Notes under the pieces: generated by a model
Seen by the model: only the letters and a program-made list of their open reading frames with translations
Told to the model about the DNA's origin: nothing
Database searches by the model: none
Made by a program: the position numbers and the translations under genes
Shown: piece after piece, positions 1 through 64,000 of the stretch
Layout: the number at the start of each line of letters is the position of its first letter
How positions within the stretch are numbered: position 1 is the stretch's first letter
Origin: Leucobacter chromiireducens
GTDB lineage: Bacteria > Actinomycetota > Actinomycetes > Actinomycetales > Microbacteriaceae
Reading direction: 5' to 3'
Length of the DNA: 64,000 nt
Assembly: GCF_003917135.1 (NCBI RefSeq)
Contig: NZ_RPDI01000008.1
Location: 7,265-71,264, forward strand

Positions 1-2
1 GG

Positions 3-653
3 GCGGTCGGCGTACTGCAGGGCGCGAAGCTCATCTGCATCGACGAGTTCGAGCTCGACGACCCGGGCGACACGATGCTCATGACGCGTCTCATCGGCGA
101 CCTCACGTCCACGGGCTCGCGGATCGTCGCAACGTCGAACACTCCGCCCAACGCCCTCGGCGAGGGGCGCTTCGCCGCCTCGGACTTCATGCGCGAGATT
201 CAAGCAATGTCGGATCGCTTCCGCACGATCCGCATCGACGGGGTCGACTATCGCCAGCGCGACATCGAGGGTGATGCGCGCGTGCTGTCAGCTGACGCGT
301 ACCGCTTCGCGCTCGCGGACGTAGCCGCCGCGGGGGAGCGCATGACCGACGACGAGTTCGGCGAGCTGATCGCCCACCTCGCGACCGTCCATCCGTCGGC
401 GTACTCCGGCCTGCTGAGCGGCGTGCAGTGCATCGGCCTCCGCGACGTGCAGGAGCTCACCGACCAGTCCGCGGCGCTCCGCTTCGTCGCGTTCATCGAC
501 CGGGTGTACGACGCGCAGATCCCGATCCGTGCGACCGGGCTCTCGCTCACCTCCATCTTCGGCGGGGGCATGATCGACGGCGGGTACCGCAAGAAGTACC
601 TCCGCTGCATCTCGCGTCTGAACGCACTCACCGCGAGCGAGACCGCGGCGTGA
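3..653 (+). CDS. zapE: Cell division protein ZapE (AFG1-like ATPase), C-terminal part
   Basis: The open frame runs in from the left edge, so the N-terminus and Walker A motif are missing. The first visible residues contain the Walker B stretch LICIDEFELDD (residues 10-20 of the fragment), followed by a sensor-like segment with TSNTPP. The C-terminus carries the family ending, with FIDRVYD and GGYRKKYL just before the last helix. ZapE/AFG1 proteins are P-loop ATPases; in E. coli ZapE acts on the Z ring, and the actinobacterial role is less clear. About 216 residues are visible, more than half of the usual length. The stop overlaps the GTG start of the next gene (GTGA), so the two are probably co-transcribed. 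Identification is firm; function in this lineage is by family only. Confidence 0.88.
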   Translation, partial: AVGVLQGAKLICIDEFELDDPGDTMLMTRLIGDLTSTGSRIVATSNTPPNALGEGRFAASDFMREIQAMSDRFRTIRIDGVDYRQRDIEGDARVLSADAYRFALADVAAAGERMTDDEFGELIAHLATVHPSAYSGLLSGVQCIGLRDVQELTDQSAALRFVAFIDRVYDAQIPIRATGLSLTSIFGGGMIDGGYRKKYLRCISRLNALTASETAA

Positions 654-1228
654 GCGGGTCTTCCGGAGGCTGGACGGAGTTCATCCGCTCCTTCGTGAAC
701 GCGTTTCTCCGCGCGGCGGGGAAGTCGTCCGGGAAGACCAGCGCGCAGCCGAGGCCGAGCGCGCCTGCCCGGCAGGGGAGCGGTGCCGGCGAGCGCGGCT
801 TCGAGGAGAGCCCCGGCCAGTACGGGCCGGGCGCAACGCGCGATCTCACGAGCGCGGAGCTGGCCGGTGTGTCACCCAGCTACGCCCCGCAGGTGGACGG
901 GGATCCCGATCCCGGTGAGATCGTGTGGACGTGGGTGCCGTACGTCGAGAACGACGGGCGCGGCAAGGACCGCCCCGTGCTCATCATCGCGCGGCTGGAC
1001 CACGAGTCGACGGTCGGCTGCTACCTGAGCACGAAGGAGCACCGCGGCTTCGTCTCGATCGGCTCGGGCCCGTGGGACAGCCAAGGCCGCGAGAGCTTCA
1101 TTTCACCCGAGCGGTTCCTGCGCGTCACCCACGACGGGATGCGCCGCGAGGGGACCGTGCTGCCGCGCGAGCGCTTCGAGCCAGCCGTGCGCGCGGTACT
1201 GAACGCGCACCGCGGGGGCAACTCCTAG
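650..1228 (+). CDS. PemK/MazF-like domain protein, orphan
   Basis: The start is GTG at 650, overlapping the zapE stop; it gives 192 residues. The first 90 or so are Ser/Gly/Pro/Arg-rich and probably disordered. The C-terminal 100 resemble the PemK/MazF toxin fold: PGEIVWTWVPY (a P-G-[ED]-[IV]-W opening strand) and KDRPVLIIA (the R-P-V-[LV] strand). MazF-like proteins are often endoribonucleases, but no antitoxin gene lies beside this one, and its pairing with zapE is tight. It may be a housekeeping PemK-like protein rather than a toxin. It ends 4 bp inside the convergent VOC gene. Fold assignment is moderately sure; toxin activity is not shown. Confidence 0.65.
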   Translation: MSGSSGGWTEFIRSFVNAFLRAAGKSSGKTSAQPRPSAPARQGSGAGERGFEESPGQYGPGATRDLTSAELAGVSPSYAPQVDGDPDPGEIVWTWVPYVENDGRGKDRPVLIIARLDHESTVGCYLSTKEHRGFVSIGSGPWDSQGRESFISPERFLRVTHDGMRREGTVLPRERFEPAVRAVLNAHRGGNS

Positions 1229-1590
1229 GAGATCGTGCAGAACGGGTGCCCGACCGGATCGAGGTACACCCGAAACGTCGCCTGCACGTCGACGAGCCGC
1301 GCACCGAGGTCGAGCAACCGCTCGTGCGCGCGCCCCAGCTCAGCGACCGCAATGTCGAGGTGGAGCTGCTGCGCGCCGTCGTCGCCCGGCCACTCGGGGG
1401 CGAGGTAGCCGGGGGCGCGCTGGAACCCGAGACGCAGGCCGCCGCCCGGGAGGATCAGGTCGACCCAATCGTCGTCGTCCGGCTCGAGCACACCGCCGAG
1501 CACGGCCTGGTAGAACGCGGCGAGCAGCGCGGGATCGGGGCAGTCGAAGACCACCGTGGAGAGTGCGCCGATGGGTGCGTGTGCGGACAT
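1225..1590 (-). CDS. VOC family (glyoxalase-like) protein
   Basis: A 121-residue protein starting at the ATG at 1590, preceded by GAGGAG at a good distance. It shows a glyoxalase/bleomycin-resistance (VOC) half-site pattern: an opening strand STVVFDCPDPALLAAFYQAVLGG, LGFQRAPGY in the middle, LHLDIAV, then DPVGHPFCTI at the end. The DPxGHPF ending is typical of small actinobacterial VOC proteins annotated as glyoxalase-like. Such proteins bind a metal ion as dimers, but substrates cannot be read from sequence. It is convergent with the PemK-like gene and overlaps it by 4 bp. Confidence 0.8.
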   Translation of the reverse strand: MSAHAPIGALSTVVFDCPDPALLAAFYQAVLGGVLEPDDDDWVDLILPGGGLRLGFQRAPGYLAPEWPGDDGAQQLHLDIAVAELGRAHERLLDLGARLVDVQATFRVYLDPVGHPFCTIS

Positions 1591-1839
1591 CTGAATCTCC
1601 TCACTGGGGGCGTGCGATGCCGCGCTGGCCGGACCACTGCGCGCGGCTTGCCCCTCAGTCTGGCGCGAATTTCGCGCGCCGTCACGCACTTCTCTCGCGC
1701 TCGGGGTATGGACGGCGCCCGGCACGGCCCGCCAGGCGCACAAAAATGCGGTTCGGGTCTTTCCGAGCGCACACAAACCCGGCATACTGGCAACAGCAGG
1801 CCGAAACCTCGGCGGCACGTCGACTCCGAAGGATAGATA

Positions 1840-2076
1840 ATGGGCATCGAAGAACTGGGCAAGAAGGCAACCGAGGTTGTCGGCAAGGTGGGGGAGTTCG
1901 CCAAGGAGAACGCTGAGAAGGTTGGCGAGGCGCTGAAGAGCGACCAGGCCGAGTCGATCAGCGACAAGATCCTCGACGGCGCCGCGGACCTCGCCAACAA
2001 GGTCTCCGGCGGCGCACACGCCGACAAGATTCAGGAAGTGCGCGACAACATCGACGGCAAGCTCGGCAACGAGTAA
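1840..2076 (+). CDS. Rv0909/MT0933-type putative antitoxin, orphan
   Basis: A 78-residue, highly charged, helical protein with the family pattern: an N-terminal GIEELGKKATEVVGK helix, then DQAESISDKILDGAADLANKVSGG and DKIQEVRDNID. This matches the MT0933-like antitoxin family (Rv0909 in Mycobacterium), whose usual partner is a START-like toxin (Rv0910). No such partner is beside it, so it stands alone and may have another role; Lys/Glu-rich repeats also recall stress-induced CsbD-like proteins. An AAGGA-type ribosome site lies at about 1829-1833. A strong terminator follows at 2091. Confidence 0.7.
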   Translation: MGIEELGKKATEVVGKVGEFAKENAEKVGEALKSDQAESISDKILDGAADLANKVSGGAHADKIQEVRDNIDGKLGNE

Positions 2077-2090
2077 GTCGCGCGCACACG

Positions 2091-2134
2091 CACCGCGGGC
2101 CCGGTTCCACACGAGTGGAGCCGGGCCCGCGGTG
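2091..2134 (+). terminator. Intrinsic-type terminator after the Rv0909-like gene
   Basis: Near-perfect inverted repeat with 20-bp arms (2091-2110 and 2115-2134, one G-T position) and a 4-nt loop. There is no T run, as is common in high-GC actinobacteria. It lies 15 bp after the stop at 2076. Confidence 0.85.
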
Positions 2135-2208
2135 TTGGTGCCTCAGCTGGGGCGTTGTACCCCAGAGCTGCGCCAGGCAAGGCCGGAATTGCTGGCTACG
2201 CCCACTTG

Positions 2209-2236
2209 AGCTGACATAATATAGATTATCAACGCG
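2209..2236 (-). other. dif: Candidate dif site (XerC/XerD recombination)
   Basis: Read on the minus strand, 11-bp arms CGCGTTGATAA and TTATGTCAGCT flank a 6-bp centre TCTATA. This is the 11-6-11 layout of bacterial dif sites, with the inner ATAA/TTAT of both arms; compare E. coli GGTGCGCATAA-TGTATA-TTATGTTAAAT. It is the most AT-rich spot for hundreds of bases around and lies outside genes. Arm-by-arm similarity is seen in the sequence; function is inferred. It could be the chromosomal dif or a site used by an integrated element. Confidence 0.5.
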
Positions 2237-2266
2237 CGGCGCGGTGCGCGCCCTGCGGCCACGAGC

Positions 2267-2298
2267 ACCAGACGCCGCCGCCACCAGACGCCGCCGCC
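2267..2298. repeat. Two tandem copies of a 16-bp unit
   Basis: The unit accagacgccgccgcc occurs at 2267-2282 and 2283-2298 without a mismatch. It lies between the dif-like site and the second half-site. Confidence 0.9.
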
Positions 2299-2307
2299 AC
2301 CACAAGC

Positions 2308-2360
2308 GATTCGGCGAAACCAAGCCGCCCTGCGCCAGCGCCGCTGGGTTTGGCCGAATC
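2308..2360. repeat. Imperfect inverted repeat, 15-bp arms
   Basis: Arms gattcggcgaaacca (2308-2322) and gggtttggccgaatc (2346-2360) pair at 13 of 15 positions around a 23-nt loop. It lies inside the segment bounded by the two Xer-like arms. Confidence 0.8.
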
Positions 2361-2379
2361 ACTTGGGATGCACGGACGC

Positions 2380-2424
2380 AGTGAGGCCTGGCATAGTGAG
2401 GCCTGGCACAGTGAGGCCTGACAC
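2380..2424. repeat. Three tandem copies of a 15-bp unit
   Basis: The unit agtgaggcctggca(t/c) occurs three times end to end (2380, 2395, 2410), with one internal change in the last copy. On the minus strand it encodes a repeated CQASL in a short open frame that does not look like a real gene. Confidence 0.9.
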
Positions 2425-2521
2425 GGCGACGGCGGTCGCTGTGGCGGCTGCCACGCACGCGCGCCCAGCGGCGAGCCCATCATGCCCCAAGCTTGACGCC
2501 CAGCACATCACACGCAGGCGA

Positions 2522-2532
2522 AGCTGACATAA
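2522..2532 (-). other. Second copy of the dif-like XerD arm
   Basis: The 11 bp TTATGTCAGCT (minus strand) recur exactly, 302 bp from the copy in the candidate dif site, but with an unrelated 6-bp centre (TGCACG) and no recognisable XerC arm. This arrangement, one full site and one hybrid site, is what Xer-exploiting elements leave at their two ends. Confidence 0.5.
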
Positions 2533-2561
2533 CGTGCAGCTCGCCCGGCAACGCCCTCGGG

Positions 2562-3374
2562 CTACTCCTGCCCGGCGCTCAGCCGCAGCAGCGACCGTGC
2601 GGCGATCGCCCCGGCAGCCACCGCGCCGAACTCGCCGGCGCTCAGCATCAGATCCGCGTTGGATTGCAGGCCGGCCACCATGGCGAGCACCACCGCGGCG
2701 CCCGCGACGATCCAGCCAACGAGGGCGAGCCCAACAGACACCGTGCGACCGGCGACCATGTGGCCGCGCGCGTGCGCCGGGCGGATCAGCCCGGCCACGG
2801 CGAACACGCAGCAGACGAGCGCGACGCCACCGAACACATCGCTCGGCCGGTGCCAGCCATAGGCCAGCAGCTGCCACCCGACCGCACCGAGCAGCGCCGA
2901 GCCGCCGAGCGCGAGCAGCGCGCGAATCTGCGCGGGAACCGCCCAGATCAGCGCGCCGACAAGCGCCGTGAACACCGTCATGTGCCCACTCGGGAACGTG
3001 TTCGCGGCGTCGAGTTCGAACAGCTGCGGCCGCGTGAGCAGCTGCAGCTTCAGGAGCTGCGACGCCAGCACGGCGATCGCCGGCACGGTCGTCACCACGA
3101 GGGCGCGCTTCACCCCGTGCACCCACAGCGCCAGCAGACCGATCGCCACGAGCGCGAGCGCCACGGTGGGGATCGACACGAGGTTCAGCGGTGGCGGCGG
3201 GTTCGTGGTGAACTCCGCGGCGTCGAGCACGCTGTTCTCCGCGCGCTGCCCGATCGCGTTCCGCACCCCGAGCACGTAGGAGCCAATGCCCACCACGAGC
3301 CAGAACAGGGTCGCCCACAGCGCCCGGCTGCGTCCCCCCGCGGCGATACCAGGACCGGCGGTCACCGCCGTCAC
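2562..3374 (-). CDS. PAP2 superfamily membrane phosphatase
   Basis: The start is the GTG at 3374, overlapping the TGA of the upstream methyltransferase gene; a longer frame to 3452 would be antisense-like Arg/Gly and is not used. The 270-residue product has about six hydrophobic segments. The three phosphatase motifs are visible: K109-x5-RP (KLQLLTRP), PSGH at 128-131 and GWHRPSDVFGG with H175 and D179, giving the PAP2 active site. Members remove phosphate from phosphatidic acid, undecaprenyl or polyprenyl diphosphates, or related lipids at the membrane surface. The substrate is not predictable. It is the last gene of a three-gene operon with the methyltransferase and hydrolase. Confidence 0.85.
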   Translation of the reverse strand: MTAVTAGPGIAAGGRSRALWATLFWLVVGIGSYVLGVRNAIGQRAENSVLDAAEFTTNPPPPLNLVSIPTVALALVAIGLLALWVHGVKRALVVTTVPAIAVLASQLLKLQLLTRPQLFELDAANTFPSGHMTVFTALVGALIWAVPAQIRALLALGGSALLGAVGWQLLAYGWHRPSDVFGGVALVCCVFAVAGLIRPAHARGHMVAGRTVSVGLALVGWIVAGAAVVLAMVAGLQSNADLMLSAGEFGAVAAGAIAARSLLRLSAGQE

Positions 3375-4237
3375 CGGGGGTTCCCCTCCCCTGCGACGGC
3401 CGCGCCGGCCGGCACGCGCGCCGCGCGCTGATCCCCCGAGCGCACGGCCCACATCGCGAGCGCCGCCGCGGTGGCGACGTTCAGCGAGTCGACGCCGTGC
3501 TCCATCGGAATCATGACGGTTCGGGACGACGACGCGAGCGCGCGACGGCTGAGGCCCGGCCCCTCAGTGCCGAACATGAGGGCGAGGCGGTCGGGCAAGT
3601 CGTCGACGAACGTCGCGAGATCCTCCGCGTCGTCATGGAGCGCGAACGCGGTCAGCTCGTACCCCTCGTCACGGAACAGTGGGCCGGCGTCCCGCCAGTC
3701 GGGCAGGCGCGCCCACGGCACCTGCAGCACGGCTCCCATGCTCACGCGCACGGCGCGCCGGTAGAGCGGATCCGCGCAGCCGGGAGTCAGGAGCACGGCA
3801 TCCGCGCCCAGCGCGGCGGCGGAGCGGAAGACGGCGCCGACGTTGGTGTGATCCGCCAGATCCTCGAGCACCACGACACGCCGTGAGTCCCTGAGCAGCC
3901 GCTCCGGATCGAGCGGGGCGGGGCGATGCATCGACGCGATCGCGCCGCGGTGCATGTTGAAGCCGGTGAGCTGCTCGAGCTGCTCGGGCAGGCCGACGTA
4001 GACGGGCGTCTCGGGGTGCTCGGCGAGCGCGGGTGCCAACCTAGGCAGCCACTCCGCGACGGTGAGCAGCGCGCGGGGTCGGTGCCCGGCGCGCAACGCG
4101 CGCTCGATGACCTTCGGCGACTCCGCGAGGTAGAGGCCCTCAGCCGGCTCGCGCACGCGGCGCAGCGCCACGTCGGTGAGCTGGGTGAAATCCGCGAGCT
4201 CCGGGGCGGAGAGATCTTCGATCTGGATCAGATTCAC
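3371..4237 (-). CDS. SpoU/TrmH-type RNA 2'-O-methyltransferase
   Basis: A 288-residue SPOUT methyltransferase that uses S-adenosylmethionine to methylate a ribose 2'-OH in tRNA or rRNA. The three SpoU motifs are in place: motif 1 NVGAVFRSAAALGA at 132-145, motif 2 MFGTEGPGLS at 221-230 and motif 3 IPMEHGVDSLNVATA at 243-257, which forms the trefoil-knot cofactor site. The N-terminal 110 residues form an RNA substrate-binding domain. The ATG at 4237 overlaps the hydrolase stop (ATGA), and its own stop overlaps the PAP2 start, so translation is likely coupled. Target RNA is unknown. Confidence 0.88.
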   Translation of the reverse strand: MNLIQIEDLSAPELADFTQLTDVALRRVREPAEGLYLAESPKVIERALRAGHRPRALLTVAEWLPRLAPALAEHPETPVYVGLPEQLEQLTGFNMHRGAIASMHRPAPLDPERLLRDSRRVVVLEDLADHTNVGAVFRSAAALGADAVLLTPGCADPLYRRAVRVSMGAVLQVPWARLPDWRDAGPLFRDEGYELTAFALHDDAEDLATFVDDLPDRLALMFGTEGPGLSRRALASSSRTVMIPMEHGVDSLNVATAAALAMWAVRSGDQRAARVPAGAAVAGEGNPR

Positions 4238-5145
4238 GCGCCGTACCCCGACTCAGTCGCCCCAGCCGCCTCGGCGGTCTCCGTCGTCTGCGCGAGGAAC
4301 GCGGCGATCGCCGCGACCGCCTCGTCGACGGCCTCGTAGTGGACGAGGTGGCCGGTGCCCGGCAGGATCACGAGCCGCGATCCGGGGATGCGGTGGTGCA
4401 GTTCGAGCTGCTTGGCGAGCGGGGTGATGTCGTCCCGCTCCCCCGCGATCAGCAGGGTGGGCGCGGTGAACGCCGCGGCGAACTCGGGCACGGTGTGCGA
4501 CACCGACGCGCGGAACGCCTCGAGCAGGGTGCGGGGATCCGAGAACGTGCTGAAGTACGCGCCGTGCTGCGCGTGGATCCAGGAGCGCAACTCGCGGTCG
4601 CTCGTCTTGGCCATGACCTCGCTCATCACCCGCACGATCAGTGGGTTGCCGAGCAGGCCGCGCGCGGCGCGCTCCGGCAGCCGATCCGCGGCGCGATAGT
4701 AGGCGATCGCGAGCTGCGTCATGACCGCCTGCGGTCCCTCAAGCGCGGGCGCGGAAATCGGGTTGATCAGGATCGTGCGCCGCGGATCCAGGCCGCGGTC
4801 GATCGCCGCCGACACGACGAGCGAGCCGAACGAGTGGCCGAGGATGGCGGCTCCGTCCGGGGCGACGGCCGCGGCGAACGCGCACAGCCACTCCGCGTAG
4901 AGGGCGAGGTCGTGCGTGCGGCCGGGCACCGCGGGGGTCTCCCCGAAACCTGGCAGATCGGGCACGATGACGCGCAGCTCGGGCGCGGTCTCGGCGAGTC
5001 GCACCGCGATGCCCTCCAGCCCGTGGTGGTCGCCGCGGAAACCGTGCACCAGGATCAGGGTGGGGCCTTCCGGCGCGCCGTACTGCCAGGCGCGGGTCTC
5101 GATCCCGAGCGCTGCGTCGATTCGGGGAACGGGGACGATGCTCAC
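4234..5145 (-). CDS. Alpha/beta hydrolase
   Basis: A 303-residue alpha/beta hydrolase fold protein. HGFRGDHHG near residue 34 supplies the oxyanion region, GHSFGS at 103-108 the nucleophile S105, GERDDIT the likely acid and GTGHLVHYEA near the C-terminus the catalytic histidine. The family covers esterases, lipases and peptidases; no substrate can be named. First gene of the operon with the SpoU methyltransferase and PAP2 protein, divergent from the exonuclease gene. Confidence 0.85.
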   Translation of the reverse strand: MSIVPVPRIDAALGIETRAWQYGAPEGPTLILVHGFRGDHHGLEGIAVRLAETAPELRVIVPDLPGFGETPAVPGRTHDLALYAEWLCAFAAAVAPDGAAILGHSFGSLVVSAAIDRGLDPRRTILINPISAPALEGPQAVMTQLAIAYYRAADRLPERAARGLLGNPLIVRVMSEVMAKTSDRELRSWIHAQHGAYFSTFSDPRTLLEAFRASVSHTVPEFAAAFTAPTLLIAGERDDITPLAKQLELHHRIPGSRLVILPGTGHLVHYEAVDEAVAAIAAFLAQTTETAEAAGATESGYGA

Positions 5146-5253
5146 GAAGCGATCTTACTGGCGGCCACTGTCAGGCAGCTGAGGCCACGCGGTGGGCGAA
5201 CCGCACGCGGCGTGGCGCCGCTCGATACCATCGAGGGAAACGAAAGGAGCGCC

Positions 5254-5952
5254 GTGACCGCGCAACTCCCCCTCTGGGCCGCGAACCTCGCCGTGTTCGA
5301 CACCGAGACCACCGGCATCGACACCGCTGAGGCACGCATTGTCAGCGCCACCATCGCCCTGATCGGACCGGCTGGCGAGGTGAGCGAGCGCTACGACTGG
5401 CTGCTCGACCCCGGCGTCGTGATTCCCGACGCCGCGGCGCGCGTGCACGGCATCACGACCGACGTGGCACGCGCGAGCGGGATCGCTGCCGCGGTCGGCG
5501 TGCAGCAGATCGTCGCGCAGCTGCTCGAGATGATCGAGCGCGGATTTCCGATCGTGGCGTACAACGCGCCGTACGACCTCACGCTCCTGCAGGCCGAGGC
5601 GCGCCGGCACGGCGTGGCGCTGCCGGACACCCTCTCCCCCGTCATCGATCCGCTGATCCTCGACAAGCAGCTCGACCGCTACCGCAAGGGCAAGCGCACG
5701 CTCGACGCGGTCGCCGCGCACCACGGCGTTGAGCTCGGGACCGCGCACGACGCCGGCGACGATGCGATCGCGGCCGGCCGCGTGCTGCAGGTGCTCGCGC
5801 GGAAGTACGCCGACGTGATCCCGGACGACCTCGAGGCGCTGCACGCCGCCCAGGTGGGCTGGGCCGCAGCGCAGGCCGCGAGCTTCCAGGACTACATGCG
5901 CCGCCAGCGCGACCCGAACTTCGTCGCGGACGGGCGCTGGCCGACGCGCTGA
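5254..5952 (+). CDS. DnaQ-like 3'-5' exonuclease (DNA polymerase III epsilon type)
   Basis: The start is GTG at 5254 with AAAGGAG at 5243-5249; upstream codons in this frame are antisense to the hydrolase gene. The 232-residue protein has the DEDDh set: ExoI DTETTG at 16-21, ExoII in VAYNAPYDLTLL, and ExoIII HDAGDDA with the histidine acting as general base. Such enzymes remove nucleotides from DNA 3' ends in proofreading or repair. It is a stand-alone exonuclease without polymerase or other domains, so it may be an accessory proofreader or act in repair. A two-way terminator follows. Confidence 0.9.
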   Translation: MTAQLPLWAANLAVFDTETTGIDTAEARIVSATIALIGPAGEVSERYDWLLDPGVVIPDAAARVHGITTDVARASGIAAAVGVQQIVAQLLEMIERGFPIVAYNAPYDLTLLQAEARRHGVALPDTLSPVIDPLILDKQLDRYRKGKRTLDAVAAHHGVELGTAHDAGDDAIAAGRVLQVLARKYADVIPDDLEALHAAQVGWAAAQAASFQDYMRRQRDPNFVADGRWPTR

Positions 5953-6020
5953 ACGAGCGCCCCGGGGAACGCCTGTTCCCAGGGCACGCCTGGCGCCACG
6001 GGAACCGCCCATACAACGCA

Positions 6021-6060
6021 CAACGGGCGATCCAGATCTTTCGATCCGGATCGCCCGTTG
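6021..6060. terminator. Two-way terminator between exonuclease gene and rpmE2
   Basis: Inverted repeat with 17-bp arms (6021-6037, 6044-6060, one mismatch) around CTTTCG, in the gap between two convergent genes. Confidence 0.88.
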
Positions 6061-6073
6061 GGGTACCGAGTGC

Positions 6074-6322
6074 TTAGGCGCCGAAGCCTTTGAAGCGCTG
6101 GTTGAACTTCTCGACGCGGCCGGCCGAGTCCATGATGCGCTGCTTGCCCGTGTAGAACGGGTGCGAAGCGCTCGAGATCTCAACGTCGAGCACGGGGTAG
6201 GTGACGCCGTCGAGCTCGACGGTCTTCTCGCTGGTCAGCGTGGAGCGAGTGAGGAACGTCTCCCCCGACGCCAGGTCGCGGAACACGATTGCGTTGTACT
6301 CGGGGTGGATGTCGGTCTTCAT
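6074..6322 (-). CDS. rpmE2: 50S ribosomal protein L31 type B
   Basis: An 82-residue L31. The sequence has the L31 features ([10 protein letters not shown] start, [22 protein letters not shown] end) and lacks the zinc-binding CxxC cysteines, so it is the zinc-free type B paralog. In many bacteria type B L31 replaces the zinc-containing form during zinc starvation under Zur control; no Zur box was recognised here. The ribosome site AAGGAC precedes the ATG. A likely -10 box (TAAAGT, minus strand) is at 6398-6403. Confidence 0.95.
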
Positions 6323-6397
6323 GAGTGTCCTTATTTTCGCGTGATGATGATGCGCTCAGCGCACCGAAGTCTTGCGGTACTACCGCGCCACGGATCC

Positions 6398-6403
6398 ACT
6401 TTA
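6398..6403 (-). promoter_or_regulatory. Likely -10 box of rpmE2
   Basis: TAAAGT on the minus strand, about 75 nt upstream of the rpmE2 ATG and the best TANNNT match in the gap. No clear -35 element was found. Confidence 0.45.
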
Positions 6404-6435
6404 GCAGACGAGGGCGCCGATTTCCGCGATTGAGG

Positions 6436-7221
6436 TCAGGGGCGCGCCACGGCGGCGTAGCGTCCGCCACTGACCGTCAGCTCGAACGCCATCCCGAACG
6501 TGGCCTGCAGCGTGTCGGCGGTCAGCGTGTCGGCGATCGGACCAGCGGCCTCGATCGCGCCGTCGCGCAGCATGAGCACGTGCGTGAACCCCGGCGGGAT
6601 CTCCTCGACGTGGTGCGTCACCATCACCATTGCCGGCGAGGACGGCGACGCCGCGAAGCCGGAGAGCATCTGCAGGAGACGCTCGCGCGCGCCGAGGTCG
6701 AGGCTGGCGCTCGGCTCGTCGAGCAGCAGCATTTCCGGGTCGGTCATCACGGCGCGGGCGATCATGGTGCGCTTCCGCTCGCCGTCGCTCAACGTCGCGA
6801 AGGTGCGATCGGCGAGGTGCGCGAGATCCCACTCGGCGAGCACGCGATCGGCCTGTCGCACATCCATCTCGTCGTACTGCTCGTTCCAGCGCCCCTCGAC
6901 CGAGTAGGCGGCGGTGAGCACGATGTCGCGCACGGTCTCGGTCGGCGGGATCCGGCGCGCCGTCGCGGACGACACGAAGCCGATCCGGTTGCGCAGCTCG
7001 AACACGTCCACCTTGCCGAGCCGCTCGCTGAGCACCTCGACGGTGCCGCTCGTCGGGTGATCCGCCGAGGTCGCGAGCTTCAGGAGCGTGGACTTCCCTG
7101 CGCCGTTCGGGCCGAGGATCACCCACCGCTCCGACTCGTCGACCGACCAGGAGACCCCGTCAAGGATCGGGCGGCGGTCGCGCACATAGGACACATCGGT
7201 GAGGCGCAGCACATTGACCAT
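6436..7221 (-). CDS. ABC transporter-type ATP-binding protein
   Basis: A 261-residue single ABC ATPase: Walker A GPNGAGKST at 37-45, Q-loop region, signature LSDGERKR and Walker B EMLLLDEPS. No permease or binding protein is beside it. The sequence resembles the stand-alone ATPases related to ModF/YlmA rather than a specific importer. The partner and substrate are unknown. It is divergent from serB, with a 75-bp gap. Confidence 0.85.
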   Translation of the reverse strand: MVNVLRLTDVSYVRDRRPILDGVSWSVDESERWVILGPNGAGKSTLLKLATSADHPTSGTVEVLSERLGKVDVFELRNRIGFVSSATARRIPPTETVRDIVLTAAYSVEGRWNEQYDEMDVRQADRVLAEWDLAHLADRTFATLSDGERKRTMIARAVMTDPEMLLLDEPSASLDLGARERLLQMLSGFAASPSSPAMVMVTHHVEEIPPGFTHVLMLRDGAIEAAGPIADTLTADTLQATFGMAFELTVSGGRYAAVARP

Positions 7222-7283
7222 GCGCCCAGCCTAGCGAGTGCATCCCGGGGCGCAGCGCGCCACGCCAGAGCGCGCCGAGTGCC

Positions 7284-7289
7284 TAAACT
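7284..7289 (+). promoter_or_regulatory. -10 box for serB, leaderless start
   Basis: TAAACT ends 7 nt before the serB ATG, so transcription should begin at or next to the A of the start codon. A weak GGAG also lies 3 nt before the ATG. Confidence 0.6.
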
Positions 7290-7296
7290 GGAGCGC

Positions 7297-7938
7297 ATGA
7301 CCGTCTCCCCGCTTGTAGTGCTCGACTGTGATTCCACGACCATCCAGGATGAGGTGATCGAGCTGATCGCCGACGTCGCAGGCACGCGCGCGGAGGTCGC
7401 CGAGGTGACCGAGCGCGCCATGCGCGGGGAGCTCGACTTCTCGGCGAGCCTCGGCGAGCGGGTGGCCACGCTGGCCGGCACGCCGGAGTCCGTGTTCCAG
7501 GAGACCTACGAGCGCGTGCGCCTCACGCCGGGGATCCGCGAGCTCATCGCCGCGGTGCACGCGCGCGGCGGCAAGGTCGCGGTGGTGTCGGGTGGCTTCC
7601 ACGAGGTGCTCGATCCGCTCGCGAAGGATCTGGGCCTCGACTTTTGGCGCGCGAACCGCCTGGAGCTCGCGGGCGGCGCCCTCACCGGACGCACGGTCGG
7701 CCCGATCATCGACGCCGCCGCGAAGGCCGCGGCGCTCCGCGAGTGGGCGGAGGAGGCCGGGATCCCGCTCTCCGCGACGATCGCGATCGGCGACGGGGCG
7801 AACGACCTGGAGATGATGCGTGCGGCCGCGATCGGCGTCTCCTTCAACGGGAAGCCGGTGGTGCGCGAGCAGGCCGACGTGTCGATCGAGGCGGACCTCG
7901 CGGCAGCGATCCCGCTCCTCGACCGACTCACGGCGTAG
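7297..7938 (+). CDS. serB: Phosphoserine phosphatase SerB
   Basis: A 213-residue HAD-family phosphatase catalysing the last step of serine synthesis. The catalytic DxDST is at 10-14 (LDCDSTT), followed by the substrate-recognition segment around RAMRGELDFSASL, the second motif VVSGGF, and the metal-binding GDGANDLEM. It lacks the N-terminal ACT domains of larger actinobacterial SerB proteins, like the short E. coli-type core. The ATG at 7297 is chosen because a TANNNT box lies just before it and upstream codons are antisense to the ABC gene. Confidence 0.92.
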   Translation: MTVSPLVVLDCDSTTIQDEVIELIADVAGTRAEVAEVTERAMRGELDFSASLGERVATLAGTPESVFQETYERVRLTPGIRELIAAVHARGGKVAVVSGGFHEVLDPLAKDLGLDFWRANRLELAGGALTGRTVGPIIDAAAKAAALREWAEEAGIPLSATIAIGDGANDLEMMRAAAIGVSFNGKPVVREQADVSIEADLAAAIPLLDRLTA

Positions 7939-7953
7939 CGCGGCAGGGCCGAG

Positions 7954-8763
7954 CTAGAAGTTGTTGAGCTGCTCGGTGTCGGCGGGAATCACGCCGGTGT
8001 CGAGGAGGCTCGCCCCCAGCCGCCGCAGCGCCGTGAGCGCGACGTTCTGGGGCGCCGGGCCGTACGAGATCCTGGCGACCCCGAGCTCCTCGTACTCGGC
8101 GGCGGTGAGCGCTCCCGGGAGCCCGATCACGCTGACCTTGCGCTCCCCGATCCCGGCGACCAGTTCCGCCGTCTCCGCGCGGTTCAGCACGCCGGGCACG
8201 AACACGCACGCGGCCCCCTCGGCGAGGTAGGCGCGCCCGCGCTCGATCGCGTCGGCGATCGAGTCTGCGCGCGGCCGCTCCCCCGCGCGCACGAGGGCAT
8301 CGGTACGCGCGTTCAGCACGAAGGAGACGTGCTCGGCGTTCCCTGCGCGCACCGCCGCGCGCATCCGGGCGACCGACGCGTCGAGCGGCAGCAGCTGATC
8401 CTCGATGTTCGCGCCGGCTGCGCCGGCCCCGATCGCTCGGCGCACGGTCTCGCCCGCGTCGCCGTAGCCGCCGTCGAGGTCTGCGCTCACGGGCAGGTCG
8501 ATGGCCGCGGCGATGCGCTCGATCGCCGCGAGCATCAGCTCGAGCGGGATCTGCTCGCCGTCGCCGTAGCCATGGCTCGCCGCGATCGCGTGGCCGGCCG
8601 TGGCGATCGCTCGGGTGCCGGGGAGTTCGGCGATGGTGCGCGCGCTGACGGGGTCCCAGACATTCACGACGCGCAGAATCTCTGGCGCTGCGTAGAGCTC
8701 TGCCAGAGCCTGCGCATCGACGGCGACGCGGGTGGGGCTGCGGTGGTGTGCGTGAGTGTTCAT
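7954..8763 (-). CDS. Isocitrate lyase/PEP mutase superfamily protein
   Basis: A 269-residue TIM-barrel protein of the phosphonomutase/methylisocitrate lyase superfamily. Visible family features are NVWDPVSAR near the N-terminus, the metal-site strand LPVSADLDGGYGD, GANIEDQ and FVLNARTDA. The KKCGH loop of true isocitrate lyases is absent, so it is one of the short relatives, such as oxaloacetate hydrolase or carboxy-PEP-type enzymes. The reaction cannot be assigned. It is convergent with serB, 15 bp apart. Confidence 0.82.
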   Translation of the reverse strand: MNTHAHHRSPTRVAVDAQALAELYAAPEILRVVNVWDPVSARTIAELPGTRAIATAGHAIAASHGYGDGEQIPLELMLAAIERIAAAIDLPVSADLDGGYGDAGETVRRAIGAGAAGANIEDQLLPLDASVARMRAAVRAGNAEHVSFVLNARTDALVRAGERPRADSIADAIERGRAYLAEGAACVFVPGVLNRAETAELVAGIGERKVSVIGLPGALTAAEYEELGVARISYGPAPQNVALTALRRLGASLLDTGVIPADTEQLNNF

Positions 8764-8813
8764 CTCCTCAGGCTACGCCCGCCCCACCCGCGTGACCAGG
8801 GGTGTTCAGCGGA

Positions 8814-9524
8814 TTAGTGGCCCATGCCCAGGCCGCCGTCGACGGGGATCACGGCGCCCGAGATGTAGGCGGCGTCGTCGCCAGCGAGGAACGAGGCCGC
8901 GCCGGCGATCTCGGCGACCTGCCCGAAACGCCCGGCGGGAATCGAGGCGAGGTACTGCTGCTGCTGCGCCTCGGGGAGCTCCGCCGTCATGTCCGTTTCG
9001 ATGAAGCCCGGGGCGATCACGTTCGCCGTGATGCCGCGGCTGCCGAGCTCGCGGGTGAGCGAGCGCGCGAAGCCGACGAGGGCGGCCTTCGAGGACGAGT
9101 AGTTGATCTGGCCGGGGCCGCCGTACAGGCCCACCACGCTCGAGATCAGGATCACGCGGCCGAAGCGGCCCTTCAGGAGCCCCTTTGCCGCGCGCTTCAC
9201 GACGCGGAACGTGCCCGTGAGGTTCGTGTCGATGACCGAGGTGAACTCCTCCTCCGTCATGCGCAGCAGCAGGGTGTCCTTCGTGATGCCGGCGTTGGCG
9301 ACCACGACCTCGACGGGCCCGAGCTGCGCCTCGACCTCGGTGAACGCCGCGTCGATCGACGCCGCGTCGGTCATCTCCGCGCGGACGGTGAGCGAGCCCG
9401 CCGGGCCCTCGCCCGAGCGGGAGGTGACGGCCACCCGGTGCCCGTCAGCGATCATCCGCTCGGCGATGGCGTAGCCGATGCCGCGGTTGCCGCCGGTGAT
9501 GAGTACGGTGCGCGAGGTGGTCAT
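8814..9524 (-). CDS. fabG: Short-chain dehydrogenase, FabG1-type 3-oxoacyl-ACP reductase
   Basis: A 236-residue SDR enzyme. The NADP-binding TGGNRGIG is at 10-17, VVANAGIT follows, and the catalytic set is S in LISSVV with YSSSK. The end, ISGAVIPVDGGLGMGH, is that of mycobacterial FabG1/MabA-type reductases, which reduce 3-oxoacyl-ACP in fatty acid elongation. The ATG at 9524 has AAGGA 6-7 nt ahead. It is a single gene here, not beside other fab genes, so a role in fatty acid synthesis is likely but not proven. Confidence 0.85.
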   Translation of the reverse strand: MTTSRTVLITGGNRGIGYAIAERMIADGHRVAVTSRSGEGPAGSLTVRAEMTDAASIDAAFTEVEAQLGPVEVVVANAGITKDTLLLRMTEEEFTSVIDTNLTGTFRVVKRAAKGLLKGRFGRVILISSVVGLYGGPGQINYSSSKAALVGFARSLTRELGSRGITANVIAPGFIETDMTAELPEAQQQQYLASIPAGRFGQVAEIAGAASFLAGDDAAYISGAVIPVDGGLGMGH

Positions 9525-9663
9525 GGGGGTCCTTCCATCCAGACAGTTCGCCTCAAGCCTACGGGAGCCCCCATGCTCCTGGCAGGAGACGCGCTGCCAG
9601 CGCACGATGCGCCAGGGTTCAGCTGAGCAGCGTAGGCTTGACCCTCGGATCGAGAGGGAGCGC

Positions 9664-10101
9664 ATGGCCAAGAGTGTGAGCGTCACGTCAGCTGGAGTGA
9701 ACCCGGCTGACGATCGCGCCCATCGGATGCGCATGTACTTCATCGCGATGGTGCTGCGCGTCCTGTGCGTGGTGTCGCTGTTCTGGGTGCGCGGCTGGTG
9801 GATCCTGCTCGTCGCCGCCGGGGCGGTGCTCCTCCCCTGGTTCGCCGTCATGGTGGGCAACGCGGTCGCGCACGGCGACGGCGAGGCGCCGGAGGCCCCC
9901 GAGCCGCTGCAGCTCGCCTCGGCCGAGGACGATCCCGCGCAGATGTCCGAGGAGCGCGCGCCCGAGGTCATCGTGATCGATGTTGAGCCGACGCGCCGCT
10001 CGAACGGGGCTGGATCGCCAGACGGAGCTGGCGGGGCTGGATCCCCAGACGAGGCCGGCGCGCCAGACGAGGCTGGCTCGCCGAACGGAGCCGAGCGATG
10101 A
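9664..10101 (+). CDS. DUF3099 family membrane protein
   Basis: A 145-residue protein starting at the ATG after GAGAGGGAG. It has two transmembrane helices (about residues 25-40 and 42-65, RMRMYFIAMVLRVL and WWILLVAAGAVLLPWFAVMV), the DUF3099 core. The C-terminal 60 residues are Pro/Ala/Glu-rich and end in degenerate GSPDEAG repeats encoded by short DNA repeats (10005-10090). Function of the family is unknown. Its stop overlaps the next start (ATGA), and the three genes from here to SURF1 form one unit. Confidence 0.85.
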   Translation: MAKSVSVTSAGVNPADDRAHRMRMYFIAMVLRVLCVVSLFWVRGWWILLVAAGAVLLPWFAVMVGNAVAHGDGEAPEAPEPLQLASAEDDPAQMSEERAPEVIVIDVEPTRRSNGAGSPDGAGGAGSPDEAGAPDEAGSPNGAER

Positions 10102-10343
10102 GCGGCGTCGTGCACCCCCAGGTCACACTCGGGCTGCCGCCGGAGCACCGCTTCAGCTGCTCGAGCGCCGGCTGCCGCGACGAGGCCGCGTGGGCGATCC
10201 ACTGGCGCAACCCGAAGATCCACTCCTCGGAGCGCAGAAAGACCTGGCTCGCGTGCGACGCGCACCGCGAGACCCTCCACGACTTCCTCGCGGCGCGCGA
10301 CTTCCCGCTCGAGGTCGTCCCCGTGACTGAGCTTGACCACTGA
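10098..10343 (+). CDS. Small conserved Cys/His protein, unknown
   Basis: An 81-residue protein I recognise only as a conserved actinobacterial small protein of unknown function. It has two cysteines spaced as CSSAGC at 21-26, a stretch AAWAIHWRNPKIHSSERRKTW and then CDAHRETLHDFL. The Cys-x4-Cys and Cys-x2-His pairs, about 25 residues apart, look like a small metal-binding knuckle. It sits between DUF3099 and SURF1 with overlapping starts, which suggests a role linked to membrane or cytochrome oxidase assembly; that is inference only. Confidence 0.75.
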   Translation: MSGVVHPQVTLGLPPEHRFSCSSAGCRDEAAWAIHWRNPKIHSSERRKTWLACDAHRETLHDFLAARDFPLEVVPVTELDH

Positions 10344-10350
10344 GGACCAG

Positions 10351-11241
10351 ATGCCGCAGCAGCCCACCGATCACTCCCCCGCCGCCCCAGCGGTCGGGTG
10401 GTCCTTCCTGCGCTCCGGGCGCTGGTTCGGCTACTTCACGATGCTCGTGATCTTCTCCATCGCCTGCGTGCTGCTCGGCAACTGGCAGTTCGAGCGCCGC
10501 GCGGAGGCGCGGGCCGAGATCGAGCGGCTCGACTCGAACTACGGCTCACCCGCCGCGCCGCTCGCGGACGAGCTGCCCGAGCGCGCAGCCTTCGACTCGG
10601 ACCACCAGAAGTGGCGCACGGTGTGGGTCAGCGGCGAGTACGAGGGCGACCCGTTCCTCGCGCGCAACCGGCCGGGGCCGGGCGGCGTCGGCTCGGACCT
10701 CATCCAGGCGCTCCGCACCGACGACGGTGAGATCTTCTTCGTGGATCGCGGCTGGGTGAGCGTGGACGGCGGCTCCGCCGAGCGCGGCGACGTGCAGATC
10801 GCAGACCTCCCCGCGCCGCCAGTGGGCCCCGTGCGCGTCGAGGCGCGGCTGCGCGCGTCCGAGCCGGAGATCGCCGGGCGCACGAGCGTGGGGATCACGG
10901 TCGCGAGCATCGAGCTGCCCGAGCTCGCGCGGCTCACGGGCACCGAGGGCGAGGCATACACCGGCGCGTACGGGATGCTCGTGTCCGAGTCCCCCGCGGG
11001 CGAGCACGGCGTGCTGCCGCCCGAGCCGGAGCGCGACGAGGGCCCGCACCTGTCCTACGCGCTGCAGTGGTACGTCTTCATCATCATCGCCTGCGTTGGG
11101 GTCGCCATCGCGGCGCGCCGCGAGTACCGCAGCCTGAACGCCGACAGCGGCGTCGTGCAGGAGCAGGATCGCCGGGCCGCAGCGCGCAAGGAGCGCCGCG
11201 GCCCGAGCGACGCCGACGTCGAGGACGCGCTGCTGGGCTAG
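10351..11241 (+). CDS. SURF1 family cytochrome c oxidase assembly protein
   Basis: A 296-residue SURF1 protein, which helps insert heme A into cytochrome c oxidase. It has one transmembrane helix near the N-terminus (YFTMLVIFSIACVLLGNWQ), a large extracytoplasmic domain with VDRGWVSVDGG, and a second helix near the end after LSYALQWYVFIIIACVG, the family ending. The C-terminal tail is charged. The ATG at 10351 with GAGG 6 nt ahead is preferred to an in-frame TTG at 10333 that overlaps the upstream gene. Heme A synthesis genes (ctaA, ctaB) lie 6-8 kb away, consistent with an aerobic respiratory role. Confidence 0.88.
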   Translation: MPQQPTDHSPAAPAVGWSFLRSGRWFGYFTMLVIFSIACVLLGNWQFERRAEARAEIERLDSNYGSPAAPLADELPERAAFDSDHQKWRTVWVSGEYEGDPFLARNRPGPGGVGSDLIQALRTDDGEIFFVDRGWVSVDGGSAERGDVQIADLPAPPVGPVRVEARLRASEPEIAGRTSVGITVASIELPELARLTGTEGEAYTGAYGMLVSESPAGEHGVLPPEPERDEGPHLSYALQWYVFIIIACVGVAIAARREYRSLNADSGVVQEQDRRAAARKERRGPSDADVEDALLG

Positions 11242-11250
11242 CCCCGTGCG

Positions 11251-12849
11251 CTACGCGAGCTCGATGAGCTCCAGGTACTCCTTGGACCAGTGATCCTCGG
11301 TCGCCTCCGGCATGATGAGCACGCGCTCGGGGTTGAGCGCTTCCACCGCCCCGGCGTCGTGCGAGACGAGCACCACCGCGCCGGTGAAGTGCGCGAGCGC
11401 GTCGAGGATCTCGGCGCGGCTCGCCGGGTCAAGGTTGTTCGTCGGCTCGTCGAGCAGCAGCACGTTCGCGCTCGACACCACGAGCATCGCGAGCGCGAGC
11501 CTCGTCTTCTCGCCGCCCGAGAGCACGCCGGCCGGCTTGTGCACGTCGTCGCCGGTGAACAGGAACGAGCCGAGCACCTTCCGCGCTTCCATCTCGGTGA
11601 GGTGCTGCGACACCGAGATCATGTTCTGCAGCACGCTGGCCTTCACGTCGAGCGTCTCGTGCTCCTGCGCGTAGTAGCCGACCTTGAGGCCGTGCCCGGC
11701 GACGAGCTGGCCGGTGTCCGGCTCGTCAACGCCGGCGAGCAGGCGCAGCAGGGTCGTCTTGCCCGCGCCGTTCAGGCCGAGCACCACCACCTTCGAGCCG
11801 CGGTCGATCGCGAGGTCAACGCCGGCGAAGATCTCGAGTGAGCCATACGACTTCGACAGCCCCTCGGCCATGAGCGGCGTCTTGCCGCACGGTGCGGGGT
11901 CCGGGAAACGCAGCTTCGCCACGCGCTCCACCTGCCGCACCTCTTCGAGGCCGGAGAGCATCTTCTCGGCGCGCGCGACCATCTGGTGCGCGGCGGCCGC
12001 CTTCGAGGCCTTCGCGCCGAACTTCGCGGCCTGGTCCTTGAGCGCTGACGCCTTCTTCTCGACGTTCGCGCGCTCCTTGCGACGGCGCTCCTCGTCGGCG
12101 GCGCGCTGGCGCTGGTACAGCTTCCAGCCCATGTTGTACACGTCGATGACCTGGCGGTTCGCGTCGAGGTAGAACACGCGGTTCACGGTCTCGCCGACGA
12201 GGTCGATGTCGTGGCTGATCACGATCACCCCGCCCTTGTAGGTCTTCAGGAACTCGCGGAGCCACACGATCGAGTCGGCGTCGAGGTGGTTCGTCGGCTC
12301 GTCGAGGATCATCGTGTCCGCGTCCGAGAACAGGATCCGCGCGAGCTCGATGCGGCGGCGCTGACCGCCCGAGAGCGTCTTCAGCGGCTGATCGAGGATG
12401 CGATCGGGCAGCCCAAGATTGTGCGAGATCGACGCCGCCTCGGACTCGGCGGCGTACCCGCCAAGTGCCTGGAAACGGTCGGTGAGGTTGCCGAAGCGCT
12501 TCATCGCCTTCTCGGCCACCGCGGGATCCTCGGACGCCATATCGGCGGAGGCCTTCGCAAGGTTCTGCTGCAGGGTGCCGAGTCCGCGCGCATCGAGAAT
12601 GCGGTGGCGCGCGATCTGCTCGGGATCGCCCGTGCGCGGATCCTGCGGGAGGAAGCCGAGCTCACCCGAGATCGTGATCTTGCCCTCGGCGGGCTGCAGC
12701 TCCCCCGAGAGGGTGCGCGTGAGCGTGGTCTTGCCCGCGCCGTTGCGGCCGACGAGGCCGATCTTGTCGCCGGGATTCACCCGGAAGTTCACGCCGGACA
12801 TGAGTCGGCGTGCACCAACGTCGATCGCGAGATCCTCGACGATAATCAT
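11251..12849 (-). CDS. ABC-F ATPase (Rv1473-like)
   Basis: A 532-residue soluble protein with two ABC ATPase halves and no membrane segments. First half: Walker A GRNGAGKTT, signature LSGGQRRR, Walker B MILDEPTNHLD. The linker has a Lys/Arg/Ala-rich helical region. Second half: GLNGAGKTT, LSGGEKTR, LLLDEPTNNLD, ending in a WSKEYLELIELA tail. These are the ABC-F hallmarks; such proteins work on ribosomes. The overall sequence closely follows mycobacterial Rv1473, once called a macrolide transporter. A role in translation or drug tolerance is plausible but not shown. The ATG has AAGGA ahead and follows the SUF operon terminator. Confidence 0.88.
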   Translation of the reverse strand: MIIVEDLAIDVGARRLMSGVNFRVNPGDKIGLVGRNGAGKTTLTRTLSGELQPAEGKITISGELGFLPQDPRTGDPEQIARHRILDARGLGTLQQNLAKASADMASEDPAVAEKAMKRFGNLTDRFQALGGYAAESEAASISHNLGLPDRILDQPLKTLSGGQRRRIELARILFSDADTMILDEPTNHLDADSIVWLREFLKTYKGGVIVISHDIDLVGETVNRVFYLDANRQVIDVYNMGWKLYQRQRAADEERRRKERANVEKKASALKDQAAKFGAKASKAAAAHQMVARAEKMLSGLEEVRQVERVAKLRFPDPAPCGKTPLMAEGLSKSYGSLEIFAGVDLAIDRGSKVVVLGLNGAGKTTLLRLLAGVDEPDTGQLVAGHGLKVGYYAQEHETLDVKASVLQNMISVSQHLTEMEARKVLGSFLFTGDDVHKPAGVLSGGEKTRLALAMLVVSSANVLLLDEPTNNLDPASRAEILDALAHFTGAVVLVSHDAGAVEALNPERVLIMPEATEDHWSKEYLELIELA

Positions 12850-12894
12850 GGGTCCTTCTTCTGTGTGTGGTGGTGGAGCTGGGCCCCGCACGCG

Positions 12895-12931
12895 GTTCGG
12901 CCCGGGACAGGAAACCTGCCCCGGGCCGAAC
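12895..12931 (-). terminator. Terminator of the SUF operon
   Basis: Inverted repeat with 17-bp arms (12895-12911, 12915-12931, one mismatch) and a 3-nt loop, 17 bp after the sufT stop at 12948 and just upstream of the ABC-F start. No T run. Confidence 0.85.
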
Positions 12932-12947
12932 ATCGATGTTGCGATCC

Positions 12948-13298
12948 CTAGATGGAAAAGCCCAAAGCCCTCATCATATCGCGCCCATCGTCCGTGATCC
13001 GCTCTGGCGTCCACGGCGGCATCCACACCCAGTTGATGCGGAACGCCGTCACGAGCCCATCCAGCGCCTCGGCGATGTCGTTCTCGATCACGTCGGTGAG
13101 CGGGCAGCCGGCGCTCGTGAGCGTCATGCTGATCACGAGCGCGTCGTGTTCCTCGTCGAAGGCGAGATCGTAGATCAGGCCAAGGTCGACGATGTTCACG
13201 CCGAGCTCAGGGTCCGACACGTTCTTCAACGCGTCGAGCGCCTGCTCGCGAAACTCCGGGTCAATGGACTGCGGAACGACTGCTGCTTCCTCGCTCAT
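12948..13298 (-). CDS. sufT: SufT/MIP18-type Fe-S cluster assembly factor (DUF59)
   Basis: A 116-residue protein of the DUF59 (MIP18/PaaD/SufT) family. The core signature DPELGVNIVDLGLIYD and the conserved cysteine in SAGCPLTDVIEND are present, with WVWMPPWTPERITDDGR near the end. SufT helps mature Fe-S proteins. It is the last gene of the SUF operon, 16 bp after sufC, followed by a terminator. Confidence 0.92.
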   Translation of the reverse strand: MSEEAAVVPQSIDPEFREQALDALKNVSDPELGVNIVDLGLIYDLAFDEEHDALVISMTLTSAGCPLTDVIENDIAEALDGLVTAFRINWVWMPPWTPERITDDGRDMMRALGFSI

Positions 13299-13314
13299 GC
13301 GATCAGCCTACGCC

Positions 13315-14069
<755 letters not shown>

Positions 14070-14073
<4 letters not shown>

Positions 14074-14402
14074 ACGGCAATCTCTTTCGTAACGTGGGGG
14101 TCAATGTATACGACGCCGTCTTCGATTTCGACGACGTACACGGGAACCGGCTCATACGCCGGGAGGTTGAGCGGCTTGCCGGTGCACAGGGAGAACGCTG
14201 AGCCGTGCGCCCAGCACTCCAGCGTGTCACCCTCGACAAAGCCCTCGGAGAGGCTGATGTCACCGTGCGTGCAGACGTCGCCGATGGCGTGGACGGCGCC
14301 CTGGCCGTCGAGGACGACGGCCATCGGCACGCCATCCAGGACGACCCGGGTCGCCTGATCCTGCACAAGATCGCTCAGATCGAGCGCCTTCATTCGGGAC
14401 AT
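14070..14402 (-). CDS. Rieske [2Fe-2S] ferredoxin-like protein in the SUF operon
   Basis: A 110-residue Rieske protein. The ligands are visible as C44-T-H46 and C63-x2-H66, with the cluster coordinated by two Cys and two His. It is usually annotated as a non-heme iron oxygenase ferredoxin subunit, but no oxygenase gene is nearby. Its place between sufD and sufC, with a start overlapping the sufD stop (TAATG) and a stop overlapping sufC, suggests electron donation during Fe-S cluster assembly. That role is inference. Confidence 0.9.
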
Positions 14403-15580
14403 TACGCCAGCACGCTCTGCTGCAGCTCGGCCTCGATGGCCGCCTGCAGGCGCTCTTCGATCTGCTCGTTTCCGATGCGCTGAATCACCTCGAAGAGGAA
14501 GCCGCGCACCACGAGCTTGCGCGCCTCGTCCTCGGAGATGCCGCGGCTCTGCAGGTAGAAGATGTGCTCCTCATCGAAGCGGCCGGTCGTCGACGCGTGG
14601 CCTGCGCCCTCGATGTCGCCGGTCTCGATCTCCAGGTTCGGGATCGAGTCGGCGCGCGTGCCCTCGGTGAGGGTGAGGTTGCGGTTCTCCTCGTAGCTGT
14701 CCGTTCCGGTCGCGACGCGACGGATCAGCACATCGCCGATCCAGACCGCGTGCGCGCCCTCGCCCTGCAGCGCGCCCTTGTACGCGACGCGGCTGCGGGT
14801 GTGCGGCGCGTTGTGGTCGATGTAGACCTGGTGCTCAAGGTGCTGCCCGGCGTCGGCGAAGTATGCGCCGTACGCCTCGCCGTTCGCGCCGGGGCCGTCG
14901 AGGTGAATCGACGGGTTGACGCGCACGATCTTGCCGCCGAGCGACACCACGATGTGCTGGAGGTTGCCGTCGCGCGCGACGACCGCGTTGTGGCTCGCGA
15001 GGTGCACGGCATCCTCGTTCCACTCCTGCAGCGAGACGACGGTGAGGTTCGCGCCCTCACCGACCACGATCTCGACGGTCTCCGTGAGGTTCGCGTCGCC
15101 GGTGTTCTCGAGGATCACGAGCGCGTTCGCCTGCGCGGCCGCCTCGATGATCGTGTGCGCCGCGGTCGGAGCGTCCGTGAGCGCCGAGCGCTTCACGGTG
15201 ACCGTCTGGCGCTCCTCGCTCGTGAGCAGGACGCGCTGCGCGGTGCCGGCCTGACCCCAGGCGTTCGCGGCCGCGCGGTCCTCGGGGAGGCCGCCGCGGC
15301 CGACAAGCTCGGAATCCATCGGGATCGAGGAGACCTCGACGCCCGCGGAGTCCGAGATCTCGAGCGCCGAGGCGCCGGCCGCGAGGGTGCCGTCGATGAG
15401 CGACGAGATCTCCGCGACCGGGGTGTACTTCCAGTTCACCTCGCGGCCGGTGACCGCGGCAAAGTCCGCGACGTTCGCCGACTTCAGGCGTTCCGAGCGG
15501 GTCTGCACCGGGGCGCGGTTCTCCCAATCGCCGTCGCTGTGCGCCTTCGCGCCGTGCTGTTCAGTCTGAAGCGTTGTCAT
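14402..15580 (-). CDS. sufD: Fe-S cluster assembly protein SufD
   Basis: A 392-residue SufD. It shows the SufB/SufD beta-helix core and the C-terminal motif EEHIFYLQSRGISEDEARKLVVRGF, which is shared with SufB. It forms the SufBC2D scaffold complex with the neighbours. It starts 2 bp after the sufB stop. The first 40 residues are variable. Confidence 0.93.
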   Translation of the reverse strand: MTTLQTEQHGAKAHSDGDWENRAPVQTRSERLKSANVADFAAVTGREVNWKYTPVAEISSLIDGTLAAGASALEISDSAGVEVSSIPMDSELVGRGGLPEDRAAANAWGQAGTAQRVLLTSEERQTVTVKRSALTDAPTAAHTIIEAAAQANALVILENTGDANLTETVEIVVGEGANLTVVSLQEWNEDAVHLASHNAVVARDGNLQHIVVSLGGKIVRVNPSIHLDGPGANGEAYGAYFADAGQHLEHQVYIDHNAPHTRSRVAYKGALQGEGAHAVWIGDVLIRRVATGTDSYEENRNLTLTEGTRADSIPNLEIETGDIEGAGHASTTGRFDEEHIFYLQSRGISEDEARKLVVRGFLFEVIQRIGNEQIEERLQAAIEAELQQSVLA

Positions 15581-15582
15581 CG

Positions 15583-17001
15583 TTAACCGACGGATCCTTC
15601 CATGCTCATCTCAATGAGCTTGTTCAGTTCGAGCGCGTACTCCATCGGCAGTTCGCGTGCGATCGGCTCGATGAAGCCGCGGACGATCATCGCCATCGAC
15701 TCCTCCTCCGAGAGACCGCGGCTCATCAGGTAGAACAGCTGCTCCTCGCTCACGCGGGTCACCGTCGCCTCGTGGGCGAGCGTCGCGTCATCGGTGCGGA
15801 TATCGATCGCGGGGTACGTGTCCGAGCGCGAGATCGTGTCCACGAGCAGCGCATCACAGACCACCGAGTTGGCGGCGTGATGTGCGTTCGCCTCGACGCG
15901 GACCTCACCGCGGTAGCCGCTGCGGCCGCCGCCGCGCGCGATCGACTTCGCGAGGATCGAGGACTTCGTGTGCGGTGCGAGGTGGATCATCTTCGCGCCG
16001 GTGTCCTGGTGCTGCCCGGGGCCAGCGAACGCGACGGAGAGCGTCTCGCCCTTGGCGTGCTCACCCGTGAGGTAGATCGACGGGTACTTCATCGTGACCT
16101 TCGAGCCGATGTTGCCGTCGACCCACTCCATGGTCGCGCCCGCCTCAGCGATCGCGCGCTTGGTCACGAGGTTGTACACGTTGTTCGACCAGTTCTGGAT
16201 CGTCGTGTAGCGCACGCGTGCGTTCTTCTTCACGATGATCTCGACGACGGCCGAGTGCAGCGAGTCGGACTTGTAGATGGGGGCCGTGCAACCCTCGATG
16301 TAGTGCACGTAGCTGCCCTCGTCAGCGATGATGAGCGTGCGCTCGAACTGGCCCATGTTTTCCGTGTTGATGCGGAAGTATGCCTGGAGCGGAATCTCAA
16401 CGTGTACGCCCTTCGGCACGTACACGAACGAGCCGCCAGACCACACGGCGGTGTTCAGCGCAGCGAACTTGTTGTCGCCGGACGGAATCACCGTGCCGAA
16501 GTACTCCTCGAAGATCTCCGGGTGCTCCTTGAGCGCGGTGTCGGTGTCGAGGAAGAGCACGCCCTGCTCCTCCAGATCCTCACGGATCTGGTGGTACACG
16601 ACCTCCGACTCGTACTGCGCCGCGACGCCAGCGACGAGGCGCTGACGCTCGGCCTCGGGGATCCCGAGCCGCTCGTACGTCTCCTTGATCTCCTCGGGCA
16701 GCTCCTCCCAGGAGGTGGCCTGCTTCTCCGTGGAGCGCACAAAGTACTTAATGTTGTCGAAATCGATGTCGGTGAGGTCAGCGCCCCACGCCGGCATCGG
16801 CTTCCGGTCGAAGATCTGGAGCGCCTTCAGTCGGCGCTGCAGCATCCACTCGGGCTCGTTCTTCAGTGCCGAAATCTCTCGCACGACCTGCTCGCTCAGG
16901 CCGCGTTTCGCTTCCGCGCCGGCCTTGTCGCTGTCGTGCCAGCCGAATTCGTACTGGCCCAAGCCCTCAAGCTCGGGTCGGTCGATCAATACCTCTGGCA
17001 T
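15583..17001 (-). CDS. sufB: Fe-S cluster assembly protein SufB
   Basis: A 472-residue SufB, the main scaffold subunit where Fe-S clusters are built. Conserved segments such as [32 protein letters not shown] (with the Cys proposed to hold the cluster) and the C-terminal [25 protein letters not shown] are present. The ATG at 17001 has GAGGGAGG ahead. First gene of the operon. The cysteine desulfurase (sufS) and sufU genes, often part of actinobacterial SUF operons, are not in it, nor is a SufR repressor. Confidence 0.95.
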
Positions 17002-17265
17002 GATCCCTCCCTCATTATTCGTCTCGCCGGGCAACCCAGCGCGGAAACCGGAGCGTCCGGTTCGCGAGGTGCGGTGTGCACGCAACGGGTTCCCTGCAGC
17101 GGTGCAGTAGTCTGGGCTTCGGACGGAACCGATCCGGTGCCCTGCACCTGACACGGGTTCGCCGTACGCAACCACAGCTTCTCATTCTACAGGTTTTGCC
17201 CCGATTTCGGGAGGGGCGCGCGCAGCGCCTCAGCAACCACTGAGAGGCACCCGAGAGGAGTCCCG

Positions 17266-18201
17266 GTGTCCAGCGCCACCACGACCGAAGCGACCACTGC
17301 ACGCCGGTTCTCCGGCTGGATGCCTGATGGGGTGACGTCTCGCGTCCGGGCGCTCGCCTGGTGGGTGTTCGCCACGCAGGTGCTGATCGTCGCAACGGGT
17401 GGCGCCGTGCGTCTCACGGGGTCCGGCCTCGGCTGCGACACCTGGCCGAAGTGCACGGCCGAGTCGTTCGTCAACAACCCGGCGATGGGCATCCACTCGT
17501 ACATCGAGTTCGGCAACCGGACGCTCTTCTTCCTGCTCGAGGTCGTCGCGATTCTCGCGGTCATCGCCGTGTGGCGTTTCCGGAAGGAGCGGCGTGATCT
17601 CTTCTGGCTCACGGTCGTGCCGGCGCTCAGCGTCTTCATCCAGGCGATCATCGGTGGCATCACGGTCCTCTCCGGCCTGAACCCGTACGTCGTCGGCCTC
17701 CACTTCCTCTCGAGCGTGGTGCTGGTGATGCTCGCGGCGCTGCTCGTGCTGCGCGTGTACAGCGGCCCGGGGCCGCGCCGCCGAGTGGTATCCGCTCCCC
17801 TGCTCCAGACGGTGTGGCTTGCCGCGATCTTCGGCTTCATCGCGGTGGTGCTCGGCATCCTCACGACCGGATCGGGCCCGCACGCTGGCGACGGCGGGGC
17901 CGCGCGCAATGGCCTCGACTCGGAGGCCCTGCAGACCGTGCACGCGGTGGCCGCGTACGGAACGCTGCTGTTCACCGCGCTGACGGCGTTCCTCGCGCGC
18001 GGTGAGCGCGCCTACGGGGTCGCCCGCTGGGCCGGCTGGTCGATCGTCGTGATGATCGGGCAGATCATCGTCGGCGTGCTGCAGGCGCGCATGGCGCTGC
18101 CCCCGATCCTCGTCGGCATCCACATGGTGCTGGCCTGCCTGCTCGCAGCCGGCCTCTTCCTCGCTCTCGTGGAGACGCGCCAGCGCGTGCCCCGCGCGTA
18201 G
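17266..18201 (+). CDS. ctaA: Heme A synthase CtaA (COX15 family)
   Basis: A 311-residue membrane protein that oxidises a methyl group of heme O to give heme A for cytochrome c oxidase. It has about eight hydrophobic helices with conserved heme-ligand histidines in GIHSYIEFGNR, YVVGLHFLSS, LQTVHAVAA and VGIHMVLA, and a pair of cysteines in GLGCDTWPKC. The GTG at 17266 follows GAGAGGAG. Divergent from sufB; ctaB is convergent after a repeat-rich gap. This pairing and SURF1 imply a heme-copper oxidase. Confidence 0.93.
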   Translation: MSSATTTEATTARRFSGWMPDGVTSRVRALAWWVFATQVLIVATGGAVRLTGSGLGCDTWPKCTAESFVNNPAMGIHSYIEFGNRTLFFLLEVVAILAVIAVWRFRKERRDLFWLTVVPALSVFIQAIIGGITVLSGLNPYVVGLHFLSSVVLVMLAALLVLRVYSGPGPRRRVVSAPLLQTVWLAAIFGFIAVVLGILTTGSGPHAGDGGAARNGLDSEALQTVHAVAAYGTLLFTALTAFLARGERAYGVARWAGWSIVVMIGQIIVGVLQARMALPPILVGIHMVLACLLAAGLFLALVETRQRVPRA

Positions 18202-18239
18202 GCCCCGGCTCGGCCCCGGGCCTCCCGCTCCCCCAAATT

Positions 18240-18291
18240 TGCCTCGACTTTGCTGCGGATTCCGCCAGGTTTCCGAAGCAAAGTCGAGGCA
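18240..18291. repeat. Long inverted repeat after ctaA
   Basis: Perfect 15-bp arms tgcctcgactttgct (18240-18254) and its complement (18277-18291), with partial pairing extending a few bases outward on both sides, around a 22-nt loop. It is 38 bp after the ctaA stop and may end ctaA transcription. Confidence 0.8.
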
Positions 18292-18401
18292 TTTTGGCGT
18301 TCGAGCCGCCGCGTCGAGACTCCCGGGCTACCCACCCTTGGCCAGTCAGCCACACCGGCGCCAGACACGCCACCCATCGAGCCCGCCGCCACCCGTCCCC
18401 C

Positions 18402-18475
18402 AACTTCGTGCGAGTTTGATCCCCACTCCGCCAGGGCCAACGCCCCAACCTCACACTTAGTTTGAGTTTGGGGCG
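18402..18475. repeat. 74-bp bipartite repeat, copy 1
   Basis: Left part resembles acttcgtgcgagtttgatcc and right part acttagtttgagtttggggc, with a variable middle of about 28 bp. The right part can fold with the CCCAAC just before it. Same length and spacing as the copies at 18549 and 18789. Confidence 0.75.
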
Positions 18476-18548
18476 AAGCTTCCCAGGATGCGATGTGCCG
18501 GGTGCCCCGCGCAGGCCGGCCCTGACACGCCGGTCCGCCGCGACCCGC

Positions 18549-18622
18549 GACCTCGAGCAAGTTTGATCCGCTCTCGGCCCTGCCTCGCGCCCCTTTCTCT
18601 CACTTAGTGTGGGTTTGGGGCG
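18549..18622. repeat. 74-bp bipartite repeat, copy 2
   Basis: Left part acctcgagcaagtttgatcc, right part cacttagtgtgggtttgggg, with a middle unlike the other copies. Confidence 0.75.
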
Positions 18623-18788
18623 CAATGGAAGGCGAGGCGGAAGCAGCCTTCCGGCAACCAACGAGCAGGCGCCGGGCCGACGGGGTCCAGTCAGCCAACC
18701 ACCCAACCAGCCGACCAGCCAGCCAGTCAGTCAGCCCAACGAAGCCAGCTGACCACCGGCACTCCGTGCGGCCGCTCAGACCCCCCCC

Positions 18789-18862
18789 GACTTCGAGCGA
18801 ATTTGATCCGCTCTGGGGCCCACTGAGCGACCCAAACCCCTACTTAGTGGGAGTTTGGGGCC
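18789..18862. repeat. 74-bp bipartite repeat, copy 3
   Basis: Left part acttcgagcgaatttgatcc, right part acttagtgggagtttggggc. Here the right part forms a clear hairpin with CCCAAACCCC just upstream (loop around TACTTA). Confidence 0.75.
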
Positions 18863-18890
18863 GGAAGGCCGGAAGGCCGGAAGGCCGGAA
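18859..18890. repeat. Four tandem copies of ggccggaa
   Basis: Perfect 8-bp tandem repeat (18859, 18867, 18875, 18883), partly continued by gggccgg. Such a simple repeat may vary in copy number. Confidence 0.9.
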
Positions 18891-18990
18891 GGGCCGGAGG
18901 GTGCGACGCCCGCGGGAGGTGCGAAGCGGGCGGAGTGCGCTGGACGGTGCCTGCGGCGACGCGCGCGGGACGCCCGCCGCTCAGCCTCGG

Positions 18991-19923
18991 CTAGAACGGG
19001 AGCAGCGGGTCGACCGCGATCGCGATCGAGAGCACCGAGAGGTACGTGATCGAGCCGTGGAACACCTGCATCGGCTTGCCCTCCTTGCCGCGGATCGCGC
19101 TGCCGTACAGGCGGTGCGACTGGAGGATGAAGTAGCCGCCGGCGAGCAGGGCAACCGCGGTGTACAGCCACCCGATGCCGGGCGCCGGGATGAGCAGCAG
19201 GCTCGAGACCACGGTGGCCCACGCGTACAGGATCACCTGCAGGCCAACCGTCGCGCGGCCACGCACCACGCCGAGCATCGGCACGCCAGCCGCAGCGTAG
19301 TCGTCGCGGTAGCGCATCGAGAGCGGCCAGTAGTGCGCCGGGGTCCACAGGAAAATGATGAGGAAGAACACCCACGCCGGCCAATCGAGCGAACCGGTGA
19401 CGGCAGCCCAGCCGATGAGCACCGGGAAGCAGCCGGCGATGCCGCCCCAGATGATGTTCTGCTCGCTGTGCCGCTTCAGCAGCAGCGTGTAGATCACCAC
19501 GTAGAAGAAGATCGCGGCCGCGGAGAGCGCAGCGGCGAGCCAGTTGGTGGTGGCGAGCAGCCACACGACCGAGAGCACGCCGAGCACCCACGCGAACACG
19601 AGCGCGTTGCGGTCAGAGATCTCACCCGTGACGAGCGGTCGGTTCTCCGTGCGCTTCATCTTGCGATCCATGTCGCGGTCGATGTAGCAGTTGAACGCGC
19701 CAGCGGATCCCGCGCTCATCGCCCCGCCAATGAGCGTGGCCACCACGAGCCACAGATCGGGGAGGCCGCCCTGCGCGAGGATCATCGCGGGGACGGTGAC
19801 AACGAGCAGGAGCTCCATCACTCGAGGTTTGGTGAGCGCAACGTAGTTCTTGACGGTGCGGCCGAACGAGCGGCGGGACTTCGCTTCCTGCGTGGGGATC
19901 TGCGTGGACATCACATCCCCCAT
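18991..19923 (-). CDS. ctaB: Protoheme IX farnesyltransferase CtaB (heme O synthase)
   Basis: A 310-residue UbiA-family prenyltransferase that adds a farnesyl group to heme B. The first Asp-rich motif FNCYIDRDMDRKM and the conserved segment NRPLVTGEIS are visible, with about eight or nine hydrophobic helices (FWTPAHYW in the middle). The start at 19923 follows GGAAGGGGG; an ATG at 19911 is an alternative. Divergent from the transketolase gene. Confidence 0.94.
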   Translation of the reverse strand: MGDVMSTQIPTQEAKSRRSFGRTVKNYVALTKPRVMELLLVVTVPAMILAQGGLPDLWLVVATLIGGAMSAGSAGAFNCYIDRDMDRKMKRTENRPLVTGEISDRNALVFAWVLGVLSVVWLLATTNWLAAALSAAAIFFYVVIYTLLLKRHSEQNIIWGGIAGCFPVLIGWAAVTGSLDWPAWVFFLIIFLWTPAHYWPLSMRYRDDYAAAGVPMLGVVRGRATVGLQVILYAWATVVSSLLLIPAPGIGWLYTAVALLAGGYFILQSHRLYGSAIRGKEGKPMQVFHGSITYLSVLSIAIAVDPLLPF

Positions 19924-20001
19924 GGTACCCCCTTCCGGCTAGGATTGTCCGTGGACCGCCGGGCGGCGCCTCCGTATCTCTTCCCCAATGAAAGGTCAGT
20001 C

Positions 20002-22089
20002 TTGGGAATCGAATTGCAGTGGGATGAAATCGACGATCTCGCGGTGAATACCGCGCGCGTCCTCGCGGCCGACGCCGTCGAGAAGGTCGGGAATGGGCAT
20101 CCCGGTACGGCGATCAGTCTCGCTCCGGTGTCGTACCTCCTGCACCAGAAGGTGATGCGGCACGACCCGAGCGACAGCGCGTGGATCGGCCGCGACCGCT
20201 TCATCCTCTCGGTCGGGCATTCCTCGCTGACCCAGTACGTGCAGCTCTACCTCGGGGGCTACGGCCTGGAGCTCGACGACCTGCGCGCCCTGCGCACCTG
20301 GGGTTCGAAGACGCCCGGGCACCCGGAGTACGGTCACACCGACGGCGTCGAGATCACCACGGGTCCGCTCGGCCAGGGCCTCGCCTCGGCGGTCGGCTTC
20401 GCGTACGCGGCTCGCTACGAGCGGGGACTCTTCGATCCGGAGGCCGCGCCTGGCACCAGCCCGTTCGACCACTTCATCTACGTCGTCGCGGGCGACGGCG
20501 ATCTGCAGGAGGGCGTCACGAGCGAGGCCTCCTCGCTCGCCGGTCACCAGGAGCTCGGCAACCTGATCGCGATCTACGACTCGAACCAGATCTCCATCGA
20601 GGACGACACGGACATCTCGTTCTCCGAGGATGTCGCGAAGCGCTACGAGTCCTACGGCTGGCAGGTCATCGAGGTCGACTGGAAGAAGACCGGCGCGTAC
20701 GTCGAGGACCTCGTCGAGCTCAACCGCGCGATCGAGGACGCGAAGGCCGAGACCACGAAGCCGAGCCTCATCATCCTGAAGACCATCATCGGCTGGCCGT
20801 CGCCTGGCAAGCAGAACACCGGCGGCATCCACGGCGCGAAGCTCGGCGCGGACGAGCTGGCCGGCCTCAAGGAAGCGGTCGGCTTCGATCCGGCCGAGCA
20901 CTTCGCGGTGGCCCCCGAGGTGATCGCGCACACCCGCCAGGCCGTCGATCGCGGCGCGGCGAACCGCGCCGAATGGCAGCGCGGCTTCGACGCGTGGGCC
21001 GCGGCGAACCCCGAGCGGAAGGCGCTGTTCGATCGCGTCGAGGCCCAGGAGCTCCCTGCTGGAGCGCTCGAGGCGCTCCCGACCTTCGAGCCCGGCGCGA
21101 GCGTCGCGACCCGCTCGGCGAGCGGCAAGGTCCTCGCGGCCCTCGGCCCGATCATGCCGGAGCTGTGGGGCGGCTCGGCCGACCTCGCCGGCTCGAACAA
21201 CACGACGATCCCCGGCGTGCCCTCCTTCGTGCCCGCGAGCCACTCGACGAGCACCTGGTCGGGCGATCCTTACGGCCGCGTGCTGCACTTCGGCATCCGC
21301 GAGCACGCCATGGGCGCGATCCTGAACGGCATCCAGCTGCACGGCAAGACCCGCAGCTACGGCGGCACCTTCCTGATCTTCAGCGACTACATGCGGCCGG
21401 CCGTCCGCCTCGCGGCCCTCATGAACGTGCCGAGCGTGTTCGTGTGGACGCACGACTCCATCGCCCTCGGCGAGGACGGGCCAACCCACCAGCCGATCGA
21501 GCAGCTCGCCACGCTCCGCGCGATCCCGAACCTCGCGGTGGTGCGTCCGGCCGACGCGAACGAGGTGTCGATCGCGTGGCACGAGATCCTCACCCGCCAC
21601 GCGGGCCCCGCCGGGCTCGCACTAACGCGACAGAACGTTCCCGTGCTGCCGCGCGGCGGCGAGTTCGCCACGGCCGAGGAGGCCGCGGAGGGCGTGCGAC
21701 GCGGGGCATACGTCCTCGCCGACTCCCCCACCGACTCGCTCGACGTGCTCCTCATCGCCACGGGTTCCGAGGTGCAGCTCGCGGTCGCGGCGCGAGAGCA
21801 GCTCGCGGCCGAGGGGATCGGCGCGCGCGTCGTGTCGGCTCCGTGCCTCGAGTGGTTCGCGGAGCAGACGCCCGAGTACCGCGAGAGCGTCCTCCCCGCC
21901 GCGGTGACCGCGCGTGTTAGTGTCGAGGCTGGTCTCAGCCTCGGCTGGGAGCGCTTCGTCGGCGACCGCGGTCGCTCGGTGTCGATCGAGCACTTCGGCG
22001 CCTCCGCCGATTTCGAGACCCTCTTCCGCGAGTTTGGCATCACGAGCGACGCGGTGATCGCCGCGGCGCACGCGTCGCTCGCGGCCTAG
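20002..22089 (+). CDS. tkt: Transketolase
   Basis: A 695-residue thiamine-diphosphate enzyme of the pentose phosphate pathway. It has the N-terminal [20 protein letters not shown], the ThDP-binding [21 protein letters not shown]...[23 protein letters not shown], and the C-terminal [28 protein letters not shown] and [15 protein letters not shown]. The start is TTG at 20002, which has AAAGG 6 nt ahead; no ATG or GTG in frame gives the family N-terminus. Followed by tal and pgi on the same strand. A TAGGAT -10-like box lies near 19936. Confidence 0.95.
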
Positions 22090-22157
22090 CGCTCCGCGCC
22101 GCGCGTACGGCGCAGGACACCCCGCGCCGAACCCGCGTCACGCGCACCGCGCACCCC

Positions 22158-22195
22158 GGCGGGGCGCCAAGGCCCACGAGGCCCGGCGCCCCGCC
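22158..22195 (+). other. GC-rich hairpin between tkt and tal
   Basis: Perfect 11-bp arms ggcggggcgcc (22158-22168) and ggcgccccgcc (22185-22195), with a second inner pairing of GGCC/GGCC. It sits 28 bp before tal and could end some transcripts or stabilise the tkt message end. Confidence 0.7.
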
Positions 22196-22222
22196 ACCCA
22201 CGAACTGCAAGGAGCACCACCC

Positions 22223-23335
22223 ATGACGATCTCCCCCACCGCAGCCCTCAGCCAGGCTGGCGTGAGCATCTGGCTCGACGACCTGTCGCGCAGCCGGATC
22301 GACAGCGGGGAGCTCAACGCGCTGCGCACGAGCCACAACGTCGTTGGAGTGACCACCAACCCGACGATCTTCGCGTCGGCGCTCGCGGGCGGGGTCGGAT
22401 ACGGTGCGCGCCTCGCCGACTGCGCCGCGCGCGGCATGAGCGTGGCCGAGACCATCGTCGAACTCACCACGAGCGACGTCGCCGACGCGTGCGAGCTGTT
22501 CGCAGACACCTACGCAGCGAGCGGCGGCCGCGATGGGCGCGTCTCCATCGAGGTCGAACCCGGTCTCGCCCGCGACACCGAGGGGACGATCGCGCAGGGC
22601 CGCGAGCTCTGGGCGCGCGTCGACCGCCCGAACGCGATGATCAAGGTGCCAGCGACGGTCGAGGGACTCCCCGCGATCACCGCCCTCATCGCCGAGGGGA
22701 TCAGCGTCAACGTCACCCTCATCTTCAGCCTGCAGCGCTACCGCCAGGTGATCAACGCGTACCTCGCCGGGCTCGAGCTCGCCCGCGCGGCCGGGCGCTC
22801 GCTCGGCGATATCCACTCGGTCGCCTCCTTCTTCGTCTCGCGCGTCGACACCGAGGTTGACGCACGGCTGACCGCGCTCGGCACGCCAGAGGCCGCCGCG
22901 CTCACCGGCCAGGCCGGGATCGCGAATGCGCGTCTCGCGTACGAGATCTACGCGGAGATGTTCGAGAGTGAGCGTGCGCGCATGCTCCTCGGCCTCGGCG
23001 CGAACCCGCAGCGCCCGCTGTGGGCGTCCACGGGCGTCAAGAACCCGGATCTGCCCGACACCCTGTACGTCACCGAGCTCGTCGCCGCGGACACGGTGAA
23101 CACGATGCCGGACGCGACGCTGCGGGCCTTCGCCGATCACGGGGAGGTGCGCGGCGACACGATCACGTCCGAGTACCTCGAGTCGAACCAGCTCCTCAAC
23201 GCCATCGACGGGCTCGGCGTCGACTACGTCGCGGTGACCGAGCAGTTGGAGCGCGAGGGCCTCGCGAAGTTCGACGCCTCCTGGTCGGAGCTCTGCGCGA
23301 CCGTTGCCCGTGCGCTCGAGGAGGCCGCGGCCTAA
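22223..23335 (+). CDS. tal: Transaldolase
   Basis: A 370-residue transaldolase of the pentose phosphate pathway, forming a Schiff base with K in [18 protein letters not shown] near the N-terminus, [23 protein letters not shown] and the ending ALEEAAA fit the family of the longer actinobacterial enzymes. An AAGGAGC site lies 8 nt ahead of the ATG. The stop overlaps the pgi start (TAATG). Confidence 0.94.
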
Positions 23336-24954
23336 TGGGTTCCGCTGCCCCGCTCACGGTGACCGTCTCGGCCCCTGCCGCGACGTATGCCGACACGCTC
23401 GCGGCGCTCATCGCTGAACGGGCCGCGAGCCGCCTGTTTGCGCGGGACACGACGCTGTGGCCCGTCACCTCCTCCGCCGCGTATCGCCTCGGCTGGACCG
23501 ACTTCGAGCGCAACGCGCTCACCGCCATCTCGGCCGCCGAGCAGATCCGCGCCGAGCTCGACGCGCAGGGGATCGACCGCGTGGTGCTCTGCGGCATGGG
23601 GGGCTCGAGCCTCGCCCCGGAGGTGATCGCGCGGTGGGCCAGCACGCCACTCACCGTGGTCGACTCGACGCACCCGGAGTTCGTCGCGGCCGCGCTCGGC
23701 GCGGATCTGTCCCGCACCCTCGTGGTGATCAGCTCCAAGTCGGGCAGCACCATCGAGACGCAGAGCCATCGGGCCGCGTTCACCGCAGCGTTCACCGCGG
23801 CCGGGCTTGATCCCGCGCAGCGAATCATCGTCGTCACGGATCCCGGGTCCCCGATCGCGGCCGCGGCTCGCGCCGCGGGGCAGCGGGTGTGCTTCGCCGA
23901 TCCCGATGTGGGTGGCCGTTTCTCCGCGCTCACCGCGTTCGGGCTCGTGCCCACCGCGCTCGCCGGCATCGACGTGCGTGCGCTCCTCGCGGAGGCGTGC
24001 GAGCTCCGCCCGCTGCTCGTCGAGGACTCTCCCGAGAATCCGGCGCTCCAGCTCGCCGCCGCGATCTTCGCCGGCCTGCCCGAGCAGTACGTGCTCGGGA
24101 TCATTGAGCAGGCGGACCTCTCGTGGGGCCTCGGCACCTGGATCGAGCAGCTCGTCGCCGAGTCGACGGGGAAGTCGGGTGCCGGGGTGCTCCCGATCGC
24201 ACTGCACCCCGGTGCGCCCGAGGCGAGCGCGCCCCCGGCGAACCTCGAGCGGGTGCGAGTCGCCACCGCGCCAATCGCGCACGAAGCGCGCGAGGAGGCA
24301 GGCGAACTCGAGGTCGTCGGCGGGCTCGGCGCGCAGCTACTGCTCTGGGAGACCGCGACGGCGCTGCTCGGCCATCTGATGGAGATCGACCCGTTCAACC
24401 AGCCGGACGTCGAATCGGCGAAGGTTGCCGCGCGCGCCGTGCTGACCGCGGACGCCGCGCCGGGATCTGCTGCCGCCGCAACGCGGATCGTCGATCTGCC
24501 AGCTCGTCTGCTCGCGAGCCCGGTCACGCCGTCCCCCGCCGACTGCGCGGAACTCCTCGCCGCGATTCGCTCCTCGATCCCGCGGAACGGCTATCTCGCC
24601 ATTCAGGCGTATCTGGATCCGACGGCGCCGTACGCTGAGGCCCTCGAACGGCTGCGCGACGCGCTCGCGCAGGAGCTCGAGGTGCCCGTCGCGCTCGGCT
24701 GGGGGCCGCGGTACCTCCACTCGGTCGGCCAGCTCCACAAGGGTGGCCCTGCGCTCGGCGCGTTCCTGCAGCTGAGCGGCGGCGGGTCCGAGGAGGTACC
24801 GATCCCCGGCTCGGACTCCGGCTTCGCGACGCTGATCGCCGCGCAGGCACGCGGGGACCGCGAGGTGCTCGCCTCGCGCGGGCGCCCGGTCTTCGCGCTC
24901 GTCACGCCCGCGCCGGACGCGCTCATCGCGCAGCTGCTCAGGGCCCTCGCCTAG
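23335..24954 (+). CDS. pgi: Glucose-6-phosphate isomerase (SIS-domain)
   Basis: A 539-residue phosphoglucose isomerase with the sugar-isomerase (SIS) motifs GMGGSSLAPEVI and SSKSGSTIET, and a C-terminal end with YLHSVGQLHKGGP and QLSGGGSEEVPI. This form is related to the isomerase half of bifunctional transaldolase/glucose-6-phosphate isomerase proteins rather than the E. coli type. It overlaps tal by one base. No zwf, opcA or pgl follows it; a strong terminator is next. Confidence 0.9.
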   Translation: MGSAAPLTVTVSAPAATYADTLAALIAERAASRLFARDTTLWPVTSSAAYRLGWTDFERNALTAISAAEQIRAELDAQGIDRVVLCGMGGSSLAPEVIARWASTPLTVVDSTHPEFVAAALGADLSRTLVVISSKSGSTIETQSHRAAFTAAFTAAGLDPAQRIIVVTDPGSPIAAAARAAGQRVCFADPDVGGRFSALTAFGLVPTALAGIDVRALLAEACELRPLLVEDSPENPALQLAAAIFAGLPEQYVLGIIEQADLSWGLGTWIEQLVAESTGKSGAGVLPIALHPGAPEASAPPANLERVRVATAPIAHEAREEAGELEVVGGLGAQLLLWETATALLGHLMEIDPFNQPDVESAKVAARAVLTADAAPGSAAAATRIVDLPARLLASPVTPSPADCAELLAAIRSSIPRNGYLAIQAYLDPTAPYAEALERLRDALAQELEVPVALGWGPRYLHSVGQLHKGGPALGAFLQLSGGGSEEVPIPGSDSGFATLIAAQARGDREVLASRGRPVFALVTPAPDALIAQLLRALA

Positions 24955-24997
24955 CGCGCACGACGCGCGGCTCAGCCGTCAGCGACGCCCAGAAACG

Positions 24998-25044
24998 ACG
25001 ACGCGGCCCCCGCGATCCAGGAAGGATCGTGGGGGCCGCGTCGT
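24998..25044. terminator. Two-way terminator between pgi and rbpA
   Basis: Inverted repeat with 21-bp arms (24998-25018, 25024-25044, one G-T position) and a 5-nt loop, in the gap between the convergent pgi and rbpA genes. Confidence 0.92.
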
Positions 25045-25068
25045 GTGCGTGCGGCGCGTGCCGCGAGG

Positions 25069-25116
25069 CTCTGCCGTCGAGCAGCTATGCCGTCGCGCAG
25101 CTATGCCGTCGCGCGC
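25069..25116. repeat. Three 16-bp tandem units at the end of rbpA
   Basis: ctctgccgtcgagcag, ctatgccgtcgcgcag and ctatgccgtcgcgcgc (25069, 25085, 25101). The last unit encodes the final residues and stop of rbpA. Confidence 0.85.
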
Positions 25117-25466
25117 GCGGTGCCGCGGCGCTGGCGCAGCTTCTGGAGCGCGGCCTCGAGGAGCTCCTCGGCTTCCTCGGGGGTGCGGCGCTCCTTCACG
25201 TACGCGAGGTGCGTCTTGTACGGCTCGTTCTTGAGCAGCTGCGGCGGGTTCGCCTTGTCGCGACCTGCGGGCAGCCCGGAGGTCGGCGAGTCGATCTGCT
25301 CGGGGATCTCGTCGTCGGAGACGTCTGCCGCGAAATAGCGGACCGTCTCGTTGCCTAGAGCGTCCCAGTACGAAACCTGAGTGCGTTCAGCGCGCGCGCC
25401 GTGGTCCTTCTCCCCCATGGGGCCGGAACCGACGCGGGCGCCGCGGATGGCGTTACTGCCTGCCAC
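25101..25466 (-). CDS. rbpA: RNA polymerase-binding protein RbpA
   Basis: A 121-residue RbpA, the actinobacterial factor that binds RNA polymerase and its main sigma factor and activates transcription. The start is GTG at 25466 with AAAGGGA ahead. The N-terminal SNAIRGARVGSG and the central strands around VRYFAAD fit the family, and the C-terminal helical sigma-interaction domain is present (HLAYVKERRTPEEAEELLEAALQKLRQRRG). The core zinc-binding cysteines of some RbpA proteins are missing. It is downstream of secG in the same direction. Confidence 0.88.
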   Translation of the reverse strand: MAGSNAIRGARVGSGPMGEKDHGARAERTQVSYWDALGNETVRYFAADVSDDEIPEQIDSPTSGLPAGRDKANPPQLLKNEPYKTHLAYVKERRTPEEAEELLEAALQKLRQRRGTARATA

Positions 25467-25501
25467 GGAATCCCTTTCTGAGTGGTGTGCTGATCTGGTG
25501 C

Positions 25502-25750
25502 TTAGACGACGGAGAACCGGGCGATCAGCCCGAGCCCGACGATCGAAGCGACCCAGATGATCGACACAACCACGGTAATACGATTGAGGTTGCGCTCCGC
25601 GACCCCTGACGAGCCCAGGCTTGAGGTCACCCCGCCGCCGAACATATCGGACAGCCCGCCACCGCGTCCCTTGTGCAGGAGGATGAACAGGGTGAGCAGG
25701 AGACTCGTGAGCACGAGAATCACGATCAGTGCGATCTTGAGGATGAGCAC
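25502..25750 (-). CDS. secG: Protein-export membrane protein SecG
   Basis: An 82-residue SecG, a small subunit of the SecYEG translocon. It has two transmembrane helices (residues 1-20 and about 55-75) with the linker HKGRGGGLSDMFGGG typical of SecG. GTG at 25750 is chosen because AAAGG lies 8 nt ahead; an in-frame GTG at 25759 directly abuts this site and would give three more residues. It follows tpiA by 81 bp. Confidence 0.9.
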   Translation of the reverse strand: MLILKIALIVILVLTSLLLTLFILLHKGRGGGLSDMFGGGVTSSLGSSGVAERNLNRITVVVSIIWVASIVGLGLIARFSVV

Positions 25751-25831
25751 GCAGAGCACCTTTCGGAGTTGAGGGCGTGAAGCGCCAGCTGCCAGTATAC
25801 CGGCGGCAGCGCGGAACGGTGCCGCGACAGG

Positions 25832-26665
25832 CTAGGCGGCGGTGACGTGCTTCTTGAACTGCACGATCCGGCTGAACTCGTCGGACTTCAGGCTCGCGCC
25901 GCCGACGAGTGCGCCGTCCACGTTCGGCTGCTTCAGGAAGCCGGCGATGTTCTGGCTGGTGACCGAACCGCCGTACAGGATGCGGGTCGCCGACGCCTCG
26001 GCGTCGTCGCGCAGTTCGCGGAGCGCTTCGCGCAGGGCACGAGCGACCTCCTCGGCCTGCTCGGCGGTTGCGGCCTGGCCGCTGCCGATCGCCCACACCG
26101 GCTCGTACGCGATCACGTACTCGGCGCCCTGCGGCAGCGGCGCGAGCGCGGCGGCAAGCTGCGCGAGCGGCACCGCAGCAGCACCGTGCTGCTCAAGGTC
26201 CTCCGCGGTCTCGCCGACGCAGATCATGGGGATCAGGCCCGCGCGATGCGCGGCGAGCGCCTTGGCCCCGACCAGCTCGTCGGACTCGGCGTGACCCTGC
26301 CGGCGCTCGGAGTGACCGACCAGGGCGTAGCGGACGTCCAGCTTCGCGAGCATCGCCGCCGAGATGTCCCCCGTGTACGCGCCGGCCTCGTGCGGCGACA
26401 GGTCCTGCGCGCCGAGGGCGAGCGGGAGCTTGTCCGCGGTGAGGAGCGTCTGCACCGAGCGGAGGTCCGTGAACGGTGGGAACACCGCAACCTCGCCGTC
26501 GGCGTAGTCGTGGCGAGCATCCTTAAGCGACCAGGCGAGCTTCTGCACGAGCGCGATCGCCTGCAGGTGATCGAGATTCATCTTCCAGTTGCCCGCGATG
26601 AGCGGGGTCCTGGCGACGAACGGCAGCGGCTCGCGAGCCGGGGCGGACGTTGTTGCGTCGCTCAT
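25832..26665 (-). CDS. tpiA: Triosephosphate isomerase
   Basis: A 277-residue TIM. The catalytic residues are visible: K in AGNWKMN, H in LVGHSERR and E in [11 protein letters not shown], with LYGGSV and [10 protein letters not shown] near the end. The N-terminus is about 20 residues longer than usual. The start overlaps the pgk stop (ATGA). Confidence 0.96.
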
Positions 26666-27864
26666 GCGAGGACCTCCAGACCGGGGAGCTGCTTGCCCTC
26701 AAGGAACTCCAGGCTTGCGCCGCCGCCGGTCGAGATGTGGCCGAACTGGTCGTCGGCAAAGCCGAGGGCGCGCACCGCGGCGGCGGAGTCGCCCCCGCCG
26801 ACCACGGTGAAGCCCGCGGTCTTCGTGAGCGCGTCGGCGACCGTGCGGGTGCCGTTCGCGAACGCCGGCATCTCGAACACGCCCATCGGGCCGTTCCAGA
26901 ACACCGTCTGCGACTCGGCGATGACCGTGGCGAACGCGAGCGCCGACTCCGGGCCGATGTCGAGGCCGATGCCCGCGGCACCGAAGGCCGAGGACTCGAT
27001 CGCGTCTGCCGAGACGACCTCGGTCGCGGCGTCTGCGGCGAACGCGTCCGCAACCACGACGTCGCTCGGCAGCACGATCTGCACGCCGCGCTCGGCGGCC
27101 GTCTGCAGGTACCCGCGCACGGTGTCGAGCTGTTCGGCTTCCAGCAGGCTCGCGCCAACGCGGTGCCCCTGGGCAGCGAGGAACGTGAAAAGCATGCCGC
27201 CGCCGATGAGCAGCGTGTCGACGCGCTCAAGCAGGTGGGAGATCACGCCCAGCTTGTCCGACACCTTCGAGCCGCCGAGCACCACCGTGTATGGGCGCTC
27301 AGCGGACTCGGTGAGGCGCTGCAGCACTTCGAGCTCGGCCGCGACGAGGCGGCCGGCAGCGCTCGGCAGCAGCTGGGCGAGGTCGTAGACGCTCGCCTGG
27401 CGGCGGTGCACCACCCCGAAGCCGTCGGAGACGAACGCGTCCCCGAGGGCGGCCAGCTGCTGCGCGAACGCGCCGCGCTCCGCGTCGTCCTTGCTCGTCT
27501 CCCCAGCGTTGAAGCGGAGGTTCTCGAGCAACACCACGTCACCCGGGGTGAGGGCCGCGACCGCAGCGGTCGCCGCCTCCCCGACCGTCTCCGACACGAA
27601 CTGCACCGGCGCACCGAGGAGCTCCGCCATCCGCGCCGCGACGGGGCGCAGCGAGAAGCGCTGCTCAGGCTCGCCCTTGGGGCGACCGAGGTGGCTGATG
27701 AGAACGATCTTCGCTCCAGCATCGCGCAGCTCGGTGATCGTGGCGAGCGAGGCGCGGATGCGCCCGTCGTCCGTGATCACGCCGTCGGCGAGTGGAACGT
27801 TCAGGTCACAGCGGACGATCACCGTCTTCGCGGCGAGCGACCCCAGGGATTCGATGGTGCGCAT
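26662..27864 (-). CDS. pgk: Phosphoglycerate kinase
   Basis: A 400-residue phosphoglycerate kinase. [11 protein letters not shown] and [10 protein letters not shown] give the N-terminal substrate site, and the C-terminal half has GPMGVFE and [10 protein letters not shown]. No gap (glyceraldehyde-3-phosphate dehydrogenase) gene is next to it; sodA lies upstream with a 27-bp gap. It forms a unit with tpiA, secG and rbpA. Confidence 0.96.
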
Positions 27865-27891
27865 GGGTGCGGCGGGCTCCTCGGGTAGCAG

Positions 27892-28509
27892 TTAGATCAA
27901 GCCGGGCGTCTGCGTGCGCGCAGCATCGAAGCGCTTGGCGACGTCCTGCCAGTTCGCGATGTTCCAGAACGCCTTCACGTAGTCAGCGCGCACGTTCAGG
28001 TAGTCGAGGTAGTAGGCGTGCTCCCAGACGTCGAGCATGAGCAGCGGCACGGTGCCGGCAGGGAGGTTGCCCTGCTGGTCGAAGAGCTGCACGATGTTCG
28101 GGCGCTGGCCCAGCGCGTCCCACGCGAGCACGGCCCAGCCGGAGCCCTGCACGCCGAGCGCGGTCGCGGTGAAGTGTGCCTGGAACTTCTCGAAGTCGCC
28201 GAAGAACTCATCGATCGCCGCGGCGAGCTCGCCCTCGGGGCGTTCGCCACCCTCGGGCGAGAGGTTGTTCCAGAAGATGGTGTGGTTGACGTGTCCGCCA
28301 ACGTTGAAGGCAAGATCCTTCTCGAGCTTGTTCACGGCAGCGAGGTTGCCGGAATCGCGCGCCTCAGCGAGCTGGTCGAGCGCGGTATTCGCGCCCGTCA
28401 CATACGCCTGGTGGTGCTTGTCGTGGTGCAGCTGCATGATCTTGCCGCTGATGTGCGGCTCGAGGGCAGCGTAATCGTACGGAAGTTCAGGAAGTGAATA
28501 GGCAGCCAT
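27892..28509 (-). CDS. sodA: Superoxide dismutase (Fe/Mn)
   Basis: A 205-residue iron/manganese superoxide dismutase. The metal ligands fit H in KIMQLHHDKHH, H in GGHVNHTIFWNNL and the D/H of LDVWEHAYYLDY; catalytic aromatic residues W in GWAVLAWD are present. The start at 28509 has GGAG at a good distance; an upstream ATG at 28521 would give four extra residues. A TAGACT -10 box lies at 28549-28554. Confidence 0.96.
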   Translation of the reverse strand: MAAYSLPELPYDYAALEPHISGKIMQLHHDKHHQAYVTGANTALDQLAEARDSGNLAAVNKLEKDLAFNVGGHVNHTIFWNNLSPEGGERPEGELAAAIDEFFGDFEKFQAHFTATALGVQGSGWAVLAWDALGQRPNIVQLFDQQGNLPAGTVPLLMLDVWEHAYYLDYLNVRADYVKAFWNIANWQDVAKRFDAARTQTPGLI

Positions 28510-28548
28510 CAGGCGCTCCAATCTCTGCGACGGGCAGTGGTCGGGTTC

Positions 28549-28554
28549 AGTCTA
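28549..28554 (-). promoter_or_regulatory. -10 box of sodA
   Basis: TAGACT on the minus strand, about 40 nt upstream of the sodA start. No clear -35 element. Confidence 0.5.
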
Positions 28555-28603
28555 TCGACGACACCCGCCGCAAGGGCGGGAATCTCAGGCAAAACGGAGA
28601 AGC

Positions 28604-28625
28604 GTGGGGCCGCGATGGACCCCAC
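28604..28625 (-). terminator. Terminator-like hairpin after whiA
   Basis: GTGGGG (28604-28609) pairs with CCCCAC (28620-28625), with two further GC pairs inside, just after the whiA stop. A second small hairpin CCCGCC/GGCGGG lies at 28564-28580 before sodA. Confidence 0.55.
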
Positions 28626-28632
28626 ACTTCGC

Positions 28633-29613
28633 TCACATCCGGTCGAGTTCCTCGGGGAGGCTCGCCTCAGTGCCGGGAATGCCGCGCGCCGCGGCCTCCT
28701 TGTCTGCCATCGCGAGCAGGCGGCGAATGCGGCCGGCGATCGCGTCCTTCGTGAGCACCGGCTCGGCGCGCGCGCCGAGGTCGTCGAGGCTCGCCTCGCG
28801 GTGCTGCAGACGGAGCTCGCCGGCGTACTTCAGGTGCTCGGGGATCTCGTCGCCCAGGATCTCCAGCGCGCGCTCGACGCGCGCGCACGCCGCGACCGAG
28901 GCCTGCGCCGAGCGGCGCAGGTTCGCGTCGTCGAAGTTCACGAGGCGGTTCGCGGTCGCGCGGGTCTCGCGCGCACGGCGCAGCTCGTCCCAGCTCGTGC
29001 GCGCCTGCTCCGCGCCCATCGCGCCGAGCATCGCGCCGATCGCCTCGGCGTCGCGGATGAGCACCTTGTTCTGGCCGCGGATCTCGCGGCTCTTCGCGTC
29101 GATGCCGAGTCGGCTCGCCGCGCCGACGAGAGCCATGGCCACCTCGTTGCTCGGGCAAACGACCTCGAGGCTCGCAGACCGGCCGGGAGCGGTGAGCCCG
29201 CCACGCGCCATGAACGCACCGCGCCACACCGCGGCGAGCTCCGGCTGCGCGCCGGTGGTCAGACGGTTCGGCAGGCCGCGAATCTGGCGGCGACGGGGAT
29301 CCAGCAGGCCGAGCTGGCGGGCGAGCGTCTCGCCGTCCAGCACCCGGACGAGGAACTGGGGCGCACCCGGGCGGGTGCTCGACGGTGGCAGCTGCTTGGC
29401 CTCGGAGCGCACGCCGTACAGCTCGGCGAGGTCCTTGCGGACCCGCTGCACGATCTGCGGCGTGTGGAGCTCCGCTTCGAGCGCGATGCGCCCGGAAATG
29501 GTGTGGAGTCCGCCAGCAAGGCGGAGGATCGTTGCGACCTCGGCGACACGCTCTCCAGTGCGCTGGACGGGGAAACGTACCAGCTCACTCTTCACCTCAA
29601 GGGTCGACAGCAC
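28633..29613 (-). CDS. whiA: DNA-binding protein WhiA
   Basis: A 326-residue WhiA, the sporulation/cell-division regulator of actinobacteria that pairs with WhiB-type factors. It starts at GTG with GAGGA ahead; [13 protein letters not shown] gives the family N-terminus. The N-terminal homing-endonuclease-like fold and the C-terminal helix-turn-helix with [26 protein letters not shown] are visible. It is between rapZ and sodA in a whiA-rapZ-uvrC-uvrA cluster. Confidence 0.94.
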
Positions 29614-29674
29614 GAATGAGTCCTCTCAAAAATCAGGAATGGGAAGGCGGGGCGCCTGCGCAGCACTGCAGAAT

Positions 29675-30553
29675 TTACTCGCGACCGAGGTCGCGGTGGC
29701 GCAGACTGACACTGACGCCCGGAAGGCCCGCGAGTCGATCAGCGAGCTCGCGTGCAGTGGCGACAGAACGATGTTTGCCGCCGGTGCATCCTACCGCGAG
29801 CGAGGCGTGTCGCTTGTTCTCCCGCTGGAAGCCGGCGAGCACTGGAGTGAGCGCCGCAACGTAGTTGTCGAGGAACTCGGCCGCGCCATCTCGGCTGAGC
29901 ACGTAGTCCTTGACTTCCGCGTCAACGCCCGTGAGGGCGCGCAGCTCGGGCTCCCAGAAGGGGTTCGGCAGGAAGCGCATATCGACCATGAGGTCGACGT
30001 CGGTGGGGGCCCCGTACTTGAAGCCGAAGCTCACCACTGAGAGCTGCAGGCCGGGCGTGTTGTCGTCGGAGAACAACTCGCGGGTTGCGGTCGACAGATT
30101 GTGCACGTTATACCGCGAGGTATCAATCACGACGTCGCTCGACGCACGCAGTTCCTGGAGCCGATCGCGCTCGAGGCGGATGCCGTCGAGCAGGCTGCCA
30201 GCCTCCGCTTGGAAGGGGTGCGGGCGCCGCACCGACTCATAGCGGCGCACGAGGATCTCATCGGTTGCGTCAAGGAACACCACACGCACGGTGGCGTTTT
30301 CCCGAAGCTCGTTCACGGTGTGTTGAATATCCGCGAACAGGTCACGGCCGCGAACGTCAACGACGGCCGCAATCTTGGGCAGGGCACCTCCCGAGCGATC
30401 TGCCATGTCGGCGAGCGTCTTCAGCAGTGACAGCGGCAGATTGTCGACGACGTACCAGCCAAGATCCTCCAGGGTGTTCGCGACGGTACTCCGCCCCGCC
30501 CCGGACATCCCGGTCACGATCAGAATCTCCTGCGTGGATTCCACCTCGCTCAT
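29675..30553 (-). CDS. rapZ: RapZ/YvcJ-type nucleotide-binding protein
   Basis: A 292-residue P-loop protein. Walker A GMSGAGRST is near the N-terminus, followed by DLGWYVVDNLP, and the C-terminus has VGCTGGKHRSV. RapZ in E. coli binds the GlmZ small RNA and GTP; the actinobacterial role is unclear. Its start overlaps the uvrC stop (ATGA). Confidence 0.93.
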   Translation of the reverse strand: MSEVESTQEILIVTGMSGAGRSTVANTLEDLGWYVVDNLPLSLLKTLADMADRSGGALPKIAAVVDVRGRDLFADIQHTVNELRENATVRVVFLDATDEILVRRYESVRRPHPFQAEAGSLLDGIRLERDRLQELRASSDVVIDTSRYNVHNLSTATRELFSDDNTPGLQLSVVSFGFKYGAPTDVDLMVDMRFLPNPFWEPELRALTGVDAEVKDYVLSRDGAAEFLDNYVAALTPVLAGFQRENKRHASLAVGCTGGKHRSVATARELADRLAGLPGVSVSLRHRDLGRE

Positions 30554-32634
30554 GCGCTTCCCTCCTCGCCTGGCTCCGCCGTGGACGCCCCTTCCAGCTT
30601 AGCGTCAGCGCCTCCATCGGAGGCGGAATCCTCTGCGCTCGCCCCCAGGTGCGCGCGCACCTGCTCCGCGAGCTTCGGGCCGAGCCCGGGCGCGGACGAG
30701 AGCTCATCGTACGTCGCCGAACGCAGGCGCGCAACGGAACCGAAGTGCTTGAGCAGCCCCTGCACGCGCTTCGGCCCGAGGCCGGGGATCTCGGAGAGCT
30801 GGCTCGCGATCGCCGTGCTGCGCCGCTGGCGCTGGAACGTGATCGCGAAGCGGTGCGCCTCGTCACGCACGCGCTGCACGAGGAAGAGCGCCTCGCTCGT
30901 GCGCGGCAGGATCACCGGGAACGGATCCTCCGGCAGCCACAGCTCCTCCAGGCGCTTCGCGACGCCGCACAGCGCGACGTCGGTGATCCCCGCCTCGCGC
31001 AGCGCGCGAGCCGCGGCCTTCACCTGCGGCTCGCCGCCGTCCACGATGAGGAGTTGCGGGCGGTCACGGTAGATCCCGTTGGGCTGCTCCCCCGCCTCGC
31101 GCGCCGCGTTCAGCTGCGCTGCGCGCCGCGACACCACCTGGAAGATGGAGTCGGTGTCGTCGGTGGTCTCCTCGATGCGGTACTTCCGGTACGCGCCCTT
31201 GGCTGGCAGGCCATCCTCGAACACGACGAGCGACGCAACCACGCCGGTGCCCTGCAGGTGCGAGACGTCGATGCACTCGATCCGGAGCGGCGCCTCGGCC
31301 ATGCCGAGTGCGCGCTGGAGCTCGGCGAGCGCGTCCGTGCGCGCGGTGAGGTCGGCGGCGCGCTTCAGCTTGTGCCGGATCAGGTGCTCCCCCGCGTTCA
31401 GCACGGCGCGCTCCATCAGCTGCACCTTCTCGCCACGCTCGGGGACGCGCACCCGCACCCGGCCCCGCCGCGGGCGCTGCGCGCTCAGCGCGTTCTCGAG
31501 CGCGTCGGCCCCTTCGGGCAACAGCGGCACGAGGATCTCGGGCGGCGGCTCCCGCTCGCCCTCGTAGGCCGACTGCACCACCTGCTCGAGCAGGGTGCTC
31601 GGCGAATCGTCGAGCTCGACGTCAACGATCCAGCTCCGCTCGCCCCGGATCCGGCCTCCGCGAATGATGAACTGGTGGGCCGCAGCGGCGAGCTCGTCGG
31701 CGCGGAGCCCGAACACGTCGAGGTTCACGTCGTGCCCGAGCACGACCGCGTTCTTCTCCAGCACGTGCTCGACCGCCTGCACCTGATCCCGCATGCGGGC
31801 GGCGTCCTCGTAGCGCTGCTCGCGGGCGGCCTCGCGCATTCCGGCCTGCAGCACCCGCAGGTGACTCGTATCCCCGCCAGCGAGGAACGCGACGAGCTCC
31901 TCGACGCGCGCCCGATGCTCCTCGATTGTGAGCAGCTGCGAGCACGGCCCGCTGCACCGTCCGATCTGCCCGGCCAGGCAGGGCCGCCCGCTCGACATCG
32001 CCCGCTTGTAGTCGGCATCGTTGCAGGTGCGAATCGGGAACGCCTGCTGCAGCAGCGCGGTGGTCTCGCGCAGCGCCCACACCTTCGGGTACGGGCCGAA
32101 GTAGCGCGCCCCGCGAATCTTCTCGTTGCGGGTGATGATGAGCCGCGGCGACTCCTCCCGCAGCGTCACGGCAAGGTAGGGGTAGGTCTTGTCGTCCTTG
32201 AACTGCACGTTGAAGGGCGGCTTGAACTCCGTGATCCACGTGTGCTCGAGGACCAGTGACTCCGTGTCCGTGGCGACGACCGTCCAGTCAAGCTTCGCGG
32301 CCAGCGCGAGCATCCGCCGCGTCCGCGGCATGAGCGAGTGCAGCGGCTGGAAGTAGTTCGCGAGCCTGGCGCGGAGGTTCTTCGCCTTCCCGATGTAGAG
32401 CACGCGACCGTACTTGTCGCTAAAGCGGTACACCCCCGGCGCGGTCGGGATCTCGCCCTGCGCCGGCCGGAACGCGGCGCGGCCATCAGCGATCCCGATC
32501 TGCGGTGCGGGATCGCTGATGGACTCCGCGGGATCGCTGCCCAGCTGCGCGGGATCGCTGCCGCGCTCGGCCGGCTCGCCGTCCGGCGGGGCCGCGGCGT
32601 GCGGCCCCTCAATGCCGCCGGAGACGGCGATCAC
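30550..32634 (-). CDS. uvrC: Excinuclease ABC subunit C
   Basis: The start is GTG at 32634, overlapping the uvrA stop (GTGA). The 694-residue UvrC has the N-terminal GIY-YIG nuclease domain (APGVYRF...[12 protein letters not shown]), the cysteine-rich block ([28 protein letters not shown]), the UVR motif region, the C-terminal nuclease ([29 protein letters not shown]) and tandem helix-hairpin-helix motifs ([25 protein letters not shown]). UvrC makes the two cuts around a lesion. Residues about 14-50 are a GSDPA-rich low-complexity extension before the usual start. Confidence 0.96.
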
Positions 32635-35570
32635 GCGCTCGCCTTCGCGCTCGCTTCCACCGCGCGCGCGGACTTCGCGGCCCAGCCCTCCAGTACCTCG
32701 CTGAGGAAGCGGCCGGTGTGGCTCTCCGGGTGCTTCGCGAGCTGCTCCGGCGTGCCCTCCGCGAGGATCGTGCCGCCACCCGAGCCGCCCTCCGGCCCGA
32801 GATCGATGACCCAGTCGGCGCTGCGGATCACGTCGAGGTTGTGCTCGATCGTGATCACCGTGTTGCCCTTGTCGACGAGCCCGTTCAGGACGAGCAGGAG
32901 CTTCCGCACGTCCTCGAAGTGCAGGCCGGTCGTCGGCTCGTCGAGCACGTAGATGCTGCGCCCGTTCGAGCGCTTCTGCAGCTCGGTTGCGAGCTTCACG
33001 CGCTGCGCCTCGCCGCCCGAGAGCGTCGTCGCGCTCTGCCCCAGGCGAACGTAGCCGAGGCCGACATCGACGAGCGTCTTCATGTAGCGATGGATCGACG
33101 AGATCGGCGCGAAGAACTCCTCGGCCTCGGCGATCGGCATCTCCAGCACCTCGGAGATGTTCTTGCCCTTGTAGCGCACCTGCAGCGTCTCGCGGTTGTA
33201 GCGCGAGCCACCGCACACCTCGCACGCGACGTACACGTCGGGGAGGAAGTTCATCTCGATCTTGAGCGTGCCGTCGCCGGAGCACGCCTCGCAGCGCCCG
33301 CCCTTCACGTTGAAGCTGAAGCGCCCGGGGAGGTAGCCGCGGGTCTTCGCCTCGGGGGTCTCGGAGAAGAGGTTCCGGATCTTGTCGAACACCCCAGTGT
33401 AGGTCGCCGGGTTGGAGCGCGGGGTGCGCCCGATGGGTGCCTGGTCGACGTGCACCACCTTGTCGAGGTGCTCGAGCCCGGTCACGCGGGTGTGCTTGCC
33501 CGGCACGAGGCGCGCGCCGTTCAGCTGGTTCGCGAGCACCCGGTACAGGATGTCGTTGACGAGGGTCGACTTGCCAGAGCCGGAAACACCGGTCACGGCG
33601 GTCATCACGCCGAGCGGGAAGGCCGCGTCGACGTTCTGCAGGTTGTTCGAGCGCGCGCCCACCACCTTCAGCTCGCGCTTCCGGTCGCGCTTGCGGCGCG
33701 TTTTCGGGGTCTCGATCGAGCGCCGCCCGGCGAGATAGTCGCCCGTGATGGAGCGCGTGTTCGCGATCAGCTCGGCGTACTCGCCCGAGTGCACCACGGT
33801 GCCGCCCTCGACGCCCGCGCCGGGGCCAATGTCGACGATCCAGTCGGCCGCCTCGATCGTTTCCTCGTCGTGCTCCACCACGATCAGGGTGTTGCCGAGG
33901 TCGCGCAGCTTGATGAGGGTCTCGATGAGCCGGCGGTTGTCGCGCTGGTGCAGCCCGATGGACGGCTCGTCGAGCACGTAGAGCACGCCGGTGAGTCCCG
34001 AACCGATCTGGGTGGCCAGGCGAATGCGCTGCGCCTCGCCGCCCGAGAGCGTGCCGGCGCCGCGAGCGAGCGTCAGGTAGCCGAGGCCCACCTCGATGAG
34101 GAAGTCGAATCGGAGCCGAATCTCGCGGAGCACCTGCGCGGCGATCTTCGCCTCGCGGTCGGTGAGCGTCACATCGTCAAAGAACCGCTTGGCGTCGCTC
34201 AGGCTGAACTCGCCGACGCCGGCGATCGACTGCTCGTTCACTGTGACCGCGAGCACCTCGGGCTTGAGGCGCTGGCCGTTGCACGCGTGGCAGGGCACCT
34301 CGCGGAGGAACTCGGACCACCGGTCGCGCTTCGTGTCGCTCTCGGCCTCCGCGTACTGCCGCTCGATGAACGGGATGACGCCCTCGAAGCCGGAGGAGTA
34401 CTTCACCTCGCGGCCGAAGCGGTTCTTCCAGCGCACGTTGACCTTGAAGTTGTTGCCGCGGAGCACGGCCTCACGCACGTCCTCGCTCAGCTCACCCCAG
34501 GGGGTGTCGAGCGAGAACTCCAGGTCGTTCGCGAGGCCGACGAGCAGCTTCTCGTAGTACTGGTAGAGGCTCTTCCCCTGGCTCGTCCAGGGCACGATGA
34601 CACCCTCACTGATTGACAGCTCGGGATCGCCGAGCACGAGGTCGTCGTCGACCGACATGCTCGTGCCGAGGCCGGAGCAGGTGCCGCACGCGCCGAACGG
34701 CGCGTTGAAGGAGAACGTGCGCGGCTCGATCTCGGTGAGCTGCACGGGGTGCTGGTTGGGGCACGAGAGGTGCTCGGAGAACAGCTGCGTCCGGTCCTCG
34801 GCGTCCGCGTCGCGGTCCACGAAGTCGATCGTCACGAGCCCACCGGAGAGCCGCAGCGCGGTCTCGAGCGAGTCGGTGAGGCGCCCCAGCACGTCGGGGC
34901 CGGCAACCAGGCGGTCGATCACCACGGAGATGTCGTGCTTCACCTGCTTCTTCAGCTTCGGCGGATCGGAGAGCTGGATCACCTCGCCGTCGACGTGCGC
35001 GCGCGAGTACCCGCTCGCCGCGAGCTCCTGGAAGAGATCGACGAACTCCCCCTTCTTCTTGCTCACCACCGGCGCGAGCACCTGGAACCGGGTGCGCTCC
35101 TCAAGCTCCATCAGCTGATCTGCGATCTGCTGCACGGTCTGCGAGGCGATCCGCTCCCCGCACACCGCGCAGTGCGGCACGCCGATCCGCGCCCACAGCA
35201 GTCGCATGTAGTCGTAGATCTCGGTGATCGTGCCGACCGTGGAGCGCGGGTTGCGGTTCGTTGACTTCTGATCGATCGACACCGCGGGGCTCAGCCCCTC
35301 GATGAAGTCGACGTCGGGGCGATCCACCTGGCCGAGGAACTGGCGCGCGTACGCGCTCAGCGACTCGACATAGCGGCGCTGGCCCTCCGCGAAGATCGTG
35401 TCGAACGCGAGGCTCGACTTCCCACTCCCGGAGAGACCCGTGAACACCACCATCGAGTCGCGCGGGATCGCCAAGTCCACGTTCTGCAGGTTGTGGACGC
35501 GGGCGCCCTGCACGCTGATTTGCGCGTGCGCGGCGGAGGAACGGATCGGTGCGGGGTTCTTCGAGCTCAC
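32631..35570 (-). CDS. uvrA: Excinuclease ABC subunit A
   Basis: A 979-residue UvrA, the damage-sensing ATPase. Two ABC modules are present: Walker [10 protein letters not shown] and GVSGSGKST, signatures [12 protein letters not shown] and [12 protein letters not shown], and D-loops after [12 protein letters not shown] and [12 protein letters not shown]. Zinc-binding cysteines are visible in [16 protein letters not shown] and [18 protein letters not shown]. The first codon is GTG at 35570, just after a TAAGAT box, so it may be leaderless. A LexA-like box lies upstream. The ATP-binding scheme and length are as usual. Confidence 0.97.
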
Positions 35571-35576
35571 CCCACC

Positions 35577-35582
35577 ATCTTA
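35577..35582 (-). promoter_or_regulatory. -10 box of uvrA, leaderless start
   Basis: TAAGAT on the minus strand ends 6 nt before the uvrA GTG, so transcription should start at or near the start codon. There is no ribosome-binding site in the gap (GGTGGG only). Confidence 0.6.
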
Positions 35583-35601
35583 CGATGCGCCGGCTGAAAA
35601 T

Positions 35602-35617
35602 TCGAACATATGTGCGA
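35602..35617 (-). promoter_or_regulatory. LexA (SOS) box upstream of uvrA
   Basis: TCGAAC-ATAT-GTGCGA matches the actinobacterial/Gram-positive LexA palindrome (TCGAAC-N4-GTTCGA) at 11 of 12 arm positions, with an A/T centre. It covers the -35 region of the uvrA promoter, where LexA would block it; DNA damage would then raise uvrA, uvrC and downstream genes. Confidence 0.7.
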
Positions 35618-35763
35618 TTCCCCCGCGGCTTCCGCGCGCGACGCGGTTTCGCACCGCTTCAGCCACGCCTGCACCCACGCCGGCACCCGCGCCGGCACTG
35701 GCGGGAAATTCCGGGGTGTGCCAGGGTGGAGGGTGCTGCATTCATCTGACGATTGAGGTTCCC

Positions 35764-36627
35764 ATGAGCGCTTCCGCACCCACCCCCGCCGGTCAGGTGC
35801 CCGCATCCGCGCGTCCCGCGCGCCCCGCGCGGCCGCAGATCGTGCTCGAGGTGCGCGAGCGGATCCAACTCTCGCCGCACCTCGTTCGCATCATCGCGGG
35901 CGGGCCTGGCCTGGCGGAGATCGAGCCGAACGGCAAGACCGACGCGTACAGCAAGATGCTGTTCTGCCAGCCGGATACCCCGCTCACGCCGCCGTACGAC
36001 CTCGACGCGCTCCGCGCCGAGCTCTCCCCCGAGCAGCTGCCGTCGACCCGCACCTATTCGATTCGCCGCTTCGACGCGGCGGCCGGCGAGATCTGGATCG
36101 ACTTCGTGACGCACGGCGACGACGGTGTCGCCGGACCGTGGGCGGATCGGGCGCAGCCGGGCGACGTGGTGGTGCTGCGCGGCATCGGCGGCGGCTATGC
36201 CCCGGATCCCAGCGCGGACTGGCACCTGCTCGCCGGGGACGAGGCGGCGATCCCGGCGATCGCGGCGGCGCTCGAGGCGATGCCGGCCGACGCGGTCGGC
36301 ACCGCCCTCATTGAGGTTGGCGGACCGGAGGACGAGCTCGCGCTCGCGGCCCCCGAGGGGATCGCGGTGCGGTGGGTACACCGCGGCGCGGCGCCGGCCG
36401 GCACCTCGTCTGTGCTGGTCGACGCGGTGCGCGCCGCGGAGTGGCGCCCTGGCCGTGTGCAGGTCTTCGTGCACGGCGAGCGGGGCGCGATGAAGGCGCT
36501 GCGCCCCTACTTCACCGACGAGCGCGGGCTTGACCGAGCGCAGCTTTCGCTCTCCCCGTACTGGGCATATGGTCGCCGCGAGGACGCGTTCCAGGCGGAG
36601 AAGCGCGAGCCGATCGGCCAGCTGTAG
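35764..36627 (+). CDS. Siderophore-interacting protein (FAD-dependent reductase)
   Basis: A 287-residue protein of the siderophore-interacting/ferric-siderophore reductase family (ViuB/YqjH-like). RTYSIRRFD is the FAD-binding strand, followed by [29 protein letters not shown], and the C-terminal [16 protein letters not shown]. These enzymes reduce Fe(III) in siderophores taken up by the cell. The start at 35764 is after TGAGG. It is divergent from uvrA; no siderophore transport genes are nearby, and no IdeR box was recognised. Confidence 0.9.
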
Positions 36628-36747
36628 CCGCGGGCGGGCGCCCCCACCGGCTCGCGCTGCCCTCCCAGGCCCCGCTCGGCCCCTGCCCGCCCCCGGCCCC
36701 AGCCTCTCGCCCTGACCCCCGCCCCCCTCTCCCTCCCAGCCAGGACC

Positions 36748-36820
36748 TTTCTCCCATTTAGTGGGGGTTTGATCCACTGAGCCGGGGCAAGAGTGACTCA
36801 AACCCCAACAAAGTGTGGGG
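36748..36820. repeat. Diverged copy of the bipartite intergenic repeat
   Basis: Contains catttagtgggggtttgatcc and, about 40 bp on, actcaaaccccaacaaagtg; both parts echo the ctaA-ctaB repeats (tttgatcc; caaacccc then acttagtg). Confidence 0.5.
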
Positions 36821-37027
36821 AACGGCGTGGGACGGTGACGGGGGCTCAGGCTCCCGGGGTGCCCGGGCCTGGGCACCCCGGGAGCGGGCGCGGTCCGGGT
36901 GATTGCTGCGAGATTGGGGCGGTTTGGGGTGAGGGAAGCGGATCACACTCGGTGGAAGTTCGGGAGGGCGCGGTGCGGCGCGGCGGTTACGGCCGTTTTG
37001 TTCAAGAGCCTGCGGCCGGGAGGCGCA

Positions 37028-37033
37028 TACGCT
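37028..37033 (+). promoter_or_regulatory. -10 box for the VOC gene, leaderless start
   Basis: TACGCT ends 6 nt before the ATG at 37040; no ribosome site is present. Confidence 0.55.
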
Positions 37034-37039
37034 GGGCAC

Positions 37040-37441
37040 ATGACACTCGCACTCAACTTCATCGGCATCGTGACGAGCGACCTCGGCGCGTCACTCGCCT
37101 TTTACCGGAAGCTCGGCCTCGACATCCCCGAGGGCCTCGACGCTGAACCCCACGTCGAGGTAATGCTCCCCGGCGGTACCACCCTCGCGTGGGATCCGCT
37201 CAGCACCATCCACAGCTTCAACCCCGACTTCGTGCTGCCGAGTGGCGCCGGGCGCATCGGTTTCGCCTGTGAGGCAGACTCCCCCGCGGCCGTCGATGCG
37301 GCGTACGCGGACATCATCGCCGCGTTCCCCGAAGCCGCCGCGACCGCGCCGTGGGACGCACCATGGGGCCAGCGCTACGCGACCGTGCACGATCCCGACG
37401 GCAACGCCGTCGACCTCTACGCGGCGCTCCCGGCCGCGTAG
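37040..37441 (+). CDS. VOC family protein
   Basis: A 133-residue VOC (glyoxalase-like) protein. LNFIGIVTSDLGASLAFYRKLGLDIP and HDPDGNAVDLYA are the usual start and end strands; HVEVMLPGG lies in the middle. The ATG is chosen because a TANNNT box lies just ahead. It ends 25 bp inside the convergent AraC gene. Substrate unknown. Confidence 0.85.
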   Translation: MTLALNFIGIVTSDLGASLAFYRKLGLDIPEGLDAEPHVEVMLPGGTTLAWDPLSTIHSFNPDFVLPSGAGRIGFACEADSPAAVDAAYADIIAAFPEAAATAPWDAPWGQRYATVHDPDGNAVDLYAALPAA

Positions 37442-38229
37442 ACGGCGAGCTGACCAGGGGTGGCGCCCACGAGCGCGACAAAATCCCTGGTGAGGTGCGC
37501 CTGGTCCGCGTATCCGGACTGCGCGGCCACCCGCCCGGGGGCCCATCCTGCGCGGAGCAGCGCCAGGGCCCGCTCCGCGCGGACGACCCGGCGCAGGCTC
37601 GCGAAGCCGTAGCCGAAGTGCTCGGTCATACGTCGCCGAAGTTGCCGCTCCGAGTACCCCAGCTCAGCGGCAAGCTGGTGTGCGGCGTGCCCGCGGGCGG
37701 CGGCCCGGCGGACCGCGGCGTGCCACCCCGCGTGAGCCGCGATCTCGGGCGCAAACGCGCGCTCGATATGGCGCACTCGCGAGGCACGATCCGCGCCGCC
37801 CTCGGCCGCAGCACCGTCCCGGACTCGGCGGAGCAGGTCGCGGGCCGCGCGACACTGGGCCGGCGTGAGCACCGCGGCCCCCGCGAGCTGGCCATCGCGG
37901 AGCGGAGCGGCGTTCTGCGCGAGCGCCACCCCAGCCGCGCCGGGTGCGAACCGCAGCCCGACCGTGACTCCCCCGGCCCCGCCACGCGCGTGAATGGCGC
38001 GCGTCGAGGGACCTGCGACGAGCAGCTCGTCATCCCGCAGGATGAGGTCTGCGCTGCCGTCCGCGGGGATGACGAACGACCGGTGGGCCTGGGATTCTCG
38101 CTCGGGCCCGTCTCCCCGGGCCGCACGGCCCTGCACGTCCACCCGGCTCCACCAGAGCGTCCCGACGCCGGGAACCAGCCGCTCCTCGATCACGCGCACT
38201 GCCCCGCACCCATCAGCGTCGCCCCGCAC
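37417..38229 (-). CDS. AraC family transcriptional regulator
   Basis: A 270-residue regulator with an N-terminal ligand-sensing region and a C-terminal AraC helix-turn-helix (HQLAAELGYSERQLRRRMTEHFGYGFASLRRVVRAERALALLRAG...QSGYADQAHLTRDFVALVGATPGQ). It is probably a DUF6597-type (AraC with cupin-like N-terminus) protein. The start is uncertain: the ATG at 38229 lies inside a 20-bp tandem repeat, and GTG codons at 38199 or 38193 are alternatives. The adjacent VOC gene may be a target. Confidence 0.8.
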   Translation of the reverse strand: MRGDADGCGAVRVIEERLVPGVGTLWWSRVDVQGRAARGDGPERESQAHRSFVIPADGSADLILRDDELLVAGPSTRAIHARGGAGGVTVGLRFAPGAAGVALAQNAAPLRDGQLAGAAVLTPAQCRAARDLLRRVRDGAAAEGGADRASRVRHIERAFAPEIAAHAGWHAAVRRAAARGHAAHQLAAELGYSERQLRRRMTEHFGYGFASLRRVVRAERALALLRAGWAPGRVAAQSGYADQAHLTRDFVALVGATPGQLAVYAAGSAA

Positions 38230-38240
38230 CCATCAGCGCC
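38201..38240. repeat. 20-bp tandem repeat at the AraC gene start
   Basis: gccccgcacccatcagcg followed by tc, then by cc: two copies (38201-38220, 38221-38240) with one difference. It makes the first residues of the AraC protein doubtful. Confidence 0.85.
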
Positions 38241-38249
38241 GCCACGCGG

Positions 38250-40340
38250 CTAGCGGTGCCCCGCGGCGTCCATGGTGCGGAGCTCGCGCTTCAGCTCGGA
38301 TACCTCGTCGCGCAGGCGCGCAGCCAGCTCGAACTTCAGCTCCTCCGCCGCGGCGAGCATCTGCTCGGTGAGTTCGCTGACCAGCTGCTCCAGCTGCGCC
38401 GAGCCCTCCGCCGCGATCGCACCGGCGCGCGCCGCGGCCTTGCCCTTCGCGCGCTGCGGCGAATCGCCCTTCCGCTGCGCGTGCGCGCCCGAACGCGAGA
38501 GCACGTCCTCGGTGTCGGCGGCCTCGCGCGCGAGCATCGCCGTGATATCGCCGATCTTCTTGCGAAGCGGCTGCGGATCAATGCCGTGCTCGGTGTTGTA
38601 GGCGATCTGGATCTCGCGTCGACGGTTCGTCTCGTCGATCGCCTCGCGCATGGAACGCGTGATCTTGTCGGCGTACATGTGCACCTGGCCCGACACGTTA
38701 CGCGCCGCGCGGCCGATCGTCTGGATGAGCGAGGTGCTTGAGCGGAGGAAGCCCTCCTTGTCCGCGTCGAGGATCGCCACGAGCGAGACCTCGGGAAGGT
38801 CGAGTCCCTCGCGCAGCAGGTTGATGCCGACGAGCACGTCGTACACGCCGGCGCGCAGTTCGGTGAGGAGTTCCACTCGGCGCAGCGTATCCACATCGGA
38901 GTGGAGGTAGCGCACGCGCACCCCGGCCTCCTCCATGAAGGTGGTGAGCTGCTCCGCCATCTTCTTCGTCAGGGTGGTGACCAGCACGCGCTCATCGCGC
39001 TCGGCGCGTGCGCGCACCTCCTCCAGCAGATCATCGATCTGCCCCTCGCTCGGCTTGATCACGATCTCGGGATCAATGAGCCCGGTGGGGCGGATGATCT
39101 GCTCAACGATGCCGTCGGCGCGCTCGAGCTCGTACTTGCCCGGCGTCGCCGAGAGGTACACGATCTGCCCCACCCGGTCGTTGAACTCGCCGAACGTGAG
39201 CGGACGGTTGTCCAGCGCGCTCGGCAGTCGGAATCCGTGATCGACCAGGGTGCGCTTGCGCGACGCGTCGCCCTCGTACATCGCGCCGATCTGCGGCACG
39301 GTGACGTGGGACTCGTCGATCACCACGAGGAAGTCGTCGGGGAAGTAGTCGAGCAGGCAGTGGGGCGCCTCACCCGGCGCGCGCCCGTCGACGTGGCGCG
39401 AGTAGTTCTCGATGCCCGAGCAGAACCCGATCTGTTCCATCATCTCGAGGTCAAAGGTGGTGCGCATGCGCAGGCGCTGCTCCTCCACCAGCTTGTTCTG
39501 CCGCTTCAGCTCGTCGAGCCGCGCGTCGAGCTCCTCGGAGATAGTGCCCATCGCCCGATTCATGACCTCTCGGCTCGCGACGTAGTGCGAGCCGGGGAAC
39601 ACCGAGACGGTCTCGACCTGCTTGATCACGTCGCCCGTGACCGGGTGCAGGTAGTAGAGCGCCTCGATCTCGTCACCGAAGAACTCGATGCGGATCGCGA
39701 GCTCCTCGTACATGGGGATGATCTCCACCGTGTCGCCACGCACCCGGAAGTTCCCGCGCACGAACTCGATGTCGTTGCGCTGATACTGCATGTCGACAAA
39801 GCGTCGCAGCAGCACATCGCGGTTGAGCACATCCCCCACAACGAGCGGCACCATCGCCTCGTAGTACTCCTCCGGCTTCCCGAGACCGTAGATGCACGAC
39901 ACGGTCGAGACCACCACCGTGTCGCGCCGGCTGAGCAGCGCGTTCGTGGTCGAGTGGCGCAGCCGCTCCACCTCGGCGTTCACCGACGAGTCCTTCTCGA
40001 TGAACGTGTCCGTCTGGGGCACGTACGCCTCGGGCTGGTAGTAGTCGTAGTAGCTCACGAAGTACTCGACCGAGTTGTTCGGCAGTAGCTCCCGAAACTC
40101 ACTCGCGAGCTGCGCCGCCAGCGTCTTGTTGTGCGCGAGCACCAGCGTTGGCCGCTGCACCGCTTCGATGAGCCAGGCCGTCGTCGCCGACTTGCCCGTA
40201 CCCGTCGCGCCGAGCAGCACCACGTCGGTTTCACCTGCGTTGATGCGGTCGGCGAGCTCGGCGATCGCCTTGGGCTGATCGCCGCTCGGCTCGTACTCGC
40301 TGATCACCTCGAAGGGGCGGACACTGCGCGTGGGTTCCAT
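38250..40340 (-). CDS. uvrB: Excinuclease ABC subunit B
   Basis: A 696-residue UvrB, the helicase-like damage-verifying subunit. Walker A GATGTGKS, the beta-hairpin [16 protein letters not shown] box and the C-terminal UVR motif ([35 protein letters not shown]) are present, as is the KKXAEQL motif of the helicase core. The start at 40340 (MEPTRSV) is preferred to 40370, since a TAGTCT box lies 7 nt upstream and no ribosome site is seen. uvrB is separate from uvrA and uvrC; no LexA box was found here. Confidence 0.96.
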
Positions 40341-40347
40341 GCAAAAA

Positions 40348-40353
40348 AGACTA
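40348..40353 (-). promoter_or_regulatory. -10 box of uvrB, leaderless start
   Basis: TAGTCT on the minus strand ends 7 nt before the uvrB ATG; the gap is TTTTTGC, without a ribosome site. Confidence 0.65.
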
Positions 40354-40476
40354 GCCGTACCCTCTGACATTCGGATCGGGATCGATGCTCAGCACCCGAT
40401 CCCGCACAGATTTTGCGTGCCGTGCCGTGCTAGCCTGGCGATTCCGTCGCGCACACCACGAGAATTGAGGCACCGG

Positions 40477-41004
40477 GTGAAACTCGCAGAAGCGCTGGCG
40501 CTCCGCGCCGACACGCAGAAGCGCATTGCACAGCTCCGCTCACGCATCGTCGCGAACGCGCGTTATCAGGAGGGCGAGGCGCCGAGCGAGGACGCGACGG
40601 CGCTGCTCACCGAGGCCGCGCTCGCCGTCGGCGAACTCGAGCAGCTGGTGCGCAGCATCAACGCGACGAACTCGGCGATCGAGCTCGAGCTCCCCCAGAC
40701 GCCCACGCGCGGCACTGGCGGTCGCCGCCGCGACACGGGGACGGCACCGGCGCAGACGGTCACGATGACCGACGCGCTCGCACGCCGCGACAGTCTGCGT
40801 CTGCGTCACGCGATCACGATCGAGGCCGCCGAGGCAGCGCAGAGCGGGGCAGGCTTCCGCCAGATGCGCTCCGAGCTGCGCGAGGTCAGCGCGCTCGAGG
40901 TGCCGGCCCTCCACGCGCAGGCCGACGAGCTCGCCAGGGAGCTGCGCGAGCTCGATGCGCGCGTGCAGCAGGCCAACTGGGCGAACGACCTCATTGCCGA
41001 CTAG
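40477..41004 (+). CDS. DIP1984 family protein (septicolysin-like)
   Basis: A 175-residue helical protein of the DIP1984 family: MKLAEALALRADTQKRIAQLRSRI at the start, TNSAIELE in the middle, LTDALARRD and the end LARELRELDARVQQANWANDL. The family is sometimes annotated as septicolysin, but its function is not known. The GTG at 40477 follows TGAGG. Divergent from uvrB. Confidence 0.85.
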   Translation: MKLAEALALRADTQKRIAQLRSRIVANARYQEGEAPSEDATALLTEAALAVGELEQLVRSINATNSAIELELPQTPTRGTGGRRRDTGTAPAQTVTMTDALARRDSLRLRHAITIEAAEAAQSGAGFRQMRSELREVSALEVPALHAQADELARELRELDARVQQANWANDLIAD

Positions 41005-41362
41005 GCACGCGCTCGGCGCGAACCGCGCATCCAGACACAACTGCATATGGCGGAGTCGGTACCGACTCGATCAGCGGGCACACCCCGCGCCAGACGGGCA
41101 ACTCTGGCTCTTGTTGGGTGGCGGGCAGCCCTCACCGCACAGTGCAGCCCAGCACTGCGCACAGGTGACCAGCCACCGCGCACCGCGCACAACCGCGTGT
41201 CGGGATTGAGTCGGGAGGGTGGGATCGGGGACTCTCCGCGTGTGAGATCGAGCGGATTTCTCGAGAACGCTCGCATTCTCGCCTGAATCTACGCGATCTC
41301 GAAAGATCCGCGCGGTTTCGGCGCGGGATCGGCGGGCGGCCGGGCACGGCAGCGCCGACGGC
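41005..41362. other. Gene-free stretch between convergent genes
   Basis: About 360 bp. It contains the palindrome gtcggtaccgac (41057-41068) and a nested inverted repeat at 41252-41311 that probably ends transcription from both sides. No gene was recognised. Confidence 0.7.
41252..41311. terminator. Nested inverted repeat, possible two-way terminator
   Basis: Arms gcggatttctcgag (41252-41265) and ctcgaaagatccgc (41298-41311) pair at 12 of 14 positions, with an inner cgagaa/ttctcg pairing at 41262-41281. Confidence 0.5.
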
Positions 41363-42559
41363 TCACTCCGCCGCAGCGAAGCTCGCCGGCAGCCGCAGGT
41401 TTCCGACGCCCGAGACGCGCACCTCGTCAAGCGCCTGCCACGCGGCAGCGCGCGCGAGCAGGGCGACCGCCGCCTCCGCGGTGCGCGCCGGCGCCCCATC
41501 CTCCTGCCAGGCGGCCTGCACGAGCAGCACGCGGCCAGCCCGGTCCGCCTTCAAGTCGATCCGCCCAGCGAGCCGGCCGCCCACCATGAGCGGCAGGCAG
41601 TAGTAGCCGAACTTGCGCTGCTCCTTCGGCGTGTAGATCTCGATGCGGTAGTGGAAGTCGAACAGGCGCTCGGCGCGCGGGCGGAACCACACCACCGGAT
41701 CGAACGGGGTGAGCAGCGCGTCGGGCGCGAGGCGCGCGGGCAGCCGCGCATCGCGGTGCAGCCACGCGCGCTCCGGGGTGCCGGACGCGCGGTTCCAGCC
41801 GGCGACCCTGACGGGCACGAGCTCCCCGGACTCCTCAAGCGCGCGCACGGCCTCGCGCGCCGGGGCGGCCTTCAGCCGGTGGTAGTCGGCGAGATCCGCG
41901 AGCGTGCCGACGCCGAGCGAGCGCGCGGCCTGCGCGATGAGCCGCCGCTGCGCCTCCGCCCTCGGCACCTCGGCGAGCGCGGCGTCGGGAAGCGCGAGAT
42001 CGGCGAGCGTGTATCGGCGCTGGAAGCCCTCGCGACCCGCCGACACCACCTCGCCCTCCGCGAACATCACCTCGACGGCGTGCTTCGTGTCGCTCCAGTC
42101 CCACCACGGCCCGCGCTTCTCGCGCGGCCCCTCCTCGAGTTCGCGCACGAAGCGCGGCTGGCCGTCGGCGAGCAGGGCACGCAGGCGCGCGATCTCGGGC
42201 GCGAGCCGCTCGGCGCGGCCGTTCGCCGCGAACCGCGCGCGGAAGTCGGCCATGCGCCAGCCGAAGAGCGGCCGGTCGCCCACCGGGATGAAGGCCGCCT
42301 CGTGCGCCCAGTACTCCGTGTACTCGCCGCTCTCCCACAGCTGCCGGTCGAGCGCCGCGTGCGCGTACGCGCCGTGCCGGGAGAACACGGGGAGGTAGTG
42401 ACTCCGGGAGAACACATTCACCGAGTCGATCTGCAGGACGTGCAGCGCGCCGAGCGCGGGATCGAACGGGCGGCGTGTGCGGAGCCGCGGGGAGCCGGAG
42501 AAGCCCTGCGCCGCGAGTGCGATGCGGCGCGCCTCCGCAGCGCTGAGAGTGTCGGTCAT
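41363..42559 (-). CDS. YcaQ-type crosslink-repair DNA glycosylase (winged helix)
   Basis: A 398-residue HTH_42/YcaQ family protein. The catalytic Q-hydrophobic-D motif is present as QID at 43-45 (VLQIDSVNVFSRSHYLPVFSR), and the conserved WAHEAAFIP and HRDARLP...LLTPFDPVVWFR follow. E. coli YcaQ unhooks DNA interstrand crosslinks. The start at 42559 has a TAGCGT box 7 nt ahead, inside the C-terminal coding region of the upstream regulator gene. Confidence 0.88.
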   Translation of the reverse strand: MTDTLSAAEARRIALAAQGFSGSPRLRTRRPFDPALGALHVLQIDSVNVFSRSHYLPVFSRHGAYAHAALDRQLWESGEYTEYWAHEAAFIPVGDRPLFGWRMADFRARFAANGRAERLAPEIARLRALLADGQPRFVRELEEGPREKRGPWWDWSDTKHAVEVMFAEGEVVSAGREGFQRRYTLADLALPDAALAEVPRAEAQRRLIAQAARSLGVGTLADLADYHRLKAAPAREAVRALEESGELVPVRVAGWNRASGTPERAWLHRDARLPARLAPDALLTPFDPVVWFRPRAERLFDFHYRIEIYTPKEQRKFGYYCLPLMVGGRLAGRIDLKADRAGRVLLVQAAWQEDGAPARTAEAAVALLARAAAWQALDEVRVSGVGNLRLPASFAAAE

Positions 42560-42566
42560 GGAGGAA

Positions 42567-42572
42567 ACGCTA
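42567..42572 (-). promoter_or_regulatory. -10 box of the YcaQ-like gene, leaderless start
   Basis: TAGCGT on the minus strand ends 7 nt before the ATG and covers the last codon region of the upstream regulator gene. No ribosome site. Confidence 0.55.
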
Positions 42573-43457
42573 GCGGAGGCCACCGACATCACCAGAACCA
42601 GCATCAACACCAGCACCAGCCCCGCCACCACCACCATCAGCCCCGCCACCGCCACCAGCCCCGCGACCATCCCCCGCCGGCGGGTACATCACGATGTGCA
42701 GCTCCGGCGCGTCGGACGGGACGAGCCGGTGGTGCTCGAACACGAGCTCCCCCGCCTCGGGGTGCAGGAAGGTGCGCAGGCGGGAGCGGAAGCGCACCAC
42801 CGACTGCTCGGCCCAGTGCGCGCGAAAGTCGGGGCTCTCCTCGATGAGGCTCTGCACCACGGCGCTGTGCCGCGCGGATCCCAATCGAACGCCGGACTCC
42901 GCGCGGAACTCGGCGAGGAAGCTGCGGCTGTCGAGCTCCCAGTTGGGCAGGATGTCGCGCAGCCGGGGGTCCGTGTAGACGAAGCGGAGGAGGTTGCGGT
43001 CCGCGGGTGCGGTGGTGGCGATGGAGCCGTAGAGCCACTCGTAGCCCGCGTTCCAGCCGACGATCGTCCAGTCGCTCGCGAGGATGAATGCGGGGAAATC
43101 GAACGCGGCGATGAGGTGGAGCAGGTGCGCGGGGGCGCGGTCGGCCGGAACCGACACCGGCTCGCGCCCCGGCCCGGCGAGCGCGAACACGTACTCGCTC
43201 TCGGAGTCGGTGAGCCGCAGCACGCGGGCCACGGCGGCGAGCACCTGCCGCGACGCGTTGATCTCGCGCCCCTGCTCAAGCCAGGTGTACCAGCTGACAC
43301 TGATCCCGGAGAGCGTGGCCACCTCCTCGCGGCTGAGGCCCACCTCGCTGCGCCGGGTGCCGGGCGGCAGGCCGTGCTCAGCCCGCGGCTGGGCGCGCCG
43401 CCGCGCAGTGAGGAACTCGCCGAGCTGCTCCCCCCGCGGGGTCCGTGGCCGAATCAT
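42570..43457 (-). CDS. XRE/MLTR-type transcriptional regulator
   Basis: A 295-residue regulator. The N-terminus is a Xre helix-turn-helix (LSREEVATLSGISVSWYTWLEQGREINAS), followed by a PAS-like ligand-binding domain of the MmyB/MLTR_LBD type (FPAFILASDWTIVGWNAGYEWLYG). The last 35-40 residues are Gly/Ala/Asp low complexity, encoded by a GT-rich simple repeat (42580-42680). The ATG at 43457 has a TACTAT box 6 nt ahead. It is divergent from ilvD, sharing a 73-bp gap with a small inverted repeat. Confidence 0.87.
   Translation of the reverse strand: MIRPRTPRGEQLGEFLTARRRAQPRAEHGLPPGTRRSEVGLSREEVATLSGISVSWYTWLEQGREINASRQVLAAVARVLRLTDSESEYVFALAGPGREPVSVPADRAPAHLLHLIAAFDFPAFILASDWTIVGWNAGYEWLYGSIATTAPADRNLLRFVYTDPRLRDILPNWELDSRSFLAEFRAESGVRLGSARHSAVVQSLIEESPDFRAHWAEQSVVRFRSRLRTFLHPEAGELVFEHHRLVPSDAPELHIVMYPPAGDGRGAGGGGGADGGGGGAGAGVDAGSGDVGGLR
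42580..42680. repeat. Simple-sequence repeat encoding the regulator tail
   Basis: Degenerate ccaccagc/cca-type repeats (plus strand) make Gly/Ala/Asp-rich codons in the minus-strand regulator. Length variation here would alter only the C-terminal tail and the spacing to the YcaQ promoter. Confidence 0.75.
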
Positions 43458-43464
43458 CAGATCA

Positions 43465-43481
43465 TAGTATCAGCAGTACTA
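43465..43481. promoter_or_regulatory. Candidate operator between regulator gene and ilvD
   Basis: TAGTA-N7-TACTA inverted repeat, covering the regulator's -10 (TACTAT, minus strand). It could be the binding site for self-control by the regulator and might affect ilvD. Confidence 0.4.
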
Positions 43482-43530
43482 GTACAAACACTCCCTCCCC
43501 ACCCCGCGCCCACTGTGGCTGAATGGTCAC

Positions 43531-45390
43531 ATGCCGACCTATCGTTCCTTCACCGTCACCCATGGCCGCAACATGGCGGGCGCGCGTGCGCTCTTCCGCG
43601 CGGCCGGCGTCAACGGCGCCGACCTCGGGCGGAAGCCGATCATCGCGGTGGCGAACTCCTTCACCGAGTTCGTGCCCGGCCACACGCACCTCGCCCCGGT
43701 GGGCCGCATCGTCTCGGACGCGATCACCGAGGCCGGCGGCATCCCGCGCGAGTTCAACACGATCGCGGTCGATGATGGGATCGCGATGGGGCACGGGGGC
43801 ATGCTGTATTCGCTGCCGTCGCGCGACCTCATCGCCGACTCCGTCGAGTACATGGTCAACGCGCACTGCGCCGACGCGCTCATCTGCATCTCGAACTGCG
43901 ACAAGATCACGCCGGGCATGCTGCTCGCAGCGCTGCGCCTGAACATCCCGACGGTGTTCGTCTCCGGCGGCCCCATGGAGTCCGGCCGCGCGGTGCTCGC
44001 CAACGGCATGGTGCGCACGCTCGACCTCGTCGACGCCATCTCCGAGGCGGTGAACGAGAACGTCTCCGACGAGGACATTCAGAAGATCGAGGAGTCGGCC
44101 TGCCCGACGTGCGGCTCCTGCTCCGGCATGTTCACGGCGAACTCGATGAACTGCCTCACCGAGGCGATCGGCCTGTCCCTGCCGGGCAACGGCTCGACGC
44201 TCGCCACGCACACCGCGCGCAAGGCGCTCTACGAGAACGCCGGCAAGACCGTGGTCGACATCACGCGCCGCTACTACGACGACGATGACGCGAGCGTCCT
44301 GCCGCGCAGCATCGCCACCCCGGCGGCGTTCGAGAACGCGATGGCGCTCGACATCGCGATGGGCGGCTCGACGAACACGATCCTCCACCTGCTCGCCGCG
44401 GCGCACGAGGCGGGCGTCGACTTCGGCCTCACCGAGATCGACGCGGTGTCGCGCCGGGTGCCGTGCCTCGCGAAGGTGGCGCCCAACGTGGCGAACGGCA
44501 AGACGTACTACATGGAGGACGTGCACCGCGCGGGCGGCATCCCCGCGCTGCTCGGCGAGCTCCGCCGCGGCGGCATGCTCGACGAGAACGTGCACACGGT
44601 GCACGCGCAGACGCTCGGCGAGTGGCTCGACGAGTGGGACATCCGCGGCGGCAGCGCGAGCGAGGAGGCGTTCGAGCTCTTCCACGCGGCGCCGGGCGGG
44701 GTGCGATCCTCCACCGCGTTCTCGCAGTCCGAGCGCTGGCGGGAGCTCGACCTTGATCAGGAGCACGGCTGCATCCACTCGGTGGAGCACGCCTACTCGA
44801 AGGACGGCGGCCTCGCCGTGCTGCGCGGCAACATCGCCGTCGACGGCGCCGTCGTGAAGACCGCAGGCGTCGACGAATCGATCTGGACGTTCTCGGGCCC
44901 CGCCGTGGTCTGCGAGTCGCAGGACGAGGCGGTCGAGAAGATCCTCAACAAGCAGGTCACCGAGGGCGACGTCGTGGTGATCCGCTACGAGGGCCCGAAG
45001 GGCGGCCCCGGCATGCAGGAGATGCTCTACCCCACCTCGTTCCTGAAGGGTCGCGGCCTCGGCAAGGCCTGCGCGCTCATCACCGACGGCCGGTTCTCCG
45101 GCGGCACCTCGGGCCTCTCGATCGGGCATATCTCGCCGGAGGCCGCGAGCGGCGGCGTGATCGCGCTCGTCGAGGACGGCGACATCATCTCCATCGACAT
45201 TCCGACGCGGGCGCTCACGCTCGACGTGCCGGACGCTGAGCTGGATCGCCGCCGTGCCGCGCTCGAGGCCGCTGGCGGCTACCGCCCGAAGGATCGTGTG
45301 CGCCCCATCACCGACGCGCTGCGCGCGTATGCCGCGTTCGCGCAGTCGGCGGACAAGGGCGCGGTGCGGGTCATCCCCGACACGTTCTAA
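43531..45390 (+). CDS. ilvD: Dihydroxy-acid dehydratase
   Basis: A 619-residue IlvD of valine, leucine and isoleucine synthesis, a [2Fe-2S] or [4Fe-4S] dehydratase. Cysteines that bind the cluster are in [11 protein letters not shown] and [32 protein letters not shown] and the C-terminal [17 protein letters not shown] are also family features. It is a single gene here. Its stop overlaps the EndoIII-like gene by 4 bp. Confidence 0.95.
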
Positions 45391-46013
45391 CGGAGCTCCG
45401 CCCAGCTCCGCGCGCCGTCGGCAACGAGTTTCCCGAACTCGTCGATGAGCGCGTGGAGCTGCTGCAGTTCGTCGAGCGTGAAGCCCGCGGCGGCAACGTC
45501 ACTGGCGTGCGTCCGCCTGGCGGCCGCGTAGGAGGCAGGCTCCGCACCGGTGAGCGCGCCGAACATGCGCCGCGCGTACGCGTCGTAGAGGAACGCTGGC
45601 CGATCGAACGCGTAGAGCAGGATCGCGTCCGCGGTCTCCTCCCCCACTCCCGGCAGCGCGAGCAGCTCGGACCGCAGCTCGGGATCGGGGCGCACCGGGT
45701 GCCGCAGTTCGGCGCCGCCCGCCGCGCGCATCCACTCGGCCAGGCCGCGCGTGGCGCGGAGCTTCGCGCGGTGGAAGCCGCAGGAGTGGATCGCGGCCAG
45801 CACCGTCTCGTCCGTCGCGCCAGCCCACGGATCGGGATCGAGGAGTCCAGCCTCACGCAGCCGGGTCATCGCGAGTGTCACGTTGTGCCACCGGGTGTTC
45901 TGCACGAGGATCGCGCCGAGCATCATCTCGAACGGGGTCTCGGCCGGCCACCAGTCCTGCCGGCCGAGCGCGGCGGTGAGGCGTTCGGCGGCGCGGCGGA
46001 GATCGAGCATCAT
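45387..46013 (-). CDS. Endonuclease III-like DNA glycosylase, MagIII type
   Basis: A 208-residue HhH-GPD glycosylase. The hairpin [15 protein letters not shown] is followed by [15 protein letters not shown] with the catalytic Asp. It lacks the Lys of the EndoIII hairpin and has no C-terminal cysteines for an Fe-S cluster, so it resembles the monofunctional 3-methyladenine glycosylases (MagIII) rather than EndoIII. The start may be 46013 or 46010; a TACGCT box lies 3 or 6 nt upstream, which favours the second ATG if leaderless. Confidence 0.82.
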
Positions 46014-46060
46014 CCCAGCGTAGCGAGCGGCATCACGCGCGCGCACCGCCCGACACCACA

Positions 46061-46095
46061 GCGGCGGCCCGACCCGCTGAGGGTCGAACCGCCGC
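46061..46095. terminator. Terminator after ndk
   Basis: 15-bp arms (46061-46075, 46081-46095) with two mismatches and a 5-nt loop, just after the ndk stop. Confidence 0.8.
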
Positions 46096-46109
46096 ACGCG
46101 CTCCGTTCG

Positions 46110-46526
46110 CTACGCGAACCAGAGGCCGAGCTCGCGCTCAGCCGAGAGCGTGGAGTCCGAGCCGTGGACGAGGTTCTGCTGCACGGCAACGCCCCAGTCC
46201 CGGCCGAGGTCGCCGCGGATGGTGCCCGGCGCGGCGGCCGTCGGGTCGGTCGCGCCGGCGAGCGAGCGGAACCCCTCGATCACGCGGTTGCCCTCGGCGC
46301 GCACGGCGACCACGGGGCCGGAGGACATGAACTCGAGCAGGGGCTCGAAGAAGGGCTTGCCCGCGTGCTCCTCGTAGTGCTCGGCGAGCAGCTCGCGGCT
46401 GGCGGTGAGCATACGCAGATCGGTGATCCGGTAGCCCTTCGCCTCGATGCGGCGGAGGATCTCCCCCGTCAGGCCACGTGCCACGCCGTCGGGCTTGACC
46501 AGGATGAGCGTTTCTTCTGCGGACAT
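46110..46526 (-). CDS. ndk: Nucleoside diphosphate kinase
   Basis: A 138-residue NDK, which transfers phosphate between nucleotides. K11 in LVKPDG and the phosphorylated H121 in NLVHGSDS are present, with the normal length. It follows DUF4233 by about 100 bp and ends the ileS-folC gene group. Confidence 0.97.
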   Translation of the reverse strand: MSAEETLILVKPDGVARGLTGEILRRIEAKGYRITDLRMLTASRELLAEHYEEHAGKPFFEPLLEFMSSGPVVAVRAEGNRVIEGFRSLAGATDPTAAAPGTIRGDLGRDWGVAVQQNLVHGSDSTLSAERELGLWFA

Positions 46527-46625
46527 GCAGGCTCCTTCGTGCGGAATGGTTCGGGTGGTCGTGTGGGTGGGGCGAGTGCGTGGGCCTCAGCCGCCCGGCG
46601 CACTAGTCTAGCGGCGCTCGGCGCG

Positions 46626-47102
46626 TTACTCCTGCGCGGCGATCCAGGCGGCGCGGTCGCGGTCCATCTGGCTGCCCTTCACCATGCAGTAGACCCACAG
46701 CGCGGTGAAGAGGAGGCCGACGATGAGCGCCATCGGGAGGATAAACGCGGTGGCGAGCATGAGCGCGTGCACGATCCAGCCGATCGTGATGCCCACGCGG
46801 CCGAAGCGCACGGTCGCGAGCCCGGCGATGATCACCACGGCGAGGGCGCCGCCGATGTACAGGCCGAGCTCGCGCGGTTCGAGCGTGCCGAGGCCGAAGA
46901 GCGTGAGGCCGATGAGCACGACGACGATCAGCTCGAAGCCGAGCACGATCGACGCGAGCGCCTTCTGCGTTGAGGTGCCGCCGCGGCGCGCACCGGAGAT
47001 GCGCATCGCGGAGTTGTGGGCGACGGTCTCCGACGGCGAGAGCGTGAGCTCGGGCTCGTCGGGGGTGTCGCCGCCGTTCGGCGTGGCGTGGTCGCGGTTC
47101 AT
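46626..47102 (-). CDS. DUF4233 family membrane protein
   Basis: A 158-residue protein with four hydrophobic helices (SIVLGFELIVVVLIGLTLFG, YIGGALAVVIIAGLA, ITIGWIVHALMLATAFI, MALIVGLLFTALWVYCMV). The ATG at 47102 overlaps the folC stop (ATGA), so the protein is translated together with folC; a longer frame upstream is antisense to folC codons. The gene order ileS-folC-DUF4233-ndk is common in actinobacteria. Function unknown. Confidence 0.87.
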   Translation of the reverse strand: MNRDHATPNGGDTPDEPELTLSPSETVAHNSAMRISGARRGGTSTQKALASIVLGFELIVVVLIGLTLFGLGTLEPRELGLYIGGALAVVIIAGLATVRFGRVGITIGWIVHALMLATAFILPMALIVGLLFTALWVYCMVKGSQMDRDRAAWIAAQE

Positions 47103-48448
47103 ACGGTCCCCCATCCCTCTGCGCGTGCAAACGCGATCGCTTCGCCGGCGAGGAGCACCGATCCGACGACGAGCACGCCGCGGCCCGGCGCGCGGCCGGC
47201 CCACCCGCGCGCCTCGTCCAGCGCCTCGGGCAGCGACTCGGCGATCTCCACCGGCGTGTCCGGCACCTCATCAGCGGCGACCCGCGCGAGTTCCGCGGCT
47301 CCCGTGCTGCGCGGCGAGTCGACCGGCGTGAGCGTCACGCGGTGCGCGATCGGCGCGAGCGCCGCGAGCACGCCGGCGGCGTCCTTCTCCTCGAGCACGC
47401 CGACGACGAGCGCAAGCTCGTCGAAGTTGAACGACTCGGCGACGGCCCGCGCGAGCGCCTCGGCGCCGTGCGGGTTGTGCGCGGCGTCGACGTACACGAC
47501 CGGCTCGGTGCCGATGAGCTGCAGTCGCCCGGGCGAGGTGAGCTGGCCGAAGCCCTCCTCGAGCACCTCCTCGGAGATGCCGCGCTCCGCGCCGAAGAAC
47601 GCCTCGACGACGGCGATCGCGAGTGCGGCGTTCTGGGCCTGGTGATGCCCGAAGAGCGGCACGAACGTCGGCGCGTACGTCACCCCCGCGATGCCGGAGA
47701 CCGTGATCATGCGTCCGCCGACCGCGAGGCGGTCGTCGGTCAGCGCGAAGTCGCGACCCGCGAGCGCGAAGGGGGTGTCGAGCCGCTCGGCCGCGGCGCG
47801 CAGCTCCTCGGCGGCTGCCGGATCCTGCTCGGCGGACACGACGACGCTGCCGGGCTTGATGATGCCGGCCTTCGTGCGGGCGATCGTCTCGATGTCGGGC
47901 CCGAGGATCGCGGTGTGGTCGAGGTCGATCGGGGTGAACACGGCCACCTGCGCGTCCACGATGTTCGTGGCGTCCCACTCGCCGCCCATGCCGACCTCGA
48001 TCACGGCGACGTCGACGGGGGCGTCGGCGAACGCGGTGAACGCGAGCACGGCGAGCGCCTCGAAGAAGGTGATCCGGCCGTGGCCGGCGTCCTCGAGCTC
48101 GGCGTCGACGATCGCGAGCGGCGCCTGCAGCTCGTCCCACGCGGCCGCGAGCATCTCGCCGGCGATGGGCTCGCCGTCGAGCTGGAAGCGCTCGGTGAAG
48201 TCGACGAGGTGCGGGCTCGTGAACAGCCCGGTGCGCAGCCCGTGCGCGCGCAGCAGCGACTCGATGGCGCGGCTCGTCGAGGTCTTCCCGTTCGTGCCGG
48301 CGACCTGGATCACCGGGACGGAGAGCTGCGGCGAGCCGGCCAGCTCGGCGAGCCGGCGCACCGGCTCGATGCGCGGGCGCGGATTCGCCTCGCCGACGCG
48401 CTCGAGGAGCGCCTCGTACACGCGCTCCGCGGCGCTCACCGCGCTCAT
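47099..48448 (-). CDS. folC: Bifunctional folylpolyglutamate/dihydrofolate synthase
   Basis: A 449-residue FolC of the Mur ligase fold. The P-loop GTNGKTS is at 50-56, with [13 protein letters not shown] and [21 protein letters not shown] following; [14 protein letters not shown] marks the C-terminal domain. The enzyme adds glutamate to folates and forms dihydrofolate. The start overlaps the ileS stop (ATGA). Confidence 0.95.
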
Positions 48449-51400
48449 CGTGCGGCCTCCGCGTCCGGCGCGTCGAGCCCGGTCGTGTCGATGGTGATCA
48501 CGATCGGGGCCTTCTCGACGCCGATCGCCTTCGCGCCGGTGATGAAGACGCCCCCGCCAGGCGACTGGAGATCGTCGACGATCGCGTCGATGCCGATCGC
48601 CTCCTGGACCGCGATGCCGACCGCGAGCGTCTCGGCCGCGATGAGCGCGGAGTGCGTCTGCAGCGCGGCGGCGTGCGCCGGCTCGGCGTTCAGCGCGAGC
48701 ACGATCCGGTCGGAGACGTCGAGGCCGGCGTTCTTGCGCGCCTCCTGCACGGCGCGGATCGCGTCGCGCGCGACGCCCTCGGCCTCGAGCTCCGGCGTGG
48801 TCTCGGTCGCGAGCAGCACGAAGCCGCCGCCCGGGATCAGGCCGAGCGCCGGGCCCTCGTCGGAGCCGTCGCCCACGCGCAGCGTGAGCTCGTACTCGTG
48901 CGGTTCGAGCGCGATGCCGCCGGCAACCACCACGCCGTCGGTCTCGGCCCAGTCACCCGACTTTGCGGCCTTGATGGCCTGCTGCACCTGCTTGCCGAGG
49001 CGCGGCCCGGCGGCGCGGGCGTTCACCGCGAGGGTCTGCACGACGCCGTGGTCCGCTGCGCTCGACTCGGTCTGCTCGATGAGCTGCACGTGCTTCACGT
49101 TGAGCTCCTCGCGCAGGATCGCGGCGAACGGTTCGAGCGCGGCCGGCCGCGCGGTGACCACCGTCAGTTCGGCGAGCGGGAGCCGCACGCGCAGGCGGCG
49201 CGCCTTGCGGAGCGCGAGCGCCTGCGAGGTGATCTGGCGCACCTCGTCCATCGCGGCGACCAGCTCGGGATCGACGGGGAACTCCGCGGCGTCCGGCCAC
49301 TCGCTCAGGTGCACGGAGCGGCCGCCCGTGAGTCCGCGCCACAGCTCCTCGGTGACGAGCGGCGCGAGGGGCGCGGCCACGCGCGCGACGGTCTCGAGCA
49401 CGGTGTACAGCGTGTCGAAGGCCTGCGCGTTCTCCGGCTTTCCGTTCTCACCGTGCACGCCCTCCCAGAAGCGGTCGCGGGAGCGGCGCACGTACCAGTT
49501 CGTGAGCACCTCCGCGAAGGCGCGCAGCGCCTCGGCGGCCGAGGTCGTGTCGAGCCCGTCGAGGTGGGCGCCGACCTCGCGCACGAGGTCCCCCGTCTTC
49601 GCGAGAATGTAGCGGTCGAGCGGGTCCGTCGAGCCCGTGCGGCGCGTCGCGGTGATCCCGTCGGCGTTCGCGTAGAGGCTGAAGAAGTACCAGCTGTTCC
49701 AGAGCGGCAGGATGAACTGGCGCACGCCCTCGCGGATGCCCTCCTCGGTGACCACGAGGTTGCCGCCGCGCACCACGGGCGACGCCATGAGGAACCAGCG
49801 CATCGCGTCGGAGCCGTCGCGGGTGAACACCTCGTTCACGTCCGGGTAGTTGCGCAGCGACTTCGACATCTTGTTGCCGTCGGAGCCGAGCACGATGCCA
49901 TGGCTGATCACGTTCGTGAACGCCGGCCGGTCGAAGAGCGCGGTGGCGAGCACGTGCTGCACGTAGAACCAGCCGCGGGTCTGCCCGATGTACTCGACGA
50001 TGAAGTCGGCGGGCTGATGCGTGTCGAACCAGTCCTGGTTCTCGAACGGGTAGTGCGCCTGGGCGAACGGCATCGAGGCCGAGTCGAACCAGACGTCGAG
50101 CACGTCCTCGATGCGCCGCATCGTCGACTGCCCGCTCGGATCGTCGGGGTTCGGGCGGGTGAGCTCGTCGATGTAGGGGCGGTGCAGGTCGATCTCGCCG
50201 TCCGCGTTGCGCGGCAGCTCACCGAAGTCGGCCTCGAGCTCCGCGACCGAGCCGTAGACGTCGACGCGCGGGAAGTCCGGGTTGTCGCTCTTCCAGACCG
50301 GGATCGGGCTGCCCCAGAAGCGGTTGCGGCTGATCGACCAGTCGCGCGCGCCCTCGAGCCATTTGCCGAACTGCCCGTGCTTGACGTTCGCGGGGACCCA
50401 GGTGATCTCCTCGTTCGTCTCGAGCATGCGCTCCTTGATGTCGGTGACGCGCACGAACCAGCTCGACACCGCCTTGTAGATCAGCGGGTTGCGGCAGCGC
50501 CAGCAGTGCGGGTAGGAGTGCTCGTAGCTCGCCTCGCGGAGGAGGCGCCCGCGCTCGCGGAGCTGGCGGATGAGCGGCCGGTTGGCGTCCATCCAGAGCT
50601 CGCCGGCCACGTCGGGCACCGAGTTCAGGAAGCGGCCGCCGTCGTCAACGCTCACGATGGTGGGGATCCCCGCGGCGGTGGCGATGCGCTGATCGTCCTC
50701 GCCGTAGGCCGGCGCCTGGTGCACGATGCCGGTGCCGTCGCTCGTCGAGACGTAGTCGTCGACCAGGATCTGCCAGGCCTCCTCCGTGCCCCACACCTCG
50801 GCGTCGGCGTAGTAGTCGAAGAGGCGCGCGTAGCGCACGCCGGCGAGCTCGGCGCCCGTGACGGTGCGCGCGACGGCGTCGCGGGCCGCCTCGGGCGACT
50901 CGTAGCCGAGCTCCTTCGCGTGCGCGCCGACGAGGTCGATGGCGAGCAGGTACTCCGCGGCACCCGCGGCGGCACCGTCCGCGGCACCCGCTGGTCCGGC
51001 CGGCACGACCGCGTACGTGATCGCCGGGCCGACCGCGAGCGCGAGGTTCGTCGGCAGCGTCCACGGCGTCGTCGTCCAGGCGAGCGCGCGCACGTCGGCG
51101 AGCCCGAGCGCGGCGGCGCGATCCCCGGCGAGCGGGAACGTCACCGTCACCGAGGGATCCTGGCGCATCTGGTAGACGTCGTCGTCCATGCGCAGCTCGT
51201 GGTTCGAGAGGGGGGTCTCGTCGCGCCAGCAGTAGGGCAGAATGCGCGAGCCCTCGTAGGCGAGGCCCTTGTCGTACAGCTGCTTGAACGCCCAGATGAC
51301 GCTCTCCATGTAGCCGAGGTTGAGCGTCTTGTAGCCGTGCTCGAAGTCCACCCAGCGCGCCTGGCGGGTGACGTACGCCTCCCACTCGTCGACGTAGCGG

Positions 51401-51834
51401 AGCACGGAGGAGCGCGCCTCCGCGTTGAAGGCGGCGACGCCCATCTCCTCGATCTCGCTCTTCTCGGTGATCCCGAGCTGCTTCATGGCCTCGAGCTCGG
51501 CGGGGAGACCGTGCGTGTCCCAGCCGAAGCGCCGCTCCACCTTCTTGCCGCGCATGGTCTGATAGCGCGGGAACACGTCCTTGGCGTAGCCCGTCAGCAG
51601 GTGGCCGTAGTGCGGGAGCCCGTTCGCGAAGGGCGGGCCGTCGTTGAACACCCACTCCTCGGCGCCCTCGCGCTGGCGGATCGATTCCTGGAAGGTGTCG
51701 TCGGCGCGCCAGAACTCGAGCACGCGCGTCTCGAGTTCGGGGAAGCTCGGTGAGGGCGCGACGCCGAACGCTGCGCCTGGTGCGGCTGCGCTGCCCGCCG
51801 CCTGGGGACCGGTGGGCTGCTGGGGGTACGGCAT
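48445..51834 (-). CDS. ileS: Isoleucine--tRNA ligase (type 2)
   Basis: A 1129-residue isoleucyl-tRNA synthetase. The HIGH motif is HYGH at 75-78, and KMSKS occurs as DGNKMSKS; the editing domain holds [11 protein letters not shown]. The HYGH form and the overall pattern fit the eukaryote-like type 2 enzymes found in actinobacteria, which are less sensitive to mupirocin. A short Ala/Gly insert lies in the editing domain. The start at 51834 has AAGGA 6 nt ahead. Controlled by a T-box upstream. Confidence 0.96.
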
Positions 51835-51840
51835 GAGGTT

Positions 51841-52037
51841 CCTTCGTGGTCCGGACATCGTTCAACGTGCTGCCGGGACGAGCCGTTGGCCCGCGGTACC
51901 ACCCCGCTTGTCTCCCAGTGCCTGGGATCCCACTTCGTTCGGCGGTAACGGGCCGTGACCGTTCGGGTCTACTGCCGGCGCGGTGAGGCGCCAGGTTCTT
52001 CCGAAGACTCCCCGGTGATGGCCGGATCGCAGTCGCT
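51841..52037 (-). ncRNA. Isoleucine T-box riboswitch of ileS
   Basis: On the minus strand the leader contains the conserved T-box GGGTGGTACCGCGGG (51891-51905), which would pair with the free tRNA 3' end, and the short Stem I characteristic of actinobacterial ileS leaders: GCGATCCGGCC, then the isoleucine specifier AUC, then ACCGGGGAG and GGAAGAAC. This class acts on translation start, using the ribosome site just ahead of the ATG at 51834. A TACACT -10 box at 52044-52049 sets the likely RNA start near 52037. Confidence 0.85.
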
Positions 52038-52043
52038 CAGGCC

Positions 52044-52049
52044 AGTGTA
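52044..52049 (-). promoter_or_regulatory. -10 box of the ileS operon
   Basis: TACACT on the minus strand, 7 nt before the inferred T-box RNA start. No clear -35. Confidence 0.6.
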
Positions 52050-52222
52050 GCGCAGGGCCGCACCGCGACCCTGAACGGGCCGCGCACGCCGCCGTCCCGG
52101 CTACTCAGTTCCGCCGCACGCACCCTCATAGGTAACGAACACGTAACAACCCGACGTTACTAAAATTCCTGATCAGCTTGAATAAGAGCATGTGTTCGGT
52201 GCGCGTCTCTCCGCGACTTCCC

Positions 52223-52252
52223 TTGCGCAACGTCGCGCTCGGTTGTTAGCGT
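52223..52252 (+). promoter_or_regulatory. Promoter candidate of the glycine betaine operon
   Basis: TTGCGC (52223-52228), 18 bp, TAGCGT (52247-52252); RNA would begin near 52259 and have a leader of about 240 nt. Confidence 0.5.
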
Positions 52253-52319
52253 CGAGGACAGCGTTGAGTGCGATTTGGCACCGGCGCGCCGCCCTGCCCG
52301 CAGGAACATCACCGTCAGA

Positions 52320-52357
52320 CGCATCGTCGAGAGTCGACGAACTGCACGTGCGATGCG
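52320..52357 (+). other. Hairpins in the glycine betaine operon leader
   Basis: CGCATCG (52320-52326) pairs with CGATGCG (52351-52357); a competing perfect hairpin TCGTCGA-GAG-TCGACGA (52324-52340) uses part of the same left arm. Two exclusive folds are possible. Confidence 0.55.
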
Positions 52358-52501
52358 GCGCCCGCCGAATTCCGCCCCGCAATAGAGATCTGGCCATCGA
52401 GTGGCCGCCCGCTCCACAGCGCCCGTTTCGAAGCGCTCCGGCAGCGACTTCGTCGGCGACCCTCTGAGTCCGTGCCAAGACATCATTTCGAGGAGTACTG
52501 A

Positions 52502-53857
52502 GTGACCCGAATAACTGAACAGTCCGCTCCGGCGGGCACCCCGGGGGAAACTGCGGCAGCGACACCGGCCATTGAGGTGTCGCACGCATACAAGGTCTTT
52601 GGCCGGCGACCCCGCGAGGTCGTCAAGCGCCTCCGCACGGGTGCCAGCCGTGACGAACTCCGCAGCCAAGGAACCGCAGCCGTCATCGACGCGTCCTTCG
52701 CCGTCAAGCCAGGCGAAATCTTCGTCGTGATGGGGCTGTCCGGCTCCGGCAAGTCCACCCTGATCCGCATGCTCAACGGGCTGAACGACACGACCGACGG
52801 CTCGATCCGCGTGTTCGGCACCGAGGTCGCCGGCCTCGCCCCGACCGAACTGCGTGCCCTGCGGCGCGACCGCATGTCGATGGTGTTCCAGCACTTCGCA
52901 CTGCTGCCGCACCGCAGCGTGCTCGACAACGTGGCGTACGGTCTGGAGCTCCAGGGCGTCGCGCTCGAGGAGCGCCGCGAGCGCGCGCGCCACTGGCTCG
53001 GCCGCGTCGGCCTCGACGGCTGGGAGGAGCGCCTCCCCGACGAGCTCTCCGGCGGCATGCAGCAGCGCGTCGGCATCGCTCGCGCCTTCGCGAGCGACAC
53101 CGACATCCTGCTCATGGACGAGGCGTTCTCCGCGCTCGACCCGCTGATCCGACGCGAGATGCAGGAGCAGCTCGTCGAGCTCCAGCAGGAGCTCAAGAAG
53201 ACCATCGTGTTCATCACGCACGACCTCAACGAGGCCATGTTCCTCGGCGATCGGATCGCCGTGATGCGCGACGGGCGCATCGTGCAGGTCGGGACACCGA
53301 ACGACATCCTCACCGACCCGGCGAACGACTATGTCGCCCAGTTCGTCCAGGACGTCGACCGGGCGCGCGTGCTCACCGCCGGCGACGTGATGGAGCCACC
53401 GCGCGCGGTGGTTCCCGGCTCGGCCGGGCCCCGCACCGCGCTGCGCACCATGCGCGACCTGCAGACCTCCGCCTGCTTCGTGACCACCGGTGCGCGCACG
53501 CTGCTCGGCGTCGTCCGCGACAAGGACGTGCTCCGCCAGGTGCGCGAGGGCGGCACCGATCTCACGGCCGTGCTCCGCCCCACCCCGTCGGTGGTGCGCG
53601 CCGATCAGGTGATCTCGGAGCTCTTCGAGCTCGCGGTGGAGAGCCCGCTGCCGGTTGCGGTGATCGACGATGAGGATCGCCTGATCGGCGTGGTGCCCCG
53701 CGTCACGCTGCTCGCGGCGCTCACCGATCTGCCGCCGATCACCACCGAGATCCCGGTCATCGAGCCGACGCTCACCGTGCCGACGGACACCATCACCGAG
53801 ACCCTTGCCGAGAGCGCCGCCGGCTCGCTCGCGCCCCGAACGGAGGAGGCACTGTGA
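52502..53857 (+). CDS. proV: Glycine betaine/proline ABC importer, ATP-binding protein
   Basis: A 451-residue ATPase of the ProV/OpuAA type. Walker [10 protein letters not shown], signature LSGGMQQR and Walker B ILLMDEAFSALDPLIRR are followed by two CBS domains (about residues 290-420), which sense ionic strength or ligands in this family. GTG at 52502 follows GAGGAG. The protein powers import of glycine betaine, an osmoprotectant. The stop overlaps the permease start (GTGA). Confidence 0.93.
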   Translation: MTRITEQSAPAGTPGETAAATPAIEVSHAYKVFGRRPREVVKRLRTGASRDELRSQGTAAVIDASFAVKPGEIFVVMGLSGSGKSTLIRMLNGLNDTTDGSIRVFGTEVAGLAPTELRALRRDRMSMVFQHFALLPHRSVLDNVAYGLELQGVALEERRERARHWLGRVGLDGWEERLPDELSGGMQQRVGIARAFASDTDILLMDEAFSALDPLIRREMQEQLVELQQELKKTIVFITHDLNEAMFLGDRIAVMRDGRIVQVGTPNDILTDPANDYVAQFVQDVDRARVLTAGDVMEPPRAVVPGSAGPRTALRTMRDLQTSACFVTTGARTLLGVVRDKDVLRQVREGGTDLTAVLRPTPSVVRADQVISELFELAVESPLPVAVIDDEDRLIGVVPRVTLLAALTDLPPITTEIPVIEPTLTVPTDTITETLAESAAGSLAPRTEEAL

Positions 53858-54837
53858 CCCCCGCGAATGCTGTGATCACGCTGAGCACGGGGCCCGAGTG
53901 GCTCCGTCTGCCGCTCGGCGACTGGGCCCAGGCCGCGCTCGATTGGGTGAAGGTCGCGTTCAAGGGCGTGCTCGACGTCATTGGCTTCGTCATGAGCTGG
54001 CTCGTCGACACGCTCTCGACCGGACTGCTCGCGGTCCCCTTCCTGCTGCTCATCGCGGCCCTGGCGCTGATCGGCTGGGCGGTGCGCTCCTGGCGCTTCG
54101 GCGTCGGCACCGTGATCACGCTGCTCCTCATCGTCGCGATGGATCAGTGGGAGAACGCGATGTACACGCTCGCCCTCGTGCTGATCGCGACCCTCGTCGC
54201 GGTGGCGCTCGCGGTGCCGCTCGGCATCTGGGCGGCGCGGAGCGACCGCGTGAGCGCGATCCTCAAGCCGGTGCTCGACTTCATGCAGACGATGCCCGCC
54301 TTCGTGTACCTCATCCCCGCGGTGATCTTCTTCACGATCGGCTTCGCGCCCGGCGTCTTCGCGACGGTGATCTTCGCGCTGCCGCCCGGGGTGCGCTTCA
54401 CCGAGCTCGGCATCCGCGGCGTGGACAGCGAGACCGTTGAGGCCGGGTACGCGTTCGGCGCGACCCCCGGCGCGATCCTCCGCGGCATCCAGCTGCCGCT
54501 CGCGATGCCCACCATCATGGCCGGCATCAACCAGGTGATCATGCTGGCGCTCTCCATGGCGGTGGTGGCCGGCATGGCCGGCGCGAACGGCCTCGGCAAG
54601 GAGGTCGTCGCGTCGATCTCCACGCTCAACGTGAGCCAGGGCGTCGAGGCGGGGCTCAGCGTGGTGCTGCTCGCCGTGTTCCTCGACCGCGTCACCGCAG
54701 CGCTCGGCACGCCGAGCGAGTACCCCACCTCCCTGCGGGCCACGCTCCGCAGGAAGCGCGGGATCCGCGTTGGCGCGCAGGGAGCTTCGTCATCCGAGCC
54801 CGCGTCGACACCGCGCCCGGCGACCGCTCCCGCCTAG
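53854..54837 (+). CDS. proW: Glycine betaine/proline ABC importer, permease
   Basis: A 327-residue permease with about six or seven transmembrane helices and the binding-protein-dependent transport motif EAGYAFGATPGAILRGIQLPLAMP (the EAA loop). The N-terminal 30-60 residues contain two amphipathic or membrane segments, as in ProW. GTG start overlapping proV. Confidence 0.92.
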   Translation: MTPANAVITLSTGPEWLRLPLGDWAQAALDWVKVAFKGVLDVIGFVMSWLVDTLSTGLLAVPFLLLIAALALIGWAVRSWRFGVGTVITLLLIVAMDQWENAMYTLALVLIATLVAVALAVPLGIWAARSDRVSAILKPVLDFMQTMPAFVYLIPAVIFFTIGFAPGVFATVIFALPPGVRFTELGIRGVDSETVEAGYAFGATPGAILRGIQLPLAMPTIMAGINQVIMLALSMAVVAGMAGANGLGKEVVASISTLNVSQGVEAGLSVVLLAVFLDRVTAALGTPSEYPTSLRATLRRKRGIRVGAQGASSSEPASTPRPATAPA

Positions 54838-54919
54838 CACCCACAGACCTGCACGACCCCGGGGCCCCGGCCCTGATCTCCAGACGATCCGCGCACAGCG
54901 CGGGCAGAAAGGAAGACGC

Positions 54920-55831
54920 ATGATGAAGAAGACCAAGCGAAGCCTCACCGGAGCGCTCGCGCTCGGTGCGGCGGCAGCGCTCGCCCTCGCGGGCTGCAGC
55001 GCGAACACGGACGGCGGCTCGGACGCCGCCGGCGGCGACAAGACGATCACCCTCGGCTTCCTGCCCTCCTGGACGGACGGCCTGAGCACCGCATACCTCC
55101 TCGAGAACCAGCTCGAGCAGCTCGGCTACGAGGTCAAGATGGAGGAGCTCACCGAGGCCGCCGTGCTCTACACGGGCCTCGCCTCCGGTGACATCGACAT
55201 CTACCCGTCGGCGTGGTCGGAGAAGACGCACACGAAGTACATGGAGCGGTACGGCGACGACATCGAGGATCTCGGCGCGTACTACGACAACGCGGTGCTG
55301 ACGCTCGCGGTCCCCGAGTACGTCGACATCGACTCGATCGAGGATCTGAAGGGGAACGCCGCGCGCTTCGACGGCAAGATCATCGGCATCGAGCCGAGCG
55401 CCGGCCTGACCGAGCAGACCGAGACCGTCGTGATGCCCGAGTACGGCCTCGACTCGGAGTACGAGCTCGTCACCTCCTCGACCGCGACGATGCTCGCGAC
55501 GCTGGGCGACAAGATCGACCAGCAGGAGGACGTGGTCGTCACGCTGTGGCGCCCGTTCTGGGCGAACGACGCCTTCCCCATCAAGGACCTGAAGGATCCG
55601 AAGCAGGCGATGGGCGAGCCCGAGGCCCTGCACTTCCTCGCAACGAAGGGCTTCTCGGAGAAGTACCCGGACGCCGCTGAGCTGATCGGTGGCATCGAGC
55701 TCGACGACGCCGAGTACGGCGCGCTCGAGGACCTCGTGGTCAACGAGTACGGCGAGGGCAAGGAGCCCGAGGCCATCGCCGACTGGATCGGCAAGTTCCC
55801 CAACGCGTTCAGCACCCAGCTGACGAAGTAG
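54920..55831 (+). CDS. proX: Glycine betaine ABC importer, substrate-binding lipoprotein
   Basis: A 303-residue binding protein. A lipoprotein signal peptide has KK at the start, a hydrophobic core and the lipobox LALAGC with the modified Cys at 26. The mature part resembles OpuAC/ProX binding proteins (LGFLPSWTDGLSTAYLLENQLEQLG, YPSAWSEKTH, LWRPFWANDAF). Two Trp-rich segments may form the aromatic cage for betaine. An AAAGGAAG site precedes the ATG. Last gene of the operon; a terminator follows. Confidence 0.92.
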   Translation: MMKKTKRSLTGALALGAAAALALAGCSANTDGGSDAAGGDKTITLGFLPSWTDGLSTAYLLENQLEQLGYEVKMEELTEAAVLYTGLASGDIDIYPSAWSEKTHTKYMERYGDDIEDLGAYYDNAVLTLAVPEYVDIDSIEDLKGNAARFDGKIIGIEPSAGLTEQTETVVMPEYGLDSEYELVTSSTATMLATLGDKIDQQEDVVVTLWRPFWANDAFPIKDLKDPKQAMGEPEALHFLATKGFSEKYPDAAELIGGIELDDAEYGALEDLVVNEYGEGKEPEAIADWIGKFPNAFSTQLTK

Positions 55832-55869
55832 CGCTCCCCCACCGGCCGGCTCTCGGCCGACGGTAGCGC

Positions 55870-55910
55870 GCGACGGCGGCCCGTTCCCTGGTGGAACTGG
55901 CCGCCGTCGC
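55870..55910 (+). terminator. Terminator of the glycine betaine operon
   Basis: Perfect 12-bp arms gcgacggcggcc (55870-55881) and ggccgccgtcgc (55899-55910), extended by GTTCC/GGAAC inside. Its right arm ends one base before the -10 box of the next transcript. Confidence 0.85.
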
Positions 55911-55911
55911 G

Positions 55912-55917
55912 TATCCT
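55912..55917 (+). promoter_or_regulatory. -10 box of the leader peptide and ABC-F gene
   Basis: TATCCT, 6 nt before the ATG of the leader peptide, so that peptide should be at the very 5' end of the RNA. A possible -35 TGGAAC (55892) would be only 14 bp away. Confidence 0.6.
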
Positions 55918-55923
55918 GGGACC

Positions 55924-55947
55924 ATGCGCGTGTACTTCTTCATCTAG
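55924..55947 (+). CDS. Leaderless leader peptide MRVYFFI
   Basis: Seven codons ATG CGC GTG TAC TTC TTC ATC then TAG, directly behind a TATCCT box and 131 bp ahead of the ABC-F gene. No other short ORF fits. Short aromatic-rich peptides of this kind stall ribosomes when certain antibiotics are bound and so control ABC-F and erm genes by attenuation. The peptide itself was not known to me from a specific study; the role is inferred from position. Confidence 0.6.
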   Translation: MRVYFFI

Positions 55948-55958
55948 GGCGTCCTGTT

Positions 55959-55984
55959 CCGCAGCGGCTCAGCCGTGTCTGCGG
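55959..55984 (+). other. Hairpin after the leader peptide
   Basis: CCGCAG (55959-55964) pairs with CTGCGG (55979-55984), with an inner CGGC/GCCG. It is 11 nt after the leader stop and is followed by GATCAGTTTCTC; it may act as an attenuator. Confidence 0.5.
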
Positions 55985-56078
55985 GATCAGTTTCTCGATG
56001 CCTCAAGCGCTGCCCCTCCCCTCCTGCCTCTCGTGCCGGATGGGACGCTGGTGACGGCGCGCACAGAAGAAGGACACC

Positions 56079-57746
56079 ATGTCACGCGTTCCCTCGTCCC
56101 CCGCAGTGTCGACCCCCGCCGGCTCGGCCGGGGGCGCACAGCTCACCGCAGCCGGGCTCTCGCTCCGCCGCGGCGGGCGCACCCTCGTCTCTGAGCTCAC
56201 GCTCACCGTCGACGCCGCCACCCGGCTCGCGATCGTCGGCGAGAACGGGCGAGGCAAATCCACCCTGCTCGCGGCGCTCGCAGGTGACTTCGAGCCCGAC
56301 ACGGGAACCGTGTCCAGGCACGGCAGGATCGCGGTCGCCGCGCAGGAGATGCCCCTCGCCGAGGGCGCAACCGTCGGGACCGCGGTCGCGTTCGCGATTC
56401 GCGACTCGCTCGCCGCGCTCGACGCGCTCGATCGCGCAGCCGAGGCGCTCGCCGAGGCGGGTGCCAGCCCCGAGACCGCCACGGCAGTCGAGACGCGGTA
56501 CGCCACGGCGCTCGACACCGCGACCCACCTCGATGCCTGGGACGCCGAGCGGCGCGTCACCCAGGCGCTCGAGGCGCTCGACGCCGAAACGAACCTCGCG
56601 CGGCCGCTCGCCGAGCTCTCCGTCGGGCAGCGCTACCGGGTGCGGCTCGCCTGCGTGCTCGCCGGCGACGCCGAGATCCTGCTCCTCGACGAGCCGACGA
56701 ACCACCTCGACGCGCGTGGGCTCGCCGCGCTCACCGACGCGCTGCGGGCGCGCGGCGGCGGCTACGCCCTGGTGAGTCACGACCGGCAGCTGCTGCGCGA
56801 CTGCGCGGAGGCCTTCCTCGACCTGGATCCCGCACCGGATGGGCGCGCGCAGCGCTTCAGCGGCGGCTACGCCGAGTTCCGCGCGGCGAAGCTCGCGGCG
56901 CGCGCCAGCTGGGAGCAACGCTACGCCGCGCAGCAGGCGGAGCTCGCGCAGGCCGCGGCGGACCTCGCGGCGGCGCAGGCGCGACTCAGCACGGGGTGGC
57001 GCCCGGAGAAGGGCACCGGCAAGCACCAGCGCGCCAGCCGCGCGCCGGCGATCGTGCAGAGCGTGCGGCGCCGACAGGCCGCGCTCGACACGGCCGCGAT
57101 CCCGCTCCCGGAGCCCCCGCTCGCGCTCGCCGCGCCGCGGGCCCTCGTCCGCGCCAGCGGCCCGCTGCTCCTCGCCGACGGCGTGAGCCTCGCGCCCCGG
57201 CTCGGCACGCGGGTGAGCTGCGCGCTCGCCGCAGGCGAGCGACTGCTCGTGCGCGGTCCGAACGGTGCGGGCAAGTCCACGCTGCTCGGGATCCTGGCCG
57301 GTCAGCTCACGCCTGCGACGGGCGGCGTGCGGCTGCACCCCGAGGCGCATCGCGAGCTGCTCGCGCAGGAGGAATCGTTTTCGGGGGGGCGGAGCGCCGC
57401 CGAGCTGTTCCGGGCGCGGCTCGGGCTCCTCCGCAGCCGCGGCGTCCTCCCCGAGGCCGGCGATGGGCCGGCGACGCTCACCGAGCTCGGGCTCCTCACC
57501 GCCCGCGAGAGCCAGGTGCCCGTGGCCGAACTCTCCGTTGGGCAACAGCGCCGACTCGCGCTCGCGCTGTGCCTCGTCGCACGCCCCGACGTGCTCCTGC
57601 TCGACGAGCCGAGCAACCACCTCTCGCTCACGCTCGTTGAGGAGCTCACCGAGGCGCTCGCGGCCTCGGCCGCGGCGATCGTCGTCTCCACACACGATCG
57701 GGCGCTGCTCGCGGACCTCGCCTCCTGGCCGACGCTCACGCTGTGA
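56079..57746 (+). CDS. ABC-F ATPase, antibiotic-resistance type
   Basis: A 555-residue protein with two ABC ATPase halves. First half: Walker A GENGRGKST, signature LSVGQRYR, LLDEPTNHLD. The linker region WRPEKGTGKHQRASRAPAIVQSVRRRQ matches the interdomain (P-site tRNA-interacting) segment of antibiotic-resistance ABC-F proteins such as TlrC/OleB/VarM. Second half: GPNGAGKST, LSVGQQRR, LLLDEPSNHLS. Such proteins push drugs (macrolides, lincosamides, streptogramins, pleuromutilins) off the ribosome. It is preceded by a leader peptide and has an AAGGACACC-type site. The exact drug range cannot be read. Confidence 0.9.
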   Translation: MSRVPSSPAVSTPAGSAGGAQLTAAGLSLRRGGRTLVSELTLTVDAATRLAIVGENGRGKSTLLAALAGDFEPDTGTVSRHGRIAVAAQEMPLAEGATVGTAVAFAIRDSLAALDALDRAAEALAEAGASPETATAVETRYATALDTATHLDAWDAERRVTQALEALDAETNLARPLAELSVGQRYRVRLACVLAGDAEILLLDEPTNHLDARGLAALTDALRARGGGYALVSHDRQLLRDCAEAFLDLDPAPDGRAQRFSGGYAEFRAAKLAARASWEQRYAAQQAELAQAAADLAAAQARLSTGWRPEKGTGKHQRASRAPAIVQSVRRRQAALDTAAIPLPEPPLALAAPRALVRASGPLLLADGVSLAPRLGTRVSCALAAGERLLVRGPNGAGKSTLLGILAGQLTPATGGVRLHPEAHRELLAQEESFSGGRSAAELFRARLGLLRSRGVLPEAGDGPATLTELGLLTARESQVPVAELSVGQQRRLALALCLVARPDVLLLDEPSNHLSLTLVEELTEALAASAAAIVVSTHDRALLADLASWPTLTL

Positions 57747-57768
57747 TGCTGCGCGCGCTGTGATACGG

Positions 57769-57795
57769 CCCGGGGCACCCGGTTGGTGCCCCGGG
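57769..57795. terminator. Two-way terminator between ABC-F and tetR genes
   Basis: Perfect 11-bp arms cccggggcacc (57769-57779) and ggtgccccggg (57785-57795), ending just before the TetR stop. Confidence 0.9.
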
Positions 57796-58434
57796 TCAGC
57801 TCCCGGCGATCTCGCCGAACAGGTAGCGGTCGAGCGTCGGGCCAATCGCGGCGGCGAGCTCGTCCCGCGGGAGGTCTGCGAGCGGCGGCACGCGGAGCAC
57901 GTAGCGCGCGATGACGGTGCCGAGCAGGTGGGAGCCGACGAGCGTGACGCGCAGCTCCGTCTGCTCGCCGGGCAGGAGCGGGGTCAGCCGCGTGATGAGC
58001 TCCCGCGAGATGAAGTTCAGGAAGATCCGGCGCGATTCCTCGTGCGTGCCCAGGTTTCTCACTAGGCCGATGAACGCCGGCCCCATCTCGGACTCCTCGA
58101 GCGCGGTGAGCACCGTGCGGAGGTAGGCGGTGCCGAGCGAGCCGCCGGGCGGCACGGAGTCGCTCGTGAGCAGCGTGGGGAACCCCCAGGACTCGAACGC
58201 GGCGGCGAGCATCGCGGTGAAGAGTTCCCCCTTCGTGCCGAAGTAGTAGTGCACGAGCTTCGTGTCGACGCCGGCCTCGGCGGCGATCGCGCGGATCGTC
58301 GCACCCTGGTACCCGTGCTCGTGGAACTGGGTGGTCGCCGCCGCGAGGATCTGCGCACGCCCGGACTCCCCGGCGACGCGGCGGCCCCGGCGCGCGGGCG
58401 CACCATCCTCGGCGGCGTTTCGCGGTGCGGTCAT
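57796..58434 (-). CDS. TetR family transcriptional repressor
   Basis: A 212-residue TetR regulator. The N-terminal helix-turn-helix (ILAAATTQFHEHGYQGATIRAIAAEAGVDTKLVHYYFGTKGELF) is complete; the C-terminal ligand domain is unassigned. The start at 58434 has GAGAGGGG ahead; an upstream GTG at 58506 would add 24 repetitive residues. It is divergent from the efflux operon, with two palindromic sites between them. Confidence 0.88.
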   Translation of the reverse strand: MTAPRNAAEDGAPARRGRRVAGESGRAQILAAATTQFHEHGYQGATIRAIAAEAGVDTKLVHYYFGTKGELFTAMLAAAFESWGFPTLLTSDSVPPGGSLGTAYLRTVLTALEESEMGPAFIGLVRNLGTHEESRRIFLNFISRELITRLTPLLPGEQTELRVTLVGSHLLGTVIARYVLRVPPLADLPRDELAAAIGPTLDRYLFGEIAGS

Positions 58435-58532
58435 CGACCCGTCCCCTCTCGCGGTGCGGCGCAGCGGCCGGCTGACTGGCCGGCTGACTGGCGTGCTGAC
58501 TGACACGCTCAGCGTAGCAAGCTCCCCGCTAT

Positions 58533-58548
58533 TTCACTTCTCGGTGAA
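58533..58548. promoter_or_regulatory. TetR operator 1
   Basis: TTCAC-TTCTCG-GTGAA, a perfect 5-bp-arm palindrome covering the -35 region of the efflux operon promoter. Confidence 0.7.
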
Positions 58549-58554
58549 TTGAGC

Positions 58555-58560
58555 TATCCT
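58555..58560 (+). promoter_or_regulatory. -10 box of the efflux operon
   Basis: TATCCT, between the two operators; RNA would start near 58567 and be covered by operator 2. Confidence 0.6.
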
Positions 58561-58563
58561 CAT

Positions 58564-58579
58564 TTCATCGCTTGGTGAA
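58564..58579. promoter_or_regulatory. TetR operator 2
   Basis: TTCAT-CGCTTG-GTGAA, one mismatch from operator 1 and 31 bp from it centre to centre (three helical turns), overlapping the transcription start. Confidence 0.7.
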
Positions 58580-58593
58580 TTGAGGAGGCGGCG

Positions 58594-59892
58594 ATGCGCG
58601 CGATCATCATGAAGGAGTTCCGCGAGCTGGCGCGAGACCGGCGCACGCTCGCCATGCTGGTGGCGCTCCCCGTGCTCCTGCTCATCATCTTCGGCTACGC
58701 GGCGAACTTCGCGGTCGACCGCTTCGCGGTCGCGGTGATCGGCCCCTCGGCGCCGGCGCTCCAGAGCGAGCTCGCGGACACCACCGCCGCCGACAGCCTC
58801 GAGTTCGTCCACCCCGAGACCGCGGGGGCCGGCGATCGCGCCGAGGCACTCGAACTCCTGCGCCGCGGGGCTGCGGACGCCGTGGTGGTCGCGCGCAGCG
58901 ACGCCGCGGACGAGAACGCCGCACTCGCGGACCGCATGCGCGTCTCCCTCGACGGCAGCAGCCTGTTCACGGCCCAGTCCGCGCAGGGCGTCTTCATGCA
59001 GATCGTCGCGGAGGACGGCCAGGACCGGCTCGCCGAGGTCCGCGCCACCGCAGAGCAGGCGCGAGCGGACGCGAGCGCGGCGCAGGAGGACTTCACCCGC
59101 TTCGGCGAGGAGATCGCGGCGTACGGCGCGCGCGTGCAGGCGGCGCTCGCCTCCGGTGAAGCCCCGCCGGCGCCTCCGAGCACGCCGACGCCGACCGCGC
59201 TTCCGGAGTTCCCCGACGTCGCGACCCCGAGCACCGACCCGGACGCGTTCATCACGGTGGAGTTCAACCCCGACCTCAAGACCTCCTGGGTCATGGTGCC
59301 CGGGCTGATCGGTCTCATCCTGCTGTTCATCGGCGCGCTGATCACGAGCATCGGGCTCGTGCGCGAGCGCGAGACCGGCACCCTCGAACAGCTCGCCGTG
59401 ATGCCGCTGCGGCCCGCCGCGATCATCTTCGGCAAGATCGCGCCGTACTTCCTCCTCGCCCTCCTCGACATGGCCGCCGTCACCGCGCTCGGCGTGTGGC
59501 TCTTCGGCATCCCGTTCGTCGGCAGCCTCGCGCTGTTCACCCTCGCCGCGCTAGTGTTCCTGTTCGTCGTGCTCGGCGCTGGGGTGTTCATCTCCTCCGT
59601 GTCCCAGAGCACAGGCCAGGCGATCCAACTGGCGATCCTGTTCGTGGTGCCGCAGGTGCTGCTCTCCGGCCTCATCTTCCCGCTCGAGGCGATGCCGATC
59701 GGCGTGCGCTGGATCGGATACGCCCTCCCGCTCACCTGGTTCCGCGAGATCAGCCAGGGCGTCATGCTGCGCGGGGCTGGGCTCGACACACTGTGGTTCC
59801 CCCTCACGGTCCTCGCGGGCATGGCGGTCCTCGTGTTCGGCGCCGCGACCCTGCGAATGCGACACGCGCTCACCCACGGCGGAGCGCGCTGA
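58594..59892 (+). CDS. ABC-2 type efflux permease
   Basis: A 432-residue permease. One helix lies near the N-terminus (residues 16-34), then an extracytoplasmic region of about 190 residues with an Ala/Glu-rich possible coiled coil (about 140-180) and a Pro/Thr linker, then five helices (PGLIGLILLFIGALI onward). The pattern is that of ABC-2 exporters (DrrB/YhhJ-like). GAGGAGG lies ahead of the ATG. Its stop overlaps the ATPase start (TGATG). It probably exports a drug or lipid; substrate unknown. Confidence 0.85.
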   Translation: MRAIIMKEFRELARDRRTLAMLVALPVLLLIIFGYAANFAVDRFAVAVIGPSAPALQSELADTTAADSLEFVHPETAGAGDRAEALELLRRGAADAVVVARSDAADENAALADRMRVSLDGSSLFTAQSAQGVFMQIVAEDGQDRLAEVRATAEQARADASAAQEDFTRFGEEIAAYGARVQAALASGEAPPAPPSTPTPTALPEFPDVATPSTDPDAFITVEFNPDLKTSWVMVPGLIGLILLFIGALITSIGLVRERETGTLEQLAVMPLRPAAIIFGKIAPYFLLALLDMAAVTALGVWLFGIPFVGSLALFTLAALVFLFVVLGAGVFISSVSQSTGQAIQLAILFVVPQVLLSGLIFPLEAMPIGVRWIGYALPLTWFREISQGVMLRGAGLDTLWFPLTVLAGMAVLVFGAATLRMRHALTHGGAR

Positions 59893-61730
59893 TGACCGCC
59901 GTGACCGTGCGCGCCGAGCGCGTCGCCGTGACCCTCGCTGGCCGGCCGGCGCTCTCGGGCTTCAGCGGCACCTTCTCCCCCGGCACGGTCTCCGCCCTCA
60001 TCGGCGGCGACGGGGCCGGCAAGTCGACGCTGTTGCGCGCCCTCGCCGGGCGGCTGCCGGTCTCGGCCGGACGCATCACCGGGGTCCCCGCGGAGCGGCG
60101 CCGGCTCGGGTTCCAGCCGACGGAGGCCGGCGTGTGGCGCTCGCTGTCCGTCGCGGAGAACCTCGCGTTCGTCGCGAGCGTCTTCCGCCTCCCCGCCGCG
60201 ACCGCGCGGGATCGTGGCGAGCTCCTGCTCGAACGCGCTGGCCTGCAGGACGCGCGCGGCCGCCTCGCCGGGGCGCTCTCCGGGGGGATGCGGCAGAAGC
60301 TCGGCGTGGTGCTCGCGACGCTCCACGAACCCGAGCTCGTGCTGCTCGACGAGCCGAGCACGGGCGTCGACCCGATCAGCCGGGCCGAGCTCTGGGCGCT
60401 GATCGCCGGCGCGGCGGCCGATGGCGCGACCGTCGTGTTCGCGACGAGCTACCTCGACGAGGCCGAGCGCGCGTCCCAGCTGCACCTGCTCGGGGGCGGA
60501 ATCGTGCTCGCCGAGGGCACCGCGGCCGACGTGATCGCGCGTGCGCCAGGCGCGCTCTGGGCGGCCCCGGCCGACTCGTCGCAGGCGCGCGCCGCGGACG
60601 CCGGGACCCCAGCGGACGCCGGGAGCCCGGCGGGGGCCGGGTGGCGGCGCGGCAACACCGTGTTCCGCTGGCACCGCGATCCTGCCGCGCCGGCACCCGC
60701 GGGCTTCCGCGCCGCGACCCCCGACCTCGAGAACGCGAGCATCGCGCTCCTGCTCCGCGCGGAGGAGCACACCTCGGCCGCCGGCCAGCCGCCGCTGACA
60801 CCCCGGCCCGCGCCAGCCGACACGGCCGCGCGGCCGCTCGTCGACGTGGCCGGGGCGGTGCAGCGGTTCGGGAGCGTCACCGCCCTCGACGGCGTCTCGC
60901 TCACCGTCGGCCCCGGCGAGATCGTCGGCCTGCTCGGCGGCAACGGCGCGGGCAAGACCACCCTCATGCGGGTGCTCCTGGGGCTCGAGACGCCGAGCGC
61001 GGGCAGCGTGGAGGTCTTCGGCGCGGCGCCCTCCCGCGCTGGGCGTCGCAGCGTCGGCTACGTCGCGCAGGGCATGGGCCTGTACCCGAGCCTCTCCGCC
61101 GCGGCGAACCTGAGCTTCGTCGCCGCCGTGCAGGGCGTTCCGGTGCCCGGGGAGCTCGCGGCCTGGGCGCAGCAGTGGGGGCACGCGCCGGCCGCCGAGC
61201 TGCCGCTCGGGGCCAGGCGCCAGCTCGCGTGCGCCGCGGCCGCGCTCCACGCCCCAGCGCTCCTCGTGCTCGACGAACCCACCTCGGGTATGGATGCCCT
61301 CTCACGCACCCGACTGTGGAACGATCTGCACCAGCAGGCCGACGCGGGCGCCGGGATCCTCGTCAGCACGCACTACATGCAGGAGGCGGCGCAGTGCGAC
61401 CGGCTCGTGGTGCTCACTGGCGGGCGCGTCTCGGGCGCCGGTACCCTCGCCGAGGTGATCGCGGGGCACCGCTCGGTGAGCGTGACCACGCCCGAGTGGG
61501 CCGCCGCGTTCACGCTGCTGCGGGCCGCCGGCCTGCCGGCGCTCCTCGACGGCCGAACGCTCCGCGTGCCCGGCGTGCCGCGCGCACGCATCGCCGCGGC
61601 CCTCGCGCCGATCCAGGCGTCGGGCGCTGCGGTCGAGCTCGCGGAACTCCCGGCCACCCTCGAGGAAACCATGCTGCTCGCCGCGCGCCCCTTCCCCAGC
61701 CCGGCAGCTGCTGGCACAATGCTGCCATGA
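59892..61730 (+). CDS. Fused double ABC ATPase of the efflux operon
   Basis: A 612-residue protein with two ATPase domains in one chain. First: Walker A GGDGAGKST, signature LSGGMRQK, LVLLDEPSTGVD. Then a Pro/Ala-rich linker with a degenerate AGTPADAGSPAGAG repeat. Second: GGNGAGKTT, a degenerate signature LPLGARRQL in place of LSGGQ, and LLVLDEPTSGMD. The layout resembles the ATPase part of RbbA/YhiH-type transporters, but without a fused permease. The second signature suggests that one of the two sites is weak or non-catalytic. Translation is coupled to both neighbours (TGATG, ATGA). Confidence 0.87.
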   Translation: MTAVTVRAERVAVTLAGRPALSGFSGTFSPGTVSALIGGDGAGKSTLLRALAGRLPVSAGRITGVPAERRRLGFQPTEAGVWRSLSVAENLAFVASVFRLPAATARDRGELLLERAGLQDARGRLAGALSGGMRQKLGVVLATLHEPELVLLDEPSTGVDPISRAELWALIAGAAADGATVVFATSYLDEAERASQLHLLGGGIVLAEGTAADVIARAPGALWAAPADSSQARAADAGTPADAGSPAGAGWRRGNTVFRWHRDPAAPAPAGFRAATPDLENASIALLLRAEEHTSAAGQPPLTPRPAPADTAARPLVDVAGAVQRFGSVTALDGVSLTVGPGEIVGLLGGNGAGKTTLMRVLLGLETPSAGSVEVFGAAPSRAGRRSVGYVAQGMGLYPSLSAAANLSFVAAVQGVPVPGELAAWAQQWGHAPAAELPLGARRQLACAAAALHAPALLVLDEPTSGMDALSRTRLWNDLHQQADAGAGILVSTHYMQEAAQCDRLVVLTGGRVSGAGTLAEVIAGHRSVSVTTPEWAAAFTLLRAAGLPALLDGRTLRVPGVPRARIAAALAPIQASGAAVELAELPATLEETMLLAARPFPSPAAAGTMLP

Positions 61731-62206
61731 ATATCGCACAGCCCCAGTACGATTCGCCGACGCTCACGCAGCGCGCCGAGCAGCACCTCGCGGTGGTGCG
61801 CGACACGGTTCAGCTGGACGCGATCCCGGCGCTCTACGACCGCGCCTTCCCGCTGATCTTCGCCGCGCTGGAGGCCGCGGGGACCGCCCCGAGCGGCGCC
61901 CCGTACGGTGTGGTGCACGGTGCGCCAGGCGACACCCTCGACCTCTCCGTCGCGGTGCCCGTCGACGCGCCGGTTGCGCCGAGCGGCGAGGTGCAGGCGG
62001 AGACCCTCCCTGCCGGCACGGTGGCGACGCTGCTCGTCCGCGGCGACTACAGCGGCCTCGCCGACGCCTACGCGTTCCTCTTCGAGTGGCTCGCCGAGGC
62101 CGGGCACACGCCGCTCGGCCTCGCCTGGGAGCAGTATCTCACCGAGCCGGAGCCCGGCGGGGATCCCGCGCTGAATGAAACGCTGCTCGGCGTGCACCTG
62201 GCCTGA
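61727..62206 (+). CDS. GyrI-like small-molecule-binding protein
   Basis: A 159-residue protein of the GyrI-like (AraC effector-binding) fold: LAVVRDTVQLDAIPALYDRAFPLIFAALEAAG at the start, a central VVHG...VAVPVDAPV, and TLLVRGDYSGLADAYAFLFEWLAEAG, LAWEQYLTEP at the end. Such domains bind drugs or act as toxin antagonists. Its ATG overlaps the ATPase stop, so it belongs to the efflux operon and may bind or degrade the exported compound. Confidence 0.8.
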   Translation: MNIAQPQYDSPTLTQRAEQHLAVVRDTVQLDAIPALYDRAFPLIFAALEAAGTAPSGAPYGVVHGAPGDTLDLSVAVPVDAPVAPSGEVQAETLPAGTVATLLVRGDYSGLADAYAFLFEWLAEAGHTPLGLAWEQYLTEPEPGGDPALNETLLGVHLA

Positions 62207-62218
62207 TGCTCTCGCCGG

Positions 62219-62224
62219 TAGACT
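62219..62224 (+). promoter_or_regulatory. Possible -10 box of valS
   Basis: TAGACT, about 127 nt ahead of the valS ATG. The leader in between has no recognised riboswitch. Confidence 0.4.
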
Positions 62225-62351
62225 GATCGGGTACACCATCAGGCACCAGGGCGAACGCGGTGACACGCAGACCGCCCGACGACGCGGTGCCGCCCACATC
62301 GAGCCCGACCGCGAGAGAGTTCGCCGCGCGTCGAGAACGGAGCCCCCAGGT

Positions 62352-64000
62352 ATGAGCGCGATCCCCGACAAGCCGGCACTCGAAGGCCTCGAAGCGAAGT
62401 GGGGCCCGGTATGGGAAGAGGCTGGGACGTACGCGTTCCCCCGCGAGGGCGCAACCGCCGCGGACGTCTACAGCATTGACACGCCCCCGCCCACCGCCTC
62501 GGGTTCGCTGCACGTCGGCCACGTGTTCTCCTACACGCACACCGACACGGTGGCGCGCTACCAGCGCATGCAGGGCAAGCGCGTGTTCTACCCGATGGGC
62601 TGGGACGACAACGGTCTCCCCACCGAGCGCCGCGTTCAGAACTACTACGGCGTGCGCTGCGATCCCTCGCTCCCCTACGTCGAGGGCTTCGTCCCCCCGC
62701 ACGACGGCGGCGACGGCAAGAGCATCAAGGCGGCCGACCAGCAGCCCATCTCGCGCCGCAACTTCATCGAGCTGTGCGAACGCCTCACCGTCGAGGACGA
62801 GAAGCAGTTCGAGGATCTCTGGCGCACGCTCGGCCTGTCGGTCGACTGGTCGCAGAGCTACCGCACCATCGGCGCCGACTCGCTGCGCGCCTCGCAGCTC
62901 GCGTTCCTCCGCAACATCGAGCGCGGCGAGGCCTACCAGGCGCAGGCCCCGACGCTCTGGGACATCACCTTCCGCACGGCGGTCGCGCAGGCCGAGCTCG
63001 AGGACCGCGAGCAGCCGAGCGCGTACCACACGCTCGCGTTCCACAAGTCCGACGGCTCGGGTGACATCCTCATCGACACGACGCGCCCCGAGCTGCTCGC
63101 AGCCTGCGTCGCGCTCGTTGCGCACCCCGACGATGAGCGCTTCCAGCCGCTCTTCGGCACCACCGTGCGCACCCCGATCTTCGACGTCGAGGTGCCGATC
63201 GTCGCGCACCACCTCGCCAAGCAGGACAAGGGCACCGGCATCGCGATGATCTGCACGTTCGGCGACGTGACCGACGTGATCTGGTGGCGCGAGCTCGACC
63301 TCCCCAACCGCGCGATCCTCGGCTTCGACGGCCGCGTGATCAGCGAGGCGCCGGAGGCCATCACCTCCGAGGCCGGCCGCGAGGCGTACGCGCAGATCGC
63401 GGGCAAGACCGTGTTCAGCGCGAAGCAGACCATGGTCGAACTGCTGCAGGCGTCCGGCGAGCTGACGGGCGAGATCCGCAAGATCACGCACCCCGTGAAG
63501 TTCTTCGAGAAGGGCGATAAGCCCCTCGAGATCGTCTCAACGCGCCAGTGGTATATCACGAACGGCGCACGCGACGAGTCGCTCCGCGAGCGCCTCCTCG
63601 CGCACGGCAAGGAGCTCGAGTGGCACCCCGACTTCATGCGGGTGCGCTACGAGAACTGGGTGGAGGGCCTGTCGGGCGACTGGCTGATCTCGCGCCAGCG
63701 CTTCTTCGGCGTGCCGATCCCGGTCTGGTACCCGCTCGACGCCGACGGCAACCCCGTGTTCGACGAGCCGATCCTCCCCACGCCCGAGCAGCTGCCCGTC
63801 GACCCGTCGAGTGACGTGCCTGCCGGGTTCACGGAGGCGCAGCGCGGCGTTGCCGGCGGCTTCCAGGGCGAGGTCGACGTGATGGACACGTGGGCCACCT
63901 CCTCGCTCACCCCGCAGCTCGCTGGCGGCTGGGAGCGCGATCCCGAGCTGTTCGATCTCGTCTACCCGTACAGCCTGCGCCCGCAGGGCCAGGACATCAT
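62352..64000 (+). CDS. valS: Valine--tRNA ligase, N-terminal part
   Basis: The frame runs off the right edge after 549 codons. LEAKWGPVWEEAGTYAF, the HIGH motif as HVGH at 54-57 (GSLHVGHVFSYTHTDT) and QRMQGKRVFYPMGWDDNGLPTERRVQN are seen; the editing domain has LIDTTRPELLAACVALVAHPDD, and DWLISRQRFFGVPIPVWY follows. KMSKS and the C-terminus are beyond the window. The ATG at 62352 has only a short AGG ahead. Confidence 0.95.
   Translation, partial: MSAIPDKPALEGLEAKWGPVWEEAGTYAFPREGATAADVYSIDTPPPTASGSLHVGHVFSYTHTDTVARYQRMQGKRVFYPMGWDDNGLPTERRVQNYYGVRCDPSLPYVEGFVPPHDGGDGKSIKAADQQPISRRNFIELCERLTVEDEKQFEDLWRTLGLSVDWSQSYRTIGADSLRASQLAFLRNIERGEAYQAQAPTLWDITFRTAVAQAELEDREQPSAYHTLAFHKSDGSGDILIDTTRPELLAACVALVAHPDDERFQPLFGTTVRTPIFDVEVPIVAHHLAKQDKGTGIAMICTFGDVTDVIWWRELDLPNRAILGFDGRVISEAPEAITSEAGREAYAQIAGKTVFSAKQTMVELLQASGELTGEIRKITHPVKFFEKGDKPLEIVSTRQWYITNGARDESLRERLLAHGKELEWHPDFMRVRYENWVEGLSGDWLISRQRFFGVPIPVWYPLDADGNPVFDEPILPTPEQLPVDPSSDVPAGFTEAQRGVAGGFQGEVDVMDTWATSSLTPQLAGGWERDPELFDLVYPYSLRPQGQDI

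Follow-up and report, generated by a model that had tools for sequence, protein, structure and literature searches.

The window analysed here, a 64,000 nt stretch of the Leucobacter chromiireducens contig NZ_RPDI01000008.1, holds a seven-codon open reading frame (ORF) shortly behind a −10-like box and upstream of an ABC-F ATPase gene, which raises the question of whether a peptide encoded at what would be the very 5′-end of the message could control the gene that follows. The answer that we favour, and consider likely, is that MRVYFFI is a leaderless, probably macrolide-sensing translational attenuator leader of an ABC-F ribosome-protection gene. The TATCCT box, the seven-codon ORF, the hairpin after its stop codon and the ABC-F gene listed in a preliminary description were all found where it had placed them, and the features of the locus are the following.

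55912–55917, forward strand: TATCCT, a −10-like promoter element; TANNNT is also present in the class I loci described below
55924–55947, forward strand: leader ORF MRVYFFI plus TAG, putatively leaderless; the stop codon occupies 55945–55947
55930–55941, forward strand: 5′ strand of the predicted helix between leader and Shine-Dalgarno (SD) region, made of GUGU, an A mismatch and CUUCUUC, from the Val, Tyr and two Phe codons
55947–56003, forward strand: hairpin 1 of the predicted fold, a strong one that starts on the third base of the stop codon
56007–56060, forward strand: hairpin 2 of the predicted fold
56066–56077, forward strand: SD region GAAGAAGGACAC of the ABC-F gene, the 3′ strand of the predicted leader-codon helix
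56079–57746, forward strand: ABC-F ATPase of 555 aa in an intact frame, from the ORF translation and NCBIfam

The seven codons and stop read ATG CGC GTG TAC TTC TTC ATC TAG; six bases separate TATCCT from the ATG at 55924, 131 nt lie between the MRVYFFI stop and the ABC-F start, and GAAGAAGGACACC directly precedes that start at 56079. Both ATP-binding cassettes of the ABC-F protein are intact, judging by the Walker A, LSVGQ and Walker B motifs. The best NCBIfam model was NF000171 (TlrC/CarA/OleB/SrmB-type ribosomal protection) with 278.9 bits against a cut-off of 800, followed by NF000355 (ribosomal-protection-like ABC-F) with 276.6 bits against a cut-off of 380, and five related ABC-F proteins likewise stayed under the cut-offs. 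Because its best scores fall under the cut-offs, the protein is, by sequence, a divergent relative of the TlrC/CarA/OleB/SrmB-type ribosomal protection proteins. TlrC, CarA, OleB and SrmB are linked to macrolides.

A scan of 55700–56200 found neither a sigma-70 −35/−10 pair nor a T-tailed terminator; hairpin 1 is therefore not a canonical intrinsic terminator, and an intrinsic terminator 3′ of MRVYFFI was rejected for the window. A −35 element was also discarded as too weak, with a mean best match of 3.08/6 in class I and II loci versus 2.38 in shuffled class I promoters. Rfam gave one sub-threshold match and none reaching the gathering score in 55800–56200, and only a tRNA in 15 related loci.

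Conservation and types of the leader ORF

The ABC-F protein was searched in 398 genomes of the family, 396 of the order and 54 of the genus, which gave 27 matches at E ≤ 1e-80, 76 at E ≤ 1e-75 and 24 at E ≤ 1e-75, respectively (own genome included in each), and the upstream regions of all 134 resulting loci were examined. A leader was defined as TANNNT followed after 5–8 nt by an ATG or GTG opening an ORF of 2–18 codons, at most 500 nt upstream of the gene. Exactly one such ORF was found in 91 of the 134 loci and none in 43, with L238 counted as having one after a second, two-codon match was dropped. Among the loci of at least 49% identity, the window excluded, 71 of 75 carried exactly one, and 19 of the 58 loci below 49% did so; the loci being related, these counts are not independent trials. 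The remaining four of the 75 comprised L148 and L157, with a 19-codon ORF, L128, with a one-base gap, and L184, with none. As a control, the 450 nt upstream of 203 gene-like ORFs from 400 kb of the own genome were scanned, and an ORF of 3–18 codons was present in 5/203 and one of 6–8 codons in 2/203. The leader of L128 is one base shorter than in near-identical relatives, and its peptide is thereby frameshifted; the missing base could be an assembly error or mark a decayed switch.

The preliminary description had proposed looking for MRVYFFI-like peptides before related ABC-F genes, and such peptides were found: MHFYFFI, MRLYFFI, MRMYFFI and MHLYFFV occur in the same position in the four nearest orthologues, and MQWYFFI, MHLYFL and variants in others. 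It had also made its reading depend on conservation of the short ORF, and the peptide-level conservation seen before orthologous ABC-F genes favours it.

The pattern M-x-x-Y-F-F-x-stop matched three times in the 398 family genomes (in the window, at L028 as its ABC-F leader, and at one site elsewhere that lacks a −10 box) and its reversed control twice, so this pattern alone is not above chance. M-H-L-Y-F-[LF]-stop matched eight times in 398 genomes, by coordinates always at an ABC-F leader (8/8), with none for the reversed pattern among the matches listed; 10 of the 11 sites found by leader patterns alone precede an ABC-F gene. That MRVYFFI is a chance short ORF without function is barely credible: seven codons hold little information, and the three-to-two result for the YFF pattern would suit such an origin, but conservation at the same place against the background contradicts it. 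On sequence evidence, the short leader ORF before the ABC-F gene is real and conserved at the peptide level, at the same place. From a wider set of 80 loci, reaching far beyond the lineage, 9 were inspected and 14 scanned, and four of the scanned loci had a leaderless ORF of 22 codons at most.

Class I, to which the window belongs, comprises 47 loci with 33 distinct nucleotide sequences, and its leaders have six (28 loci), seven (18) or eight (1) codons. The peptides include MRVYFFI, MHFYFFI, MRLYFFI, MRMYFFI, MHLYFFV, MQWYFFI, MRHYFFL, MHLYFL and variants, MHLIFL, MHLYFM, MFLLLFS and MQFLLFL, among others; starts are ATG (35) or GTG (12), and synonymous variation extends to TTC/TTT, TAC/TAT, TTG/CTG/TTA and all three stops. 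L192 (MYSHLR) was excluded from class I in the pairing, codon, accessibility and length counts. The preliminary description had placed ribosome stalling on the first few codons, but the conservation speaks rather for stalling at the end of the ORF, since it peaks C-terminally, beside the stop codon: the second residue from the stop is F in 45 of the 47 loci and Y in the other 2, and the last one is L in 33, I in 5, S in 3, M in 2 and H, C, V or T in one each.

Class II comprises 26 loci with leaders of 13–18 codons, for example MYSGIASMRLRTGR, MVPGTALMRLRSAA and MTTCFLGICAIARPRARR, and 23 of the 26 contain [KR]-x-[KR]. By eye, among those listed, the Arg codons sit in an apparent GC-rich stem or hairpin around the stop, so RNA structure may account for part of this motif. 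The class II loci (L121–L143 except L128, L133 and L141, together with L151, L162, L165, L177, L183 and L185) form a sister ABC-F clade. Class III consists of 17 loci below 49% identity, 16 with three-codon leaders and one with a two-codon leader (MKL, MEL, MIL, MKS, MWI, MWL etc.). Its members are paralogues at 39–45% identity (L029, L030, L032, L033, L035, L036, L187, L189–L191 and L193–L199). In a protein tree of 80 of the 134 loci, restricted to full-length genes, 45 of 46 class I rows grouped together on the same side of a branch (95/90), with L028, on a long branch, outside; 20 class II rows and L128 formed a separate group (100/99), and the window clustered with L220–L223 (100/100). By eye, five ABC-F-type genes (L002 and L003 of the own genome, L150, L158 and L171) have no uORF, and their own start lies 6 nt behind TANNNT, as would suit a gene that is itself leaderless.

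Leader start and predicted pairing with the ABC-F Shine-Dalgarno region

In the 47 class I loci, the gap between TANNNT and the start codon was 6 nt in 36 and 7 nt in 11, where 5–8 nt had been allowed. The mean complementarity to the 16S end was −4.25 kcal/mol for the 47 leaders, −4.33 for random genome 15-mers and −6.10 for the ABC-F sites; leader complementarity is thus no stronger than random, which means that the set of 47, rather than the window taken alone, lacks an SD signal. Both marks of a leaderless uORF, a −10 element 6–7 nt before ATG or GTG and the lack of an SD sequence, were found, the second of them over the set. For leaderless translation in mycobacteria, a 5′-terminal ATG or GTG is described as both necessary and sufficient (PMC4633059, in the part available). 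For the window, we infer that transcription starts at or beside the A of the MRVYFFI ATG. Transcription might also start farther upstream, with the conserved ORF leadered and the −10-like box fortuitous or lying within the message. The −35/−10 pair missing from the window and the degeneracy of the boxes (24 different hexamers among the 47 loci) would fit such a start, but the narrow spacing and the SD signal absent before the ORF over the set speak against it, and we hold it to be improbable.

The whole 158-nt leader fold had a z of −1.94, and 6 of 200 shuffles were equally stable. In the predicted fold, CUUCUUC (55935–55941) pairs with GAAGAAG (56066–56072) over 7 bp with a pair probability of 0.83–0.84, enclosing the two hairpins, and the flanking GUGU:ACAC is weak (0.16–0.26); with 30 nt of the gene added, 55926–55932 pair instead with 56083–56089 inside the ABC-F start. 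The hairpin named in the preliminary description is present, but it is not the only telling RNA feature: the leader codons are also predicted to pair with the ABC-F SD. Since Phe-Phe codons resemble the anti-SD sequence, some leader:SD pairing is expected by composition, and shuffled SD regions attain the duplex energy of the window in 8.6%. Swapping SD regions among the eight YFF-type loci weakened the duplex from −13.75 to −11.45 kcal/mol (13 of 2000 permutations were as low), and the change among the other 33 class I leaders, from −8.63 to −8.27 (228 of 2000), was not significant. In an alignment of L220–L223 without the window (A2), the leader pairs with the SD region across 11 positions, and L223 has GUC in place of AUC together with C in place of U on the SD side (A-U to G-C), in a set of four sequences only.

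A further alignment (A1) took in 28 MHLYFL-type leaders of the 47 class I loci, and left out the window, L220–L223, L028, L133, L236, L238, L239, L240, five MF- leaders and further copies of identical leaders. RNAalifold paired leader UCCU with SD AGGA, and the stop codon plus CGG with a downstream CCGUCA. The two helices had 95.8% of cells paired versus 94.4% in shuffled alignments (4/500), and 37–68% when slid; cells changed on both sides numbered 7 versus 2.6 (1/500), and the covariation score was 0.146 versus 0.118 (3/500). Two of the five measures did not exceed the shuffles, namely pairs changed on both sides (1 versus 1.3) and further pair types (8 versus 9.2). The sole pair changed on both sides was the stop-codon pair (G-C in 19, A-U in 7, unpaired in 2), and the SD pairs had no changes on both sides among the 28 leaders.

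Masking of the leader by a model ribosome raised the computed SD accessibility of the window from 0.21 to 0.27, a small release because the SD re-pairs elsewhere. Larger rises were obtained for L220 (0.32 to 0.57), L221 (0.40 to 0.83), L222 (0.24 to 0.50) and L028 (0.23 to 0.49), and for L240 (0.00 to 0.42), where no control was possible; L223 rose slightly (0.50 to 0.58) and L239 fell (0.30 to 0.22). Over the 43 leaders, out of 44, that had controls, the mean went from 0.41 to 0.50, with 0.38 in the control; the rise exceeded 0.02 in 24/43 and the value lay above the control in 32/43. Many plain MHLYFL leaders kept their SD accessibility or lost some of it on masking. Leader:SD pairing as a general class I switch was set aside, since neither the swap test on leaders other than the YFF group nor the masking of many MHLYFL leaders supports it; the predicted leader:SD helix in the window's own group is partly supported by comparison.

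The same leaderless drug sensor might act on transcription instead, through premature termination that is perhaps Rho-dependent or occurs at a hairpin without a U-tract. There are precedents in msrD, vmlR, lmrC and whiB7, and the characterised ABC-F attenuators act at least partly on transcription, as far as the sources available describe them; the covarying stop-codon helix of the MHLYFL leaders lies far from the SD, and the lack of a rise in SD accessibility in many of these leaders points the same way. No terminator-like site is present in 55700–56200, however, and in the window's group the SD itself is part of the predicted leader helix, with cognate leader:SD pairs outdoing swapped ones, so that we regard transcriptional control as possible but unlikely.

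Proposed mechanism and inducing drug

Under the translational attenuation that we favour, the transcript would start at the leader ATG, so that a 70S ribosome would initiate without an SD sequence. Without a drug, the ribosome would run off, the leader Phe codons CUUCUUC would pair with GAAGAAG of the ABC-F SD, as predicted by the fold, and the gene would be shut. With a tunnel-binding antibiotic in the ribosome, most likely a macrolide, the hydrophobic peptide would arrest it on the final codons or on the stop codon, a position suggested by the C-terminal conservation and by the likeness to MsrDL. The stalled ribosome would cover the leader codons, the SD would be freed and the ABC-F protein could be made.

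By analogy, the inducer is probably a macrolide. MsrDL stalls at its stop codon with erythromycin, the class I leaders MHLIFL (L226) and MHLYFM (L233) are near to it and are the nearest in the set, the sister clade has [KR]-x-[KR], and the nearest protein model is that of TlrC/CarA/OleB/SrmB; each of these favours a macrolide. Counted from the stop, L3 and I4 of MsrDL correspond to Y and F in MRVYFFI, which makes the inducing drug uncertain.

Another effect of the leader on translation, such as coupling or a response to Phe/Tyr supply in place of drug sensing, could be read from its aromatic-rich codons, and whiB7/wblC leaders respond to amino acid starvation too, according to the part of a review available. 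Such an effect is quite improbable: the aromatic content is not kept as such, with MFLLLFS, MQFLLFL and MHLIFL at the same place, and the ABC-F genes behind nearly all pattern-found sites (10/11) and the [KR]-x-[KR] arrest motif of the sister leaders also argue against it.

If true, the drug-sensing attenuation would give drug-bound 70S ribosomes in Actinomycetota a second role, that of resistance sensors, when they initiate on leaderless messages; in mycobacteria at least, leaderless starts are a major feature (PMC4633059, in the part available). It would also provide a natural set of very short arrest peptides for the rules of macrolide stalling (MRVYFFI versus MHLYFL, MHLIFL and MsrDL).

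Relation to known leaders and spread

The poly-cysteine leaderless short ORFs of mycobacteria reportedly sense cysteine supply and attenuate the next genes. They resemble the present leader in being leaderless and in translation attenuation, and differ in that cysteine rather than a drug is sensed and that different genes follow; these ORFs (Canestrari 2020) are cited in the available part of PMC13236596.

The streptococcal msrD leader MsrDL (MYLIFM) stalls with erythromycin at its stop codon and needs L3 and I4 for this, but not Y2 (PMC10314930, in the part available). Like the class I leaders, it is hydrophobic, very short and placed before an ABC-F gene, with a penultimate Phe and a hydrophobic last residue; its six codons are shared by 28 of the 47 class I leaders, for which stop-codon stalling is the natural reading too. 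It differs in being streptococcal and in controlling transcription, by way of a poly-U terminator, and it is not termed leaderless in the available part of the same paper. MRVYFFI as a leader of the MsrDL type proper (six codons, essential L3/I4, F5 and M6-stop) was rejected, since it has seven codons and Y-F in place of L-I. The [KR]-x-[KR] (+x+) motif is the macrolide-arrest motif of MefAL and ErmDL, as quoted in PMC10314930; these two share it with the sister-clade leaders, which are leaderless, and not with the window's leader type.

The Streptomyces genes lmrC, tiaA and are5sc resemble the window's gene as actinobacterial ABC-F genes under ribosome-mediated attenuation, but their inducers are lincosamides, streptogramin A and pleuromutilins, their peptides include MLV and MVGDDDISG, and the TiaA and Are5sc uORFs come with ribosome binding sites (PMC8546547 and PMC12421871, in the parts available); the word leaderless is absent from the text of both papers. 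CplR, VmlR and VmlR2 also have short uORFs, and stalling at that of CplR frees a sequestered SD, alongside transcription attenuation. These are three-codon uORFs (MR[I/M], MIN and MK[L/Q]) of other phyla, found by uORF4u, and the MKL-like class III leaders recall those of CplR (MR[I/M]) and VmlR2 (MK[L/Q]), going by the accessible part of PMC10201436. As far as its description is available, uORF4u includes an SD search for prokaryotes, so leaderless leaders could be missed by it. In the open-access literature, leaderless uORFs before ABC-F genes were not found described among the matches listed, and in the parts available PMC10502375 and PMC9159947 treat leaderless messages and ABC-F proteins apart. 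A leaderless ABC-F leader is a variant of the known ribosome-mediated attenuation and no new kind of control.

With somewhat less assurance than for MRVYFFI itself, we think it fairly probable that in Actinomycetota this ABC-F lineage has leaderless arrest-peptide attenuators as its standard form of control. Three leader types (hydrophobic MHLYFL/MRVYFFI, +x+ of 13–19 codons and MKL-like of 2–3 codons) would occupy the same 5′-terminal place, each matching a drug-sensing principle of SD-led leaders elsewhere, with a switch built from the leader's own codons; they would travel on plasmids and could have escaped SD-based uORF searches.

Plasmid relatives were represented by 25 records found by DNA (query L022) and 20 by protein (the window's ABC-F), of which eight, some of them near-copies, were examined. 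All eight had a leaderless ORF upstream (2–22 codons, within 500 nt): MHLYFL in five, and a 14-codon ORF in the other three, of which two contain [KR]-x-[KR]. An overlapping MFS gene follows the ABC-F gene in 5/8 (unannotated there in L261), and one of the eight, a plasmid of Prescottella equi, carries erm(46) 1.2 kb downstream of the ABC-F gene; the loci for these MFS and erm(46) observations are L255–L259 and L262. If true, the proposed control would explain inducible expression of ABC-F genes, which are also carried by plasmids and in one record lie near erm(46).

(Near-)identical ABC-F proteins with an MHLYFL leader occur across different genera (L016/L118 and L020–L022, L228, L231, L232), and such identity suggests either recent transfer or contamination of the assemblies. 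The record of L261 (NZ_LT559118.1), labelled plasmid I, has 11.85 million bases and is therefore probably a chromosome; its leader is MHLYFL, in which CUUCCUGU is, by eye, the complement of ACAGGAAG within the SD region of the ABC-F gene.
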